Assembly (NCBI RefSeq): GCF_900156105.1
Contig: NZ_FTMS01000015.1
Coordinates: forward strand, 1 to 64,000
DNA length: 64,000 bases
Reading direction: 5' to 3'
Source: Alkalispirochaeta americana
Lineage (GTDB): Bacteria; Spirochaetota; Spirochaetia; DSM-27196; Alkalispirochaetaceae
Part shown: positions 1 to 64,000 of the stretch, piece after piece
Position numbering within the stretch: position 1 is the first letter of the stretch
Layout of the letters: every line of letters begins with the position of its first letter
Program-made: the position numbers and the translations under genes
Notes under the pieces: generated by a model
The model's database searches: none
What the model saw: only the letters and a program-made list of their open reading frames with translations
What the model was told of the DNA's origin: nothing

Positions 1-135
1 TACCGGCTGAATACCGGTGTTCTCGAAGGTATGAACAACAAGATCAAGGTGATCAAACGGGTCGCCTATGGCTTCCGGGACGACGAATATTTCTTCCTTC
101 GCATCCGTCACGCATTCCCCGGAATTCGACGATGA
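1..135 (+). CDS. Transposase C-terminal fragment (ISL3-like), cut by window edge
   Basis: An open frame runs from base 1 to TGA at 133-135 (44 codons). The peptide contains NTGVLEGMNNKIK, then KRVAYGFRD, then FFLRIRHAFP, which is the typical C-terminus of ISL3/IS204-type DDE transposases (the Glu-Gly-x-Asn-Asn-Lys stretch carries the last catalytic acidic residue). The N-terminal part lies outside the window, so I cannot say whether the element is intact. I could not identify a terminal inverted repeat in the 105 bp that follow. Confidence 0.8.
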   Translation, partial: YRLNTGVLEGMNNKIKVIKRVAYGFRDDEYFFLRIRHAFPGIRR

Positions 136-240
136 ACCTGAAAAAAGATGAAAAGCCGGCATAATTTCACGCTTAATAATCCCCTCGAAATACCGACAAT
201 AGGATAGAATGGAAATATCTCCGGCCGGGAGCGGAAACGT

Positions 241-3200
241 ATGAGCAAGCAAAAAGAAAAAGACATCCTGGATCAGGACTTTGAACGCTATGGCGTGTGG
301 GTCAAGGCGGGACCGGAAGAGGTTCTCGAAACAGAAGAAGATGCCTTCGATCCCTCATTGCTGGGCGATCTGGGAGACCTGGATGGTTTTGACGATCCTC
401 CCGGAGCCGACGATTTCGATGATCTGGGGGATCTGGCAAACCTCGATGACTTCCCCCCCTCCCTCGATGATGAGCCCCCTTTCGGGGAATCATCCCCGGG
501 AAGAAGCCAGAACCAGGATCCGGAAGAGATTTCAGCAGAAGAGGATGATCTGATTTCCCTTGACGACCTAGGCATAGGCGATCCCCCGGACGGAAGAGAT
601 CCCTTTGCTGACCTGGGAGATGATCTTGACGATCTTGATGATCTGAATGATCTGGGCACCCTCCCCGACCTGGATGGCCTGACAGATCAACCCGATACCG
701 AGACAACCTTTCCCACCTCCCGTGATCAGGCCCCGGAATCGGGTGATCAGGCCCCGGAATCGGAAGAAGACATCTTTGACGGCACAGAGTTTGACCGCGA
801 CCAGGGACGCGATCAGGATGAAGAGGACCTGGACGCGGAAGCCCGGAACATCGAATCAGAAACCGATGATTTTGATCTTGATTCGATCACAGAATCCCTG
901 GACGACGACTACGAGACTCTGGATTACGAGAACCTGGACGTTGACGGATCTCTGGAACTGGATGAAGAAGAACCGGAATCTGCCCGGGAAAACGGCTTTG
1001 ACGAGATGATGCCCGGTGCAGATGACGAGATAGAAGAGCTGAGTCTTGAAGACATTGATCTCTACGAACCGGCCCCGGACGATCATGATCTTCCCGAGCT
1101 GGATCAGGACCTCTCCGAGCCGGATCTTCCGGACCAGGAAAGCCACAATTTCACCCCCGAAGAACAGGGTATAGAAATCTCCCCCGATGGCCCTCCCAAT
1201 ACGATAACACCCGACGAGGAGGATTTTCTCCTGGACGAGGATAACCTCTCTGCGGAGGCTCCGGGAAATTTGCAAAATCTCTCGGGAAGTGCTATACCAA
1301 AGCCAATGGACCAACAGGAACACGATGCCTTCCAGCGTATTCAGGACGAGTTGAGTGCGATAAAACAGGAACTGGCAGAACTGAAATCGGTACTCAAAGA
1401 GACTGCGTCCGCGGCGAGAGCCCCCGTTGCAGCTGATCCTCCCCGGGGGGGTGATTCTCCAGAGGCCGCTTCTCCTGTTCCTCGGGAAGAGTCCGATCAA
1501 CCCAGTCAGTCCGATCAGGGAAAAGCTGATCCGGAAGAGAAGGCGGGATCCGGTTTCTTCGAGGAGGGCGACGAGGAGGACGAGACGATCGCCCTCACGG
1601 GAGACGAGCTGGATAATATCCTGAACACCGCTGAGTTCACCGAGGAAGCAGGAGAAACTGCGGAGCTGGACGAGGATTTTCTCACGGATCATCACGCAGC
1701 AGAGCCTCAACTGGACAGTGAAGAAGACCAGCCAGAGCTGGAGGAACCGCCATCCCTGGATCACCCGGTTGATGAGATAACACTGGAAGAATCCGGGGAT
1801 GCCCCCTTCGTCATTGACGGAGACGATACTGCAATCGACGAACTGGCCGAGATGAACATCGACGAAGAACTCGCCGATATCGACTCGCTCACGGACGATA
1901 CCGAAGAAAATGCCGAAGACCAGATTGACAGGATTGAGCTGGATCTCGATTCGCTCGAAGAGTTTGAGGATGAATCGGACGATATTTCCGCGACGCCCGC
2001 TCCTGTTGAGCCCGATACAGCCGATGAGCTTTCCCTGGAAGAATCTCTGGAAGACGATCTCGCAATCGGGGAGACTCCTCTCCAGGATCAGGCTGAGGAC
2101 CTCACTCTGGATGATAACTTCGACCTCCAGAAAGACGATCTCGCAATTGAGGAGACTCCTCTCCAGGATCAGGCTGAGGACCTCACCCTGGAGGATGACT
2201 TCGACCTCCAGGAAGACGATCTCGCAATCGAGGAGACTCCTCTCCAGGATCAGGCTGAGGACCTCACCCTGGAGGATGACTTCGACCCCCAGAAAGACGA
2301 TCTCGCAATCGGGGAGACTCCTCTCCAGGATCAGGCTGAGGACCTCACCCTGGAGGATGACTTCGACCCCCAGAAAGACGATCTCGCAATTGAGGAGACT
2401 CCTCTCCAGGATCAGGCTGAGGACCTCACCCTGGAGGATGACTTCGACCTCCAGAAAGACGATCTCGCAATCGGGGAGGCTCCTCTCCAGGATCAGGCTG
2501 AGGACCTCACTCTGGATGATGACTTCGACCTCCAGAAAGACGATCTCGCAATCGGGGAGACTCCTCTCCAGGATCAGGCTGAGGACCTCACTCTGGAGGA
2601 TGACTTCGACCTCCAGAAAGACGATCTCGCAATTGAGGAGAACAGCATCGAGATCGATCCGGCTTTTGACCAAGAGGTTCAGGACGATTCTGACGAAACC
2701 CTTTCCCAGGACCTCACTCTGGATGATGAACTGGTACTGGATGAGGAATTCGAAATAGAAATCGACGAAGAAGACCCCGATTTCTCCACGGCCGATCAAG
2801 CATCGCCGAAGCAGGATGAGGTCCTGGATGAAGCGATGCCGGAGGAAGCTCCCCAGGAAGATTTTACCGATTTAAGCGACCTCGAGATCGACGACGAGGA
2901 ACTCTCGCTCCCTCCCGAGGACGAACCGCAAATCCAGGAGCCCCTGCAGCACCAGGAGCCCGCCCAACAGCCTGACACGACCTCTTTCTCGGAAGAGAAT
3001 TATGAGGATTTTGCCACTGCCGTGGAGCAGGACTTGTCCGACGAAGAGCCCCTCCAGGAGCAAAAACCGGATCAGACGCCAGCGCCGGCCAAGCGGCGAA
3101 GTTCGATCGCTGACCTCCCGGAGGACCTGAAGCAGGAAATGCGCTCGGTCCTGAGCTATATGGATCAGCTCCTGGAAGCACTTCCGGACGACAAGATCGA

Positions 3201-3270
3201 GGAGTTCGCTCAATCCGAGCATTTTGAGGTCTACAAACACCTCTTCGAAGAGCTCGGAATAGAGACCTGA
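241..3270 (+). CDS. Very acidic repeat protein, 1009 aa, function unknown
   Basis: The protein is dominated by Asp and Glu and has no signal peptide or membrane segment, so it is probably cytoplasmic. Residues 1-350 are low-complexity acidic sequence (DDL, DLG and DDF motifs). Residues about 360-388 form a short predicted coiled coil (IQDELSAIKQELAELKSVL). Residues 605-793 are seven near-identical 27-residue repeats (DDLAIxETPLQDQAEDLTL...FDxQK) plus a partial eighth. The last 55 residues change character (LPEDLKQEMRSVLSYMDQLL...) and look like a folded helical domain, possibly the conserved functional part. The ATG at 241 follows GGGAGCGG at 227-234. It is the first gene of a five-gene cluster with two MptE-like proteins, which suggests a link to flagellar or surface glycosylation or to signalling; that is inference only. 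Such proteins may act as scaffolds or metal/cation buffers. Confidence 0.85.
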   Translation: MSKQKEKDILDQDFERYGVWVKAGPEEVLETEEDAFDPSLLGDLGDLDGFDDPPGADDFDDLGDLANLDDFPPSLDDEPPFGESSPGRSQNQDPEEISAEEDDLISLDDLGIGDPPDGRDPFADLGDDLDDLDDLNDLGTLPDLDGLTDQPDTETTFPTSRDQAPESGDQAPESEEDIFDGTEFDRDQGRDQDEEDLDAEARNIESETDDFDLDSITESLDDDYETLDYENLDVDGSLELDEEEPESARENGFDEMMPGADDEIEELSLEDIDLYEPAPDDHDLPELDQDLSEPDLPDQESHNFTPEEQGIEISPDGPPNTITPDEEDFLLDEDNLSAEAPGNLQNLSGSAIPKPMDQQEHDAFQRIQDELSAIKQELAELKSVLKETASAARAPVAADPPRGGDSPEAASPVPREESDQPSQSDQGKADPEEKAGSGFFEEGDEEDETIALTGDELDNILNTAEFTEEAGETAELDEDFLTDHHAAEPQLDSEEDQPELEEPPSLDHPVDEITLEESGDAPFVIDGDDTAIDELAEMNIDEELADIDSLTDDTEENAEDQIDRIELDLDSLEEFEDESDDISATPAPVEPDTADELSLEESLEDDLAIGETPLQDQAEDLTLDDNFDLQKDDLAIEETPLQDQAEDLTLEDDFDLQEDDLAIEETPLQDQAEDLTLEDDFDPQKDDLAIGETPLQDQAEDLTLEDDFDPQKDDLAIEETPLQDQAEDLTLEDDFDLQKDDLAIGEAPLQDQAEDLTLDDDFDLQKDDLAIGETPLQDQAEDLTLEDDFDLQKDDLAIEENSIEIDPAFDQEVQDDSDETLSQDLTLDDELVLDEEFEIEIDEEDPDFSTADQASPKQDEVLDEAMPEEAPQEDFTDLSDLEIDDEELSLPPEDEPQIQEPLQHQEPAQQPDTTSFSEENYEDFATAVEQDLSDEEPLQEQKPDQTPAPAKRRSSIADLPEDLKQEMRSVLSYMDQLLEALPDDKIEEFAQSEHFEVYKHLFEELGIET
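2053..2640 (+). repeat. 81-bp tandem repeat, seven copies plus a partial eighth
   Basis: Copies start at 2053, 2134, 2215, 2296, 2377, 2458 and 2539; a partial copy begins at 2620. Each encodes 27 residues beginning DDLAI. Copies are nearly identical in DNA, including synonymous positions, and differ mainly at Gly/Glu after DDLAI, Leu/Pro in FDxQ, and Asp/Glu in the TLxD part. The unit is a multiple of three, so gain or loss of copies keeps the frame. Confidence 0.95.
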
Positions 3271-3289
3271 CGCTCCAGGCGGGTTATTC

Positions 3290-4345
3290 ATGGGTCTAGT
3301 AGATCGGCTGGCAAGCCACGACGATGATCACCCCTCCTCCCTGACCAGGGCACTGGCCATGCGGGGAGGAGAGGTCTTCTCCGATCAGGGGATCAGCGAC
3401 ACTTCGAGTCATATCTCCGATACAGGTTCTGGCGAGATTGACCCGGGCATGGCAGTTCGCGCGTTGCTGAAAGAACTCCACCTTCAACAGGATTTTGGCA
3501 TAACCACCCCGTCCCATCTTTTTTCGCTTCTTCACCGGCATCTTCATATTGCCAGCGGGGCCATTCTGATTCCCGAGCAGTCCCGTCAGGCCTTCTCCCC
3601 CATGGCAACGGCCGGTCTGGGAAAAACAACCCGCTTTCGCCTGCGCATACCAACCCCGGTTTTTCGGCAACTCTGTAGCCGTGACGGAGCGGTCCTCCTG
3701 GAAGGCTCCGGAAGAGAAACCCTGCGGCCCTATTTTTCCACCAGCGATATCCAGCGTTTCCACCGCATCGCCCTGCTCCCCTTCCTGTACAATCGGGAAA
3801 TCATGGCGGCCCTTGTCATCTGCGAATCGCCTCTGTTGCAACTGGACCAGGAAGTCCTGGATATACTGCTGGCGGCCGTAACGGAGCGGGCAGGGTACCT
3901 TCTCTTCGATGGCCGCCACAGACCACTTGCTGCTTCCCAGGGCATTTCCGTCCTTGATCGGGAACACCTGCCGGTGCTGATGGATCGACTGCGCCAGGAA
4001 GCTTCGAAGGGAGATTCAAAGGAAGACAGGCAGGCCAGTCTGACAGCTCTGCGTGTCTCCCTGGAACCTCTGGTGGAACGGATTCACCAGGGAAGCCCCC
4101 ACCTGGACGAGCAGTACCTTTCCCGAGATCTTCTTGATACCTGCGCAGTACTCTGCGCTGATCTCTTCAGTCTCTTCCGGGATGGCAAAGACTCTTTCAT
4201 TCTTGCCGGGCACAAACATCCCCTGGTAGACCTGGACCTTCTGGTGCACAGTATTGGCAATACCTTGCAGCAGCTCTTCAAGGTCTCCATGAAAACGCCC
4301 CTACCCTATACCCTGCTGGACCCCGCCGAGCTCCGTGCACTTTGA
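3290..4345 (+). CDS. GAF-like protein, 351 aa
   Basis: ATG at 3290, 19 bp after the acidic protein. Residues about 60-205 have the alternating pattern of a GAF-like fold (LFSLLHRHLHIASGAILI..., then IALLPFLYNREIMAALVICE), with no obvious cofactor ligand. Residues about 245-345 are a second helical/sheet region of unknown type. There are no membrane segments. It overlaps the next gene (GTG at 4335) by 11 nt, so the two are translationally coupled. The GAF assignment is by pattern only; a small-molecule or protein sensor that works with the downstream membrane protein is plausible but unproven. Confidence 0.7.
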   Translation: MGLVDRLASHDDDHPSSLTRALAMRGGEVFSDQGISDTSSHISDTGSGEIDPGMAVRALLKELHLQQDFGITTPSHLFSLLHRHLHIASGAILIPEQSRQAFSPMATAGLGKTTRFRLRIPTPVFRQLCSRDGAVLLEGSGRETLRPYFSTSDIQRFHRIALLPFLYNREIMAALVICESPLLQLDQEVLDILLAAVTERAGYLLFDGRHRPLAASQGISVLDREHLPVLMDRLRQEASKGDSKEDRQASLTALRVSLEPLVERIHQGSPHLDEQYLSRDLLDTCAVLCADLFSLFRDGKDSFILAGHKHPLVDLDLLVHSIGNTLQQLFKVSMKTPLPYTLLDPAELRAL

Positions 4346-5909
4346 ATACCTTCCCACCCGAAGCGGGGAACAGACCGTCCTGGTGGAGGGCCGCCTCCTG
4401 CACTCCCGCTACGATCCGCGACGGGAGGCCCAACGGTTCATCGACACGGTCTCTCTGGAATACCCCCGGGGCACGGCGGTGCTTATCGGCGATGGAACCG
4501 GCATCGTTTCCCGGGAGCTGCAAAAGCGTCACCCCTCCCTCCGGGTGATCGGGCTTCGGCCTTCCCCTGAGGGAGTTTCCCTGGATGGAACAATGCCGGC
4601 CATTCCCCTGGGCAATCTTGAGCAAGCCCTGCGAAACAGCCTGCACCCCCTGGAGGTCACAACAATTCAGGTGATCTCCTGGCCCGGAGCCCGCACAGCG
4701 ATCCCTCTCTGGATGGAGCAAACGGAACACTTCGTCCTGGCCGTGTTCCGTGCACTTCAGGCCGAGCTTGCCACAACTGCATCGTTCGGAAGGCTCTGGC
4801 TCACGAATGCCCTTCGCCGGACTCTCCTGGAGAAGCGGCGCAGCTCTCTGCATTTTCAGGGGGAAAGCCTCCTGGTGGCTGCCGCAGGCCCCAGCCTGGA
4901 CCAGGCCCGACGCTTCATTCCTCACCAGGCCCGGGAAACGACACCTGTTATCGCGGCAAGTTCGGCCACGCTGGGGCTTTCCAGTTTCGGCTTTTCCCCC
5001 GCCGTGAATCTCCATAGCGACGGCGGGTTCTGGGCATCGCGCTACACCCGGACAGGTTCTGACCTTTCCGGAGGCGCATCAATCCCGGTGCTGGCGCTCC
5101 CTCTCCGGGCCAGCCCCTGCGCCTCCTCCCGCAGATCCTCCAGCGACAGCCACGGCCCCTTTCTCTACCGGACCGGTTGGGTGGGAGAAGAGCTCGCATC
5201 CGATTCCTTTCGCTGGCCCTTCCTGCAGGACCAGCCCACGGTGGGGGCATCTCTCCTGGCACTGGCAAATCTTCTGGCTCCACAAGCCCACCTGATCCTG
5301 GCCGGGCTGGATCTTTGCAGCCGGGATCTTCTGAATCACGCCCGACCTCACTGGAACGATCGCTACCTGGCCCTGACATCGGACCGCCTGGCACCCCAGG
5401 AAACGCTCCGTTTTCAGAGACTGGGGCCCCCTGATCAGATCAGGCCTCTCCAGTGGCAGGACGGAGTCCGGGGCTGGCAAAACCGGACGCTGGCGCTTTA
5501 CCGGGAACCAGTGCTGGAAATGATTAACACCCATCGAAAAACCGGCTCTGTTTCTTTTCTCTCCCCCTCGCCAGCCTGGGCCGATGAGAGACCTCTCCCT
5601 TCCGGGACCACCCCTCCCCGGGGTTCTTTTTCATTGCGCTCAGAAGAACGCCACCCCTTTCATCAGCGGGTACAGGAGGCACAGCAGCGAATCATGATGT
5701 GGCACGACGAATTGCGGGAACCACCACCGGAATCACCGGGGTCTCACGACAGATCATCGCGGGAACGCCTCCTCTCACTGCTGTTGCACCTGGCTCCAAT
5801 CGAGACGATTCAATGGTACCGGGGCTCCTCCTCCTGGGAAACATCGGCGGCGTCTACCCGGGAAGCCCTGGAAAAGCTCCTGAAACTTGTCGGGGCCTTC
5901 TCTCCATGA
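4335..5909 (+). CDS. MptE-like / DUF115 family protein (first copy)
   Basis: 524 aa, GTG start overlapping the previous gene. The N-terminal region has LLHSRYDPRREAQRF, matching the HS(R/K)Y-P-EA motif of DUF115 motility-accessory (Maf) proteins. The central region has LLVAAAGPSLDQA, the nucleotide-binding-like GPSL motif of the MptE-like family, followed by a Rossmann-like segment (PVIAASSATLGL, HSDGGFW). In other bacteria DUF115 proteins modify flagellin with nonulosonic acids; family relatives include archaeal 6-hydroxymethylpterin diphosphokinase MptE. Substrate here is unknown. It is paralogous to the next gene, with which it shares an ATGA overlap. Confidence 0.75.
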   Translation: MHFEYLPTRSGEQTVLVEGRLLHSRYDPRREAQRFIDTVSLEYPRGTAVLIGDGTGIVSRELQKRHPSLRVIGLRPSPEGVSLDGTMPAIPLGNLEQALRNSLHPLEVTTIQVISWPGARTAIPLWMEQTEHFVLAVFRALQAELATTASFGRLWLTNALRRTLLEKRRSSLHFQGESLLVAAAGPSLDQARRFIPHQARETTPVIAASSATLGLSSFGFSPAVNLHSDGGFWASRYTRTGSDLSGGASIPVLALPLRASPCASSRRSSSDSHGPFLYRTGWVGEELASDSFRWPFLQDQPTVGASLLALANLLAPQAHLILAGLDLCSRDLLNHARPHWNDRYLALTSDRLAPQETLRFQRLGPPDQIRPLQWQDGVRGWQNRTLALYREPVLEMINTHRKTGSVSFLSPSPAWADERPLPSGTTPPRGSFSLRSEERHPFHQRVQEAQQRIMMWHDELREPPPESPGSHDRSSRERLLSLLLHLAPIETIQWYRGSSSWETSAASTREALEKLLKLVGAFSP

Positions 5910-7627
5910 CCACCCTCCTGCGGAATATTGCCGCCCTGGAGACGGTCAGTCCCGAACTGGCCACCCAGCTTCTCCAGGAATCTCCCTCGGACGAACTGGC
6001 CACCCTGACCACCCGCGACGGCCACAGGAGCTTTCGACTCACCGACAGTGACGGAGGAAAGGCTCTGCACTCACGCTACGCCCCCATGAGGGAGGCTGAG
6101 AAAATTGCAGACAGCCTGAACACCAGAGCCGGGAACAGTGCTCCGGCAACTCTCATACTCCTGGGCCTGGGCGGGGGCTTTCTGGCCCATGCCGGTATTC
6201 AGAGGCTTTCTGGAACGACAATCCTGGTGGTGGAGCGATCCCCCCAGGTGCTGAGAAGGATACTCCAGGAGGTGGACCTCTCCCGGGAAATACTCACGGG
6301 CAGGCTTTTTTTTGCCCTGGATCCCGCCGAGGCGGCGACCACCCTGGAGATGATCCATGTTCCGGCGATCCGCGATGGTCTGCAGACCATTCCCCTCCAG
6401 GCCTGGACGGACCACCCCCGAAACAGGGACCACTTTCGGGCCTGCCTTGCAGCAATCCAGAAGAAACTCCAGGCTCTGGCCCAGGATACCCTCACGATCG
6501 GCACCTTCAGTCGACGCTGGCTCTCCCACACCCTTCATAACAGCTACCGTTTCCACTCATCTTCCCGGGGAACATCGTCATCCTGGGAGCGCCTGCGCCG
6601 AAGCACTGCTGGAGAACAACTGGTTGTCCTTGCGGCAGGACCGAGCCTGGAACCCTGGCTCGACACCTTGACCTCCCTGCCACGAACAAAACTCCTTGCC
6701 ACGGACACGGCCCTTCCGGCGCTCCTGCAACGGGGGATCATTCCCGCCGGGGTGGTGCTTCTGGACCCCCAGACCTGGAGCCTGCTCCATCTCCGGCAGA
6801 CCCTGCCGGAAGAAACCTGGCTCCTGGCCGATGCCGGAGCAGCCCCGGCGGCAGCCTGCAGAACCACCGGGGACCACCTCGTCTGGTATTGCGGAAACCA
6901 CCCCCTGCACCACCTGCTCCTGCGGGCCGGAGCCTCCGTAACACCTCTACCCTACCCGCCGGAGTCCGTCACGGAAGCTGCCGTTCTCCTGGCCCGGCTC
7001 CTTGGCGCATCCCGGGTGGAGGTGGCTGGATCCGACGGCGGGTTTCCCCGGGGAAAGACCTATTGCAGAGGGACCTACCATTATCACCTGGCCCATCGCA
7101 GCTCCCGCCGTCTTCTTCCGGAAGAGCACTTTTTCGCTCACCGGGTATACCCCGCCGCGACTCCATCCCCCCGCTCCCGGGACCATACGCCCCGGGACCG
7201 CCCCTTTTTTTCTACCCCCGCCATGGCCTCACGCACTGGACGGATAGCCCGGGCCAGAAATATCTCCCGGGATCTCCCCCTCGCCTCCCCGGCGCTGCCG
7301 TCTCCCCCGGAAGAATTTTCCGCCCACCGGTTCTGGAAACTGCACCTGCGGGAGCTGGCAACGGTAATAGAACGACTTCAGGCTTTGGGACGGGAGGCGA
7401 CAATCCCTGCACCGGTCCTCCTGGAGGCCCTGGGACACCACGGAAGAGCCCATCTCCCCCTTCTGTTGCGCCGCCAACGCCCCCTGCCCGAAGAACATCA
7501 CCTCAGGCCAGACAGTTTCCCCACGCTGGATCATCCAGCCCTGTCACGCAGCTCCATCGTCGAAGAACTGGAAAAGATAAGGGGTTTTATTTTGGAAGAA
7601 AGTAACCGATACTCATTAATGAGATGA
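5906..7627 (+). CDS. MptE-like / DUF115 family protein (second copy)
   Basis: 573 aa. I place the start at ATG 5906, inside the ATGA overlap with the upstream stop, rather than at an earlier in-frame ATG at 5699 that would overlap the previous gene by 210 nt. Motifs: LHSRYAPMREAEKI near residue 50, LILLGLGGGFLAHAG (glycine-rich nucleotide-binding loop), LVVLAAGPSLEPW (GPSL motif), and AGSDGGFPRG. This domain order matches flagellin-modifying DUF115 proteins better than the first copy does. Two adjacent paralogues suggest either a heteromer or two related substrates. It ends in an ATGA overlap with the downstream membrane protein. Confidence 0.75.
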   Translation: MTTLLRNIAALETVSPELATQLLQESPSDELATLTTRDGHRSFRLTDSDGGKALHSRYAPMREAEKIADSLNTRAGNSAPATLILLGLGGGFLAHAGIQRLSGTTILVVERSPQVLRRILQEVDLSREILTGRLFFALDPAEAATTLEMIHVPAIRDGLQTIPLQAWTDHPRNRDHFRACLAAIQKKLQALAQDTLTIGTFSRRWLSHTLHNSYRFHSSSRGTSSSWERLRRSTAGEQLVVLAAGPSLEPWLDTLTSLPRTKLLATDTALPALLQRGIIPAGVVLLDPQTWSLLHLRQTLPEETWLLADAGAAPAAACRTTGDHLVWYCGNHPLHHLLLRAGASVTPLPYPPESVTEAAVLLARLLGASRVEVAGSDGGFPRGKTYCRGTYHYHLAHRSSRRLLPEEHFFAHRVYPAATPSPRSRDHTPRDRPFFSTPAMASRTGRIARARNISRDLPLASPALPSPPEEFSAHRFWKLHLRELATVIERLQALGREATIPAPVLLEALGHHGRAHLPLLLRRQRPLPEEHHLRPDSFPTLDHPALSRSSIVEELEKIRGFILEESNRYSLMR

Positions 7628-8874
7628 AAAACAGCTCTTGGCACAGAGTTCTCCTCTACGGCTACGCTACAGCGGTGGCGGTCGCCTTTTTTGCAATTGC
7701 CTTATGGGCAGGATGGGAAGTTCGCAACCTCCGCAACACTCGCGAGGATCTGGCACAAAAAAGCTTTGACGCCCTCTCTCTTGAGGCGGCATCGCTCTGG
7801 CAAAGCCAGAATCTTCCCGAAGCTGCCCGGCTCTTCTCGGAACATCTTGCCTCCACCTCCAGCGAGGAAGGATTCCATCGCGGAGGAGTCCCCGGCGAGA
7901 TACGCATCATCCTTCAAGACGCGCAACTGGATTATCTCTGGGCCGCCGGAAGCACCTACTTTGGCGAATCCCCAAGCGGGCCACCCCAGGCTGAATCGTC
8001 CCTTCGGGACTATCGCCGGTACTCCCGAAGTTTTGCCATGCCCCAGGGGCCCGGGCGGATCATCACCGCTACATACCCCCTGCTCTTTCGGAAGGACCTC
8101 TATCCCATCCTGAAACGGGCCCTGAAGGCATCACTGGTCATTCTGGCCTGTACTGCCTCGGTGACTCTCGGGGTGTTTCTCCAGGGGCGGCGGCAAAAGA
8201 AAGCCGCCAGGAGCTCCGCAGGAGCCCCCTCTCGTGAGGCAGATCCTGCCGCGCCACGCGACACCACGCCACCACGGGAGTCCCCGACCCCGGAGACAAC
8301 ACCATCGGAGGGTCTTTCTTCAGGCCTTCAGCCCGGCCCCCTGCTGGAAGAGCGCCTGGCCTCGGAACTGGAGCGGGCAGGATTCTCCGAGGAGGATCTT
8401 ACGGTGGTCCTCTTTGAGTTCACGCAAGGAACCCGGGGCGATCAAAGCTACCGGGAGAACGCCCGGGCGGTACTCTCCTTCTTCTCGCTGCCCGATCTGT
8501 GCTTTGAATACGAATTACACGGCGCTGCCGTCCTGATTCCCAACACAACCCTGGCCGACGCCCTGGCTATGGTGGAGCGGTTTCAGCGCTACTACTGGGG
8601 AGAGCGGCTCGGTTGGAACCGCTCTACGGCAGACTTCTCCTGCGGGGCATCCTCCCGTGCGGTGCGGTTTGTCCAGGCCGATCGCCTCCTGGCAGAATGT
8701 GCCGAAGCACTGCGGCGCAGCAAGAGCACATCGGGCAGGATCATAGGCTTTCAACCGGACCCGCAAAAATACCGGGATTACCTCATAGATCTTGAGAATC
8801 GGGAACATCCCGGGAAGCAGAAGAGTCGGAGACCTTCGAGTCATCAAGAACCCCATCGTCCTGGGGAATCTTGA
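7624..8874 (+). CDS. Membrane protein with degenerate GGDEF domain
   Basis: 416 aa. A membrane segment lies at about residues 10-30, an extracytoplasmic region of about 135 residues follows, and a second membrane segment sits near 167-187 (ASLVILACTASVTLGVFL). After a Pro/Ser-rich linker, residues about 240-395 have the GGDEF fold pattern. The signature loop reads ELHGA (in FEYELHGAAVLIP) instead of GGDEF, and the later conserved strand reads FSCGASS. It should therefore not make c-di-GMP, though it could bind GTP or act as a structural sensor. The last ~30 residues are Lys/Arg/Ser/Pro-rich and overlap rnz on the other strand by 92 bp. The start shares ATGA with the preceding gene. Confidence 0.7.
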   Translation: MKNSSWHRVLLYGYATAVAVAFFAIALWAGWEVRNLRNTREDLAQKSFDALSLEAASLWQSQNLPEAARLFSEHLASTSSEEGFHRGGVPGEIRIILQDAQLDYLWAAGSTYFGESPSGPPQAESSLRDYRRYSRSFAMPQGPGRIITATYPLLFRKDLYPILKRALKASLVILACTASVTLGVFLQGRRQKKAARSSAGAPSREADPAAPRDTTPPRESPTPETTPSEGLSSGLQPGPLLEERLASELERAGFSEEDLTVVLFEFTQGTRGDQSYRENARAVLSFFSLPDLCFEYELHGAAVLIPNTTLADALAMVERFQRYYWGERLGWNRSTADFSCGASSRAVRFVQADRLLAECAEALRRSKSTSGRIIGFQPDPQKYRDYLIDLENREHPGKQKSRRPSSHQEPHRPGES

Positions 8875-9784
8875 TAGTCATGTGATCCCTCGTAAGAAAG
8901 GTCTCGGGAAAGATCTCCCGGGCTTCCCTCTGGAGGACCTTCAGTTCCCCATAGGTAAAGCGGGGGCTGTAGTGAATGAGCCCCATCTGTTTTATTCCCC
9001 CGGCTCCCCGAGCCAGACGGGCTGCATCGGCGGCGGTCATGTGCTTCTTTGCCATGGCGCTCTCCCGGTTTGCCTCGTCGAACATTCCTTCGCTTATCAG
9101 AAGATCTGAACCGGCTATGTGAGGCATCGCCGAAGCCACAGGAAGCGTATCGGTCATGAAGGTAAACTTCCGGCCTCTTCGGGGCGGCCCCAGCACCATA
9201 TCAGCCGTAACAACCTCACCGACGGCGTTCTGCACGGCCTCGCCCCGCTGAAGCTGTGCCCAGAGAGCACCCCGGGGAACCTGGGCCGCCTCGGCCCGCT
9301 CGGGGTGAAACACTCCCGGCCGGACATCCTCGATGAAGCTGTAGCCCACGCAGACCCGGGAATGTTTGAGCGGAAACGCCCGGACCCGGTAGCCCTCGCC
9401 GAAAAACACATCCTGGGGGAGGGAGGGATCCTGGATCTCCTGAACCCGGATTTCATAGTTGATGTGCATCTCAAGAGCCCGCCGGTTTGCCTCGACGTAC
9501 TCGGCCAGGCGGGGCGGGCCGATGAGAAAGAGGGGGTCCTGCCGATCGACCTGGCTTGAAAGCATGAGCATGCCGGGAAGCCCCGTTATGTGATCAGCGT
9601 GGGTATGAGAAATAAAGATGGCGCTGATCTTTTTCCATTTCAGGTTCAAGGCACGCAAGCTCACCTGCGTACCTTCGCCACAATCAAAGAGAAAGACCTC
9701 TCCCTCGCGACGCAGAAGCACCGAGGTGAGATGCCGATTCGGCAAGGGCATCATACCGCCGCAACCGAGAATAAAGGCTTCCAT
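8783..9784 (-). CDS. rnz: Ribonuclease Z
   Basis: Metallo-beta-lactamase-fold endonuclease that removes the 3' trailer of tRNA precursors. The zinc motif SHTHADH is at residues 59-65 counted from the chosen start, and further metal ligands lie in FPLKHSRVCVGY and near LISEGMF. I choose ATG at 9784 (MEAFILGCGG), the usual start of the family. ATG at 9790 and TTG at 9799 are in frame and possible. The ~27 residues after LTRDHMTIKIP are not typical of the family; this tail is encoded in the overlap with the preceding + strand gene. Divergent from hisS. Confidence 0.92.
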   Translation of the reverse strand: MEAFILGCGGMMPLPNRHLTSVLLRREGEVFLFDCGEGTQVSLRALNLKWKKISAIFISHTHADHITGLPGMLMLSSQVDRQDPLFLIGPPRLAEYVEANRRALEMHINYEIRVQEIQDPSLPQDVFFGEGYRVRAFPLKHSRVCVGYSFIEDVRPGVFHPERAEAAQVPRGALWAQLQRGEAVQNAVGEVVTADMVLGPPRRGRKFTFMTDTLPVASAMPHIAGSDLLISEGMFDEANRESAMAKKHMTAADAARLARGAGGIKQMGLIHYSPRFTYGELKVLQREAREIFPETFLTRDHMTIKIPQDDGVLDDSKVSDSSASRDVPDSQDL

Positions 9785-9800
9785 GTTCATAATCCCCAAG

Positions 9801-9830
9801 ACTGTACCACGCCTTTGCCGCGACTGTCAC
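9801..9830 (-). promoter_or_regulatory. Candidate promoter for rnz
   Basis: Read on the minus strand: GTGACA (9830-9825), an 18-bp spacer, then TACAGT (9806-9801), with ATG candidates 10 and 16 nt further on. This is a good sigma-70 match found by eye; no transcript data. Confidence 0.5.
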
Positions 9831-9859
9831 TGCAGGCAGCACTGCCCGCAGAAATGGGG

Positions 9860-9887
9860 TTACTGAATCGCCTGCATCAGCTATACT
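9860..9887 (+). promoter_or_regulatory. Candidate promoter for hisS, almost leaderless
   Basis: TTACTG (9860-9865), a 16-bp spacer and TATACT (9882-9887). The hisS ATG is only 9 nt after the -10 box, so the transcript would start at or within about 3 nt of the start codon. No Shine-Dalgarno is present before the ATG. Confidence 0.55.
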
Positions 9888-9896
9888 AACCTCACT

Positions 9897-11198
9897 ATGG
9901 AGATTACACCGAGAATTTTGAAGGGTTTCCGGGATTTTCTTCCTCCCGCCGAAATCCGCCGGAAAGAACTGGTACGCATCCTGGAGGACACCTTTCGCTC
10001 CTTTGGCTTTGTCCCCATCGATACTCCCCTGCTGGAATACGCCGAGGTGCTTCTGGGCAAGGGCGGGGGCGAGACAGACAAACAGGTCTATCGATTCAAC
10101 GATCACGGGGGACGCGATGTGGCGCTTCGCTTCGATCTGACCGTTCCCTTTGCCCGCTACATGGCGATGCACCGCAATGAACTGACCCTTCCCTTCAAGC
10201 GGTTTCATATCAACAAAGTCTTTCGTGGCGAGAACACCCAGCGAGGCCGCTACCGGGAGTTCACCCAGTGCGACTTTGACATCGTCGGAACCAGCAGCGT
10301 CTCGGCCGATCTGGAGATAATTCTCATGATCACCGCGGCCTTCAGGGCCCTCAAAATACCGGGCGTGACAGTTCATATCTCGCACCGGGGAATCTTCAAC
10401 CGCTTTCTTCAGGCTCATGATGTGGAAAACAAGAGCGTGGAAATTCTCCGCACCGTGGACAAACTCCGCAAAGTAGGAGCCGACGAAACACGGCAAACCC
10501 TGACCTCCCTGACGTCGGCCGAGGTAGCCGAGAAAACCCTGGCCTTTATCGGAGCATCAGGAACGTTTCAGGAGATTCTCTCAACTCTGGAATCCCTCGC
10601 AGGAGGGCCATGCCCCGAAAGCCAAACCCTGCGAGAGATCGGAGAAGCCCTGGAGACACTGGTCCCCCCGGGGACAGTGGTACTGGATTCTTCGATCACC
10701 CGGGGGCTCGACTACTACACAGGCGTAGTCTTTGAGACCTTTCTGAAGGGAGCCGAAGGGATCGGCTCGGTCTGCTCCGGCGGCCGCTACGACGACCTGG
10801 TCTCGCTCTACAGCAAGGAATCCATGCCCGGCGTGGGCGCCTCAATCGGCCTGGACAGGCTCATTGCAGGACTCGAGGAGCTGGGTCAACTTCCTGGTGA
10901 CGCCGCAGCAGCGGACGTGCTGATTACCATGCAAGACACCGCCCTGACGGGTCACTACCACGCCTTGGGCCAGCGCCTGCGCGCCGCAGGCATCCGGTGC
11001 GAAGTCTTCCCCGAGGCGCAAAAACTTGGACGTCAGTTCGCCTTTGCCGAGCGCAGGGCAATCCCCCTGGCCCTTGTCTGCGGCCCCCGGGAATATCAGG
11101 AAGGAACGGTGAACCTGCGCGTCCTGGCCACCCGGGAGAATCACCAGGACCTTACCGAAAAGACCGCACTGGAGACAATACAAAGGCTCCTGACGTAA
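9897..11198 (+). CDS. hisS: Histidyl-tRNA synthetase
   Basis: 433-aa class II synthetase that charges tRNA-His. Motif 1 is in the FRDFLPP/ELVRILEDTFRSFGF region. Motif 2 is around FRGENTQRGRYREFTQCDFD. The histidine-specific segments are RGLDYYTGVVFE and CSGGRYDDLV, and motif 3 is in GVGASIGLDRL. The C-terminal ~90 residues form the anticodon-binding domain (VLITMQDT...). There is no Shine-Dalgarno. The stop overlaps the ATG of the downstream helicase gene by one base (TAATG). Confidence 0.95.
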   Translation: MEITPRILKGFRDFLPPAEIRRKELVRILEDTFRSFGFVPIDTPLLEYAEVLLGKGGGETDKQVYRFNDHGGRDVALRFDLTVPFARYMAMHRNELTLPFKRFHINKVFRGENTQRGRYREFTQCDFDIVGTSSVSADLEIILMITAAFRALKIPGVTVHISHRGIFNRFLQAHDVENKSVEILRTVDKLRKVGADETRQTLTSLTSAEVAEKTLAFIGASGTFQEILSTLESLAGGPCPESQTLREIGEALETLVPPGTVVLDSSITRGLDYYTGVVFETFLKGAEGIGSVCSGGRYDDLVSLYSKESMPGVGASIGLDRLIAGLEELGQLPGDAAAADVLITMQDTALTGHYHALGQRLRAAGIRCEVFPEAQKLGRQFAFAERRAIPLALVCGPREYQEGTVNLRVLATRENHQDLTEKTALETIQRLLT

Positions 11199-13795
11199 TG
11201 AAATCCACAGATCTTCCTGTTTACCAGCAGCGGGAACGCATCCTGAAGGCTCTCCAGGACCACCGGGTTGTGGTCGTGGAGAGCCCCACGGGGAGCGGCA
11301 AAACCACCCAGTTGCCGATAATCCTCCACGAGGCAGGGTACGCAGCGCAGGGCGTCATCGGCATCACCCAGCCCCGGCGAATAGCGGCTGTTTCGGTGAG
11401 CGCCTTTGTCGCCCGCCAGCTGGAGAGCCCCATGCCCGGCCTGGTGGGCTACAAGATGCGCTTCGACGATCACACCACCCCCGAGACGCGAATCAAGATT
11501 ATGACCGACGGGATTCTCCTGCAGGAGATCAAAGCTGATCAGCATCTTTCTGAATACAGCGTCATCATGGTGGACGAGGCCCACGAGCGAAGCCTCAATA
11601 TCGACTTTGTCCTGGGCCTCCTCAAGCGCGCCCTGACCCTGCGGGAAGATCTTCGTGTCATTGTTTCGTCGGCCACGATCAATACCACCGTTTTCAGCGA
11701 GTATTTCGATTCCTGCCCGGTGGTCTCAATCGACACACCCATGTACCCCGTTCAGGTAATCTACGATGACCCTCTGGGTCCGGCGCTCCGGGCAAACCTT
11801 CATCAGGAGCGATCATTCCGGGAAGACCGCGAAGAACCCCGATCCCTCCGGGAGGCCTCCTACGACGCCCGATTGAACCAGATAACGGACATCGTCGCCC
11901 GAGTTATGGAAGAGGAAGAAACTCCGGGCGATTTTCTGATCTTCCTGCCGGGAGAGCAGATGATCAAGGACTGCATCACCCGCCTCTACTCTCAACCCTT
12001 TCACGGAAATCTCCAGATCCTTCCTCTCTACGGGCGCCTCTCCAAGGAGGAACAGGATGCAGTCTTCCCGCCGCCCCCCGAAGGAAAAACCAAGGTGGTG
12101 GTGGCGACAAATATCGCCGAAACCAGCATCACCATCAACGGGGTTACCCTGGTTATCGATAGTGGCCTGGCCAAGACAAACCACTACAACCCCCGAACCT
12201 ATACCTCGGCGCTTATCGAAGGCCCCATCGCCCGGGCGGGAGCCGATCAGCGCAAAGGCAGGGCCGGAAGAACCCAGCCGGGGCGGTGCTACCGCCTCTA
12301 TAGCAAACAGGATTACGAGAACCGGCCTCTTTTCCCGGAAGACGAAATATACCGGACCGACCTTTCCGAGGTTGTCCTGAGGATGGCCGAGCTGGGAATC
12401 AGGGATTTCGAGAACTTCGATTTTATCTCCTCTCCGGGCAGGGGAAACATCCTGGGAGCGGTCGAGACGCTCCGCCTGCTCGATGCCATCGATGACACAA
12501 GGGAACTCACCACCACAGGCCGAATGATGGCTGTCTTTCCCCTCCTGCCGCGCCACTCCCGGATCATTCTGGAAGCAATCAACCGCTTCCCCCAGGTTCT
12601 GGAGGAGGTGATCACGGCTGTGGCCTTTCTCACCTCGGCCACGCCCTTCATTCTGCCCCCGGGAGAGGAAGTAGAAGCCCGCCAGGCCCACCACCGGTAC
12701 CGCGACGAGCTGGGAGATTTTGTGAGCTACCTGCGCCTTTTCGCCGGATACCAGGATGCCCGAAACCCTACAGCCTTCTGCCAGAGCCGCTACCTGGACC
12801 CCCGCACCATGGCAGAGATCGTCAACGTGCAAAAGCAACTCAAGGAGATCGTCTCGGACATGGACATCCCGGTTCTCGCCGGGGGGCCGAGGTCGGATTA
12901 TCTCACGGCAATCGGCCGGGGTCTTATCCAGTTTGTCTGTATCCACACCGGCCGCGGCGTGTACCAGAGCCTGACGGCGGAGCGAATCCAGATTCACCCG
13001 GGGTCAGGACTCTTCCGGGAATCCCCTCCTTTTATCGTGGCAGGCGAGATCGTACGCACCAGCAAAACCTATGCACGCAGCGTCTCGCCCCTGAGAAAGG
13101 AATGGGTCCGGAAGATCTCGGAAGATCTGTACCGGGGACTCTGTACAGAGATAGCCGGGGGAGGCAAGAAGAAGGCACGGTCCGATGAAAACCATCCCGG
13201 GGAGAAACGCAGCGCCTCCCGGCGGGATACCACCTGGCAGATTCAGCTTGGCGAACACACGATTCCTCTGAAACCCTACAAGGGCAAGAAGAAAATAGCC
13301 TGCATTCCCTACGATACCCTCACCGCCCTGGGCCGCAAAGGAGAGACGATCCCCCGGGAAAGCTCCACCGGCGCTGTTCGCGTGCGGGTGGAGCTGGGCA
13401 AGCATTCCCTCCTGGAGGGGCTCAAGCTCTCGACCCTCCTGCGAATAGCGCCCTATCTGCCGGCGTCGCCGAAGATATGCGCCTCCTGGCCCGGTAAAGA
13501 CGCCCTGGAGATGCCCGAAAAAGCGCCGGAGCTTCTGCGCTTCCTGGAAAACATCCTTGCTCTGGCGCCGGTGAAGCGGTCTCACCACCAGCTGGGGTTC
13601 ATCGCGCTCTACTGTTCCCGGGACAGCCATTACTGGTTCAAGCCCAACCGGGGCTTTCTGAACGCCGTAGCCGAGAGCCTGGCCAGCCTGGAGCAACTCA
13701 TCGACGAGCTCCAGGAGGCAAGTTGTCCCCCGGGCCAGATCGAAAAGGTGAGCGCCCTCTACCGCCGGCTCTCGCAGATTCTGGAGCAGGTCTGA
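11198..13795 (+). CDS. hrpA: DEAH-box ATP-dependent helicase (HrpA-like)
   Basis: 865 aa. The start ATG overlaps the hisS stop; the frame is open 67 codons further upstream, but that region lies inside hisS. Walker A is ESPTGSGKTTQLP near residue 30, motif II is MVDEAHERSL (DEAH), motif III is SSATI, and the C-terminal helicase motifs are ATNIAETSITI and QRKGRAGRTQPGRCYRLY. It has the helicase-associated winged-helix/ratchet and an OB-like domain. HrpA-type helicases act on RNA in ribosome rescue and mRNA processing. It is shorter than E. coli HrpA (about 1300 aa) and lacks that protein's long C-terminal region. The gene may be co-transcribed with hisS. Confidence 0.88.
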   Translation: MKSTDLPVYQQRERILKALQDHRVVVVESPTGSGKTTQLPIILHEAGYAAQGVIGITQPRRIAAVSVSAFVARQLESPMPGLVGYKMRFDDHTTPETRIKIMTDGILLQEIKADQHLSEYSVIMVDEAHERSLNIDFVLGLLKRALTLREDLRVIVSSATINTTVFSEYFDSCPVVSIDTPMYPVQVIYDDPLGPALRANLHQERSFREDREEPRSLREASYDARLNQITDIVARVMEEEETPGDFLIFLPGEQMIKDCITRLYSQPFHGNLQILPLYGRLSKEEQDAVFPPPPEGKTKVVVATNIAETSITINGVTLVIDSGLAKTNHYNPRTYTSALIEGPIARAGADQRKGRAGRTQPGRCYRLYSKQDYENRPLFPEDEIYRTDLSEVVLRMAELGIRDFENFDFISSPGRGNILGAVETLRLLDAIDDTRELTTTGRMMAVFPLLPRHSRIILEAINRFPQVLEEVITAVAFLTSATPFILPPGEEVEARQAHHRYRDELGDFVSYLRLFAGYQDARNPTAFCQSRYLDPRTMAEIVNVQKQLKEIVSDMDIPVLAGGPRSDYLTAIGRGLIQFVCIHTGRGVYQSLTAERIQIHPGSGLFRESPPFIVAGEIVRTSKTYARSVSPLRKEWVRKISEDLYRGLCTEIAGGGKKKARSDENHPGEKRSASRRDTTWQIQLGEHTIPLKPYKGKKKIACIPYDTLTALGRKGETIPRESSTGAVRVRVELGKHSLLEGLKLSTLLRIAPYLPASPKICASWPGKDALEMPEKAPELLRFLENILALAPVKRSHHQLGFIALYCSRDSHYWFKPNRGFLNAVAESLASLEQLIDELQEASCPPGQIEKVSALYRRLSQILEQV

Positions 13796-13823
13796 GGCCG
13801 ACCCTGCCCGGTTTCCCGGGGAT

Positions 13824-14852
13824 CTATTCGTAGATCGTCAGCCGATAATCGCCATAAGCTTCGTAGAAGGAGGTCACGAAGAGGCGGTACATTCCCGATG
13901 AGGGCAGGACAATGTCCAGCAAGCTGTTTCCATCGCCGCCTCCGTCGTCGTCCATCGCCAGGGGACGCCCGTCGGGGTCACTCACGTAGAGCACGGGGTC
14001 AAAGTCATCGGAGTCAAGAGCAATACGAACCGATTGCCCCGGGCGCCCCTCATACTCGTAGACGCTGTAGAGACGTCCATCGTAGGCCCGGCGCCCGCCC
14101 TGACGCAAGGTTCCATCGTAGCGCGCTACCAGGGTCCTGCGTTGGGAGGATATCTCCAGCTCGTAGGAACCGGCCCGGCTCCCGCCCACGCTGGTGGCTA
14201 TTACCAGGAGCGTCCCGTCATCCTGAAACCGGTATACCAGGCGACTGTCCAGCCCCTCGCCGCCATCATCGTCGTAGAAGCTGCGCCCCTCCTGATCGAT
14301 GACCTCCAGGAAGGCGTCAAAATCATCGGAACGGAGATCGATGGTCATCTCGTCACCGGCCCTTCCCCTCACCTGGTAGAGGCTGGACCAGCGGTCACCC
14401 CCGCCCTCTCCTTTTTCCAGAGCACCCCGCCGGACCTCTCCTGCTGCGATCTCCCGGGGAGGACGCCGGGACGTCACAGTCAGCGTGTATCGCCCCTCCC
14501 GGTCACGGAAGGCCGCAGAGACCCTGAGAACCAGCTGTCCCGACGAGGGCATGACCCGCAGAAATCCCGCGTTCAGTCCATCGTAATCATCGTTACTCAG
14601 GGAAGTGCCGTTGGGCAATTCTGCATCGATCCAGGTATCTACCTCGGTACTGGCGGCGATCACCTCGATCAGCGCACCCTCTTCAACCCGAACCCGGTAA
14701 ACGTTGCGAGCGTCTTCCAGGATAGATCCCCGGAGAATTTCTCCCGAGGCCCGCAGAAGCTCTTCCTGGGCCGCAACCGGAAAGATCCAGCCCCCTGCCA
14801 TAAGGATAGTTGCAGACAGCAGCTGCACCAGCACCTTTCGGTTTGTTCTCAT
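13824..14852 (-). CDS. Secreted protein with three PPC-type domains
   Basis: 342 aa. I start at ATG 14852 because it follows GGAAAGGTG and opens a clear signal peptide (MRTNRKVLVQLLSATILMAG... ending at VAAQ). Earlier in-frame codons give no signal sequence. Three repeats of about 105 residues each contain the pattern RYTLTV / SYELEIS / DYRLTIYE and DD(Y/F)D acidic loops (SDDFDAFLEV, SDDFDPVLYV). These are typical of bacterial pre-peptidase C-terminal (PPC) beta-sandwich domains, usually attached to secreted enzymes. No catalytic domain is present, so it is probably a periplasmic or outer-membrane binding protein. It lies 112 bp after aroB. Confidence 0.78.
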   Translation of the reverse strand: MRTNRKVLVQLLSATILMAGGWIFPVAAQEELLRASGEILRGSILEDARNVYRVRVEEGALIEVIAASTEVDTWIDAELPNGTSLSNDDYDGLNAGFLRVMPSSGQLVLRVSAAFRDREGRYTLTVTSRRPPREIAAGEVRRGALEKGEGGGDRWSSLYQVRGRAGDEMTIDLRSDDFDAFLEVIDQEGRSFYDDDGGEGLDSRLVYRFQDDGTLLVIATSVGGSRAGSYELEISSQRRTLVARYDGTLRQGGRRAYDGRLYSVYEYEGRPGQSVRIALDSDDFDPVLYVSDPDGRPLAMDDDGGGDGNSLLDIVLPSSGMYRLFVTSFYEAYGDYRLTIYE

Positions 14853-14919
14853 CGTCGTTTCACCTTTCCTTGGTGTGAAGATATTCCTGAAGAAATTGCC
14901 GCTCCCTGATAGTCTGTGG

Positions 14920-14944
14920 CAGGGGCCGTATACCCAGGCCCCTG
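14920..14944. promoter_or_regulatory. Hairpin between aroB and the PPC gene
   Basis: CAGGGGCC (14920-14927) and GGCCCCTG (14937-14944) are perfect 8-bp arms with a 9-base loop. No T-run follows on the minus strand, so this may be an attenuator, an mRNA processing or stability element, or a weak terminator between the two co-directional genes. Confidence 0.45.
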
Positions 14945-14964
14945 AACCAGTTTTCATCCGGAGG

Positions 14965-16017
14965 CTATTCCAGGAGGGACCGAACCCGCTCCAGCGGCAC
15001 AGGGTGCTGCACCGTTGCGAAGGGGCCGGTCTGCACGATAAAGTATACCCCATCGTGGCGGCGTTTCTTGTCCTGGGCCATGGCATCTGTGATATTTTCT
15101 GCCCTGGCAGGACGCTCTCTCCAGGGATACCCGTAGCGGTCCAGAATCGCCTCCACCCGTTCAGCCCAGGCTGGATCCGTCAGTCCCTCGGCCCGCCCCA
15201 GGTCCATGGCACGAGCGATTCCCCAGGCCACGGCCTCTCCGTGGGTCCAGACCCCAAGACCAAGGCACGCCTCCAGAGCGTGTCCAAAGGTGTGGCCCAG
15301 ATTCAGGTGAGCGCGGCGACCCTGCTCGGTGAAATCCTCGGCCACCACCCGGCACTTTACCAGGACCGCCCGACGGATCAGCTCCGGGAGCAGGGACGGA
15401 TCCCGCCCGCACACCGCCGGAGCCTCATTTTCAAGAATCTTCAGAAGTTCCGGATCATCCAGCAAGGCCGCCTTGATCACCTCGGCCAGACCGCTGCGGT
15501 ATTCCCTCTCGCTCAGGGTCTGCAGAAGCTCCGGGACAAGGCGCACTTCCCGAGCCGGGTAAAAGGTGCCCACCATATTTTTGTATCCTTCCAGATCGAT
15601 CCCGGTTTTGCCGCCGATCGCTGCATCGACCATGGCCAGGAGCGATGAGGGAACCAGCACCACCTCGATTCCCCGCAAATAGATGCTCGCCGCGAAGGCG
15701 GCAAGATCCGTGACAGCTCCCCCACCCAGGGCAGCGATGGCGCTGTCGCGACGCAATCCCAGACGGGCGAACTCCTGGAGAAGATAGTTCAAGACGGCCA
15801 TATCCTTGCAGGCTTCCCCGGCGGGGACCACAAGATGAGAGGAGGGAATGCCCGGGAGGCCTTCCTTCGGAAGGAGCCTGGCGGTATTTTCATCGACAAT
15901 AACAGCCTCGAAGCCCCCGGAATCACCCCTGGGGGAATCACACACAAGAGCCTCTTCAGGCTTCACAAGAGAAACCCGGGAAGAGGCTCCTCCCAGTTCC
16001 AGCTGAGCAATATTCAT
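14965..16017 (-). CDS. aroB: 3-dehydroquinate synthase
   Basis: 350 aa. Converts DAHP to 3-dehydroquinate, the second step of the shikimate pathway, using NAD and a divalent metal. Family motifs: GEACKDMAVLNYLL, ALGGGAVTDLAAFAASIYLRGI (NAD/metal region), SSLLAMVDAAIGGKTGID, and the metal-binding HLNLGHTFGHALE. Length is normal. ATG at 16017 has no Shine-Dalgarno but has a TACAAT box 7 nt upstream. No other shikimate gene is nearby. Confidence 0.93.
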   Translation of the reverse strand: MNIAQLELGGASSRVSLVKPEEALVCDSPRGDSGGFEAVIVDENTARLLPKEGLPGIPSSHLVVPAGEACKDMAVLNYLLQEFARLGLRRDSAIAALGGGAVTDLAAFAASIYLRGIEVVLVPSSLLAMVDAAIGGKTGIDLEGYKNMVGTFYPAREVRLVPELLQTLSEREYRSGLAEVIKAALLDDPELLKILENEAPAVCGRDPSLLPELIRRAVLVKCRVVAEDFTEQGRRAHLNLGHTFGHALEACLGLGVWTHGEAVAWGIARAMDLGRAEGLTDPAWAERVEAILDRYGYPWRERPARAENITDAMAQDKKRRHDGVYFIVQTGPFATVQHPVPLERVRSLLE

Positions 16018-16024
16018 GTGGCCT

Positions 16025-16054
16025 ATTGTATACGACGAGGCCCCTCTGCGTCAG
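16025..16054 (-). promoter_or_regulatory. Candidate promoter for aroB, leaderless type
   Basis: Minus strand: CTGACG (16054-16049), 18-bp spacer, TACAAT (16030-16025), then 7 nt to the aroB ATG. The first transcribed base would be at the start codon. Confidence 0.45.
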
Positions 16055-16065
16055 GCCGAGGGGTA

Positions 16066-16512
16066 TCAGCAGCAGGTTTTTGTCAGAGCCTCTTCTACCG
16101 GGGTGGTGTTCCGGGACTCCCGGGCGTTCTCGGGATCTTCCGGGGGCTCCTGCGGGGTCCGGTCTGAGGTCCAATCTCCCGGTGCCCTGTCGGGTGCGAT
16201 AATCCCTGCCTGAAGAGCAAAGATCAGATTTTCGATAAAGGGGTCGATGATTCGGTAGACGCGGCGGTTTCCGCGAACTTCGCTCTCTACAACACCCTTT
16301 TGTTTCAGCGCTACCAGATGCTGCGAGACCACCGGCTGGGGCTGGCCCAGACAGGTCCACAGCTCGGATACACACGCCTCCTCCCCCCGGGCTATCCGGC
16401 ACAGGAGGCGCAACCGCATGGGGTGGCCGCAGACCTTGAGCTTTTCGGCGCAGAGGTCAACGGACTCGTCGGAACAGCACCCCGCCGTTCCACTCGTTGA
16501 ATAGGTACTCAT
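16066..16512 (-). CDS. ArsR-family metal-type repressor
   Basis: 148 aa. Winged helix-turn-helix of the ArsR/SmtB family: LKVCGHPMRLRLLCRIARGE, then the recognition helix region in LGQPQPVVSQHLVALKQKGVV and wing residues in GNRRVYRI. Cysteine pairs occur at both ends (GCC near residue 12 and TCC as the last residues), plus C21, C28, C38 and C47 in the N-terminal half, suggesting a soft-metal, arsenite or redox sensor. The acidic Pro-rich tail (about residues 105-140) is unusual. No metal-efflux gene is adjacent, so the target is unknown; autoregulation is likely. No Shine-Dalgarno. Confidence 0.82.
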   Translation of the reverse strand: MSTYSTSGTAGCCSDESVDLCAEKLKVCGHPMRLRLLCRIARGEEACVSELWTCLGQPQPVVSQHLVALKQKGVVESEVRGNRRVYRIIDPFIENLIFALQAGIIAPDRAPGDWTSDRTPQEPPEDPENARESRNTTPVEEALTKTCC

Positions 16513-16518
16513 GAATAC

Positions 16519-16547
16519 AGTCTACCGGAGAAGGGAAAATAAATCAA
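16519..16547 (-). promoter_or_regulatory. Candidate promoter for the ArsR gene, leaderless type
   Basis: Minus strand: TTGATT (16547-16542), 17-bp spacer, TAGACT (16524-16519), then 6 nt to ATG at 16512. The AT-rich block just upstream (about 16536-16556) is where an ArsR operator would be expected, but I see no clean inverted repeat. Confidence 0.5.
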
Positions 16548-16570
16548 TATATAGTCTTTTGCATAGGCAA

Positions 16571-16861
16571 TCAGGTTGCGGCGGTTTTCTCGGCCTTCCT
16601 GGTTTGCTCCGATTTCTTTGGTGCCTCCGCAGGCGCAGCCTTCCCTGCCTTCCCTTCGCTGGCACTTCCGCTTCCTTTTGCTTTGCTATCGTTCACATAA
16701 AAGCCGCTTCCCTTGAAGATGACTCCGGCTCCCCCCGTTATGATTCGTCGTAACTCGGGCTTCTCGCAGGAGGGGCAATCAACCAGCGCATCGGCTGCCA
16801 TGGACTGAAAGGTCTCGAAGGTGTGGCCACAACTTCGGCACTGATAATCATAGCTAGGCAT
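16571..16861 (-). CDS. FmdB-type small zinc-ribbon protein
   Basis: 96 aa. I start at ATG 16861, preceded by GGGAGGTG; the open frame extends upstream but without a ribosome site. Begins MPSYDYQCRSCGHTFE and has a second CPSC pair 23 residues later, the four-cysteine zinc ribbon of the FmdB/CxxC_CXXC_SSSS regulatory family. The GAGVIFKGSGFYVND motif is also characteristic. The tail is Lys/Ala/Ser-rich and low in complexity. Function in the family is poorly defined (putative regulatory protein). Confidence 0.85.
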   Translation of the reverse strand: MPSYDYQCRSCGHTFETFQSMAADALVDCPSCEKPELRRIITGGAGVIFKGSGFYVNDSKAKGSGSASEGKAGKAAPAEAPKKSEQTRKAEKTAAT

Positions 16862-16971
16862 TTGTTCACCTCCCAAGTGATGGAACAATAAGTGGATACG
16901 GAAATATACCGAACTGGAGCACATCGGGCAAGAGCCGAAGAGCGAAGGCGGGGATCAGATCAGCCCGGAAC

Positions 16972-17745
16972 CTACCCGATGTTTTCCCGCACCGGCACCC
17001 CCTGCTCTGCCAGAAACGCCTTGATACCGGGCACGGTATAATCGCCGTAATGGACCATGCTCGCCACAAGAGCTGCATCGGCCGAGCCCTCCTGAAAAAC
17101 CTCCAGAAGGTGCTCCGGCTTTCCCGCTCCTCCCGAGGCGACAACAGGAACGGAGACAGCCCGGGAAATCATTCCGGTCAGACGGCACTCGTAACCCTCA
17201 CGGGTCCCATCGGCATCGATGCTGTTCAGGACAATCTCACCCGCTCCCAGGGAAACAGCCTGACGAGCCCAGTCCAGAGCGTCCAGATCCGTGGGTGTCC
17301 GCCCGCCGTTGATCACAACGCGATACCCGCTGGGCATCGCCTCGTCGGCAAGCGCGTCCATACCAAGAACGATACATTGCCGTCCGAATCGCGCCGCACC
17401 TTCACGGAGAATCGCAGGATTTTTGACAGCCTGGCTGTTGAGGCTCACCTTTTCCGCCCCGGCCAGCAGGACCGCTCGCATGTCCTCCAGGCTGGCAAGC
17501 CCCCCTCCGACAGAAAAGGGGATAAAGATCTGGGCCGCTACCTGACGAACCACCTCAATCATGATCCCTCTTCCTTCAGCGCTGGCGGTAATATCATAAA
17601 AGACCAGCTCATCGGCACCGGTCTCGTAGTATTGCCGCGCCAGCGCAACGGGATCACCGATCTCTACATTGTTTTTAAAGCGAACTCCCTTGGTAACCCG
17701 CCCATCCCGGACATCAAGACAAACAACAATTCTCTTTTGAAGCAT
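16972..17745 (-). CDS. hisF: Imidazole glycerol phosphate synthase, cyclase subunit
   Basis: 257 aa (beta/alpha)8 barrel. Catalytic Asp residues are in [11 protein letters not shown] and in [11 protein letters not shown]; phosphate-binding segments are PFSVGGG and [15 protein letters not shown]. Works with HisH to make imidazole glycerol phosphate and AICAR in histidine synthesis. I choose ATG 17745, 7 nt after AGGAG; a GTG two codons earlier is possible. It follows hisH by 60 bp, which contain a nine-base G run (minus strand). No other histidine biosynthesis gene is in the window. Confidence 0.95.
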
Positions 17746-17776
17746 GATCACTCTCCTTTTTACGCATCCTCTTCTG

Positions 17777-17785
17777 CCCCCCCCC
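17777..17785. repeat. Homopolymer C9 (G9 on the coding strand) between hisH and hisF
   Basis: Nine consecutive C on the plus strand in the 60-bp spacer upstream of hisF. It lies in non-coding DNA, so length changes would affect only the leader or spacing. Confidence 0.9.
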
Positions 17786-17805
17786 GGAAAAATCGGCAGC
17801 CCCTC

Positions 17806-18417
17806 TCAGGGCTTCCAGCCCAGAAAGTTCCGAAGCAACCGCAACCCGGCCTCGCCGCTCTTTTCCGGATGAAACTGCGTGGCAGCCAGATTTCCCCGAC
17901 CCACCACGGCAGCAAAGGAGACCCCGTAGTCACACCAGGCAAGAACATCGCCGGGGTCGCGGGGATTCGGGAAGAAGGAATGAACGAAATAGAAGGAACT
18001 CTCCCGGGAAAGGTCTCTCAGAAGGGGATGATCTCCCCGAGGGGTGATGGTGTTCCACCCCATGTGAGGAATCTTGAGGCCCTGGCCAGGATCAAAGGCG
18101 GTCGCTGTCCCTTCAAGAATGCCCAGGCAGGAAGCACCGCTCTCGTCGGAGCGGTCCAGAATAATCTGGGATCCCAGGCAGATACCAAGAAAGGGGTTTC
18201 CCCGGGCGAGAAACTCCCTGATCGCGGAAACCAGTCCCCGCTCTTCCAGAACACCCATGGCGGCCCGGGCATCGCCCACTCCCGGAAGCACCAGGCGATC
18301 AGCTCCCCGGACATCATCGGGTTCACGAGTAACCCGGAAGGGCTCCTGTAAATAGGAAAAGGCCGATTCCACGCTCCGCAAGTTTCCTGCGTCGTAATCA
18401 ACGATAACAACACTCAC
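17806..18417 (-). CDS. hisH: Imidazole glycerol phosphate synthase, glutaminase subunit
   Basis: 203-aa class I glutamine amidotransferase that supplies ammonia to HisF. Motifs: VDYDAGNLRSVE, LVLPGVGDA, nucleophile Cys in FLGICLGSQIILD, and the His-Pro-Glu triad part in AATQFHPEKSGEAGL. The GTG start overlaps the TGA of the upstream lipoprotein gene (GTGA), so translation is coupled. Confidence 0.95.
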   Translation of the reverse strand: MSVVIVDYDAGNLRSVESAFSYLQEPFRVTREPDDVRGADRLVLPGVGDARAAMGVLEERGLVSAIREFLARGNPFLGICLGSQIILDRSDESGASCLGILEGTATAFDPGQGLKIPHMGWNTITPRGDHPLLRDLSRESSFYFVHSFFPNPRDPGDVLAWCDYGVSFAAVVGRGNLAATQFHPEKSGEAGLRLLRNFLGWKP

Positions 18418-19388
18418 CGATCTTCCTCCTGAGGTTGAATGATTCTCTGCACCAGGAGACGCACGCTCTCGTCGGTGAGCAGTACGTTCCGCAGATACAC
18501 GGATTTTTCCTGACGCTCGATAGCAAAATCCGGCCCGGCCTCGAGGTGCAGAAGGGGCAGCACTTGCCGTGAACCAAGGCGAAGGCTTACCAGCACGACC
18601 CGAGCCTGGCGTTCGCCGGAAAAGAGCAACTCCATTTCAGCATCCCCTCCGCCGCGGAGCTGGAGCACCAGCGTCTCGGGGTTCAGCGCGTCAAGCCGGG
18701 AGGTTCCTGATCCCTGGGCAGAAGTCTCAAAGAGAGAGGGGCTGACCATGACAAAAAAGCCCGTAGGCCTCTGATGGATGTGCCGGAGATGATCCTCCAG
18801 AAGAGGTTCTTTCGACAGATCTTTCAGATCAGCTTTCAAATCAGCTTCCAGATCAGCTTTGGGAGATTCCAGAGCAGGATAGGATATCTCCAGAAGGCCC
18901 TGGCGGTAGCGAATAACCTCGGTTCCCTGGACATCCCGCCAGTGCCCCGGCCCCAGGCGGCGCCAACCGGAAAAGAAAAGCCCCCAGGGCGTCCTGAAGC
19001 GGGGGAAATTCCCCTCCACCCAGAAGCGGGGGGCCTTGCCTTCCTCGAAAGCTCCCAGGAGCAGGTGCGCCCTGTCAGCAACAATCTGTTCCACAACCCC
19101 CAATTGGAGGAGCTCATCCATTATTGAGGGTTCCTCCCGGAGATCTACGGCAAAAAAGAACTGGGGACGAAGTTCGTCGAGGAAAGGAGCTCCCACGGCG
19201 AGGGAACGAAAGAGAAAAGGCCCCAGCTCATCGCCCAGGCGATCCTTTAGTCCATCCTCGAGGCCAGCCTCCTGGGGAATCTCGGGAGGGGTCGGAAGGG
19301 AGGCACACCCCGCCCCCACAAGGAAAACGAGGAGGAGAAGCCCTCCCCGCGCCCGGCCGCCCCGGAGGAGGTTCCTAGGCAGACACAA
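18414..19388 (-). CDS. Putative lipoprotein, 324 aa, function unknown
   Basis: A clear lipobox is present (LLLLVFLVGAGCASLP). The most reasonable start is TTG at 19388, giving a short n-region (CLPRNLLRGGRARGG) and overlapping the 3' end of ileS by 14 nt; the longer open frame upstream would lack a signal peptide. The mature protein has repeated acidic segments near residue 30 (EDGLKDRLGDELG) and a KADLEADLKADLKDL run from short DNA repeats at about 18825-18860. No catalytic motif seen. Likely inner- or outer-membrane anchored. It sits between ileS and hisH, probably in the same transcript. Confidence 0.7.
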   Translation of the reverse strand: MCLPRNLLRGGRARGGLLLLVFLVGAGCASLPTPPEIPQEAGLEDGLKDRLGDELGPFLFRSLAVGAPFLDELRPQFFFAVDLREEPSIMDELLQLGVVEQIVADRAHLLLGAFEEGKAPRFWVEGNFPRFRTPWGLFFSGWRRLGPGHWRDVQGTEVIRYRQGLLEISYPALESPKADLEADLKADLKDLSKEPLLEDHLRHIHQRPTGFFVMVSPSLFETSAQGSGTSRLDALNPETLVLQLRGGGDAEMELLFSGERQARVVLVSLRLGSRQVLPLLHLEAGPDFAIERQEKSVYLRNVLLTDESVRLLVQRIIQPQEEDR

Positions 19389-22300
19389 CAGAGATCCGGC
19401 CCGTAAGTTCGCCAAGGGCAATCTCTGCGGCATCGGTCGCCGCAGCCCACTGAATCTGCTCGGCCAGAACCTCTCCCGCCAGATAGTCTTCGAAAGAACT
19501 GACCGCGTCCTGCAGCTCCTCAGGCCCCTCAAGACTCAGGACGATCCGGTCCGTCACAGCAAGGCCCTGATCCTTGCGGACGTTCTGGACCGCCCGAATC
19601 AGATCCCGTACAAGCCCCTCCTGCCGCAGTTCCCGGGTAATTTCCGGATCCAGCGCGACCGTGAGGAGCCCCTCGTTGAGAACTTTCAGGTTTTCTTTCT
19701 CCTGCCGTTGCACCAGGACAGAATCGATGGTTATATCCACCGCTTCACCCTCGACCTCGATGTTCAGGGTGCTTCCCTCCAGGAGCTGCTGGATCTCCCG
19801 GGCCTTGAGCTCCTGAATTACCTGGGCGGCACTCCGCATGCCTTTGCCCAGGCGGGGCCCCAATTCCCGGAAGTTTGCCTTGGCACTATATTCAACAAGC
19901 TCTTCCTCGTTTTCCCGGAAAATCACATCCTTTACGTTCAGCTCTTCCCGGATGATATCTTCCATCTCCCGAAGAACCCGGCGGGCATCGGTATCCCGGG
20001 TGACCAGATGGATCGCGGCCAGAGGCTGGCGGATCTTCAGATTGTGCATGGTCCTGATCGCCCGCCCCAGACTCACGGCCTGACGGGTGACCTCCATCTT
20101 TCGCTCCAGATCTGTATCCCGGCGCGCTGCGTCGGGACTGGGATAATCGCAGAGGTGTACCGACAGGGGATCCTCCGAGGTTCGCAGATTCTGGTATATC
20201 TCCTCGGTGATAAAGGGGATGATCGGCGCCGCCGTGAGAGCAAGGGTCTTCAGGACATGACAGAGCGTTCCGTAGGCCTGGTTCTTGTCGGCGTCGTTCT
20301 CGCTCTTCCAGAAACGCCGCCGGGAACGGCGGATGTACCAGTTATTGAGGCTATCGATAAACGTTACGACAGGATCGATTGCCCTTTGCAACTCATACCT
20401 GTCGAGGTGGTTACGAACAGTCTCTACCAGGCGCTCCACCTCCGACAGGATCCACCGGTCCAGGGGATTGTCGGGCGAGGCTGGCGGGGCCGAAGGGGTC
20501 ACACCGTCGATGTTGGCGTAGGTAACAAAGAAGCTGTAGGCGTTCCAGAGAGGGATGATTACCGTTTTCAGGACTTCCCGCACTCCTTCATCGCTGTACT
20601 TGAGATCCTCGGCCCTGATAACGGCAGAATTCATGAGGAAGAGTCTCAGGGCATCGGCGCCAAACTGGTCGATGATCTCCTGGGGATCGCTGTAATTGCG
20701 CTCGCTTTTGGACATCTTCTTGCCGTCGGCAGCCAGGACCAGCCCGTTCACTACCACATTCTGAAAAGCCGGAGAATCGAAGAGCGCCGCCGCCAGAACC
20801 GTAAGGGTATAAAACCATCCCCGGGTTTGATCGAGGCCTTCGCAGATAAAATCTGCAGGGAAGTTCTGCTCAAAGAGGGCTTTGTTCTCAAAGGGATAGT
20901 GATTCTGGGCATAGGGCATCGCCCCCGACTCGAACCAGCAATCGAGCACCTCGGGAACCCGTCGCATGGTTCCCTCTCCCCCCGGACCGGGCCAGGTGAT
21001 CTGGTCTACGTGGTGCTTGTGGAGATCATCTACCCAGACGCCGCTTTTGGCGTGCAACTCTTCCCGGGAACCGATCACTTCGATGTGCCCTGTGACATCA
21101 CACCGCCAGGCGGGAATGGGATTTCCCCAGTAGCGGTTTCGGCTGATCGCCCAGTCCCGGGCTCCCTCGAGCCATTTGCCAAAGCGCCCCTTGCGCAGAT
21201 GCTCCGGAACCCAGTGGACCCTATCGTTGGAGGCGATCATTTTCGCCTTGATCTTTTCGATATCCACAAACCAGGAGCTGACAGCCCGGTAGATCAGGGG
21301 TTTCTTTGTGCGGTAACAAAAGGGGTAGGAGTGGCGATAGGTCTCACGCTTCACCAGAGAGCCCCGGTCTTTCAGATACTGAATGATCGGCTTATCGGCT
21401 TCCTTGACCTGAAGGCCCTCAAAATCGGGAACCTGCGAGGTGAAATGGGCTTCAGCGTCGATCGGCACCACCACGGGCAGCCCTGTGTCTTTCAGGAGGT
21501 TATAGTCATCCTCACCAAACCCGGGAGCGATATGAACGATCCCCGTACCGTCCTCGGTGGTAACGAAATCTCCCAGATGCACCCGAAAGGCGCCCTCCTG
21601 GGCCAGATCCTCAAAGTAGGGAAAAAGAGGGCGATAGGACCGACCTGCCAGATCCTTACCGGAAAGCTTCTCTTCGATCTGGAAGGAATCACCCTCGCGG
21701 TAATAATGTCCCAGACGTTCCTCGGCCAGAATATAGGTGTCTTCACCATCCTTGACGCGCACATAGGTGATGTCCTCTCCCGCAGCGAGCCCAAGGTTGC
21801 TGGGAAGGGTCCAGGGTGTCGTGGTCCAGGCAAGAATATAGACACCCGGCTCGTCTTCAAGCTCAAAGCGAACCGTTATAGCCGGGTCGTCGACCTCCTG
21901 GTAGCCCCCCAGATTAACCTCGAAGTTGGAAAGGGGCGTTGCCAGGGCAGGGCTGTAGGGGAGAATGTAGTGACCTTCGTAGATCAGCCCCTTTTCCCAG
22001 AGCCGCTTGAAGACCCACCAGATCGTCTCCATGTATTCCGGCTCCATGGTCTTGTAATCGTTCTCGAAGTCCACCCAGCGGCCCATACGCGTAACGATTC
22101 GCTCCCATTCGGCGGTATAGCGGAGAACGATCCCCCGGCAAGCCTCGTTAAACCGGGCCACACCGTACTCTTCGATCTGGCCGGCACCGGAAATACCCAG
22201 TTCCTTCTCCATCTCGTACTCTACGGGCAGACCGTGACAGTCCCACCCGAAACGGCGCTCAACCCGCTTTCCCGCCATCGTCTGATAACGGGGAATAATG

Positions 22301-22497
22301 TCCTTGATCGTGCCAGGAACAAGATGGCCGAAATGAGGCAATCCGGTGGCAAAGGGGGGGCCATCGTAAAAGACAAACTGGGGAGCCCCCTCGCGTTGTT
22401 CCATAGATTTTTCAAAAATTGCGTGTTCTTTCCAAAAGGAGAGAACTCCTTCCTCCATTTGAGGAAAGTTTACCTTCGGGTCCACCGGTTTATACAC
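19375..22497 (-). CDS. ileS: Isoleucyl-tRNA synthetase, type 2 (eukaryote-like)
   Basis: 1040 aa, GTG start at 22497 with GGAGGA 5 bases upstream. The class I HIGH-type motif is PHFGH at residues 54-58 and KMSKS is near residue 595. The editing domain lies between them (WTTTPWTLPSNLG). The C-terminus lacks the zinc-finger cysteines of the E. coli type, and the sequence FATGLPHFGHLVPGTIKD matches the eukaryote-like class found in spirochaetes and other bacteria. That class is generally tolerant of mupirocin (family knowledge). Followed directly by the lipoprotein gene. Confidence 0.95.
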   Translation of the reverse strand: MYKPVDPKVNFPQMEEGVLSFWKEHAIFEKSMEQREGAPQFVFYDGPPFATGLPHFGHLVPGTIKDIIPRYQTMAGKRVERRFGWDCHGLPVEYEMEKELGISGAGQIEEYGVARFNEACRGIVLRYTAEWERIVTRMGRWVDFENDYKTMEPEYMETIWWVFKRLWEKGLIYEGHYILPYSPALATPLSNFEVNLGGYQEVDDPAITVRFELEDEPGVYILAWTTTPWTLPSNLGLAAGEDITYVRVKDGEDTYILAEERLGHYYREGDSFQIEEKLSGKDLAGRSYRPLFPYFEDLAQEGAFRVHLGDFVTTEDGTGIVHIAPGFGEDDYNLLKDTGLPVVVPIDAEAHFTSQVPDFEGLQVKEADKPIIQYLKDRGSLVKRETYRHSYPFCYRTKKPLIYRAVSSWFVDIEKIKAKMIASNDRVHWVPEHLRKGRFGKWLEGARDWAISRNRYWGNPIPAWRCDVTGHIEVIGSREELHAKSGVWVDDLHKHHVDQITWPGPGGEGTMRRVPEVLDCWFESGAMPYAQNHYPFENKALFEQNFPADFICEGLDQTRGWFYTLTVLAAALFDSPAFQNVVVNGLVLAADGKKMSKSERNYSDPQEIIDQFGADALRLFLMNSAVIRAEDLKYSDEGVREVLKTVIIPLWNAYSFFVTYANIDGVTPSAPPASPDNPLDRWILSEVERLVETVRNHLDRYELQRAIDPVVTFIDSLNNWYIRRSRRRFWKSENDADKNQAYGTLCHVLKTLALTAAPIIPFITEEIYQNLRTSEDPLSVHLCDYPSPDAARRDTDLERKMEVTRQAVSLGRAIRTMHNLKIRQPLAAIHLVTRDTDARRVLREMEDIIREELNVKDVIFRENEEELVEYSAKANFRELGPRLGKGMRSAAQVIQELKAREIQQLLEGSTLNIEVEGEAVDITIDSVLVQRQEKENLKVLNEGLLTVALDPEITRELRQEGLVRDLIRAVQNVRKDQGLAVTDRIVLSLEGPEELQDAVSSFEDYLAGEVLAEQIQWAAATDAAEIALGELTGRISVVSA

Positions 22498-22543
22498 AGT
22501 CTCCTCCTGATTTACTGGTCCGTTCAGATTCCTGGTCCGGGGG

Positions 22544-23578
22544 CTAGTCCTGGTCCTGGGCCTTCATGACGGGGTAGCGGATCACTTCGGTGTCGAAGCG
22601 GTAGAGTATGATCGTCGAACCGATTTCCAGCTCGTACGGAAACGCTACACGGCCCCCGGGATGATTCATGGTGAAAAGGGTGGTGGTCTCCCCACCGGGC
22701 CCAACAGCCACAGCACTGAGTTCTACCGCCACGGCATAGCGAGGCAGGGTACGATCAAAAATACCAAAGCGTCGGCCCGAGCGTGGATTCGGCTGATTCC
22801 GGATACGCAGGGAGACGGGAGTCCCCGCCTCTATCTCTGTTCCCGGATCGGGAGACTGGCTCACCACCACAGCGGCTCGCCCCGACGTGGGTTCCTGTTC
22901 AAGCTGAAAGACAAACGGGACACCGTCTCGGGCCAGAACCTGAAGCGCATCGTTCCAGTCCATCCCCAGATAGGTGGGCAGCGAGAAGGTCTCGATATCA
23001 GGCCCCCGACTCACCACCAGATCCAGCGTGGTCGACCCCGAGATGCGCGTTCCCGGCTCCGGCGTCTGGGCGATCACCGTTCCCGGGGAGGCATCGTCAA
23101 AGACGTTGGATACGTTCCCCACAGTCAGAACACGGGTGCCTCCGGATCCCAGCCCCTGGATCTCCTCCCGTACATCAGCAAGCTGCATTCCCCGATAATC
23201 CCCTATATCTTCGATGATCGCCCCCTGACTGATCAGGAGCGTGATCCGGCGACCCGCCCGAACCACCGACCCAGGAGCGGGAGCATGGGAGATCACACGC
23301 CCTTTCAGACCGGGATCCGAATGGTAACGAAGCTGTACGTAGGAATGGAGACCCCGCTCCTGGAGCTGGATCAAAGCCTGGGGCAACTCCTGCCCCGCCA
23401 TATCGGGAACCACCGTCTCTTCGGGCCCTCGAAGAGCCACAAGAAAGGCCGTTAGAGACGCCAGCACCAGAATGGTGAACATTCCAATAAAGGCCCAAAC
23501 GGTGGTGCGAAAAACCCTTCGTTCCGGAGGAAGGTTCTCGTCGCGGATGCTTTTTCTGAGTCCCGTAAATAATTTCAT
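22544..23578 (-). CDS. Membrane-anchored PASTA-domain protein without kinase
   Basis: 344 aa. A cytoplasmic N-terminal tail of about 27 residues precedes one membrane helix (TVWAFIGMFTILVLASLTAFLVAL), followed by three PASTA repeats: about 57-120 (VPDMAGQELPQALIQL...), 125-195 and 197-268 (LPTYLGMDWNDALQVL...), each ending in a TPEPGT-like turn and (L/V)xxSRG/SQG. The last ~75 residues are a different beta-rich segment. PASTA domains bind peptidoglycan fragments and are usually fused to Ser/Thr kinases or penicillin-binding proteins; neither is present here. The start is 4 bp after the fmt stop. Confidence 0.85.
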   Translation of the reverse strand: MKLFTGLRKSIRDENLPPERRVFRTTVWAFIGMFTILVLASLTAFLVALRGPEETVVPDMAGQELPQALIQLQERGLHSYVQLRYHSDPGLKGRVISHAPAPGSVVRAGRRITLLISQGAIIEDIGDYRGMQLADVREEIQGLGSGGTRVLTVGNVSNVFDDASPGTVIAQTPEPGTRISGSTTLDLVVSRGPDIETFSLPTYLGMDWNDALQVLARDGVPFVFQLEQEPTSGRAAVVVSQSPDPGTEIEAGTPVSLRIRNQPNPRSGRRFGIFDRTLPRYAVAVELSAVAVGPGGETTTLFTMNHPGGRVAFPYELEIGSTIILYRFDTEVIRYPVMKAQDQD

Positions 23579-23582
23579 GATT

Positions 23583-24584
23583 TTACGCCTGTTTCACAAC
23601 GCTGCCAACATTCAAAACGCTGCCAATAATAGAAGAGTTGCCGTTCAGAAAGGAGCGGTAGTCCGCCTCTTTCCTGGCCTGCAATTTCAGCCGACGAACC
23701 GCCAGAATACCGTCTACGGTTTGTATCAGAATTCCCTTGCCGTTGTCTACACCGAGGACAGTTCCGGGAGCAGCCTCCCTGCTCGGTCCGGAGACACCCT
23801 GACGATGGATCGGGATTTCACAAGAGGAATGCTCCGGGAGCGGCTCTGTCTCAAGAAGCTGCAACGGCGTCTCGCCCCAACGGCAGCGAACCCCCGGCCA
23901 GGGAGTATAGGCCCGAACCATCCGGTCAATCACCACGGCTGATTCCTGCCAGGTGAGGTCTCCCTCTCCCTTGCGAATCAGATGGCACCAGGTGGCGTCT
24001 TCCGCAACCTGCCGACGCGGCCGAGCGGTTCCCCGGGCAATATGCTCTACCACCGACGCAACGGCCTCACCACCCAGAACGCCCAGTTCGTGGTACAACT
24101 CCACGGCTGTGGCCCGACTGGAGAGAGGAACTTCCCGCTGTTCCAAGATATCCCCGGCGTCCATCTCCAGGGCAAGGTACTGCACCGTTACCCCTGTGAT
24201 TTGGTCTCCTGCCAGAAGAGCCGCAGGAATGGGGCTGGGCCCACGGTGGCGCGGCAACAGGGAAGGATGCATATTGATCCCTCCCTGTGGAAAAAGCTCG
24301 AGAAAACGGGGCCCGAAAATTTTCCCGTAGGCCACAACCACCAGAAGCTCGGGCTTCAAGGCGGCCACTTCCTGGCGGGCAGCAGCCCCCAGGCGCTCCG
24401 GCTGGATCACGGGGGTATTTTTATCCTCCGCCCAGACCTTCACCGGTGGAGGGGTCAAGACCCGGCGCCGTCCCGCCGGAGCATCAGGGGCAGTAAGTAC
24501 ACCGACAATCTCGTGGCGCGTCTTTTCCAGAGTCCTCAGAGTGGGTAACGCGATGTCGGGGGTCCCGGCAAAGAGAAGGCGCAT
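23583..24584 (-). CDS. fmt: Methionyl-tRNA formyltransferase
   Basis: 333 aa. Formylates initiator Met-tRNA using 10-formyl-tetrahydrofolate. The N-terminal formyltransferase domain has LLFAGTPDIALPTL, GKIFGPRFLELFPQGGINMHPSLLPRHRGPSPI (with the catalytic Asn-x-His) and the Asp in EMDAGDILEQ. The C-terminal tRNA-binding OB domain begins around LTWQESAVVIDRMVRAYTPWPG. ATG at 24584 follows GGAGG. It is 3 bp from def, the usual pairing of formylation and deformylation. Confidence 0.95.
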   Translation of the reverse strand: MRLLFAGTPDIALPTLRTLEKTRHEIVGVLTAPDAPAGRRRVLTPPPVKVWAEDKNTPVIQPERLGAAARQEVAALKPELLVVVAYGKIFGPRFLELFPQGGINMHPSLLPRHRGPSPIPAALLAGDQITGVTVQYLALEMDAGDILEQREVPLSSRATAVELYHELGVLGGEAVASVVEHIARGTARPRRQVAEDATWCHLIRKGEGDLTWQESAVVIDRMVRAYTPWPGVRCRWGETPLQLLETEPLPEHSSCEIPIHRQGVSGPSREAAPGTVLGVDNGKGILIQTVDGILAVRRLKLQARKEADYRSFLNGNSSIIGSVLNVGSVVKQA

Positions 24585-24587
24585 TTC

Positions 24588-25082
24588 CTAGACCTCCGAT
24601 GATTCCGGCTTGCGATAGCTTCGCAGCAGCCGGTCCCGTCGCCGTTGCGGCAGGTAGTCCACAAAGAGGACCCCCTCCAGGTGGTCGTACTCGTGGAGGA
24701 TTACCCGAGCCAGCAACCCCTCCGCTTCCAGCGAAAAGGGGTTTCCCTGGGCATCCCAGGCATCAATGGCTATCGCACGGGGACGGAGGACGTTAGCGTA
24801 CACTCCAGGGATGCTCAAACACCCCTCCTCGTATTTTTCTTCGTCGGGAGAGCGAGCCGTTATGCGGGGATTGATGAACACCCGGGGCGGTTCATCGGGA
24901 AGCCCCACCACAAAAAGCCGCTCCATCCTGCCCACCTGGGGGCCAGCCAGGCCAATTCCGTTTGCGCGCACCATAGTCTGAACCATCGCCGTGGCAAGCT
25001 CCGCCGTAGCAGCGGTGATCTCCGCCAGAGGTTCTGCCGGCGTTACAAGCCGTTCGTCCGGATGATAAACAAGTGAAATCAC
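24588..25082 (-). CDS. def: Peptide deformylase
   Basis: 164-aa metalloenzyme that removes the N-formyl group from nascent proteins. All three family motifs are intact: GIGLAGPQ (42-49), EEGCLSIP (85-92, metal ligand Cys88) and HEYDH (130-134, two His ligands and catalytic Glu). The GTG start at 25082 is 13 bp after the priA stop. Followed immediately by fmt. Confidence 0.96.
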   Translation of the reverse strand: MISLVYHPDERLVTPAEPLAEITAATAELATAMVQTMVRANGIGLAGPQVGRMERLFVVGLPDEPPRVFINPRITARSPDEEKYEEGCLSIPGVYANVLRPRAIAIDAWDAQGNPFSLEAEGLLARVILHEYDHLEGVLFVDYLPQRRRDRLLRSYRKPESSEV

Positions 25083-25095
25083 CCCCCCAGTCTAC

Positions 25096-27084
25096 CTACA
25101 AGAGGTTGACCGGGTCTACATCCACTTCCAAATAGACCTGCTTCATTTTCCCTGCCTTCCCCACAGCACGGCGGCACACCCAATGAAGTTCTCCCAAACC
25201 CTCCCCCCGGAGGATAATCTGGTAGCGCCAGTTATTTTTTATCCGTTCCAGCGCCGCCGGGGCGGGGCCTAAAACATCAACGCCACGGTCCCGGGGCAGG
25301 TTCCGGGCTGCCTCCCGGGCCAGACGACCCACCTCTTCCGAAGCCTCTTCAGCGGCATTACGACGGGAGGAACGCAGAACCAGCCGGATCAAACGGGAAA
25401 AGGGAGGAAAGAGCAGGGCCTTGCGAACCTCCAGCTCCCCCCGGTAGAACTCCTCCACCTCCATGGCTGCAGCACGACTGATCGCATCGTGCTCGGGCCG
25501 CACGGTTTGCACCAGCACCTGCCCGTCGTCCCGGAAGCGCCCCGCCCGACCCGCCACCTGAACGATCAGGGCAAAGGTCCGTTCGGCTGCACGAAAATCG
25601 GGAAGATTCAGTCCTGTGTCGGCCATAATAATCCCCACCGTACGAACACCGGGGAAGTTCAATCCCTTGGCGACCATCTGCGTTCCCAGAAGAACGTTTA
25701 TCTCGCCCCGGGCAAACCGCTCCAGCACGTCCTGAAGATACCCCTTGGGACGAGTAGTATCGGTATCGAGCCTCGCCACGGAGAGCTCAGGCAACTCCCG
25801 GGAGATATCCTCCTCGATTCGCTCGGTACCAAAAACGGTATATCCCACATCGAGAGATCCGCACTGGGAGCAGACCTGCTCGGGATGTCCCCGGTGCCCG
25901 CAGTAATGACAAACCAGACGATTTTGTCCCTTGTGATACGTCATGGGAACAGAACAGCGCGGGCATTCGGCGTGGTGGCCACAGGATCGGCACTGGAAAG
26001 CAGCGGCAAATCCCCGCCGATTGAGAAAGAGGATGCTTTGCCCCTCCTGGCGGTGGGTCTCCAGCAGGGCTTCTTTCAGAGGAGGCGATATCAGCCCCGA
26101 CGCCCCCCGGATATTGATGGTCCGAATCGAGGGCAAGGCTCCCCCTGCAAGGCGGCGGGTGAGAACCAGTTTTTTTAGCCGCCCCGTCTGCATCAGATGC
26201 CAGGCTTCCACCGAGGGAGTGGCCGAACCCATCACGCAGGCCGCACCATCCTGGACCGCCCGCCACAACGCAACCTGGCGCGCGTGATAGCGAGGCGCGT
26301 TCCCCGCCTTGTAGGACCCTTCGTGTTCCTCGTCGATAATGATGAGACCCACCTGCAAGAGAGGAGCAAAGACAGCACTCCGGGCACCCACCACAAGACG
26401 GGCCTCGCCCCGCTGGATACGCCTCCACTCGCCCAGGCGCCGGGCAGGGGTGAGCCCCGAATGGAGCATGGCAGCCACCGCTCCGAAACGGCGGGAAATA
26501 TGATCGAATAACTGGTGGGTCAGGGCAATTTCGGGAACCAGATAGATCACCCCCCGTCCGGCCTGGAGGGTCCTCTCGGCCAGTTGGAGAAACACCTCGG
26601 TCTTGCCGCTCCCCGTAATTCCGTAGAGGTAATGCCAGGACTCCTCCCCGGGCGAGAGAGGCTGCGAAATAATCTCGATGGCATGCTCTTGCTCCTGGGA
26701 GAGTTCCAGCCGTTGCGGAGCGACGGCGGGTTCGTCCCCTCCCGCCAGAGGAAGGTCTTTGGCCTTTTTTGCGCCCGGCAACATCGTAGCCAGGGTTTCT
26801 CCCAGGGTTGTGAGATACATCCGGGAAACCCACCGGGCCATTTCCAGCCAGGAATCACCAAAAAGCGGCTCCTGGTCCAGAACCCGCAATACCTCTTTGA
26901 GCCCCTCCTGGTTCACCCCATCGGCCAGGGCCTCGGACCTGGCCACCACAACACCTGTAAGGGTTCGACGACCGAAGGGGACCATTACCCGGCACCCCGG
27001 GGCAGGAACCGGCCCCTCCCGGGGAGGCAAATAGGAAAAAAGCCGGTCCACCGGCACGGAAACCGCTACATCGAGGATTACCAC
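25096..27084 (-). CDS. priA: Primosomal protein N' (replication restart helicase)
   Basis: 662 aa, GTG start. The N-terminal DNA-binding domain is followed by Walker A (YGITGSGKTEVFL), motif II DEEH (IIIDEEHEGSYK), zinc-binding cysteines (CRSCGHHAECPRC, CHYCG, CSQCGS) and the C-terminal helicase motifs (LGTQMVAKGLNFPGV, VAGRAGR). PriA recognises stalled forks and loads the replisome. All catalytic motifs are present, so the helicase should be active. It sits 10 bp after udg. Confidence 0.95.
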   Translation of the reverse strand: MVILDVAVSVPVDRLFSYLPPREGPVPAPGCRVMVPFGRRTLTGVVVARSEALADGVNQEGLKEVLRVLDQEPLFGDSWLEMARWVSRMYLTTLGETLATMLPGAKKAKDLPLAGGDEPAVAPQRLELSQEQEHAIEIISQPLSPGEESWHYLYGITGSGKTEVFLQLAERTLQAGRGVIYLVPEIALTHQLFDHISRRFGAVAAMLHSGLTPARRLGEWRRIQRGEARLVVGARSAVFAPLLQVGLIIIDEEHEGSYKAGNAPRYHARQVALWRAVQDGAACVMGSATPSVEAWHLMQTGRLKKLVLTRRLAGGALPSIRTINIRGASGLISPPLKEALLETHRQEGQSILFLNRRGFAAAFQCRSCGHHAECPRCSVPMTYHKGQNRLVCHYCGHRGHPEQVCSQCGSLDVGYTVFGTERIEEDISRELPELSVARLDTDTTRPKGYLQDVLERFARGEINVLLGTQMVAKGLNFPGVRTVGIIMADTGLNLPDFRAAERTFALIVQVAGRAGRFRDDGQVLVQTVRPEHDAISRAAAMEVEEFYRGELEVRKALLFPPFSRLIRLVLRSSRRNAAEEASEEVGRLAREAARNLPRDRGVDVLGPAPAALERIKNNWRYQIILRGEGLGELHWVCRRAVGKAGKMKQVYLEVDVDPVNLL

Positions 27085-27094
27085 GGCAGGACGC

Positions 27095-27937
27095 TCACCG
27101 CCCGGTTTCCCCGGGAGCCTCTTGACCGGTCACCTCATCGAGCCACCGGCGCACCTCCTTGAGATCTTCCCAGACCGGACGACGCCACTCGGGATTCCGG
27201 AGCACCGCGCTGGGATGAAATGTGGGAACAAGCGGGATGTCCCGATAGCAGAAACGTGACCCGTGGAGCCCGGTGATTCCTCGGGTTGATCCGGTGAGAA
27301 CCCGCAGACTGATCCGGCCCAGAGTAAGGATAAGACGAGGTCTCACCAGGGCAATCTGCTCGTGGAGCCAGGGGGCACAGGCATCGGTTTCACCGGGCTG
27401 GGGATCCCGATTTTCAGGAGGACGGCACTTGACGATATTGGTGATATAGACATTGGTCTCCCGGGAAAGATCAATCGCTTCCAGCCACTTATCGAGATAC
27501 TGCCCGGCCTTGCCCACAAAGGGCCGGCCCTGCTGGTCCTCGTCCCGGCCCGGCCCCTCGCCCACCACCATCACCAGGGGATCCAGCACGCCCTCGCCAA
27601 CCACAGTCCGGGTCCTGCCCAGGGAGAGAGCACAGCGTGAACAGCTTCGTATTTCTGCCTCCAAAGCAGCCAGACGCGCCCGGCGCTCGGGCAGATCCCC
27701 CTGACCCCGGGAAATCCGGGAATTTTGAGGATTCTGGTGCACCACACCAGGAGTTGCCCGCCGGACCTCCCCAGAGACAGTAGGGGGACCACTATCAACA
27801 GGATGATCGTCGGCGTCCATTCGCTCCATCAGGGAGGAGACCCGGTCGGCCAGAGAAGAATGATCCCGACGCGGACCGCCGCGAAGGAGGTCTTCGGCAT
27901 TACAGGTTATCTGATACAACGCCTCGTAGCGTTTCAT
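27095..27937 (-). CDS. Uracil-DNA glycosylase, family 4 (Fe-S type)
   Basis: 280 aa. The catalytic domain starts near residue 90. Cysteines for a 4Fe-4S cluster are in EIRSCSRCALS, NIVKCRPPENRDP and ETDACAPWL. The uracil-recognition motif is GEGPGRDEDQQGRPFVGKAG, and the C-terminal motif is PTFHPSAVLRNP. It removes uracil from DNA in base excision repair. The first ~85 residues are extra compared with short family members, are Ser/Asp/Pro-rich, and may mediate partner contacts. ATG at 27937 follows AAAGGGTGG. Confidence 0.9.
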   Translation of the reverse strand: MKRYEALYQITCNAEDLLRGGPRRDHSSLADRVSSLMERMDADDHPVDSGPPTVSGEVRRATPGVVHQNPQNSRISRGQGDLPERRARLAALEAEIRSCSRCALSLGRTRTVVGEGVLDPLVMVVGEGPGRDEDQQGRPFVGKAGQYLDKWLEAIDLSRETNVYITNIVKCRPPENRDPQPGETDACAPWLHEQIALVRPRLILTLGRISLRVLTGSTRGITGLHGSRFCYRDIPLVPTFHPSAVLRNPEWRRPVWEDLKEVRRWLDEVTGQEAPGETGR

Positions 27938-27968
27938 GGTTCACCACCCTTTACTGATTCCATGCATT

Positions 27969-28742
27969 TCATCGATCGGGCTGATTTGGCGGTTCGTACT
28001 CGACATCGTAGAGAAACAATCCCCAGGGAGGGGCTGTCGTCCCCGCACCCCGGCGGTCACCCCGGGCAAGAATCTCTTCCAGGGAAAGAGGAACCTCCTG
28101 CCCCCGCAGACAAAGACGCTCCCGCTCGATCAGGGTTCCCACAATAGAACGAACCATCCTTCGAAGAAACCCCGTGGCGCCAATGCGGAACTCCAGCCCA
28201 TCATCCCGATCGGGTTCGAACCGTGCATAGGAGATGGTTCTCACGGTGCTGCGTTGCTCCCCGCCCAGCATCGCAAAGGTTGAGAAATCGTGCGTGCCCA
28301 CAAGAGCCGAGGCGTCGCGGTTCAGCCTTTCCAGAGAGGGAAACTCGGGAATCCGCCAGGCGTAGCGCCTGCGATGGGGTAAAATTGCCGGCGCAGCATA
28401 GAGAAAATATCGGTAGTGTCGCTGCCTCGCGCTGTACTGAGCGTGAAAATCATCGGGCACCTGCCGGGATGCCATAACGGTGACATCCTTGGGCAAACGG
28501 CTGTTGAGGGCTGGAGCAAAGGACGAGGGCTCAATCCCCGGGCAGTCCGTGGAAAATGAGACATATTGCCCCAGAGCGTGAACCCCCGTATCGGTTCGTC
28601 CGGCGCAGACCGTTCGCACGGGGCGTCTCAGGAGCTTCTCCAGAGCCGATTCAAGCTCTCCCTGAACGGTCCGATCCGATCTCTGAATCTGGTATCCGCA
28701 GAACTCCGTGCCATCGTAGGCGACCTTCATGAGTATCGTCAT
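27969..28742 (-). CDS. truA: tRNA pseudouridine synthase A
   Basis: 257 aa. Makes pseudouridine at positions 38-40 of the tRNA anticodon stem. Catalytic Asp is in CAGRTDTGVHALGQ; other family motifs are VAYDGTEFCGYQIQ at the N-terminus, HAQYSARQRHYRY, and FLRRMVRSIVGTL. Normal length. ATG at 28742, 15 bp after the DUF2225 gene. Confidence 0.95.
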   Translation of the reverse strand: MTILMKVAYDGTEFCGYQIQRSDRTVQGELESALEKLLRRPVRTVCAGRTDTGVHALGQYVSFSTDCPGIEPSSFAPALNSRLPKDVTVMASRQVPDDFHAQYSARQRHYRYFLYAAPAILPHRRRYAWRIPEFPSLERLNRDASALVGTHDFSTFAMLGGEQRSTVRTISYARFEPDRDDGLEFRIGATGFLRRMVRSIVGTLIERERLCLRGQEVPLSLEEILARGDRRGAGTTAPPWGLFLYDVEYEPPNQPDR

Positions 28743-28757
28743 AGCTGACCCCGGGAG

Positions 28758-29627
28758 CTACTCCTGCGATTCAGGATCGGTGTTGGCCGAGCCCAGCTCG
28801 CGGGAAATGCTCTCGTAAACATCCCGGGCGTTATCCAGAATTGCCGCAGGCTTGTGCTTGCTGGCCTTGCCCATTCCGAAGATGCGGGCCACGGTTCGCT
28901 TTGCCCGATCCAGCGAAAGTTTCCGTTTCTCGGGGTCCGACGTGGGGCCGTATTGATATTCCAAAAGCCCTGTAATATAGAGAGCTCCATCGTAGCCGTA
29001 GTTTTTATCCAGGTCGGGACCTAAATTGCTCGCCGCAGTCATCGGCTCCTGGCCGGTCTGCTCCCGCTCCACCGCCAGGGAATAGTAAAACCGGGCCTTC
29101 CGATAAAACACCCGGGCCAGGTAATCGAAGTTCTCCGTGGGGCGCAGGGCATGGAGATCGCCCGACAGCCAGGCTGCCCGGAGCTGGCTCATCCCGCACT
29201 TGAAGGTGGGCGAGAACTGCTTGGGGAAATGCTCATAACAGAACGTGGCCAGGACGTAACTGGCTATTCCCTCCTCAAGCCCCCGTTCATTCAAAAAATT
29301 CAGGGAATCCAGAACACCCTTGAACGCATCCAGCCGCTTGTCCGTCTCGTCGCGAAGCGTTCCCAGAATCTGATCGGGGACCGCCACAAAATCATCGGGA
29401 TAGGTAGCGTAGAAACACTTGGGACAGACCAGAACGGGGTAAATCAGGGGATAGACCGGACCATATTGCTTCGAGGGCTCATAATTGCGACGAAGCTCCC
29501 GGGTGAGATTTCCTGCGATCTGCCTGCCCCGGCCGGTACGCATCTCTTCACGGTAAAAATGCTCGCCACAGAGGGGACACTCCTCGGCTTTTTTTGCGAA
29601 AAATGTAAGCGATGATTCCGCTGCCAC
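28758..29627 (-). CDS. DUF2225 family protein with zinc-binding cysteines
   Basis: 289 aa, GTG start after CAGGAGG. The N-terminal CPLCGEHF and, about 50 residues later, LVCPKCFYATYPDDF form a likely four-cysteine zinc site typical of DUF2225. The rest is helical and TPR-like (YLARVFYRKARFYYSLAVEREQ). DUF2225 proteins are widespread in Firmicutes and spirochaetes with no settled function. Located between acpS and truA. Confidence 0.8.
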   Translation of the reverse strand: MAAESSLTFFAKKAEECPLCGEHFYREEMRTGRGRQIAGNLTRELRRNYEPSKQYGPVYPLIYPVLVCPKCFYATYPDDFVAVPDQILGTLRDETDKRLDAFKGVLDSLNFLNERGLEEGIASYVLATFCYEHFPKQFSPTFKCGMSQLRAAWLSGDLHALRPTENFDYLARVFYRKARFYYSLAVEREQTGQEPMTAASNLGPDLDKNYGYDGALYITGLLEYQYGPTSDPEKRKLSLDRAKRTVARIFGMGKASKHKPAAILDNARDVYESISRELGSANTDPESQE

Positions 29628-29660
29628 GACTGCCTCCTGGTTATTGCTTCTCCGGTTACC

Positions 29661-30032
29661 CTAGCCCTCGATCACCACCATAGCAATAGCATGGGCCTGC
29701 TCATGGGTAAGAGAGAGCCACAGCCGCGTTCCTCCCACGCGGGAGAGGGCTCGGGCTGCACCACCACTCACATGAAGTTCCGGTTTGCCCAGAGGATCGT
29801 TCACAACCCAGACCTCGCGAAGCTGAAAGCCCCGAAACCCCGTTCCCAGGGCTTTGGCGAAAGCCTCCTTGGCGGCAAACCGCGCAGCCAGGGAAAGAGC
29901 AGCACCGTCCCGACGCTGGTAAATTGCATCCCGTTCCTGCCGTGCAAAATAGCGCTTCAGCAACCGCTGGTCATCAAGCCAGGGCCGCAGACGGTCCACG
30001 GCTACAACGTCAACCCCGATTCCCCGAATCAC
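29661..30032 (-). CDS. acpS: Holo-[acyl-carrier-protein] synthase
   Basis: 123 aa. Transfers 4'-phosphopantetheine from CoA to acyl carrier protein. Magnesium-binding Asp is in IRGIGVDVVAVDRL and Glu in RFAAKEAFAKALGTGFRGF; the C-terminal LSLTHEQAHAIAMVV completes the family pattern. GTG start overlaps the ybbR stop by 4 nt (GTGA). Confidence 0.95.
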   Translation of the reverse strand: MIRGIGVDVVAVDRLRPWLDDQRLLKRYFARQERDAIYQRRDGAALSLAARFAAKEAFAKALGTGFRGFQLREVWVVNDPLGKPELHVSGGAARALSRVGGTRLWLSLTHEQAHAIAMVVIEG

Positions 30033-30973
30033 GGCGCCGCCGTCACGTTCAGCTGAAGTGAGGTAGGTTCGTAGCGAAGCACCACAAACCCGGGAGGAAC
30101 CACGGGTCGCAGGGGCAACCGGATTGTTCCCGGGGCACTGACTGCCGAGGCGTCCACCGAGAGCTCCAGTTCTCCCGGAGCAAGTCCCTCCAGATCGATT
30201 TGGCGCACCTGAACCCGGATTGAACCCGAGGGAAGTTCTCCGTCCAAGGAAAACCGCTGATCCAGGCCGGAGACGACAATATCAACAGGATCGAAAGTCT
30301 CCAGGACCACCCGTTCTTCAACAATACCCCGGAGTTCCACAATTTCACCACCCCGAAAGGCGATAAGCGGATCCGGCGAAACCAGTCGAATCCGCTCGGT
30401 GAAATCCTCCCGCCGCGACGAGAGATCCACATCCTCGGTCCGTATCTGTTCAACCCCTTCTATCCGGCTGCGGGGGCCCTGAATCTCTACCGCCGAGGGG
30501 GTCATGATAGTCCGTTCCAGGGAGTAGCCTGTGGGAACAAAACCACTGGTACTTGCCACAACTTCGACGCTCTTGATCGCCTTCTCCTCCAGGGTTATCT
30601 CCAGGGACTCCGGTTCTACCGATATTTCCAGCGTTCCCGGCTCGGCAGCAGCACCCCGGCGCTCCAGATCCACAGGAACACGGTATACCCCTTCCCGGGA
30701 AAAATCCCGAAGATCGATAACAGCTCGGAGGTCATCCTCGACAATCCTGAAGACCTGCTCCGATTCTCCCCGCAACCGGAGCCGAAGCTGCTGCGGATAA
30801 GTTGAGGCAGGCACCAGATTCGCGCTGAGACGCACCTCCAGGGGAACCGTGAGAAATCGCTCTTCCAGACGGGTTATGTCATGAAAGACGAGCAACAGGA
30901 GCGCCACGGCGAAGCAAAGAACCTTCACGGGCCAATTCTGGAAGAGTCGCTGAAACCAGCTCTTAATCTTCAA
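30029..30973 (-). CDS. ybbR: YbbR-domain protein, CdaA regulator-like
   Basis: 314 aa with TTG start at 30973 (after GAGGAGGTGG), overlapping the 3' end of cdaA by 11 nt. The long open frame upstream is cdaA read in another phase. One membrane helix (PVKVLCFAVALLLLVFHDI) is followed by YbbR beta-domains outside the membrane, with the repeated pattern VPLEVRLSANL..., VPVDLE..., GYSLER..., VSGLDQRFSLDGE. In Firmicutes, CdaR (YbbR) binds and controls the cyclic di-AMP synthase CdaA; adjacency supports the same role here. Confidence 0.88.
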   Translation of the reverse strand: MKIKSWFQRLFQNWPVKVLCFAVALLLLVFHDITRLEERFLTVPLEVRLSANLVPASTYPQQLRLRLRGESEQVFRIVEDDLRAVIDLRDFSREGVYRVPVDLERRGAAAEPGTLEISVEPESLEITLEEKAIKSVEVVASTSGFVPTGYSLERTIMTPSAVEIQGPRSRIEGVEQIRTEDVDLSSRREDFTERIRLVSPDPLIAFRGGEIVELRGIVEERVVLETFDPVDIVVSGLDQRFSLDGELPSGSIRVQVRQIDLEGLAPGELELSVDASAVSAPGTIRLPLRPVVPPGFVVLRYEPTSLQLNVTAAP

Positions 30974-31784
30974 GCTCCGCCACCTCCTCAAGCTCTTTTC
31001 CGGGCTTTCGGGCAGGCCGTCCCGTTGTATCCAGAAGCTCCACAAGCTGGGTGCGAACCTCATCGATGGAGAGATCGTAGTAGAGGTTTGCATCGTAGGC
31101 GAGGCTGATAAACCCCGTCTCCTCGCTCACAATAAGAACGACGGCATCGCTTTCTTCGGCAAGGCCCAAAGCCGCACGGTGGCGGGTTCCAAAGCTGCGA
31201 CGCACATCGGTTTGCTCCGAGAGGGGAAGAAAGCTCCCCGCCGAAGCGATCCGGCCGTCTTCAATGATAGCGGCCCCATCGTGGAGAGGTGTGTCAAAGA
31301 GAAAGAAGGTCTGCAACAGAGCGCTGGTCACCTCGGCGTCGATCACCGTGCCAGTGTTAATGATATCCTTCAACCCCACCGATCGCGGAAAGGCAATAAG
31401 AGCCCCCCGGCGCTGACGCGAAAGATTCTCGCAAGCCGAGAGAACCTCCTCGAACTGGTGCGGCCTGGATCGCCCCCCGGGCTGCATCCATCGCCCCTGG
31501 CCAAGCTTGGTGAAAATTTTGCGCAACTCCGGCTGAAAAATGATGGCCACGCCGATCACAAAACTGGGAGCAAGAAGGTTTATCAGCCACAGGAGAGTTC
31601 GCAGATTCAGGAAAAACGAGACTGCGTAGAGGCCACCCAGAAAGAGACCACCCCGAAAAACCTGGACAGCCCGGGTTTCCAGAATGATTTGATATCCTTT
31701 GTAGATAAGAAAGCTAAGGAGGAGGACATCCAGGGAGGGGAGAATAATATTTTGAACGAACCAAATTTCGTACAGCGCTGCCAC
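30963..31784 (-). CDS. cdaA: Diadenylate cyclase (c-di-AMP synthase)
   Basis: 273 aa, GTG start at 31784 with AGGGGAG 3 bases upstream; earlier codons would run into folP. Three membrane helices at residues about 13-85 are followed by the DAC domain with the DGA motif (HDGAAII, 168-174) and the RHR motif (GTRHRAALG, 199-207), both intact, so it should make c-di-AMP from two ATP. Followed by the YbbR regulator, as in Firmicutes, but then by acpS rather than glmM. Confidence 0.93.
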   Translation of the reverse strand: MAALYEIWFVQNIILPSLDVLLLSFLIYKGYQIILETRAVQVFRGGLFLGGLYAVSFFLNLRTLLWLINLLAPSFVIGVAIIFQPELRKIFTKLGQGRWMQPGGRSRPHQFEEVLSACENLSRQRRGALIAFPRSVGLKDIINTGTVIDAEVTSALLQTFFLFDTPLHDGAAIIEDGRIASAGSFLPLSEQTDVRRSFGTRHRAALGLAEESDAVVLIVSEETGFISLAYDANLYYDLSIDEVRTQLVELLDTTGRPARKPGKELEEVAELED

Positions 31785-31798
31785 AGCTCCCCTCTCGG

Positions 31799-32647
31799 CT
31801 ATCTCTTCGCGGTGAGAATCCTCTCCAGAACACGCACCGTCTCCACAGCGGGTTTCACATCGTGGACACGCAGGATCGAAACCCCCTGGAGGGTACACCA
31901 GAGTTGCGCCGCCAGAGTGGCAGAAAGACGCTCCTCCGGGGCCAAGGGCTCTCCGCGCCCCGATTCAGGATCAAGGCCGGCTTCACTGAGAAAGCTCTTG
32001 CGTGAAAGCCCCACCATCAGGGGGTACCCAAGCTCACTCAAGGACTCAAGTTCCCCGAGAATACTCCAGTTATGGCCGAAGGTCTTCCCGAAACCGATTC
32101 CGGGGTCCAAAATAATCTGGCCCGGCTTCACTCCAGCTTCCAAAGCCCGCCCCGCCAGAGATTCCAGCTCGCGCCGAAGCTCACCTGGCAGATCGTCGTA
32201 GTGGGGCTCCTGCTGCATCGTCCGGGGAGTACCCCGCATATGCATGAGACAAACCTGGACACCCCGTTCCGCCACCAGGGCAGGCATGTCCGGATCATCA
32301 CGAAGCCCGGAGATATCGTTCACCATGGAGGCGCCCGCATCAAGGGCCTTCTCGGCAACTACCGCTTTCCGCGTATCCACCGAGAGAGGAATCTCCGGGA
32401 GCGCTTCCCGGATCGCCTTGAGGGCAGGCATAAGCCGCCGCAATTCTTCATCGGCCGGTACATAGTCACTCCCGGGTCGGGACGACTCCCCCCCGAGATC
32501 CAGTATATCGGCTCCGTGGCCGACCATTTTCACCGCCATCTCCCTCGCGCGCTCACCGTCGGCAACCCGACTCGAGGTAAAAAAAGAATCATGGGTAACA
32601 TTGATGATACCCATGATTCGAGGCCGCGCAAAACTGCCGATCCTCAT
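31799..32647 (-). CDS. folP: Dihydropteroate synthase
   Basis: 282-aa TIM-barrel enzyme of folate synthesis joining p-aminobenzoate to dihydropterin diphosphate. Motifs: IMGIINVTHDSFF, ILDLGGESSRPGSDYV, IPLSVDTRKAVVAEKAL, MVNDISG, ILDPGIGFGKT, VGLSRKSFL and the C-terminal VSILRVHDV. The sulfonamide-target pocket looks normal. It follows the 31-aa ribosomal protein gene by 28 bp. Confidence 0.95.
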   Translation of the reverse strand: MRIGSFARPRIMGIINVTHDSFFTSSRVADGERAREMAVKMVGHGADILDLGGESSRPGSDYVPADEELRRLMPALKAIREALPEIPLSVDTRKAVVAEKALDAGASMVNDISGLRDDPDMPALVAERGVQVCLMHMRGTPRTMQQEPHYDDLPGELRRELESLAGRALEAGVKPGQIILDPGIGFGKTFGHNWSILGELESLSELGYPLMVGLSRKSFLSEAGLDPESGRGEPLAPEERLSATLAAQLWCTLQGVSILRVHDVKPAVETVRVLERILTAKR

Positions 32648-32675
32648 AGGCCGGACCGCAGAAGGAGGCTACGCA

Positions 32676-32771
32676 TTAACGATTTCGTTTTTTGTGGCGG
32701 TTCTTCCGGAGTTTTTTCTTCCGTTTGTGGGTAGCGATTTTTTTTCGCTTGCGTTTTCGTCCGCAGGGCAC
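32676..32771 (-). CDS. Tiny basic ribosomal protein, AURKAIP1/COX24 (mS38/bS22-like) family
   Basis: A 31-codon gene from GTG 32771 to TAA 32676. The start follows AAGGAG by 6 nt. The peptide begins MPCGRKRKRKKIATHKRKKK and ends RKNRHKKRNR, matching the short AURKAIP1/COX24-domain proteins of bacteria, the relatives of mitochondrial mS38 and mycobacterial bS22, which sit in the small ribosomal subunit. It is easily missed because of its size and GTG start. Confidence 0.85.
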   Translation of the reverse strand: MPCGRKRKRKKIATHKRKKKLRKNRHKKRNR

Positions 32772-32919
32772 AATCGTCTCCTTTTGTCACGTGCAATATC
32801 TATTATTTTGCGACCAGGCTTTGTCCGGGAAAAACCCGGGAGCAAAACGTGGCACAAGACCAGCTGTTAGGATCTCCGCGCAAAACAGGAGGGCAGTATG
32901 CGCGATGGAATTATCCCTG

Positions 32920-33882
32920 TCAAGGCGGGAGCGCCTCCAAAAGAATCTCCTCGAGCCCCCGACAATCGTCGGCCTGAAGCCACCGGACCTGGGGCAATCT
33001 GCGAAAGAAGATCTCCTGGCGTCGCGCGTAGTGACGGGTATTCCGGGCAATTCGCTCCTGAATGCGCCCCAGCTCCTCTTCCGACCAGGGAGGATCCCCG
33101 GAAATCTCCAGAAACTCCCTGTAGCCGATCGTCCGGAACCCCGGATCATCTTTTCCGAGGCCTGATCGCACCAGCTCTTCCACCTCTCCAGGAAGCCCCG
33201 CCTCCATCATGGCGCGAACCCGGCGATTGATGCGCTGGTGCAGCTCGGATCGATCCCGGGTAAGCCCCACAATCTGTACCGAAAGGTCCTGACGGATATC
33301 CCGGGGCTCATGAAAAGACGACCGGGGCCTCCCCGAGACGAGATAGACCTCAAGCGCCCGCACAATGCGATAGGCGTCGTTTTCCCCGATGCGGATAGCG
33401 CTCTCGGGATCTACCCGCTCAAGCTCCTGCCGCAAAGGAGCCAGTCCTTCCTCCCGGGCCCGCCGGGAAAGCTCGCGCTGGACCTCCCGGGACGATGGCG
33501 GAACCTCGGGCAACCCGCAGAGGAATCCCTGGAGGTAAAAGGCTGTTCCTCCTGTTACCAGAGGGATTCGACCCCGAAGACAGATTTCCTGGCACAGCCT
33601 ATCGCAGGAGCGCACGAACTGCCCCACGTCAAAGGATCGCGTGGGCTCCTGCAGATCGATCAGGTGATGAGGAACCGCTTCCAGCTCATCCCGGGAAGGC
33701 TTCGCTGTACCGATGTCCATTCCGCGGTAGATCTGGCGCGAATCGGCCGAGACGATCTCCACAGCCCCGGCAAGGCGCGGGTTTTCGGCAAGAACCTTTT
33801 GCAGTATTCCGGTTTTTCCCACTGCCGTGGGGCCAAAGAGAACAACCGCCTTGATCGCGGCGGCGGAGAGATCAGGGTTCAA
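32920..33882 (-). CDS. miaA: tRNA dimethylallyltransferase
   Basis: 320 aa. Adds the isopentenyl group to A37 of tRNAs reading UNN codons. P-loop GPTAVGKT is at residues 17-24, followed by VSADSRQIYRGMDIGTAKPS, HHLIDL, TGGTAFYLQG and RIVRALEVY. The first available start is TTG at 33882, without a good Shine-Dalgarno; the 59 bp between it and rpoZ hold short direct repeats. Co-directional with rpoZ upstream. Confidence 0.92.
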   Translation of the reverse strand: MNPDLSAAAIKAVVLFGPTAVGKTGILQKVLAENPRLAGAVEIVSADSRQIYRGMDIGTAKPSRDELEAVPHHLIDLQEPTRSFDVGQFVRSCDRLCQEICLRGRIPLVTGGTAFYLQGFLCGLPEVPPSSREVQRELSRRAREEGLAPLRQELERVDPESAIRIGENDAYRIVRALEVYLVSGRPRSSFHEPRDIRQDLSVQIVGLTRDRSELHQRINRRVRAMMEAGLPGEVEELVRSGLGKDDPGFRTIGYREFLEISGDPPWSEEELGRIQERIARNTRHYARRQEIFFRRLPQVRWLQADDCRGLEEILLEALPP

Positions 33883-33885
33883 TGT

Positions 33886-33960
33886 TCGATCATTTCAGGT
33901 TTTGATCAACCCGATGGCCTTTTGATCAACCCGATGGTCGATCAATTCTCGATCATTTCA
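33886..33960. repeat. Short direct repeats between rpoZ and miaA
   Basis: TCGATCATTTCA occurs at 33886-33897 and 33949-33960; between them an 18-base unit TTTTGATCAACCCGATGG occurs at 33900-33917 and 33920-33937. The second 12-mer encodes the last residues of RpoZ, so the pattern looks like a local duplication of the rpoZ end. Confidence 0.9.
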
Positions 33961-34160
33961 AACTGGACCTGGTTCAGGAGCACCTCCGAGATAGCCTGGG
34001 AGACGACCTTTTCGCCATCTTCGTCGTTCACGCTACCATGCTCGTCGGAGCTGAAGGCCCGACGGATCTCCCCGATCTGATGGGACCGCCGGATAGCGGC
34101 GACGGTAAGCTCGTATATATTACGATCATCCTGAATAAGATCGTCGAGGGGTATTGCCAT
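33942..34160 (-). CDS. rpoZ: RNA polymerase omega subunit
   Basis: 72 aa. Begins MAIPLDDLIQ and contains NIYELTVAAIRRSHQIGEI, the conserved helix that clamps the beta-prime C-terminus. ATG at 34160 is 5 nt after GGAGG; an in-frame TTG six codons earlier is unlikely because the Shine-Dalgarno would fall inside the gene. Assembly factor for core polymerase. First gene of the long minus-strand array. Confidence 0.85.
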   Translation of the reverse strand: MAIPLDDLIQDDRNIYELTVAAIRRSHQIGEIRRAFSSDEHGSVNDEDGEKVVSQAISEVLLNQVQFEMIEN

Positions 34161-34212
34161 TATGCCTCCGTTGTCCAATTATTTACAATCGGTCAAATTT
34201 GTAGCGTAAAGA

Positions 34213-34241
34213 ATTATACGCAGATGAATTATATCGCACAA
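34213..34241 (-). promoter_or_regulatory. Promoter for rpoZ
   Basis: Minus strand: TTGTGC (34241-34236), 17-bp spacer, TATAAT (34218-34213, perfect -10). The leader to the rpoZ ATG would be about 45 nt. A second TATAAT-like box lies 13 bp upstream. Confidence 0.65.
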
Positions 34242-34332
34242 ATGCAGAACAGTGCAAGCCGAGGGGGCCTTTTGTCCTTGACGAAAGCAACCCTAATCAT
34301 CGAACATTCAGCGCGAAAGGATTGCGAAAACT

Positions 34333-36876
34333 ATGTCAGAATCGGCGCTTGTAATAGTTGAGTCCCCCACAAAGGCCCGCACCATCAAACGCTTTCTGCC
34401 CCCGGAGTACGTGGTAGAGGCCAGTATCGGCCACGTCCGGGACCTCCCGCAGTCAGCAGCGGAGATCCCCGCCCGGGTCAAAAAGGAACCCTGGGCCAGG
34501 GTGGGAATCAACGTGGAAGATAATTTTGCTCCGCTCTATGTTACGCCCAAGGGCAAGGCCAAGATCATCAAGCACCTCAAGGAGCAACTGAAACAAGCAT
34601 CGGTTCTCTACCTTGCCACTGATGAAGACCGCGAAGGGGAGAGCATCTCCTGGCATCTTCTGGAAGTACTGAAACCCAAGATTCCCGTGCGGCGCATGGT
34701 TTTTCACGAAATCACCCGCTCCGCTATCAGCCATGCCCTGAAAAACTACCGCTCCCTGGACCTTGCCTTGGTGCGGGCCCAGGAAACGCGGCGTATCCTG
34801 GACCGCCTCTACGGCTACACCCTCTCGCCGCTGATCTGGAAAAAGATCGCCTACGGCCTCTCGGCCGGGAGGGTTCAGTCCCCGGGTCTCCGGATGATCG
34901 TGGAGCGGGAGCGGGAGCGAATCCGCTTTGTCTCCTCGGAATACTGGGATCTGGCAGCAATCCTCTCCAAGCCCGGCCACCAGCCTCCCTTCGAGGCGCG
35001 GCTGACAGAGTTCCAGGGCAAACGGGTTGCGTCGGGAAAGGATTTCGATCCCGCCACGGGAACACTTAAGTCCGATGCCCTGCTCCAGCTGGATCGAACC
35101 CGGGTGGAGGAGCTCCAGGAGACGCTGCAGGAGCTTTCCTGGGCGGTGAAAGATGTAAAATCCCGGGAGGTAACATCCCGGCCAGCCCCGCCCTTCATTA
35201 CATCCACCCTGCAGCAGGAGGGGAACCGCAAACTGGGCCTCAGCGCCCGGGAAACCATGCGAACCGCCCAGCGCCTCTACGAAGAAGGGTACATAACCTA
35301 CATGCGTACCGACAGCCCCTCCCTCTCCTCAGAAGCGGTGGAGGCTACACGAAAACAGATCCGGGAACTCTACGGAGCAGACTACCTGGCCCGGGAGGAC
35401 CGTCAGCATAACGCCTCCCAGGGAGCCCAGGAAGCTCACGAAGCGATCCGACCCGCCGGCGACACCTTCCGTCATCCCGACGAAACATCGCTGACCGGGC
35501 GGGAGCGCTCCCTTTACGAGCTGATCTGGAAACGAACCCTGGCAAGCCAGATGGCAAACGCCCGAAAGCGCTCCCAAACGGTCCTGATCTCCGTGGGAGA
35601 AGCGACCTTCTCCGCCACGGGAAACGCTATCGAGTTTCCGGGATTCCTTCGGGTCTACGTGGAGGGAGCAGATAACCCCGAAGCTGCCCTGGAAAACAAG
35701 GAGGTCCTCCTGCCTCCCCTGGCCGAGGGAGATCCCCTGGCCCCCGAAGCAGTAAAACCGGACCAGCACCGCACCAAGCCGCCAGCACGCTACACCGAGG
35801 CATCCCTGGTACAGCAGCTGGAAAAGCGAGGGATCGGCCGTCCTTCCACCTATGCCGCGATTATCGCCACTCTCTACGAGCGATCCTATATTCGCCGACA
35901 GGAGAAAGCCCTGGCTCCCACCTTTACCGGCATGGCCGTGATCCAGCTTCTGGAGAATCACTTCGAGGGACTCATCACCTACAGTTTCACCAGAGACATG
36001 GAAAACGCCCTGGACGAGATCGCCCTGGGAGAACGGGAATCCCAGGCCTACCTGAAGGAGTTCTACCTCTCCGAAGAGGGATTGCAAAAAGCTGTGGAAC
36101 GGCGGGAAAGCGAGATTCAGCCGGACGCATCCCGCAGCATCGCCCTTCCCCAGCTCCGGGAGCACCAGACTGTCAAGGTGGGACGCTACGGACCCTACAT
36201 CATCCACTACGAGGGCGACCAGGAGGTCCATGCCTCAATACCCGAAGAGTACGCCCCGGCCGATCTGACCGAGGAAGACATCACCGAGCTTATTGAGGTC
36301 CAGAAAAAAGGACCGGCCCCCATTGGCACCGACCCGGAATCGGGGAAGAACGTTTTCTGCCTGACCGGACGCTACGGACCCTACGTCCAGCTGGGCGAGA
36401 CCGACCCGGAAAGCTCGGAGAAACCCAAACGGGCAAGCCTCCCCAAGGGGGTTCGTCCCAGTGAAATAACCCTGGAACTGGCCCTGAAGCTTCTCAGCCT
36501 CCCCCGGACACTGGGCATTCACCCTGAATCGGCTCAGGAAGTTGTGGCGAACATCGGACGATTTGGCCCGTTCGTGGTATGCAATGGGGAGTTCCGGTCA
36601 CTCAAGAAAGAAGACGATGTCTACACCATCACCCTGGAACGATCCCTGGAGCTCCTGGCTGAAGAAAAGAAGGGGCGTCGGGGCGGCCCCAAAGTATTGC
36701 GTGATTTTGGCAAGGATCCCGGAAAGAACCGCAAGGTAGCGATCTACGACGGCCGATACGGACCGTACATAAAGGCAGGGACCAAAAATTTCTCCCTCCC
36801 CGAAGAACTTCAGAAACCCGAGGAGATCGAGAAGATAACTCTGGAGCAGGTACTGGAGATTATCAAGCAGGCCTGA
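34333..36876 (+). CDS. topA: DNA topoisomerase I
   Basis: 847 aa type IA topoisomerase that relaxes negative supercoils. The Toprim domain has ALVIVESPTKARTI and the acidic triad in ATDEDREGESISWHL. Active-site Tyr is in YMRTDSP (Tyr323). The C-terminus has no zinc fingers; instead there are repeats of the G-R-(Y/F)-G-P-(Y/F) type (GRYGPYIIHYEG, GRYGPYVQLGE, GRFGPFVVCN, GRYGPYIKAG), as in zinc-free topoisomerases of several phyla. ATG at 34333 with only a weak AAAGGA far upstream. Divergent from rpoZ. Confidence 0.95.
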   Translation: MSESALVIVESPTKARTIKRFLPPEYVVEASIGHVRDLPQSAAEIPARVKKEPWARVGINVEDNFAPLYVTPKGKAKIIKHLKEQLKQASVLYLATDEDREGESISWHLLEVLKPKIPVRRMVFHEITRSAISHALKNYRSLDLALVRAQETRRILDRLYGYTLSPLIWKKIAYGLSAGRVQSPGLRMIVERERERIRFVSSEYWDLAAILSKPGHQPPFEARLTEFQGKRVASGKDFDPATGTLKSDALLQLDRTRVEELQETLQELSWAVKDVKSREVTSRPAPPFITSTLQQEGNRKLGLSARETMRTAQRLYEEGYITYMRTDSPSLSSEAVEATRKQIRELYGADYLAREDRQHNASQGAQEAHEAIRPAGDTFRHPDETSLTGRERSLYELIWKRTLASQMANARKRSQTVLISVGEATFSATGNAIEFPGFLRVYVEGADNPEAALENKEVLLPPLAEGDPLAPEAVKPDQHRTKPPARYTEASLVQQLEKRGIGRPSTYAAIIATLYERSYIRRQEKALAPTFTGMAVIQLLENHFEGLITYSFTRDMENALDEIALGERESQAYLKEFYLSEEGLQKAVERRESEIQPDASRSIALPQLREHQTVKVGRYGPYIIHYEGDQEVHASIPEEYAPADLTEEDITELIEVQKKGPAPIGTDPESGKNVFCLTGRYGPYVQLGETDPESSEKPKRASLPKGVRPSEITLELALKLLSLPRTLGIHPESAQEVVANIGRFGPFVVCNGEFRSLKKEDDVYTITLERSLELLAEEKKGRRGGPKVLRDFGKDPGKNRKVAIYDGRYGPYIKAGTKNFSLPEELQKPEEIEKITLEQVLEIIKQA

Positions 36877-36898
36877 CCAGACCATCAGAGGGGAAGAT

Positions 36899-36921
36899 GT
36901 CCCGGGGAAACACACCGGGAC
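36899..36921. terminator. Hairpin between convergent topA and dhaM
   Basis: GTCCCGG (36899-36905) pairs with CCGGGAC (36915-36921) around a 9-base loop. A second hairpin CACAG/CTGTG follows at 36926-36942. No T-run, so intrinsic termination is uncertain, but the position between convergent genes fits. Confidence 0.4.
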
Positions 36922-36956
36922 GCGCCACAGCACCGGACTGTGCGTCACCGACGGTA

Positions 36957-39620
36957 TTACGGGGCGAAGGATCTCCGGTTTGCCCCGGCCACATCCTGCC
37001 GAAGCGCCTCCTGCGCCAGCTCCCGGCAGCGGTCCCGGCAGAGCCCCCGGAGTTGCCGCTTCACCGGAGCAACCGAAGCAGCGTTGACACTCACGCTCTG
37101 GATGCCCAGCCCCACCAGAATTGGAACCGCCTGAGCATCCGACCCCAGCTCTCCACAGACACTCACGGGAACTCCCGGACCGTTTGCGCCCTGAACGGTC
37201 TGGCTGATAGCAGCCAGCACCGCCGGATGAAGTCCGTCTCCCAAAGCGGAAACTGCCGCGTTGCCCCGCTCGGCAGCCATCACATACTGCGTCAAATCGT
37301 TTGTTCCAATGCTCATGAAATCTACCAGACGGGCAAGCGTGGCTGCCGCAAAGACTGCCGCCGGGGTTTCCACCATGATTCCCAAGGGCAGGGAACCACC
37401 GCAGGGCACCCCCTGGGCACGGAGCGCCTCCCGGGCCAGGGCAAGCTCGGCCTGAACACCCCGAATCTCTTCTACCAGAGAGACCATGGGAATCATGATT
37501 CGCAGGGGACGCTCCGCTGCAAGGCGCAAAATCGCGCGCAGATGTGCCTGAAAAAGATCCCTGTGGCGGGGTTGCAAAAGAAGCCGGACACCGCGAACCC
37601 CCAGGAAGGGGTTTGCCTCGCCGGGAAGATCCAGGGCCGAGACCTCCTTGTCACCGCCGATATCAAGAAGGCGAACCGTCACGGGATGGTTCCCGAAGGG
37701 TTCAGCCATATCCCGCAGGGCTGCAAGCTGCGCCTCCTCGTCGGGAAGAGAGGAAGCTCCCAGAAAAAGGAACTCTGTACGCAGAAGTCCCACCCCCTCG
37801 GCACCGCTGGCAGCAGAGAGACGGGCATCGGCCAGGGTTGCCACATTGGCATACACGGGAAACAGTTCTCCCCCGGCGAGCACAGCCGGAGCAGCCGCCT
37901 CCCGGCGGAGCGCCTCAGCTTCTTCGCGATCGTGCCGGATCAACTCCTGAACCTGATGGCACCGCTCCTGCGAGGGGTGCAGCTCAACCGTTCCACGGGT
38001 CCCGTCTATCACCAGGGATGATCCAGCCAGCGAACCCTCCCACCCCGGAGGCAGGGGAACCGCCGCTACCATGGGAATGCCCAGCCCCCGGGCGATGATC
38101 GCTGCATGAGAACTGGCCGACCCTGCAAGGGTAACAATCCCTGCAACCCGGTCGGCCTCCAGGCTCATTGTCTGGGAGGGAAGAAGATCATCGGCAACCA
38201 GCACAGAATGATTTTGGGGGATCTCGGAGGGCTTCACCAGATCAGGCGCTACATGGGCCACAAGGCGGATCGCCACATCACGCATATCAATACCTCGAGC
38301 CTGCAAGTAGGTATCTTCCATGGCCAGATACGATTCCGCGACCTCCTGGGCAGCCCGCCAGAACGCCTCCAGGGCAGGACACCCCTTCAGGCCGGCAATT
38401 CTTCGGGCCTCTTCCAGAAGCTCGGGGTCTGCCAGGAGCAGGGCGTGGGCCTCGGTGATCTCGGCCTGGTCCTTCCGGCCATTGCGTCGGGACAGGGCCG
38501 CCTGGTGATGCAACTGCCCGACCACCTCCCGGATACCCCGCTCCACAGCGGAAAAACCCTTCTCCCGGAGATCCTCCAGCGCCATCCCTCCCTCGGGGAA
38601 AACAGGAGCAGGCAGAGCAAGAGGAGCCGCCGGACCCAAGCCAAGACCCGGAGACGCAGGTATACCCTGAATGACCCCGATCTCCCCCCCGACAGCGGCA
38701 TCCACCGGAGCACCAGCTCCCGACATCTCCCCGGAACCCGACATCTCCCTGGAAGGGGAGGAATTTTTCGAGGATTTCGGCAGCACCTCAGCCACCTCCC
38801 CGGAATGATCCTCAAGGTTATCAGCCGGAAGGTTATCAGCCGGAAGGGGCTCGCCAAAGTTCTCGGCCACCAGCTCTGCCACGGCCTGAAGCGCCTCCCG
38901 GGCTTCTTGCCCGGAACAGCGCACCTCCACATCCTGCCCCCGGGTGACCTGAAGGGTCGTCACCCTGTTCAGACTACCGGCGTTTACCCACCCCGTGGCC
39001 CGGCCGGGATTTTTTATCTGAGCCTGGACGGCATAGCGCCCCAGAGTCTGAACAAGCCGGGCAGCGGGGCGCGCATGCAGACCATGAGCGGTGGCGATGC
39101 GAAATGTCCCGGTGACCCAGGATACCTCCTGGTCCGGACAGTTGCCCCCCCGGGATTCCTGGAGGTCTGTGCCGTGGCCGCTCTCCGGAAGACCGCCGCC
39201 TTCCGGAACGGGACTTCCCAGCTGGCTCAGCTTTGGAGAAAGAGCCTCCATCGCTTCGGCAAGGACCGTGTCCAGATCTGCCCCAAGACCAATCTGAACA
39301 GCTGCTGCTACTCCTCCCTCTACCAGGGGTGCAGGCGCCAGTTTGACCGGTCCGGCCAAAGATCCTTCGAGAAACTCCAGGGCTGTCTCGGCACTGAGAA
39401 TTGCGCTTCCCAGATCCATGAGAACCAGAACTCCCTCGGGGGAGTCCACCGACTGAATCGCCTCCATAATCTCCATGGCGTCGGTCCCCAGATCCTGGTG
39501 GTCCTGGCCCGTCCCACCCGCGCAGGCCAGCGGAATCGAGCGGCTACTCACCCCCCTGAGAAGAACCAGAACCGCCTCGGCCAGAAGACGGCTATGTGAA
39601 ACGATTACAAGCCCAACCAC
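36957..39620 (-). CDS. dhaM: DhaM: phosphotransferase EIIA-HPr-Enzyme I fusion
   Basis: 887 aa. GTG 39620 is 6 nt after GGAGGTG. Residues 1-130 are the DhaM/EIIA-mannose-like domain (VGLVIVSHS with active His9). HPr follows, with its histidine near residue 182 (TAHGLHARPAARLV). Enzyme I occupies about 300-887: phospho-His near residue 505 (GSASSHAAIIARGLGIP), PEP-binding SIGTNDLTQY and VCGELGSDAQAVPILVGLG. It passes phosphate from PEP to the DhaL-bound ADP for dihydroxyacetone phosphorylation. The HPr-EI linker has duplicated LPADN. Last gene of dhaK-dhaL-dhaM. Confidence 0.92.
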   Translation of the reverse strand: MVGLVIVSHSRLLAEAVLVLLRGVSSRSIPLACAGGTGQDHQDLGTDAMEIMEAIQSVDSPEGVLVLMDLGSAILSAETALEFLEGSLAGPVKLAPAPLVEGGVAAAVQIGLGADLDTVLAEAMEALSPKLSQLGSPVPEGGGLPESGHGTDLQESRGGNCPDQEVSWVTGTFRIATAHGLHARPAARLVQTLGRYAVQAQIKNPGRATGWVNAGSLNRVTTLQVTRGQDVEVRCSGQEAREALQAVAELVAENFGEPLPADNLPADNLEDHSGEVAEVLPKSSKNSSPSREMSGSGEMSGAGAPVDAAVGGEIGVIQGIPASPGLGLGPAAPLALPAPVFPEGGMALEDLREKGFSAVERGIREVVGQLHHQAALSRRNGRKDQAEITEAHALLLADPELLEEARRIAGLKGCPALEAFWRAAQEVAESYLAMEDTYLQARGIDMRDVAIRLVAHVAPDLVKPSEIPQNHSVLVADDLLPSQTMSLEADRVAGIVTLAGSASSHAAIIARGLGIPMVAAVPLPPGWEGSLAGSSLVIDGTRGTVELHPSQERCHQVQELIRHDREEAEALRREAAAPAVLAGGELFPVYANVATLADARLSAASGAEGVGLLRTEFLFLGASSLPDEEAQLAALRDMAEPFGNHPVTVRLLDIGGDKEVSALDLPGEANPFLGVRGVRLLLQPRHRDLFQAHLRAILRLAAERPLRIMIPMVSLVEEIRGVQAELALAREALRAQGVPCGGSLPLGIMVETPAAVFAAATLARLVDFMSIGTNDLTQYVMAAERGNAAVSALGDGLHPAVLAAISQTVQGANGPGVPVSVCGELGSDAQAVPILVGLGIQSVSVNAASVAPVKRQLRGLCRDRCRELAQEALRQDVAGANRRSFAP

Positions 39621-39704
39621 GACAGACACCTCCAGATAGACAGACACAACCGGGGAGACGAAAGACAGCTCCCCCGAGGGGGAGCCCGACACAAATTTCG
39701 GGAA

Positions 39705-40331
39705 TTACGAGAGCGTATCCCGGGCTGCAGCAAAAAGCAGCGCAGTCGAGGTTGCTCCGGGATCCTGATGCCCCTTGCTCCGCTCTCCCAGATAGCTGGC
39801 GCGACCCTTGCGGGCCACCAGCGGCACCGTAGCATCGCGACCGGCCTCGGCCGCAGCCGTTGCAGCCTGAAGCATGGCAGCCACATCCCCACCGGAGGCC
39901 CGCGCCTCCTTCAGGGCCGTCACAGCCGGGTCCCAGGCATCGATCATGGTCTTGTCCCCCACCTGGGCTTTCCCCCGCTGCTGAACTCCCCGGAATCCCT
40001 CGGAAAGGAGCCGTTCCAGCCCCTCCTCGTCGATCGATTCCTGACCCATGCAGGTAACAGAAGCTTTGAGAAAAACCGTTCCGTAGAGCGGGCCCGAGGC
40101 TCCGCCCACAGTCTTGATCAGCGTCATCGAGACTGCCTTGAGGGCAGCCCCGATATCGGCCGGGGGAGTCTCTTCCATCGCCTTTCGGGCGGCGGAAAAC
40201 CCCCGGGCCATGTTGATGCCGTGATCAGCGTCACCAATCGCCGAGTCCAGCTCGGTCAGATAGGCCTTGTTCTCGGTGTATACCGTGTCGAGTTGCGTAA
40301 TCCACGCCAGAATCTGCGAAAGGGTGATCAT
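39705..40331 (-). CDS. dhaL: Dihydroxyacetone kinase subunit DhaL
   Basis: 208 aa. The ADP-binding subunit: the Mg/ADP site is in LTELDSAIGDADHGINMARG (three Asp/His ligands) and the phosphate loop is KTVGGASGPLYGT. It accepts phosphate from DhaM and passes it to dihydroxyacetone bound on DhaK. The ATG follows the dhaK stop directly, with GGGGAG inside the end of dhaK. Confidence 0.95.
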   Translation of the reverse strand: MITLSQILAWITQLDTVYTENKAYLTELDSAIGDADHGINMARGFSAARKAMEETPPADIGAALKAVSMTLIKTVGGASGPLYGTVFLKASVTCMGQESIDEEGLERLLSEGFRGVQQRGKAQVGDKTMIDAWDPAVTALKEARASGGDVAAMLQAATAAAEAGRDATVPLVARKGRASYLGERSKGHQDPGATSTALLFAAARDTLS

Positions 40332-41333
40332 TTACACTCCCCACCTGAGTCCTGCGGTGTGCACGGGATCGTCCCAGAGCTGCACCATCTGATTATCGCA
40401 CTTGAGCGCCGTGATGGAGAAACCCTGCATCTCCAGAGAGGTGATGTAGTTTCCTACCAGGCGCCGCTTGATGGTTATGCCCCGGGCTTTGGCAACTCGC
40501 TCCAGCTCCGCGTAGAGCAGATAGAGCTCGATCAAAGGTGTTCCCCCCATGCCGTTCACCATGACGATCACATCGTCGCCGCTCTTGTAGGGAAGATCCG
40601 AGAAGATTGCCTCGCCCATGTAATCCACCAGCTCCCGGGCCGTCTTGAGGGATGTTCGCTCACGGCCTGGCTCGCCATGGATGCCGATGCCCAGCTCGAT
40701 CTCGCCCTCTCCCAGCTCAAAGGTGGGCTTCCCGGCCGAAGGAACGGTACAACTTGTCAGAGCCATTCCCATGGAACGGCCCTGGGCGTTCACCTTTCGA
40801 GCCAGATCAGCCACCTCCTTGAGGCTCATGCCCCGTTCCGCTGCGGCACCCACGATCTTTTCCATGAGCACCGTGGTACCCACGCCCCGCCGTCCCGCTG
40901 TGTAGAGGCTGTCTTTCACCGCTACGTCGTCGTCCACGACCACAGCCTCGACCTCGATCCCCTCAGCCTGGCACAGATCAGCGGCAGTCTCGAAGTTCAG
41001 GACGTCGCCGGTATAATTTTTCACGATATGGAGGACACCCTTGCCGGAAGAAACAGCCTTTGTGGCCTCTTCCATCTGGTCCGGTGTGGGAGAAGTGAAG
41101 ACAGCTCCGGGACAGGCCGCGTCGAGCATTCCCCGGCCGACAAAACCGCCGTGCATCGGCTCGTGACCGCTGCCGCCGCCGGAAATAACGCCCACTTTGT
41201 CCTTCACGGGCGCATCTGCCCGAACGATATAGGCCGGATCGTAGTTCACTTTCAAAATATCAGCGTGAGCGGCTTCCATGCCCCGCAACGATTCCTGGAC
41301 CACATCGTCGGGACTATTAATCAACTTCTTCAT
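40332..41333 (-). CDS. dhaK: Dihydroxyacetone kinase subunit DhaK
   Basis: 333 aa. Binds dihydroxyacetone covalently through His219 (GIGIHGEPG). Also conserved: [30 protein letters not shown] and [17 protein letters not shown] after GGGAGG with 8 nt spacing. First gene of the dha operon, opposite to ackA. The product, dihydroxyacetone phosphate, enters glycolysis; no DhaR/DhaS regulator is adjacent. Confidence 0.96.
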
Positions 41334-41511
41334 CTCCGAACCTCCCTGATTGTATGTGAGAATGATTCATTGTACGCCCACTTCTCCAAGGGCGCAAGTT
41401 TTTCACAAAAGACAGCGGGGTTCGCACGAATGTTCAAGACAGGATACCCAGACCAGAACGATCAGGCCCGGAAGACGCCGCCCGGGGATTCCACAATCAC
41501 CGCCGGTGCCC

Positions 41512-41540
41512 TTCCAAATTAACAGGGGTTGTGAAATAAT
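41512..41540 (+). promoter_or_regulatory. Candidate promoter for ackA
   Basis: TTCCAA (41512-41517), 17-bp spacer, AATAAT (41535-41540). Both boxes are imperfect. The 240-bp region between the dhaK and ackA starts contains no gene I can support. Confidence 0.35.
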
Positions 41541-41573
41541 GAAGGAACACCCTACATGGAGGATCACTCAATT

Positions 41574-42923
41574 ATGATCATTTTGACGCTGAACTGCGGA
41601 AGCTCCTCGGCAAAGTACCAACTGTACGACTGGAGCAACAAAAAAGGACTGGCCACGGGAATTGTTGAACGGGTCGGCATCGACGGCTCTGTCATCATTC
41701 ACAAAGTACCCGGAAAAGAGGAGCTCAAACTCCTTCACCCCTGCCCCAGCCACATCGAGGCGATCCAGCTTATCATGGATACCCTGGTGGACCCCGAAAA
41801 GGGAGCAATCGCCTCCATGGACGAGGTAAAAGCCGTGGGACATCGCGTGGTTCACGGGGGAGAAAAGTTCAAAAAATCGGTGATTGTCGACGATTCCGTG
41901 CTGGAGGAGTTCCGCTCCATTCAGAGTCTGGCCCCCCTGCACAATCCGGCAAACATCATGGGAATCGAGGCAGCGCGCAAGGTCCTCCCCAAGGTCCCCC
42001 ACTGCGCGATCATGGATACCGCCTGGCACCAGACGATGCCCTCCATGGCCTACACCTACGCGCTCCCCTACTCCTGGTACCGGGATCACGGAGTGCGACG
42101 CTACGGCTTCCACGGCACCTCCTTTCTCTATACCGCCAAGCGGGCTGCGGTTCTCCTGGGAAAAGATCCCTTCGAAACAAACATTGTGATCGCCCACATC
42201 GGTAACGGCGCCAGCGTCTGTGCCGTAAAAAACGGAGTCTCCGTGGATACCTCCATGGGACTCACCCCTCTGGAAGGGCTGATCATGGGAACCCGCTGCG
42301 GGGATATTGATCCGGCGATTCCCTTTTACATGATGAACCGCACCGGCATGAGTCCCGCCGACATGGAGAGCACCCTCAACAAAAAGAGCGGAGTCCTGGG
42401 AATCACCGAACGGTTTGTAGACCGCCGGGACATCGAAGATGCTGCGGCCCAGGGCGACGAGCTGGCCCAGTTGTCCATCGACGCTGAAGGATACCGGATC
42501 AGGAAGTACATCGGAGCCTACGCAGCAGCCACAGGAGGAATCGATGCCGTGGTCTTTACAGCAGGCGTGGGAGAACGAGGCCCCCAGGTCAGGACAGTAG
42601 CCCTGCGCGGCCTCTCCTACATGGGAATCACCATCGACGAAGAGCGGAACGACCTCTCCATGACCCGTAACGCCGAGACGGTGATCACCACCGACGATTC
42701 ACCGGTGAAGGCCTTCGTGATTCCCACCGACGAGGAGCTGGTGATGACCGAGGATACCTACGCCCTGGTGGAAGGAACCTACGATGTTCACACCAAGTTC
42801 ACCTACTCTTTCCAGAAACCCGACTATGTGAATACGGAACGGGCCGCATCGGTCGGAAAAGATTGCGCAAAGCGCCCCGGGCTGGACAAGATTATCGTGA
42901 CACCTCCTGCTGCCAGAAGCTAA
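41574..42923 (+). CDS. ackA: Acetate kinase
   Basis: 449 aa. Converts acetyl phosphate and ADP to acetate and ATP. Motifs: [17 protein letters not shown] (Asn and Ser of the ATPase fold), [62 protein letters not shown], and [12 protein letters not shown] choose ATG 41574, with GGAGG 11 nt upstream; an ATG six codons earlier overlaps that site. The C-terminal ~50 residues (after [11 protein letters not shown]) exceed the usual length of about 400 and resemble treponemal acetate kinases. Likely linked to fermentation of sugars or glycerol with the dha operon. Confidence 0.95.
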
Positions 42924-42934
42924 GGTAGAGACGC

Positions 42935-43714
42935 ATGGTTCTTACGGTGGACGTGGGAAACTCGAATATCGCCTTCGGTATTCATACCGGGACGACCTGG
43001 CTCGACCATTGGCGTCTGCGCACGGATCCTGAAAAGACCGCCGATGAGTACCATGTACTCTTCCACAATCTGCTGGCAACGGCAGGGCACGAGCTGGCCT
43101 CGATCGATCGGATCGTGGTCAGCTCGGTCGTCCCCGCGCTCACCCCGGCAATTATCACCGTCTCGGAAAAGCTGTGCCCCCTGCCTCCCCTGATCGTAGA
43201 GAAGAATCTCAATACCGGCCTTGACCGAAGCGCTCCGATCCCGGCAGAACTGGGAAACGATCTCCTGGCAAACGCTGTCGCTGCTTTTCACCAGTTCCGC
43301 TCTGCGGCTATTGTTGTCGATTTCGGCACAGCCCTTACCTTTACAGCTATCTCTTCGCGAGGTGCAATTCTGGGTGTAAGCATCGCACCGGGCATCCGCA
43401 GCGCCATGCGGGCCCTTTCTGCAAATACGGCCCAACTTCCCATGGTAGAACTCAAGCCTCCTCCCTCGGCCCTCCCCCGGACCACCATGCACGCAATTCA
43501 GGCAGGGATCGTCTACGGCTACACGGGCCTGGTGAAAGAGGTGTTACAACGAATGTCCGATGAGATGGGAACCGATAAACCTGTACTGGTTGCTACGGGA
43601 GGATTTGCCGAAGAGCTGGCCCCGGTGGCCGGGCTCTTTCACCGGATAGACCAGTGGCTCACCCTGGAGGGGCTCCGAATCCTGGCCGAGCTGAACCCCC
43701 ACTCGGGGGCGTAG
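42935..43714 (+). CDS. coaX: Type III pantothenate kinase
   Basis: 259 aa ASKHA-fold enzyme, first step of CoA synthesis, insensitive to CoA feedback. Motifs: VLTVDVGNSNIAFGI (phosphate-1), PAELGNDLLANAVAA (substrate Asp), AIVVDFGTALTFTAI (phosphate-2), GVSIAPGI. ATG 11 bp after ackA with AAGGTAG; probably the same transcript. Confidence 0.95.
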   Translation: MVLTVDVGNSNIAFGIHTGTTWLDHWRLRTDPEKTADEYHVLFHNLLATAGHELASIDRIVVSSVVPALTPAIITVSEKLCPLPPLIVEKNLNTGLDRSAPIPAELGNDLLANAVAAFHQFRSAAIVVDFGTALTFTAISSRGAILGVSIAPGIRSAMRALSANTAQLPMVELKPPPSALPRTTMHAIQAGIVYGYTGLVKEVLQRMSDEMGTDKPVLVATGGFAEELAPVAGLFHRIDQWLTLEGLRILAELNPHSGA

Positions 43715-43776
43715 CCGCCAAGAGGGCAACCTGGCCCCGGAGAGGTTAGCGCCCCGGGGAATCGTGCCGACACCCA

Positions 43777-43793
43777 CCGGTGCCAGGCACCGG
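43777..43793. terminator. Hairpin between convergent coaX and the 69-aa gene
   Basis: CCGGTG (43777-43782) and CACCGG (43788-43793) with loop CCAGG. No T-run. Suitable position for a shared 3' structure. Confidence 0.4.
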
Positions 43794-43827
43794 GGCATCG
43801 CCACAGGCAGGGTGCTTCTGCGGACTC

Positions 43828-44037
43828 TTACGCGCCCGCCTGAGCTTCGGCTTTTTCCTGGCGCTTTTTCTGGTTTGCCAGGGTGGCCTTGGCCATCTTG
43901 GAAATTTTCACCTTTGCACCGTCAATCTCGTGCTCGTAGAGCAATTTTACCCCGTCACGCCCGGTGATGGGACACTTGCCCCGTCCGGAGTTCGCAACTT
44001 CCTGTTTAAGGGGTGTCCCCCGATGTGCCTTTGACAT
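43828..44037 (-). CDS. Small protein of unknown function, 69 aa
   Basis: ATG 44037 is well placed after AAGGAGA. The peptide (MSKAHRGTPLKQEV..., GRGKCPITGRDGVKLLYEHEI, KVKISKMAKATLANQKK) is basic, with one Cys in a CPITG motif and an Ala/Lys/Glu tail. It looks like a small RNA- or ribosome-associated protein but I cannot name a family. It follows the terminator of the OmpA-like gene. Coding is supported by the ribosome site and clean frame. Confidence 0.65.
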   Translation of the reverse strand: MSKAHRGTPLKQEVANSGRGKCPITGRDGVKLLYEHEIDGAKVKISKMAKATLANQKKRQEKAEAQAGA

Positions 44038-44093
44038 AGCATCTCCTTCTGCAATCTTCTGTAATCGTACATTCACGCAACCGCAGGGGCGCG

Positions 44094-44136
44094 AAAAAAA
44101 GATAGTGGTGGCAGTATCCTACCGGATGCCGCCACC
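44094..44136 (-). terminator. Rho-independent terminator of the OmpA-like gene
   Basis: On the minus strand, GGTGGC (44136-44131) through GCCACC (44112-44107) form a 13-bp stem with one mismatch and a 4-base loop, followed by ACTATC and seven T (44100-44094). It starts 18 bp after the stop at 44154. Confidence 0.8.
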
Positions 44137-44153
44137 TTTGTCACGCCCCGAAG

Positions 44154-46829
44154 CTACCGGTCGAGCAAAAATTCCACCCGTCGGTTTTTCCAGAGGTTAT
44201 CCAGATCCTCATGCGGCACCACAGGACGGTCACCACCCAGAGCCTGAACCCTCATGCGGTCCCGATCGACACCAAGAATGATCAGGGCCTTCATGACCTC
44301 TTCAGCCCGACGTCGCGAAAGCGGCAGAAGCTCCTCCCTCTGTTCCCGGGCAATACTCTCGGGAGACTGGAGATATACATGGGCAGCATGACCCTCTACC
44401 ACAATCTGGCGGTCGGGATATCGGTTCAGACTCTGGGCGAGCCTTCTCAGGGTCTGAAGGTTCTGTTCCAGCTTGTCCCGATCGCTCATGAAGAGATCCG
44501 CCGTATTTCCCGCGAAGTGGATGCTGGCAATGCGGATACGCAGACGGTCACCGTCGGGCATCACCAGAATATCCGTGGCGATCACCGCCTCGGCCGTGGC
44601 CTGATGCCCCTCGGAATCGTTCACGGTAAACCGAACGGGGTAATCCATGGCGGATTGCACCAGTTCTCCCGACTCGCTCAGCCCATCCCAGGACAGCTCC
44701 CGAGGAGGCTCTCCCCGACCCTCAAATTGCTTGAAAGGACGGCCCCGGGGATCATCGATAGCAACCTTCCAGTCGAGAATTTCCGTCTCCGCCTTCAGGT
44801 CCAGAGCAATTGTAAGAAGATCGCTTTTACCCTCCCCGTCGGGCGAAAACGGCAGAGGTGTCAGGGTAATCCCTACCTTGGGGGGATCCGGTGCTCGCTC
44901 AACCCGGACGGGCCGGTCATCTTCGGCCTGGGCGTGGTGACCATTCTGCCAAACCACTTCCACCGAGGCGTAGTACTCGCCATCGTCCACAACGCGGCCG
45001 CCGTTGCTTACTCCGTTCCAGAGAAATCGCTCAAAAGGCCGCTGGCGATACTCACTGCGAACAACCCGCCCCTGATCGTTTCGAATCTCGAAGGAGAACT
45101 CCCGGACGCCCTGGGTATCTTCCAGGGATATGCGATAGTCAACTCCTGCCTGATCTCCCCGGGAGAGGGGGACCAACAGTCGATTTTCCGCAGTTATCTC
45201 CACTTTGGGAGTTGAAGAATCTTTTATGACCCGGAGAGGCCGCGACGAGCCGATGTTGCCCGCCCGGTCCTGGCCCTCCAGGACAAGTTCGTAGCGTCCG
45301 TCGGGGGCATCGCCCCGGCCGGTGAGATCCTCTCCGCCCCAGACCAGTTCAACCTCTTTCATCTCCGATGAACCCACCTGCCGGGGGGTGAGACCGGAAA
45401 TCGCGAAGAACTCCTCCAAATCCCCCTCCAGAAGGGAAGCTCCTTCCAGAGAGACCCGAAAGCGCCAGGATACATCCCGCTCAAAACGGAGCGTCCCCGC
45501 CACAGAGCCCTTGGTGCCGGCTCCAAAAACCAGAGGTTCCCCCTGGGGAGTTTCCTGGGGCTTTGTGTTGACCCGCAGCCAGGCTTCGGGAGGCACGGTG
45601 TCTATATAAACATCCAGAGGCTCCGACTGAACCTCAACGGCGTTTTTCAGGACACCCCGCAACCGCAATGCCACCGTGCCGTCGGGGAATCGCGATCCGT
45701 CCTGGCGGCGTCCGTCAAAATTCCACTTTTCAGGAGGGGCTCCACGACCACTCTCGCTGCGCACAACCTGTCCCCGGGAGAGAACTTCCAGAGTCCAGCG
45801 GTCAAAGAAATCCGGATCCGATGCGTTGATATCCACAACCAGGGTATCTCTGACACCGCTGTCGTTGGGAGAAAACCAGCGGTTTCCATCGGCCGGTGCA
45901 AGAACGACCTCGGCAGCCTGCAGACTTAAGGTCACCTCCTGGGGGTGTGTCTCCTCGGCAACGTTGCCGGCACGATCCTCACCACGCAGGACCAGCCGAT
46001 AGGTTCCTTCGGGCGCCCGGGCGCGATCTTCCTCACCGGGAACTCTTCTGGTGCCGTCCCAGGTAAATCTGGCCGGGGGCGGCACATCCCGCTCCATCCT
46101 TCGGGGCGTTTCGTTCTCGACAACCTTCTCGAAAACCAGGTCGTCCTGATCGTCCACGATCCGGACGATCCAGCGCAATTCCCGGCTTCCCTGGAGTTCA
46201 AAGGAGATGTCATCGCGAAGGCCATCTCCGTTAGGAGCAAAAATGGTATACTCCAGAGGAGGAAACTCGCCGATCTCGGGCGGGGTATTATCCACAGTTA
46301 CGTTGAAGGGAGCGCTGCTGATCACGTTCCGGCCGTCATCGACGATCGACACCTGATACGTATACTCGCCGTCGGGGACAAAGGCTCCCTCCTGGGCATC
46401 CTGGGGCAGACGTTCCTGGGGAAGCCCGTAACGGCCGTCCCAGGTCAGGGTCTCGGGAATTTCCACCCGGGGCTTCTCGCCGCCGAAGAGGTTCCCGAAG
46501 AACCCGCGCCGCTCCTGCTGCCGCTCCCGTTGCTCAAAGACCAGATTTCCGTCGCCGTCAAAAACCGAGAGAGCGTACTCGATGATGACCGTGTCCTCGC
46601 TGGGCACCACCAGGCTGGAGAAAGGAAGCTGAAGAACATCCTGAAGGCCATCCTGGTTCTCGGGAGAAATGAACTGCCTCGGCTGGGGAGGAATCTCCAG
46701 AACCGGAGGCGCCTTCTCTTGAGCCCCCCCGGCAAAGGAAACCCCTGCGACGGCCAGACCCAAAAGAAGAACAAGAAATATTCTGCCGGGCCGCATTGCT
46801 GATTGTAGTACTCGTTTATTCGTTTTCAT
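44154..46829 (-). CDS. Large OmpA-like protein with FlgD-type Ig repeats
   Basis: 891 aa; ATG 46829 after GAGG. A signal peptide (IFLVLLLGLAVAGVSFAGGAQ) could end in a normal cleavage site. The body has repeated FlgD-like/Ig-like modules: FxxNGDGLRDDISF, WDG(R/T), PDG(E/R)Y, LVLRGEDRAGNV, LVLEGQDRAGNI, about six in all. The C-terminal ~130 residues are an OmpA peptidoglycan-binding domain (VEGHAAHVY..., SRRRAEEVMKALIILGVDRDRM, NRRVEFLL). Probably an exported structural protein that connects the envelope to peptidoglycan. Ends in a strong terminator. Confidence 0.85.
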   Translation of the reverse strand: MKTNKRVLQSAMRPGRIFLVLLLGLAVAGVSFAGGAQEKAPPVLEIPPQPRQFISPENQDGLQDVLQLPFSSLVVPSEDTVIIEYALSVFDGDGNLVFEQRERQQERRGFFGNLFGGEKPRVEIPETLTWDGRYGLPQERLPQDAQEGAFVPDGEYTYQVSIVDDGRNVISSAPFNVTVDNTPPEIGEFPPLEYTIFAPNGDGLRDDISFELQGSRELRWIVRIVDDQDDLVFEKVVENETPRRMERDVPPPARFTWDGTRRVPGEEDRARAPEGTYRLVLRGEDRAGNVAEETHPQEVTLSLQAAEVVLAPADGNRWFSPNDSGVRDTLVVDINASDPDFFDRWTLEVLSRGQVVRSESGRGAPPEKWNFDGRRQDGSRFPDGTVALRLRGVLKNAVEVQSEPLDVYIDTVPPEAWLRVNTKPQETPQGEPLVFGAGTKGSVAGTLRFERDVSWRFRVSLEGASLLEGDLEEFFAISGLTPRQVGSSEMKEVELVWGGEDLTGRGDAPDGRYELVLEGQDRAGNIGSSRPLRVIKDSSTPKVEITAENRLLVPLSRGDQAGVDYRISLEDTQGVREFSFEIRNDQGRVVRSEYRQRPFERFLWNGVSNGGRVVDDGEYYASVEVVWQNGHHAQAEDDRPVRVERAPDPPKVGITLTPLPFSPDGEGKSDLLTIALDLKAETEILDWKVAIDDPRGRPFKQFEGRGEPPRELSWDGLSESGELVQSAMDYPVRFTVNDSEGHQATAEAVIATDILVMPDGDRLRIRIASIHFAGNTADLFMSDRDKLEQNLQTLRRLAQSLNRYPDRQIVVEGHAAHVYLQSPESIAREQREELLPLSRRRAEEVMKALIILGVDRDRMRVQALGGDRPVVPHEDLDNLWKNRRVEFLLDR

Positions 46830-46950
46830 GGACACCTCACCATCCTATGTATCGGGAAACAACCGGGGAATCTTACTGTTACAAAGATATCACGAGAGAA
46901 CAGGAAAATCGACTCTTCCCAGAAAACCCTTTCCCGCGATAGGGTGAAGC

Positions 46951-47712
46951 GTGCGCGAAACCGAGATGTTTGATCCGCTTCGGAGCTGGCTGGAGGGACA
47001 GGGTTACCTGGTCTCGGCCGAAGTAAAATACTGCGACCTGGTGGCCCGCTCTCCCGAGAAACCGGAAGAGTTCATCGTGATAGAGATGAAAACCCGCCTC
47101 TCCCTGGATCTGCTTTTTCAGGCTGCCCGGCGCAAGGCTCTGACCGAGGCGGTCTATATTGCGGTTCCCCTGCGGGGGAGCAAGAGCTCCCTGAGAAAAG
47201 GGCGCGCCCTGCAAGATCTTCTGCGGCGTCTCGAAGTGGGCCTCCTGGTTGTCCGGTTTCTCCAGAGAACAACACGGATCGAGGTTCTCCTGCACCCCCA
47301 GCCCTTCCAGCCCCGCACCGCCCGCCGCCGCAGGATAGAGATTCTCCGGGAAATCGACGGGCGCTACGCCGAGTTTGACCGGGGAGGCCTCCCTGGGGGA
47401 GCCCCCCGCCTCACGGCCTGGCGCCAGCGATCGCTCCGGGTGGCCCAGCTCCTGCTGGCTCGGGACGAAGCCTCACCGGCAGAATTGCGTCAGGCCGGCG
47501 CCCCGGCCCAAACCCAGCAGATCCTCTCAAAAAACAGCTATGGCTGGTTCGATCGGATACGGAGGGGCACCTACCGGTTGTCCCCGGCGGGAACACAGGC
47601 CCTGAGCCGGTACCAGGAGATCCTCCCCGACCTGGAGCCCCGGGTGAAGAGGGATGACCATACCAGCACGCCCCGGCACGGCCTCGGGCGCAACCACCAG
47701 GAGGCCCCGTGA
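46951..47712 (+). CDS. DUF2161-type putative nuclease-fold protein
   Basis: 253 aa, GTG start. The N-terminal half has SAEVKYCDLVAR, then IVIEMKTRLSLDLLFQAARR, a PD-(D/E)xK-like arrangement (Asp ... Glu-x-Lys) as in DUF2161. The C-terminal half resembles a winged-helix (SPAELRQAGAPAQTQQILSKNSYGWFDRIRRGTYRL). DNA cleavage or binding is predicted but unproven. TGA overlaps the next gene's GTG by 4 nt. Confidence 0.7.
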   Translation: MRETEMFDPLRSWLEGQGYLVSAEVKYCDLVARSPEKPEEFIVIEMKTRLSLDLLFQAARRKALTEAVYIAVPLRGSKSSLRKGRALQDLLRRLEVGLLVVRFLQRTTRIEVLLHPQPFQPRTARRRRIEILREIDGRYAEFDRGGLPGGAPRLTAWRQRSLRVAQLLLARDEASPAELRQAGAPAQTQQILSKNSYGWFDRIRRGTYRLSPAGTQALSRYQEILPDLEPRVKRDDHTSTPRHGLGRNHQEAP

Positions 47713-49031
47713 CCGGCCAGAATCTTCCCGAACGCGGAGTAACTACTACAGTCCTGGCCATCTTCGCGAGTATCTTTCTCCTGGGAAGCGGCTCTGCCCT
47801 CCAGAATACCGCTGTGGTCCTGCGAGGCGGTCTCGAGGGATTCTCCGACAGCACCATCGGAATCATCAGCGCCGCCTACTACGCAGGGATGCTGGCGGGC
47901 TCGTTTCTGGCGATCCTGGTGATCAAGCACGCCGGCTACGTGCGATCCTTCGCAGCCTTCGCTTCCCTGGCCTCGGTCTCTTCCCTGGCCCACGTTCTCC
48001 TGATTGATCCCCTGGCCTGGATTGTTCTGCGAACACTCCACGGCCTGTGCCTCTCGATCATTTTCGTGGTGGTCGAAAGCTGGCTCAATGTGGCAAGCCC
48101 TCAGGCCCTGCGCGGACGAATCCTCTCTGCCTATGGCATCGTCTATCTCTCTTCCATGGGCCTGGTTCAGCCCCTGATCGGATATTTCTCTCCCGCAGGG
48201 TTCGAAATATTCGGCATAACTTCGATCCTGGTCTCGCTCTGCCTGCTTCCTGTCACCCTTACCACGGTTCAGGGCGAGGCCCTTATAACGGACACGAAGA
48301 TCCGCCTTCTGGGGGTCTTGAAAAAATCTCCCATGGGAACAATGGGCGTTATAACAAGCGGACTGGTGGCAGGCGCCCACGTGAGTCTGGCTCCGCGCTA
48401 CGCCCAGGGGATGGGCCTCGGCGAGGGAAAAATCGGTCTGTTTCTGCTGGTCTTCTCCCTGGGAACGATGGCGATGCAATGGCCCTTGGGACTTATCTCG
48501 GACCGGTCGGGACGTCGCGCTGCGCTTCTGGTGAGTTCCCTGGCCGGGATGATAGCAGCCCTGGGGTTGGGGGTTGCCCCCGGGCCGGGCCCATTTCTCA
48601 CTGGAGCAGCTTTCCTCTTTGGAGGATTTGCCATTCCCCTGTATTCCCTCTCCATCGCCACGGTAAACGACCAGCTCCTTCCGGAGGACATGGTTCAGTC
48701 CGCCAGCGCGCTCTACGTCTTCTACGGCATCGGCTCCGTAGCGGGCCCTCTGGCGGCCTCCCAGGGCATGGGAAAACTGGGGAGCTCTGCCCTCTACTGG
48801 ATCATATCGCTCATCCTGGCAGGCTACGCCCTCTTTGGCCTGTCCAGAATCAATCGGGTCCCGGGGTTTATCATCCGGGGGTCCTCCGAGAGTTACCACA
48901 CCTACCCTCGTACATCACCCTTGACGATTCAGTTTCTCCGTCGGCCGCCACGCAAACGGCGGAAGGCCCCGGAAACCCCTCGGGAAGCAACAAAACCACC
49001 GCCGGAAGAGGCCCGGGAGCTTCGGCCCTGA
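47709..49031 (+). CDS. MFS transporter (12-helix type)
   Basis: 440 aa. Helices run through residues about 10-385. The loop 2-3 motif is weak (LVIKHAGYVRSF), but the second half has a clear LGLISDRSGRRAALL motif, the MFS signature. The family resembles the UMF/YcaD type. The C-terminal ~55 residues are a soluble Arg/Pro-rich tail (RRPPRKRRKAPETP). Start GTG overlaps the DUF2161 gene, so the two are co-translated. Substrate unknown. Confidence 0.82.
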   Translation: MTGQNLPERGVTTTVLAIFASIFLLGSGSALQNTAVVLRGGLEGFSDSTIGIISAAYYAGMLAGSFLAILVIKHAGYVRSFAAFASLASVSSLAHVLLIDPLAWIVLRTLHGLCLSIIFVVVESWLNVASPQALRGRILSAYGIVYLSSMGLVQPLIGYFSPAGFEIFGITSILVSLCLLPVTLTTVQGEALITDTKIRLLGVLKKSPMGTMGVITSGLVAGAHVSLAPRYAQGMGLGEGKIGLFLLVFSLGTMAMQWPLGLISDRSGRRAALLVSSLAGMIAALGLGVAPGPGPFLTGAAFLFGGFAIPLYSLSIATVNDQLLPEDMVQSASALYVFYGIGSVAGPLAASQGMGKLGSSALYWIISLILAGYALFGLSRINRVPGFIIRGSSESYHTYPRTSPLTIQFLRRPPRKRRKAPETPREATKPPPEEARELRP

Positions 49032-49065
49032 CGGGCGCTACCCTCCCCGCCAGGCCCCGCACCCA

Positions 49066-51000
49066 TCAAGCCTGGTTCCGTCTTGACCTGGCCCGGCTGG
49101 TAAGAACCTTTACCGAGGAAACCTCCTTGGTAGAGAGACGAACCCCTCCGGCGCGAGTGCTCTTTACCAGATACTCCGAAATATCAAAATCTTCCTCGAG
49201 CTTCTGAATCCGGGGCTTTTTCTTGTACCGCAGCCGAATCACCCCATCAACCAGGGTGGTGAAGGCCAGAACCCGGGCACCCTCAGGCAGAAGAGAATAG
49301 TCCTTGCCCAGGATAAACTGCTCGATAGCGCACCGCTTCAAGCAGGCTGCCCCCTGATCGTTACAGTAAACCAGGGTAAAGACCGTCTCGGCCAGAAGCT
49401 CCTTGTCGGCCAGCCCCGCATGAAGGAGCCCCTCCCCGACAAAAAGCTTTTCCGGCACGTCCACAACGCGGTACCCCGCCGTGGCATCAATGAGGAGCAC
49501 CCGATCGTAGGGGGATACAGCGGCCACCTCTGTTCCTTCGGCAAGACCGTAACCCAGGTACCCCGTCTTTTCGTCGTACCGGAGCTGCCGGTCCCGGGGC
49601 GCAGCCTCGCGGACATCCACCCGGCGAAACGCCTGAAGCGTGGTGAGCCGGGGAAAGGCCTCCCCGTGATTTTCCAGAACACCTTCCAGAAAAGCCAGGG
49701 CGTAGGTTACCAGATCCTTCAGATGCTCCCTGACCGCCTCCAGGCGTTGCCCGATCGCCTGAACCTCCTGGAGGTTTCTCTCGATATCATAGCGGGATAT
49801 CCGCCGAATCGGAATCTTCAGAAGTCGTTCTATATCCTCATCGGTGACATCCCGCACCAACTCTGCGCGAAACGGGATAAATCCATCGAATACTGCTGCA
49901 GAAACGCCCTGGTGGGACCGTTCTTCCTCAATCCGTTTGTAGATTCGTTCTTCAATAAAAATCCGCTCCAGCGTACGCAGGTGCAACCGCTCCAGGAGTT
50001 CCTGTTCTTCGTGGCGAAGTTCCCGCTCCAGGAGCGTCACCAGTTGCCGGGCATGATACTGGATCACCTCGGGCACGGTAAAAAGGCGGGGTTTGTTTTC
50101 ATGAATCATCAAGAGATTCACCGAGATCGACTGCTCACAGTCGGTGAAGGCGTAGAGGCCATCCACTACATCCTGGGTGTAGACACCCCGAGGCAGGCGG
50201 ATCTCGATTTCCACGTTCTCCGAGGTATAATCGTTGATCTGGGCAATCTTTATCTTCCCTCGCCGGGTAGCGTTCTCAATCGAAGCGATGAGAGACTCCG
50301 TGGTAGTCCCAAAGGGGATCTCCCTGATCACGATCCGTTTCTCATCGCTCGTATCGAGAGTTGCCCGAACCAGGACCTTTCCCTGCCCCTGGGCATAATC
50401 CGACACATCGAGAAGCCCCCCCGTGGGGAAATCGGGATAGAGCTCTACCGTTTCTCCCCGCAACGCTGCCTGCACCGCCCGGATCACCTCGACAAAATTA
50501 TGGGGCAAGATCCGCGTGGACATCCCCACGGCGATTCCCTCGGCTCCAAGCACCAGGGCCAGGGGGATCTTGGCGGGAAAGACCACAGGCTCCCGATTAC
50601 GGCCGTCGTAACTCTCGACGTATTCTGTCAGCTCGGGACGCCAGAGGATCTCCTTGGCGATAGGATTGATCCGGCACTCGATATACCGTGCTGCCGAGGC
50701 GCGATCCCCGGTGAAAATATTCCCGAAGTTCCCCTGGGTATCGATGAACAGCCCCTTGTTGGCCAGCACCACCAGAGCTTCGTAGATGGAGGCATCCCCG
50801 TGGGGATGGTATTTCATGCAGTGACCGACCACGTTGGCCACTTTATGAAACTTGCCGTCGTCCACTTCCAGAAGGGAGTGAAGAATCCTCCGTTGCACCG
50901 GTTTCAGGCCATCCTCCACGTGGGGGATGGCCCGATCCTTGATAACGTAACTGGCGTATTCCAGAAAGTTGGAGTTAAACAGAGTATGTACGTAGGCCAT
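49066..51000 (-). CDS. Type IIA DNA topoisomerase subunit A (ParC/GyrA-like)
   Basis: 644 aa. Begins MAYVHTLFNSNFLEYASYVIKDRAIPHVEDG; active-site Tyr106 lies in ASAARYIECR, and the QRRILHSLLEV segment is conserved. The C-terminal part is much shorter than the six-blade GyrA beta-pinwheel and lacks a GyrA box, so this is more like topoisomerase IV. ATG overlaps the stop of the B subunit by one base (TGATG), so the two subunits are coupled. Confidence 0.9.
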   Translation of the reverse strand: MAYVHTLFNSNFLEYASYVIKDRAIPHVEDGLKPVQRRILHSLLEVDDGKFHKVANVVGHCMKYHPHGDASIYEALVVLANKGLFIDTQGNFGNIFTGDRASAARYIECRINPIAKEILWRPELTEYVESYDGRNREPVVFPAKIPLALVLGAEGIAVGMSTRILPHNFVEVIRAVQAALRGETVELYPDFPTGGLLDVSDYAQGQGKVLVRATLDTSDEKRIVIREIPFGTTTESLIASIENATRRGKIKIAQINDYTSENVEIEIRLPRGVYTQDVVDGLYAFTDCEQSISVNLLMIHENKPRLFTVPEVIQYHARQLVTLLERELRHEEQELLERLHLRTLERIFIEERIYKRIEEERSHQGVSAAVFDGFIPFRAELVRDVTDEDIERLLKIPIRRISRYDIERNLQEVQAIGQRLEAVREHLKDLVTYALAFLEGVLENHGEAFPRLTTLQAFRRVDVREAAPRDRQLRYDEKTGYLGYGLAEGTEVAAVSPYDRVLLIDATAGYRVVDVPEKLFVGEGLLHAGLADKELLAETVFTLVYCNDQGAACLKRCAIEQFILGKDYSLLPEGARVLAFTTLVDGVIRLRYKKKPRIQKLEEDFDISEYLVKSTRAGGVRLSTKEVSSVKVLTSRARSRRNQA

Positions 51001-52790
51001 CAGATCAAATTCTCCATAATAAAGGCCCGTCGTTCCGGAGTGTTCTTTCCCATAAAAAAGGTCAGGGTCTCCTGAATATCCTTGATGGTTTTCAGATTCA
51101 CCGGGACAATCCGCATGTCCTCGCCGATGAACTGACCGAACTCCCGGGGTGATATTTCGCCGAGCCCCTTGAAGCGGGTTACCTCGGCGCCCCGGATTTC
51201 CTGGACCGCCCGGGCCCGTTCAGCTTCGGAGTAGCAGTAGCGTGTTTCCTTCTTGTTTCGGACCCGGAACAGGGGCGTCTCAAGGATGTACATGTGATTT
51301 GCCACGACCAGTTCCTCAAAATACTGGAGGAAGAAAGTAAGCAGAAGATTCCTGATATGAAACCCGTCGTGATCGGCGTCGGTGGCGATAACGATTCGCT
51401 GGTAGCGCAAAGTGGCCACGTCTTCTTCGATTCCCAGGGCCATCATCATGTTGTAGAGCTCTTCGTTACGGTAGATCTCGCCCCGCTTCTTCGCATACAT
51501 GTTCTGGGGCTTTCCCCGGAGTGAAAAAATCGCCTGGGTGTAAACATCGCGTGCCCCTACCATGCTCCCCGTTGCGCTGTCTCCCTCGGTGATGAAGATC
51601 GTGCTCTCTTCGCCGCGCTTGTCCCGATCGCCCCGGTGAAACTTGCAATCCTTCAACTTGGGAATCTTCAGGGAGATACGCTTCGCGGCCTCCCGGCTCT
51701 CTTTTCGGACAGTATTAAGCTCCTTGCGAAGTTTCTCGTTCTGGGTGATCTTTGCTTCCAGTTTTTTGGCAGCCCCCTGGTTGCGAAAGAGGAAATCCGC
51801 CACGGCCTCCCGGACCTGGTTCACGATCCATCCGCGGATGTCAGAGTTACCCAACTTGTTTTTTGTCTGTCCCTCGAACTGGGGCTCCTTGAGCCGCACC
51901 GCTACAGCCCCGGCGATCCCCTCCCGGACATCCTCTCCGGCGTAGTTCTTCTTGAAAAACTCGTTGACACCCTTGAGCACTCCTTCGCGGAAGGCACTCT
52001 GATGGGTTCCTCCGTCAGCGGTAAACTGGCCGTTCACAAAGGAGAAGTAGGTTTCTCCGTAATTGGAAGTGTGGGTGAGGGCGAATTCCAGACGTTCATC
52101 CCGATAATGAGCAATTCCGTAGAGTTCTGCATCGCCCACCTCATTGGCCAGCAGATCTTTCAATCCTCCGTTGGAAAAAATCTTCTGTTTGTTATAGAGG
52201 ATCGCAAGTCCCGCGTTGAGATACGCGTAGTTCCACAGTCGCTGGAGGATAAACTCCTCGTTGAACTGATACTCCCCGAAGAGACTGTGATCCGGCCTGA
52301 ACTGAACCCAGGTGCCGTCTTTCTGACTGCTTTTCTTCCCCTGGCGATGTTTTTTGAGAACCCCCGCAGCGAAGATCGCCTCGGCCCAGGCACCGTCACG
52401 GAAGCTGACAGCGTGAAAATGCTCCGACAGGGCGTTTACCGCCTTGGTCCCCACTCCGTTCAACCCCACGGAGAACTGGAAGACCTCGTCGTTGTATTTT
52501 GCCCCGGTATTGATCTGACTTACCGCATCTTTCAACTTTCCCAGGGGGATCCCCCGGCCATAGTCACGAACCGTAATCGTTCCGTCGTCATCACGCTTGA
52601 TCTCGATCTTCCGACCGTGGCCCATGATAAACTCGTCGATCGCGTTGTCCACGATCTCCTTGATCAGGATGTAGATTCCATCTTCAAAATTGCTGCCATC
52701 CCCCAAGCGCCCCACATACATCCCGCTACGCAGACGTATGTGATCCAGGCTGGAGAGGGTTTTGATCGAATTCTCGTCGTACTTCGTCAT
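51000..52790 (-). CDS. Type IIA DNA topoisomerase subunit B (ParE/GyrB-like)
   Basis: 596 aa. GHKL ATPase motifs: EIVDNAIDEFIMG, VRDYGRGIPLGK and GLNGVGTKAVNALS. The Toprim part has FITEGDSATGSM and IATDADHDGFHIRNLLLTF. I choose ATG 52790 (MTKYDENSIKTLSSLDHIRLRSGMYVG), although a GTG at 52808 is in frame. No Shine-Dalgarno before the ATG; a TATCTT box lies 8 nt upstream. Probably topoisomerase IV rather than gyrase, given its partner. Confidence 0.9.
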   Translation of the reverse strand: MTKYDENSIKTLSSLDHIRLRSGMYVGRLGDGSNFEDGIYILIKEIVDNAIDEFIMGHGRKIEIKRDDDGTITVRDYGRGIPLGKLKDAVSQINTGAKYNDEVFQFSVGLNGVGTKAVNALSEHFHAVSFRDGAWAEAIFAAGVLKKHRQGKKSSQKDGTWVQFRPDHSLFGEYQFNEEFILQRLWNYAYLNAGLAILYNKQKIFSNGGLKDLLANEVGDAELYGIAHYRDERLEFALTHTSNYGETYFSFVNGQFTADGGTHQSAFREGVLKGVNEFFKKNYAGEDVREGIAGAVAVRLKEPQFEGQTKNKLGNSDIRGWIVNQVREAVADFLFRNQGAAKKLEAKITQNEKLRKELNTVRKESREAAKRISLKIPKLKDCKFHRGDRDKRGEESTIFITEGDSATGSMVGARDVYTQAIFSLRGKPQNMYAKKRGEIYRNEELYNMMMALGIEEDVATLRYQRIVIATDADHDGFHIRNLLLTFFLQYFEELVVANHMYILETPLFRVRNKKETRYCYSEAERARAVQEIRGAEVTRFKGLGEISPREFGQFIGEDMRIVPVNLKTIKDIQETLTFFMGKNTPERRAFIMENLI

Positions 52791-52798
52791 CGCACAGG

Positions 52799-52828
52799 AA
52801 GATATCACATTCCGACCGGGGTGGTCAC
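52799..52828 (-). promoter_or_regulatory. Candidate promoter for the topoisomerase pair, leaderless type
   Basis: Minus strand: GTGACC (52828-52823), 18-bp spacer, TATCTT (52804-52799), then 8 nt to ATG 52790. Confidence 0.4.
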
Positions 52829-52991
52829 CGTCCCTCCCTTGTTACTCCTGGGGCTCGAGCCCCTGGTTTGGCGTCTCTGGTTTGGCGTATTATTATTACT
52901 ATCCATGGTGTGTCCCGTGAATGAAAGGGTCCTGCAAGGCAGGCCCGGTTGGTTCTGGTTCTTCTTCAACGATCCATCCCTCAGGGGTCTG

Positions 52992-53399
52992 ATGGTCACC
53001 TGTCGGCACATCACGGGGATTGCTCCTGCCTTTGCACTGGCCCTGATCATCCTCCTGGGAAGCTGCACAACTCCGGGGGGTGCCGCTGATCAGGAATCCC
53101 GGCAGGGTGTTCTTCCCGACGAGGATGTCACCCTGGACGAGGACGACCCGGAACCGCTCCTCACCATAACCGCGATCATTCTGGAGCTCCACTGGACGAC
53201 CCCCCGAACACAACTCATCCTGGATCACTCGCCCTTGCTCAAGAGGGTCTTTGCCGGAGATCCCCAGGTGGTTTCCTTTGCCGATCGGGATCCCCGGCGA
53301 TCGACACGCCTGGTCTTCCGTTTTCACGTGAACACCACCGCCGCGCCGCCCTTTGTTTCTGATCCCGACCGCTTTATCAATCCCCAGCTTTACGAATAG
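52992..53399 (+). CDS. Small putative lipoprotein, 135 aa
   Basis: ATG 52992 follows AGGGG. It opens a signal peptide (RHITGIAPAFALALIILLGSC) with lipobox LLGSC, so the mature protein begins Cys-Thr-Thr-Pro. The remaining ~110 residues (VTLDEDDPEPLLTITAIILELHWTT..., LVFRFHVNTT) look beta-rich. The same frame is open far upstream, but that part is antisense to the topoisomerase B gene. No family recognised. Confidence 0.7.
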   Translation: MVTCRHITGIAPAFALALIILLGSCTTPGGAADQESRQGVLPDEDVTLDEDDPEPLLTITAIILELHWTTPRTQLILDHSPLLKRVFAGDPQVVSFADRDPRRSTRLVFRFHVNTTAAPPFVSDPDRFINPQLYE

Positions 53400-53474
53400 C
53401 TCCCCGCAATACCCCGGAGAAGAGCCTCCGCCACGCCGGGACACCGCACCGGGGCTATATCTCCCGGGTATCCC

Positions 53475-53504
53475 TTGAAAATCATGAGAAAAAAGAACTA
53501 CCTT
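53475..53504 (+). promoter_or_regulatory. Candidate promoter for the glutaredoxin gene, leaderless type
   Basis: TTGAAA (53475-53480), 18-bp spacer, TACCTT (53499-53504), then 6 nt to GTG 53511. Confidence 0.4.
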
Positions 53505-53510
53505 TAGGGT

Positions 53511-53819
53511 GTGGAAAAAGCAATAGATTCTCTTACGTTCGAAACAGTGGATGGCCCCCTGAGGGATCACGAGGTAACGGTTTTTTCTCTCTCTACCTGC
53601 GCCTTCTGTCACAAGGCGATTGATTTTCTCACCACGTCGGGCGTCCAGTTCCAGTACATTCACCTGGACCTGATCGACCAATCGACAAAGCGCGCGGTGA
53701 AGCGGGAACTTTCGGACCGCTTTGACAACGTCGTGGTCTTTCCGATTCTCGTGGTGGATCATCAACGGGCATTCTCCGGATTTACCGAATCGGTCTGGAC
53801 ACGAGCCCTGGATCTCTAG
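53511..53819 (+). CDS. Glutaredoxin-family protein
   Basis: 102 aa, GTG start. Thioredoxin fold with active-site CAFC (Cys30, Cys33), then FPILVVDHQ with the cis-Pro loop replaced by FPILV and the C-terminal FSGFTESVW. It has the short two-cysteine layout of class I glutaredoxins or NrdH-like proteins. It is followed by an FTR catalytic subunit, so I infer that the reductase reduces this glutaredoxin in place of glutathione or thioredoxin reductase. Confidence 0.85.
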   Translation: MEKAIDSLTFETVDGPLRDHEVTVFSLSTCAFCHKAIDFLTTSGVQFQYIHLDLIDQSTKRAVKRELSDRFDNVVVFPILVVDHQRAFSGFTESVWTRALDL

Positions 53820-53846
53820 GTCTGAGGACCTTTCAGGAGGGCCCCT

Positions 53847-54179
53847 GTGAAGCAGCGAACTGTCGAGGAAACACAGCATTTTATTGATAAAGCCGCCCGA
53901 CATTACGGGTGGGTCCCGGTGGGAGATGCGCAATTCCGGCAACGGATTGCTCAAGGCCTTACCGACAATGTAAACCGCTACGGCTACTACCTCTGTCCAT
54001 GCCGGGACGGAGAGGGCCTCCGCCAGGAAGACCGGGACATCATCTGTCCGTGCACATACGCTGCCCCGGACATCGCCGACTACGGACAATGCTTCTGCGG
54101 ACTCTTTCTCTCCCCCGAAAAATCCCGGGAGGGAGGCGATGTCTCCCAGATCCCCGAAAGACGCCCCCTGGAACGGTAA
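53847..54179 (+). CDS. Ferredoxin-thioredoxin reductase catalytic subunit
   Basis: 110 aa, GTG start after AGGAGG. Three Cys-x-Cys pairs: CPC (50, 52), CPC (67, 69) and CFC (82, 84), in the pattern YYLCPCRDG...DIICPCTYA...YGQCFCGLF. In FTR these give a 4Fe-4S cluster and a redox disulfide. No variable (alpha) subunit is present nearby. It is co-transcribed with the glutaredoxin 27 bp upstream. The electron donor is likely ferredoxin. Confidence 0.9.
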   Translation: MKQRTVEETQHFIDKAARHYGWVPVGDAQFRQRIAQGLTDNVNRYGYYLCPCRDGEGLRQEDRDIICPCTYAAPDIADYGQCFCGLFLSPEKSREGGDVSQIPERRPLER

Positions 54180-54209
54180 GCTCCTGTTCCGGGCCTGGCG
54201 CCTCCTGGT

Positions 54210-54280
54210 CTGGCCCTTTTATCTGGGCCCTTTTATCTGGGCCCTTTTATCTGGGCCCTTTTTGTCTGGGCCTTTTTTCG
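54210..54280 (+). repeat. Five-copy GGGCCC-TTTT repeat, likely tandem terminator
   Basis: Units of 13-15 bp, CTGGGCCCTTTTAT or variants, at about 54210, 54223, 54237, 54251 and 54266. Each palindromic GGGCCC is followed by a T-run. Adjacent copies pair with each other: stem GGGCCC, 8-base loop TTTTATCT, GGGCCC, then TTTT. This works as an intrinsic terminator for the plus strand (FTR gene), but the opposite strand carries A-runs instead. It lies between convergent genes. Confidence 0.75.
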
Positions 54281-54283
54281 TTC

Positions 54284-55516
54284 TCAGCTCTTTTCCTGGC
54301 CAGCGGGAAGCTCGTGAAGTTCCCGGAGCAGCTCCCCGGCGGCGGGGTTGTCGGGCTCCAGCTTCAAGACAAACTGGCAATCCGCCAGGGCCGTCTCCTG
54401 CTCTCCCATCTCGCGATACAGCTCGGCCCGGGCAATCCTCGAATCCACGTGGTACGGGTCGTACTCCAGGCAACGCGAGAAATCTGTCAGAGCCTCTTCT
54501 GTTTTCCCTTGAGCCCGATACACCACCCCCCGATAGTGATAAGCCTTGGTGGTCTTGGGAGATATCTTGATGGTGGCGGTGAAATCTTCCACAGCTCCGG
54601 CTGTATCCTGGACCGCAAAGCGGGCCATACCCCGGTGGGTGTAAATGATGGCGCTCACATACGGCTCGGGCTGGTAGGCCAGGATATCGCCATAGACCCG
54701 AATAGCCGACTTGTAGTCCTTCTGGCTGTGGAAGTGCAACGCCCTGATCAACATGGTGTCAATGGTATCACTCCCGGTATGAATCGGGTCCTCGCCCTCG
54801 GAACCGTTTCCGGAAGCGCTCTTGCTACCGGACAGCTCCCCCAGCTGGGACCAGAAGGTGGCCCGACGACGCATTAATTTCCGGCTCATGGTGCGCTGAT
54901 AGTCACGAATTTCCTGAAAAATAATATCCGAGAGCGTCAGGTTTGCATTGAGCGCCGCCAGCTTGCGCCGCAACTTTGTGTCCAGGGGAGTCAATTCGGC
55001 CTTGTACACAAGCTCGTGCTCCACCTCGGCCCAGGCATCCTGAAGAATCGTCCGAAGCTGCACCTCGCAAATCCAGCGCCGATCCAGATGAAAGCTGTCG
55101 CGAATATCCCGGGGCAACTCGATCAGGAGATGTACCGAGCTGTAGCCGAACTCGGTCTCCCCCAGATGAGCGCCTTTCCGCTCCACCTCGGTGATCTCGA
55201 AGGCTCCACGGAGCGCCTCCTCCACCACGGTGAGCTCCTCCACAAAGGGACAGACCACGCGAACCCCCAGGAGATCGGTAATAAGCACATCCCCGCCGGG
55301 GCCGCTCTCGCGGGAACGGCGCAAGAGTTTTTCGTAGAAGCTGTCAAAGGACTTGATGCGGTATTTCAAGGTGGGGCTGCTGATCTCGGCCGACGCCAGG
55401 GCAACTTTTATTCGCCGTTGCATCTCGTGCAAAGCCTTTTCCAAAGCACATGCCTGATGCTCATACTGGTACTGGAGCTCCCGACGAGAAGGGAGCGGCA
55501 ACGTTAAGCAGTACAT
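54284..55516 (-). CDS. RelA/SpoT-type alarmone synthetase with C-terminal TPR domain
   Basis: 410 aa. N-terminal (p)ppGpp synthetase domain: KYRIKSFDSFYEKLL (51-65), ITDLLGVRVV (79-88), GYSSVHLLIELP (124-135) and EVQLRTILQDAWAEVEHELVYK (151-172), keeping the Asp, Glu and Gln pattern of active synthetases. There is no hydrolase (HD) domain, TGS or ACT domain. Residues about 255-400 are TPR repeats (AYHYRGVVYRAQGKTEEALTDFSRCLEYDP...). ATG 55516 has a TATAAT box 6 nt upstream and no Shine-Dalgarno. A stress-linked signalling protein whose TPRs may bind a partner. Confidence 0.85.
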   Translation of the reverse strand: MYCLTLPLPSRRELQYQYEHQACALEKALHEMQRRIKVALASAEISSPTLKYRIKSFDSFYEKLLRRSRESGPGGDVLITDLLGVRVVCPFVEELTVVEEALRGAFEITEVERKGAHLGETEFGYSSVHLLIELPRDIRDSFHLDRRWICEVQLRTILQDAWAEVEHELVYKAELTPLDTKLRRKLAALNANLTLSDIIFQEIRDYQRTMSRKLMRRRATFWSQLGELSGSKSASGNGSEGEDPIHTGSDTIDTMLIRALHFHSQKDYKSAIRVYGDILAYQPEPYVSAIIYTHRGMARFAVQDTAGAVEDFTATIKISPKTTKAYHYRGVVYRAQGKTEEALTDFSRCLEYDPYHVDSRIARAELYREMGEQETALADCQFVLKLEPDNPAAGELLRELHELPAGQEKS

Positions 55517-55544
55517 TGCCCCATTATAACACGCACAGTACAAT
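55516..55544 (+). promoter_or_regulatory. Candidate promoter for the AI-2E-family gene
   Basis: TTGCCC (55516-55521), 17-bp spacer, TACAAT (55539-55544), leader about 18 nt with GAGGAGGAAGAG before the ATG. It overlaps the start region of the divergent alarmone synthetase. Confidence 0.5.
55523..55528 (-). promoter_or_regulatory. -10 box of the alarmone synthetase gene, leaderless type
   Basis: TATAAT on the minus strand, 6 nt before ATG 55516. I do not find a good -35 box at 16-18 bp, so it may be an extended or weak promoter. Confidence 0.4.
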
Positions 55545-55568
55545 TAGAACGAGGAGGAAGAGAAAAAG

Positions 55569-56654
55569 ATGAAGAAATTTGACAATCTTTTACCGGAAAT
55601 TATATTCCTTCTGGTTCTCACGGCCTTTTCCCTGGCTTTTTTTCGCCTCATGAGTCCTTTTTTGCTTAGCGCCTTTCTGGCAGTCGTTCTGGCAAATCTC
55701 TTCTGGCCCATCTTTGACAGGATTTCCCGGCGTTTCGGCAAACCCCGTCTGGCAGCAGCCCTCACCACGGGGCTAATCATTCTGATTGTTATTATTCCTG
55801 CGGGAACCGTCACAGCTCTGGTGGCTGCAGAAGTTATCGAACTGGTGGGGATCTTCCGCCGACAGTGGGGCGAAACCCCGGTGACCGAACTTCTGACCAT
55901 CCTTCAGGAGCATGTGGCTGCCCTCCCCCTCATTAGAAGCGTTCTGGCCTATCTGCCGGAGGAGGAAGTTGCCAGAGCTTTTGAAGAGACCTTCCGGGCC
56001 TCGGGGGATCATCTTCTGCGCATGGCCCGGCGGTACCTGGGAAGCGTCTCCACAGGACTTTTCAAGTTCCTTATCACTATCCTGCTGACCTTCTTTTTTA
56101 TCCTCGATGGCCCGCGTATGGTTCACCGCATCAAGGAGTTTCTCCCCCTGAGCGATCACAATATCGATCAGATAACAAGCGAGACGGTGAACACCATCGG
56201 CGCCACCCTGGCCAGCACCGTTTTTCTGGGAATCCTCGAGGGAGCCATGACAACAATTCTTTTTCTCTCCCTGGGACTCCCCAGCCCCTTTCTCTGGGGA
56301 GTGGTCACCATGGTTCTCTCCATGATACCGCTGGTGGGGACGAACCTCATTCTTCTTCCGGCCGGAATCTTGTCGATCCTCCTGGGCCGTCCCCTGGCAG
56401 GGTTCATCATTATCTGTGTGGGCGCCGGGATAGTAGGTATCAACCAGAACATTATTCGCCCAAAACTTGTGGGAAACCGGACCGGGCTACACCCTGCCCT
56501 GGCCCTCCTTTCAACAATCGGAGGGCTGGCCCACCTGGGGCTGATCGGCTTCCTGGTGGGTCCCGTGGCTGCGTCGCTCTTCATTGTTACCTGGAGGCAG
56601 TTCGGGAAGCGCTACGAGCGCATCCTGGCCGAGAAAAACACGCCCCTTCTGTAG
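55569..56654 (+). CDS. AI-2E/PerM-family membrane transporter
   Basis: 361 aa. Hydrophobic segments at about residues 8-60 (two), 68-95, then 150-180 and several between 210 and 335. The PerM/AI-2E pattern includes LFKFLITILLTFFFILDGPRM and the C-terminal NQNIIRPKLVGNRTGLHPALALLSTIGGLAHLGLIGFLVGP. The family exports small molecules (autoinducer-2 in some cases, Na+/H+ antiport in others). The substrate cannot be inferred. Strong GAGGAGGAAGAG Shine-Dalgarno. Confidence 0.88.
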   Translation: MKKFDNLLPEIIFLLVLTAFSLAFFRLMSPFLLSAFLAVVLANLFWPIFDRISRRFGKPRLAAALTTGLIILIVIIPAGTVTALVAAEVIELVGIFRRQWGETPVTELLTILQEHVAALPLIRSVLAYLPEEEVARAFEETFRASGDHLLRMARRYLGSVSTGLFKFLITILLTFFFILDGPRMVHRIKEFLPLSDHNIDQITSETVNTIGATLASTVFLGILEGAMTTILFLSLGLPSPFLWGVVTMVLSMIPLVGTNLILLPAGILSILLGRPLAGFIIICVGAGIVGINQNIIRPKLVGNRTGLHPALALLSTIGGLAHLGLIGFLVGPVAASLFIVTWRQFGKRYERILAEKNTPLL

Positions 56655-56681
56655 GCCCCCGCCTCTTTCCAAAACTCTGTC

Positions 56682-57269
56682 TCAAATTCCTGCCATACTC
56701 CGCAGGTGTGTCTCCACTTCGCCCAGGGCCCGCTGGTATTGCTCCTGGAGATTCCCCAGGTGATCCTGAAGGAGCTTGGCGAACTCCGGGTCCTGGGATG
56801 CCTCAAGCCGCACGGGACGGCCATACTGTTGGGACAGTTGCTGCTCCCGCTGTTTGAGGCGGGGGCCATACTGCTCCGTGAGCCCCTCTATCAATTGATT
56901 TCGATCCTGGAGATAGCGCGAGAAGAACTCCCGTACTTGCTGAAGTATCGCATCGACCATGGACCGGTCCCGCGACAATTCCTTCATCACCGTCGCAAGT
57001 TCATCGAGCCGAGCCAGGTCGCGCTCCTCCTGCGGAAGCACCAAGTTGCTCCGTACCGCCTCAAAAAGGCCTTCCTTCACCCAGACCAACTCGTTCTTGG
57101 GGAAGGCTTTCAGAGCCTTCTTGAGCTGAAAATCGGGGTCCTTTCGGAGGGTCGCGAGCATCTTCCGCCCCTCGTTCCGTGCCTCATGCTTCCGAACCGC
57201 CTCGGGGTCTCCCTGGATATCCCTGGTCTTTTCCAGGGCGATCTCCAGTGCTGATTTTATCTCTGCCAT
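56682..57269 (-). CDS. Helical protein of unknown function, 195 aa
   Basis: The start ATG 57269 gives MAEIKSALEIALEKTRDIQG. The sequence is charged, mostly helical, without Cys or membrane segments, with coiled-coil-like stretches (RLKQREQQLSQQYG, HLGNLQEQYQRALGEVETHL). I recognise no domain, though such proteins recur near radC in spirochaetes as far as I recall (weak). No Shine-Dalgarno; a TATACT box lies 6 nt upstream. Convergent with the AI-2E gene. Confidence 0.7.
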   Translation of the reverse strand: MAEIKSALEIALEKTRDIQGDPEAVRKHEARNEGRKMLATLRKDPDFQLKKALKAFPKNELVWVKEGLFEAVRSNLVLPQEERDLARLDELATVMKELSRDRSMVDAILQQVREFFSRYLQDRNQLIEGLTEQYGPRLKQREQQLSQQYGRPVRLEASQDPEFAKLLQDHLGNLQEQYQRALGEVETHLRSMAGI

Positions 57270-57275
57270 GAACCA

Positions 57276-57304
57276 AGTATACAGAAAAAAAGCGTTTCGC
57301 AAAA
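57276..57304 (-). promoter_or_regulatory. Candidate promoter for the 195-aa protein, leaderless type
   Basis: Minus strand: TTTTGC (57304-57299), 17-bp spacer, TATACT (57281-57276), then 6 nt to ATG. Confidence 0.5.
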
Positions 57305-57367
57305 GCAGGACCGCTCTTTCTCCCGTCTCCGTAGGATGTGAAAGCAACGGGAAAAGAGGCCAAAGAG

Positions 57368-58030
57368 ATGGCCCGGTACATGGAACAGGTTAAAAACGGC
57401 TGCGGTCCTCGGGAACGACTTTTGGGAGAAGGTGCCCACGTTCTGAGCGATCAGGATCTTTTAGCGGTGGTCCTGGGAAGCGGCCACCAGGGATGCGGCG
57501 TCTTTGCCCTGGCCCAGCGGGTTCTGGGGGTGCTGGAAGAGAGCCAATTTCGGGCAACTCCCCAGGAGCTCATGTCAGTAAGCGGCGTTGGCCCCGCCAA
57601 GGCAACTCTTCTGGCAGCGGCAGTTGAGTTCTGCCGGCGCGTTCTGGCCCCCAGAAACTACCGGATACGTCACCCCTCCGACGCGGTACCGCTTCTTCAG
57701 CACTACGCCGATCGGAGACAGGAACACTTTCTTGCGATCTCCCTGAACGGAGCTCACGAAGTCAACGCGGTACGAATCGTCTCGGTGGGGTTGGTGAACC
57801 GAACCCTGGTACACCCCAGGGAGGTTTTTGCCGATGCGCTCCAGGATCGGGCTGCTGCGATTATTGTGGCCCACAACCACCCCAGCGGAAACACCGATCC
57901 CAGTGCCGAGGACCGGGCAGTCACCCGAACCCTCACCGAAGCGGGTGACATTTTGGGGATCCGCCTTCTGGATCATATCGTCTTCTCCTCCCAGGGCTAC
58001 TACAGTTTCCGGGAGAATGACGAACTTTAG
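57368..58030 (+). CDS. radC: RadC-type JAB metalloprotease-like protein
   Basis: 220 aa. Helix-hairpin-helix part: [13 protein letters not shown]; the JAB domain has [14 protein letters not shown] with metal-binding His169, His171 and Asp, and the upstream catalytic-like Glu region ([10 protein letters not shown]). I choose ATG 57368, with AAGAGG 7 nt upstream; a GTG at 57338 is also in frame. Function in bacteria is unresolved (once thought DNA repair). Overlaps the end of clpC by 4 nt, convergent. Confidence 0.9.
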
Positions 58031-60660
58031 TCCCCGCGGGATGAATCACCCAGGGATATTCCCTGGGGAGACTCCTTCTCTGCCGCCGGGGCAGAGACCT
58101 CGGAGGCTTCAGGGCTTCCAGAGTTCTCAGGCTTTTCTGAAGAACCGGTGCGCTTCTTTGCCTTCCTCCGGAAGGTAAAGGCTCCGTTGCGCACACCTAC
58201 CAGGATATGATCTCCCTCGCCGAAGCGACGGCGCAGGAGATCCATCGCCAGGGGATCCTCGATCTCCCGCTGGATGGTACGGCGCAGGGGGCGCGCTCCG
58301 TATTTCACATCGTAGCCGCGCTCGATCAGCAGATCTCTGGCGGAGCGAGTCACCTCCAGGGTGATATCCCGCTCGGCCAGACGTGTCTGCATATCTCCCA
58401 GAAGAATTTCCAGGATTGAACGAACCTGCGGATCCGAGAGACTATGAAACACCACAATCTCGTCAACCCGGTTTATGAACTCCGGACGGAACTGCTTGCG
58501 AAGCTCATTCATCGCCGATGCGCGGATCTCCCGGTACTCCAGAAGCCCCTCGTTGGAGCGGAACCCCACCGAGGCATCCCTGGTTATCTCACGAGCTCCG
58601 GCGTTGGACGTCATAATGAGAACGGTGTTTCTGAAGCTTACCTTGTGGCCCAGATTATCCTGGAGCTCTCCCTCTTCCAGAATCTGCAGGAGCAGGTTAA
58701 ACACATCGGGATGGGCTTTTTCGATCTCGTCCAGAAGCACGACGCTGTAGGGCTTCCTGCGGATTTTCTCGGTGAGAACGCCTCCTTCTTCGTAGCCGAC
58801 ATATCCCGGGGGTGCTCCCACAAGGCGGGAGACATTGTGCTTCTCCATGTAATCAGACATATCTATCCTGATGAGGGCGTCGGACGTCCCAAAGAGAAAC
58901 TCCGCCAGCGATTTGGCCAGCAGGCTTTTTCCAACCCCCGTGGGCCCCAGAAAGATGAAAGACCCCATGGGCCGCTCGGGGGCACTCAGCCCCGTCCGGG
59001 ACCGCCGAATCGCTGAAGCGATCCCCTGAATAGCCTCATCCTGTCCGATCACACTCCGGTGGAGATCCTTCTCTATATCAAGAAGGCGCTCGCTTTCGCT
59101 CTGGGCAATCCGGACCAGAGGGATGCCGGTAATCTCGCTGAGGACGTAATTAATGTCTTCTGCATCGACAACGCTCTGCTCGCTCCGCAGCGTCACCCGC
59201 CAGTGGCTCCTGAGTTGCTCCACCCGATCTTTGAGTTGGCGCACCTCGTCCCGGACAGCAGCAGCCCGCTCATAGTTCTGGCTGTTGACCAGGGCGATCT
59301 TCTCGCTGTTCAGTTGTTCAATGTGCCGTTCCAGCTCGGCGATCTCCGTAGGTCGGACACTGTTGGATATCCGTTTCCGGCTTCCCGCTTCATCGATCAG
59401 ATCGATCGCCTTGTCGGGCAGAAAGCGATCTGCTATGTAGCGTCTGGACATAACCGAGGCAACCTCCAGGGCTCCCGGCGTATACGAAACGTTATGATGC
59501 TCCTCATAGCGTTCCTTGATCCCCCGGAGGATCTCGATCGTTTCTTCCACCGAGGGTTCCGGAACGATGACTGACTGGAACCGCCGCTCCAGGGCTGCGT
59601 CTTTCTCGATGTATTTCTTGTATTCATTCAGGGTAGTCGCGCCGATGCACTGCATCTCTCCCCGCGAAAGGGCTGGTTTAAGCATATTGCTGGCATCGAT
59701 CGCGCCTTCGGCCCCACCGGCTCCGATGATGGTATGAAGCTCGTCTATGAAGAGGATGACGTTACCGCTGTTGGTGATCTCCTTCATGACCCGCTTCAGC
59801 CGCTCTTCAAACTCACCCCGATATTTGGTGCCCGCTATGAGGCTCGCCAGATCCAGCGTGAGAACCCGCTTGCCCATCAACACCTCGGGAGCCGTCCCAT
59901 TGACGATTTCCTGGGCAAGGCCCTCCACGATGGCGGTTTTTCCCACCCCCGGCTCTCCAATGAGAACGGGATTGTTCTTGGTTCGTCGGGCCAGAATCTG
60001 AATGACCCGCTCGATTTCACGCTTTCGCCCCACCACCGGATCCAGGCGGTTATCCCGAGCCAGAGAGGTGAGATCACGGGCAAACTCATCCAGAGTCGGG
60101 GTCGCCTTCTTTCCCGCCTGGGCGGTAGAAACCCTGCGCCGCCCCGCGCCTCCGGTGCTTCCCTGAGCACTGCCTGATCCGGAACCCGCGGCTGCTCCCG
60201 CAGGAGAACTTCCCCGGGATTCGCCGCCGCTCAAATCAACAATGACCTCACGGAGCATATCCACGGTCACACCAAACTGATCCAGAAAGAAGGAGGTCTT
60301 GCTCTCGTGCTCGCGACAGCAGGCAAGAAGGAGATGCTCGGTACCGATATACTCGTGGCCCAGATTTCGGGCTTCCTCAGCTGAATCCTCCAGAACCTTG
60401 CGCCCCCGCGACGAGGGAGGGACATCCCCCAGGGTAAACCCCCCGCGTTTCTTGGGAATGGAGTTCTCCAACTCGATCTGCATCTTGGCAGGATCGATCA
60501 TCACCTTCTCAAGGGCTTTGTAGCCGAGCCCTCCCCCTTCTTTGAGGATCGCCAGCATGATATGCTCGGGCAAGAGTTGCTCCGAATGAAACCGCTTCGC
60601 CTCATCCTGGGCAAGTATCTGCAAAACCCGCTGGGCTCGTTGTGTCAATCCTTTAAACAT
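58027..60660 (-). CDS. clpC: ClpC AAA+ unfoldase
   Basis: 877 aa. Two N-terminal Clp repeat domains (residues 1-150), an acidic/Gly-rich linker, D1 AAA with Walker [14 protein letters not shown], and a middle domain with a UVR-like segment ([26 protein letters not shown] region), then D2 with [14 protein letters not shown] and the sensor region. ClpC pairs with ClpP. The C-terminal tail is Lys/Ser/Glu-rich, without an obvious family feature. ATG 60660 follows AGGAG. The gene sits downstream of mcsB, the Firmicutes-type arrangement. Confidence 0.95.
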
Positions 60661-60664
60661 CTTC

Positions 60665-61729
60665 CTACTCCTGTTGCGCCGTTGCGGCTCTCAGCATCTC
60701 TCTGATCAGCATGGCCCGTCGCGCGTCAAGGCTCTCACGGGTATTCTCGTCCTTTTTTTCCGAGAACACCACCACTGAACTATCACAAGCGGCAAAAAAA
60801 AGATTCGTGACCTCTGGGCAGGCCACGCCGTCGATCAAACCACAGGCAGCTCCCAGGCGGACCAGACCAATCTGTTCCATAGCCTCATGGCGAGGCAAAA
60901 CCCGAGCGAAAGAGAGCACTCCCAACGCCCGGTGAACCGCATCCTCCAGCTCGTGCCGGTGATCCTGGAGGAGCAAATCCCTAGCCTTCCGCTCATAATA
61001 TACTAACCGCTCTACCAGGGTAGCAAGTTCTGCCGCCGTTTCATCCTCGGACTCACCAAAAGAAGCCGGGCAGGCAAGTCGATACAGCGAAGGATGGATA
61101 CCATCCTCCCCTGGCAGGGGATGGATCAAAACCCGCGAACTCCCTTTCGGGGGAATCCCCTTGCCCTGTCGTGGCAACCCCTGGGCCCCCTGCTGAAGAG
61201 CGGGCAGAAACAGGACCGCCCCGGCGGTGAGGCCCGTTCCAACCCGGTGAAGGTGCGGCGAGAGATAGCCCAACCGGAGTGATACTGCGTAGGAGAGATG
61301 CTCTTCCAGAAGCCGATCAAGGAGAGAGGCTTTCTCCTGGGCCATCTCCGGAGCCCACCCCCCCGACGTTCCCTGGATGGTCACGTGATCTTCGCCTCCG
61401 AGGCGAATCATCTCTTCTTCGCCCGGGGAGACGATAGAGAAGGAGGTCTCTTCTTCCCCGGCCAGGATTCCCCGGACCGAGAAAAAACGGCGGACTTCAG
61501 GGATCAGACGGGGGCCGTCAATTACGTAATACTCCTCGGGAAGGGCCGTTCCTGCCTGTTCAACCCGCCGTCGCACTTCCCGGCGTTCGGCCTCTCCAGC
61601 ACCCTCGTTGAACGGAATATCCGCCAGGTTTCGTCCCAGCTCCACTATGGTGGCCACCACCACATCGCTGTCCGGCCCGGCGTGAGAAAACCACCCTTGA
61701 GGAGATGGAACTGCCCTATGAATCAGCAT
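60665..61729 (-). CDS. mcsB: McsB homologue with degenerate arginine-kinase active site
   Basis: 354 aa. ATG 61729 ([13 protein letters not shown]) overlaps mcsA by 14 nt; the longer upstream frame lies inside mcsA. Alignment from memory with Bacillus Mcs[17 protein letters not shown] replaces SSRIRLARN (both ATP-binding Arg lost), [10 protein letters not shown] replaces NEEDHIRIQ, and [13 protein letters not shown] replaces YLTSCPTNVGTGL (catalytic Cys lost). Conserved are VGTGL, LPAL, the RLG segment and the C-terminal ARRAMLIRE. The nucleotide chemistry is therefore probably lost. It could still act as an adaptor for McsA/ClpC. Confidence 0.8.
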
Positions 61730-62225
61730 GGTCAGATATGTCAGAGGCAGCCGGAGCATCCAGGGAGAGCTCCTGGAGCTGGTCCCTGAGGAGCGCAGCC
61801 GACTCGAAATCCTCCTGCTCCACTGCCAGAGAGAGGCGGTGGAGCACACGCTCCCGCTCCACAAAGATCCGGCGGTAGCGGGCGAGCCGTTGCGGCAACC
61901 GTCCCTGGTGGGACGCATCTTCCCGGTGGAGCCGAAGAATGCGATCAATCGCCTGGTCAAAAAGAGCGTAACATTCGGAACACCCCACCCGGTGGCGGAG
62001 GACAACGTCCCGCAAGGTGGTTCCGCAACGCGGACAAGCCTGGCTGGTCCGGGGACCACAGCGATGCCAGGCAAAAACTCCCTCGAAAAGATACGCCACC
62101 GAGGGGCAGCCCTCCTGAAGACCCGCCACACCCAATTCCTGCGCTTCCTGAAGCGACAGGTCGCGCTGTTGTCGCGCGGCCCCCTTCATTCGTATCAGGG
62201 TATACCGTCGATCCCGTCGTTTCAT
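61716..62225 (-). CDS. mcsA: McsA-like zinc protein, ClpC operon activator
   Basis: 169 aa, ATG 62225. Zinc-binding CPRCGTT and GCSECYALFD 19 residues apart match the second zinc module of McsA. The C-terminal UVR motif is RVLHRLSLAVEQEDFESAALLRDQLQEL. The usual first two-cysteine module is not evident. In Firmicutes McsA activates McsB. It is followed by mcsB with a 14-nt overlap. No Shine-Dalgarno; a TAGACT box is 7 nt before the ATG. Confidence 0.82.
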   Translation of the reverse strand: MKRRDRRYTLIRMKGAARQQRDLSLQEAQELGVAGLQEGCPSVAYLFEGVFAWHRCGPRTSQACPRCGTTLRDVVLRHRVGCSECYALFDQAIDRILRLHREDASHQGRLPQRLARYRRIFVERERVLHRLSLAVEQEDFESAALLRDQLQELSLDAPAASDISDHADS

Positions 62226-62232
62226 CGACGTA

Positions 62233-62261
62233 AGTCTACCACGGTGGTTGTCATTAACCAA
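62233..62261 (-). promoter_or_regulatory. Candidate promoter for mcsA-mcsB-clpC, leaderless type
   Basis: Minus strand: TTGGTT (62261-62256), 17-bp spacer, TAGACT (62238-62233), then 7 nt to ATG. The -35 match is poor. No CtsR-type direct repeat is evident. Confidence 0.4.
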
Positions 62262-62351
62262 TCATCCACCCGATCATTCCGGCGAAACTCCCGGCCGTCT
62301 GCAGCACGCCGCCTGCCCCACACCACCAGGGCAGCGCACCCGGACCCCGCC

Positions 62352-63683
62352 TCAGCCATGATTTCGCAGAACCCGATCGGGCAAAAGCGAAGCGGCCCGA
62401 CGTGCCGGCAACACAGCCGCACACAAAGCGAAGAGGAGAGCCAGAAAGATCGAGAAGAAGAGAGCTGGAAAAGAAAGCTCCACCGGTATCTGTTCAAGAT
62501 AAAAATCGGCACTGAAGAGATCTACCTCTCTTCCCGCAAAGAACCCTGCCATGTTTTCGAAGGCCTGGAGAACCTCATTCAGATGGAGCGAGAGAACTGT
62601 GCCCAGAAGCACACCCAGAACCGCGCCACCGAACCCGATGACACCTCCGCACAGGAGAAAAATGCCACCCGTCTGGCGAGCAGACATCCCCGTGGCCCGA
62701 AGAATGGCGATATCCTCTTCTTTTTCCACCACCAGAAGGATCAGCGCCGAAGAAATATTAACAGCAGCCACGGCGACAATCAGGGCCATCACAAAGGCAA
62801 GCAAGTTCCGGCTTGTAAGGAATGAAATATAGCGCCCCTCTTCCAGCCAGTACCAGGTGTAGGTTGCCCATTGGTTACCCAGAAGCTCTCGCAGAGCTTC
62901 CCAGGTGGCCTTCATCTCTGTCCGCTCACTCCCCGCCAGAAGGCCCTCGGGGCCACGCTGAAAGAGGGGATTGTTCAGTGCGAAGGGATGATCCACCTTT
63001 ATTCCCAGAATCGTGTTGACCGATTCGGGAGGAATAACCCGCCGCCCCCGATCAGCATCAATGAAAACCCAGAGCCGATCAAGATCGCGATATCCCGTGG
63101 ATACCACCCCCGTGACCAGAAACCGGCTCACCCGGGGGAGCATGCGCCCCTCACCCAGAGGGCGCACCGTCAGGAGACGAACCTCCTCCCCGGGGGAAAC
63201 GCCGAGACGATTTGCCACATCAACGCCCAGAACAATCCCCTGATCCTGTTTCAGATCAAAACTCCCGGCCTGAACCTCCAGAAAGGCCCGCACCCCCGGA
63301 TCATCGTCCCAGAACGCCTGGGGAACTGCCCGAAGCGTTACCCCGCTCCGGCCTTCGTCGGAATAGATCAGCCCGAATCCCTGATGCTCTATCAGGGTGG
63401 ATTGCACTCCCGGAAGCTCGCGCACCTGCCGGGAAAACCGATGCCATTCGTCCTCGGACAGTTCCTTCTGAGGCAGGGCCTGAATATGATAACTGCCCGT
63501 CTCGATAAAGCGCTCCACGATTCCCCGAATCATCCCGTCCGCCACGTGCTGGACCACTACCAGCGGAACCAGGCTGATCGCCACGGCAAGAACAGCTCCG
63601 ATCAGCCGGCCCTGCCCCCGGCGAGCGCCGGGAGCGCCCGAGAGAAAGCGAAAAGCCACCAGGATCAGTCCGAAACGAGGCAT
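62352..63683 (-). CDS. ABC transporter permease, LolC/E type
   Basis: 443 aa. ATG 63683 overlaps the upstream ATPase by 19 nt, with GGAG inside that gene. An N-terminal membrane helix ([18 protein letters not shown]), a large periplasmic MacB_PCD-type domain ([24 protein letters not shown]), and three C-terminal helices ([41 protein letters not shown]...) form the FtsX/LolCE layout. It is expected to extract lipoproteins from the inner membrane with the ATPase. Confidence 0.85.
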
Positions 63684-64000
63684 CCCTGCTCCAAATGAAA
63701 GGACCGCATCGTCCGTCGAGCCAGACACATATCGTGGGTGACAATAATCAGAGTCTTGCCGTATTCCGAGACCAGCCCGAAAAGAACCTCCTCCAGACGC
63801 TGGGAGTTGGCATCATCCAGATTCCCCGTGGGTTCATCGGCCAGAACCACCTCGGGATCGTTGATCAAGGCCCGGGCGGCGGCAACCCGCTGCCGCTCTC
63901 CTCCGGAAAGCTGTGGAGGAAGATGATGAAGGCGATCCTGGAGCCCCACCTGACCGAGAAGTTCCCTGGCCCGCTGCGATGCCTCTTCCCGGCGGCGATT
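63665..64000 (-). CDS. ABC transporter ATPase, LolD-like (5' end beyond window)
   Basis: The frame runs open from the window edge to the stop at 63665 (111 residues seen). Signature [15 protein letters not shown], Walker [14 protein letters not shown] and the switch His in IIVTHD are present; Walker A is outside the window. The D-loop sequence EPTGNLD is typical of LolD/MacB/FtsE-type ATPases. It is coupled to the permease by a 19-nt overlap. Confidence 0.9.

Follow-up and report, generated by a model that had tools for sequence, protein, structure and literature searches.

A conserved five-gene cluster of spirochaetes with paired Maf/MptE-like genes and an acidic three-anchor protein, a candidate flagellin-modification module

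The closest described systems are the Maf flagellin glycosyltransferases (PF01973/PF20157), known from Campylobacter, Aeromonas caviae (Maf1) and Magnetospirillum (structure 5MU5). Maf works ahead of chaperone binding and export (PMC4065374), and the FlaB flagellins of Treponema denticola bear a 450.2-Da glycan that is required for filament assembly and motility (PMC9481697). Two further relatives concern other members of the locus described here: PelD, a c-di-GMP receptor made of a GAF and a degenerate GGDEF domain (4etz), and the GAF-GGDEF protein Dcsbis (4zmu). The cluster shares with the Maf enzymes the PF01973 core with its AGPSL motif, an N-terminal region that aligns in one of the two copies, and a similar tie to flagellin, including, in some genomes, a neighbouring fliS, the gene of the flagellin export chaperone. 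It differs from them in having two adjacent divergent copies together with a gene for an acidic scaffold-like protein with three anchors and two degenerate GGDEF-fold proteins. A literature search found no study of the five genes as a set. What is new is the gene arrangement, apparently undescribed, and the acidic protein and the sensor parts of the cluster also appear to be so, while the enzyme family around which it sits is already known.

The DNA analysed (the window, 64,000 nucleotides) is the start, from base 1, of contig NZ_FTMS01000015.1 of Alkalispirochaeta americana, whose genome measures 3.3 Mb. Five ORFs, all on the plus strand, span positions 241-8874 and are called here A, B, C, D and E, in that order. 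The features are as follows:

1..135, plus strand: C-terminal remnant of an ISL3-family transposase (PF01610, E=9e-11), flanking and outside the cluster
241..3270, plus strand: gene A, 1009 aa, acidic, largely low-complexity and scaffold-like, by alignment of homologues
289..324, plus strand: anchor 1 of A, YGVWVKxxPE(D/E), with G-V-W-V and P-E invariant in nine homologues; found in most complete A proteins
1324..1401, plus strand: heptad-like helix of A (DAFQRIQDELSAIKQELAELKSVLKE), with I/L/K positions conserved in the alignment
1558..1647, plus strand: anchor 2 of A, DETIALTGDELDNILNTAEFTEE, core positions at 92-100% in 89 sequences
2051..2641, plus strand: 81-bp tandem repeat in the acidic linker of A, 7.3 copies, 95% identity, in frame
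3115..3267, plus strand: anchor 3 of A, C-terminal helical domain SVLSYMDQLLEALPDDKIEEFAQSEHFEVYKHLFEELG, from the alignment of A C-termini
3290..4345, plus strand: gene B, 351 aa, GAF plus degenerate GGDEF-like domain, from predicted structure, Foldseek and VIA
4335..5909, plus strand: gene C, 524 aa, GTG start, divergent Maf/MptE-like, core at 4851-5324
5906..7627, plus strand: gene D, more canonical Maf/MptE-like, core at 6578-7048
7624..8874, plus strand: gene E, 416 aa, membrane protein with a degenerate GGDEF fold
8783..9799, minus strand: metallo-beta-lactamase/tRNase Z-like gene, convergent and overlapping the tail of E, flanking and outside the cluster

In the ORF list D starts further upstream, with a GTG at 5699; its homologues favour the ATG at 5906. 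The original prediction of four junctions of at most 19 bp, three of them overlaps of 4-11 nt and ATGA twice, agrees with the ORF coordinates, in which A and B are 19 nt apart, B and C overlap by 11 nt, and C/D and D/E each share a 4-nt ATGA. Its reading of the five genes (acidic repeat protein, GAF-like protein, two MptE-like proteins and a membrane protein with a dead GGDEF domain) was also upheld in each part, the GAF-like nature of B by predicted structure, that of E by its fold and lost signature, and that of C and D by PF01973 in both, C falling just below the Pfam cut-off. Because the contig opens within the ISL3 transposase tail, the gene that normally lies upstream of A falls outside the window.

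The comparison with Maf is carried by C and D. D matches PF01973 with 62.2 bits against a cut-off of 34.6 (E=6.7e-17), and all nine D members match it; C reaches 31.2 bits alone (E=2.3e-7; same cut-off) and 34.8 with its neighbours in frame, and the model matches 8/8 C members. The C and D profiles are homologous over 358 columns, N-terminal region included, and the PSL of AGPSL is absent from the C of one treponeme. In addition, the D profile matches the Maf structure 5MU5 over residues 75-361 (E=4e-13), aligned with 5MU5 residues 121-416, and Maf_flag10_N (PF20157) was found in three of nine D members, the D of the window not among them, and in none of the eight C members. The Pfam name MptE-like could also be taken literally, making C and D pterin diphosphokinases, and the D profile does weakly match the solved MptE 8sd5 (70 residues, E=1.6e-7). 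However, the match to 5MU5 is longer and stronger, some D members have the Maf N-terminal domain and both genes are closely tied to the occurrence of flagellin, and we give this explanation almost no credence. The flagellate genomes tested typically have four MptE-like genes, two of them in the cluster: C, D, a canonical Maf of ~620 aa and another of ~550 aa. In the source genome, the two outside the cluster lie beside a PBP transpeptidase gene, with SecA nearby (L053), and beside a SurA-like PPIase gene (L054). The former is more canonical, has Maf_flag10_N and may itself be the actual flagellin transferase, in place of C or D.

The protein of gene A has a pI of 4.05 and 35.6% D+E. Most of it cannot be aligned, except for three nearly invariant segments: YGVWVKxxPED close to the N-terminus, a central DETIALTGDELDNILNTAEF and, at the C-terminus, a helical stretch of 49 residues. 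Strong matches to anchor 2 in genome searches are confined to the A locus, anchor 3 is single copy in 138 of the 218 Spirochaetia genomes, and the 51 C-terminal residues are 100% identical to those of Alkalispirochaeta alkalica. The heptad-like helix may form a coiled coil. The 81-bp repeats fall within the variable part of the protein, and their copy number may differ among strains. When A, B and E were scanned as single sequences against Pfam and NCBIfam, no informative match came up. One genome (G160) seemed to lack A because the C-terminal profile missed it: its locus L085 has anchors 1 and 2 and a diverged C-terminus; the A of L099, which failed a stricter profile, carries a degenerate middle motif.

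B was modelled by AlphaFold (pLDDT 87.2, 48 homologues) with a GAF domain at aa 46-216 and a degenerate GGDEF-like C-terminal domain at about aa 224-343. VIA aligns the GAF fold with 3ci6 (Z 14.5, rmsd 3.8 Å over 159 residues), and GAF Pfam models match 2-3 of the 48 members. By Foldseek, the two-domain layout aligns with that of PelD (4etz) and Dcsbis (4zmu), the VIA rows covering mainly the GAF domain. B differs from them in having no TM part and, in the B alignment, neither a GGDEF signature nor a conserved RxxD at the expected place. A phylum homologue (L213) does have a recognisable GGDEF domain (PF00990). Used by itself as query across the phylum, B retrieved only itself; the protein diverges too fast for single-sequence searches, and its distribution was followed through gene position and profiles. 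E consists of a TM helix, a small extracytoplasmic domain (aa 64-152), a second TM helix, a linker and a degenerate GGDEF fold (aa 228-378; AlphaFold pLDDT 85.0), and PF00990 matches 17 of 35 members. The fold aligns in VIA with 6tts (DgcB; Z 19.8, rmsd 4.2 Å over 154 residues) and with 5euh (Z 19.7, 2.4 Å over 149). E shares this fold with the diguanylate cyclases PleD, WspR and DgcB, but in its alignment the catalytic GG(D/E)EF signature is lost (EYELHGAA in the window; column majorities G-x-[DN]-[GS]-F) and no conserved R stands three residues before D291, where the RxxD inhibitory site would be. Conserved instead are R244, R345, R348 and R384, invariant or nearly so, and our guess from their conservation is that these arginines might be a dock for the acidic A.

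To trace the cluster, the phylum was searched with D first, then the neighbourhoods found were compared, and profiles were built from those neighbourhoods. Already after the D search, A, B, C, D and often E shared order and strand. In the profile search of the class Spirochaetia, the order A-B-M-M-(E), M being an MptE-like gene, was found nearly everywhere in ~60 loci; the conserved neighbourhood in related genomes on which the original prediction depended is thus kept in about 30 families. The complete ABMME order is present in 34 of 80 loci from public genome records, or 30/46 where downstream sequence suffices, and among class loci 93 of 102 complete A proteins combine the middle motif with two MptE-like genes downstream; four class loci with two Mafs failed the strict middle-motif pattern. 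Alkalispirochaeta alkalica carries ABMME, a 1.14-Mb treponeme genome (L041) holds all five genes, and Treponema vincentii, a T. denticola metagenome-assembled genome and Brucepastera have the same order with B missed or split. Junctions lie within 20 nt in 92/103 cases for B/M, 111/119 for M/M (50 of them with the ATGA overlap) and 59/85 for A/B, counts into which some genomes enter twice and in which starts were taken nearest the upstream stop. An order and tight junctions that recur in dozens of genomes argue that the arrangement is not due to chance. The cluster is common to most swimming spirochaetes, treponemes included. Its loosest member is E, which is missing in some lineages and often separated from D by an oppositely oriented MEMO-family gene (PF01875), e.g., L083:2279-3130; the latter had been a candidate for a sixth cluster gene and was rejected. 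At the other end, a DivIC/FtsB-like septum gene, transcribed divergently, precedes A in most class loci (e.g., L036:15680-16174 and L044:2866-3384). PF04977 was found in both of the upstream genes checked, and one similarity cluster of upstream genes comprises 88 loci.

The link of the cluster to flagella is well supported. Among 218 Spirochaetia genomes, 134 have both A and flagellin, 4 only A, 40 only flagellin and 40 neither (Fisher p 5.8e-17, related genomes not being independent events). The 40 with flagellin and no A include 23 Borreliaceae (family f6, a putative assignment from genome size and gene content), and many of the others are incomplete assemblies. Where FlhA and FliG are missing, A is missing too, and so nearly always are MptE-like genes; no MptE-like gene was found in the flagellin-less or Borreliaceae genomes tested, except for a weak match below the cut-off in G172. 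As Borreliaceae have flagellin without any gene of the cluster, periplasmic flagella as such do not depend on it. Of 148 genomes sampled across the phylum, 116 carry the end domain of A, which f6 and most of family f16 lack, and outside the class a B homologue often comes after A. There, fliS adjoins A in families f21 and f31 (L206, L207 and L225), and f15 has the order A-Maf-fliS (L211); in other non-class genomes, A follows ATP synthase genes, which says little. The idea of a middle motif strictly adjacent to Maf was weakened, as outside the class the motif also occurs in A beside B without a Maf neighbour.

The co-occurrence with flagellin and Maf and the fliS neighbours place the module in Maf-type flagellin glycosylation. 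The original prediction had seen no known system in this combination, which seems right for the arrangement but not for the process. Our main reading, to which we give a probability of about 0.6, is that the cluster is a spirochaete Maf-type flagellin-modification module, with A as scaffold for the Maf enzymes, B as regulator and E as membrane anchor. For its workings we infer sugar transfer by D or C with flagellin as the substrate, binding of A to the other proteins and some signal, as well as the scaffold mechanics, catalysis and stoichiometry, along these lines. D, and perhaps C, would put a sugar on flagellin in the cytoplasm, before export; A, acidic, disordered and with three docking segments, would gather the enzymes and B and take them to the flagellar base, near the export gate; B, with its GAF and dead GGDEF-like domain, would sense a cytoplasmic signal; and E, in the membrane and with a dead GGDEF domain and invariant Arg, would tether A or relay an envelope signal. 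The cluster offers a specific conserved gene set to examine for the T. denticola type of FlaB glycan (PMC9481697), present in Treponema, Alkalispirochaeta, Brucepastera and many uncultured spirochaetes and absent from Borreliaceae. A itself is a scaffold-like protein found across most of the phylum, and its three short conserved segments can be tested as peptides.

Six genomes have FlhA and FliG but no detectable flagellin: G156 and G208 (f57), and G179, G240, G158 and G195 (f59/g103). They may have filament-less flagellar bases or export machines. A is kept in the first four (G156, G208, G179 and G240), which have no MptE-like gene and whose A lacks the middle anchor, that of G208 being cut by the contig end; in G156 and G208, E directly follows A, and B, C and D are gone. 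The presence of A and E in flagellin-less genomes implies that some of the cluster's genes serve more than flagellin. We read this pattern as two layers: A and E would go with the flagellar base, whereas B, C and D, together with the middle segment of A, would go with flagellin and the modification of flagellin. The same genomes, in which A (and E in two of them) persists with FlhA and FliG, could be explained if the basal body or export gate had A as its scaffold and E as its membrane anchor, with the Maf-like proteins as clients and glycosylation as just one output, and the phylum-wide distribution of A, often beside B without a Maf neighbour, fits this too. However, A almost always has Maf genes beside it in the class and Borreliaceae make flagella without A, so that we find such an organiser of the flagellar base rather unlikely. 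The genes might also be flagellar genes co-expressed for convenience, without a shared complex; in favour of this, what links the five genes is gene order, overlap and co-occurrence. We consider this highly improbable, because three invariant segments in a disordered protein imply conserved partners, and two flagellin-less lineages lost the middle one along with their Maf genes.

The middle motif of A, LTGDELDNIL, resembles the LSQDEIDQLL of FliM-type and LSQDEIDALL of FliY-type ORFs of the same genome, with ca. 5-6 of 10 positions identical to FliM by eye, over a short stretch of an acid-rich protein. The EIDALL motif binds CheY-P (PMC9126983). It is N-terminal in FliM and FliY, whereas in A the similar sequence is short and internal, and convergence is possible. 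A quite unlikely extension is that A is an undescribed phylum-wide flagellar scaffold whose middle segment (IALTGDELDNIL) mimics EIDALL and docks the Maf pair and the sensors to CheY-P or the switch complex; if true, flagellin modification and export would be coupled to chemotaxis or motor state. The motif similarity and the two degenerate GGDEF-fold proteins in one cluster could also point to a signalling module, in which B and E would read a nucleotide or redox signal through their degenerate GGDEF domains and A would relay it to the motor by way of its FliM-like middle motif, with C and D as accessories. This seems improbable, as E has neither the catalytic signature nor the RxxD I-site, the likeness to FliM may be convergent, and the middle motif vanishes together with the Mafs. 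Some A proteins have two copies of the middle motif (L112:2419-4290 in G315, L104 and L075), and in G315 one of them lies N-terminal of anchor 1.
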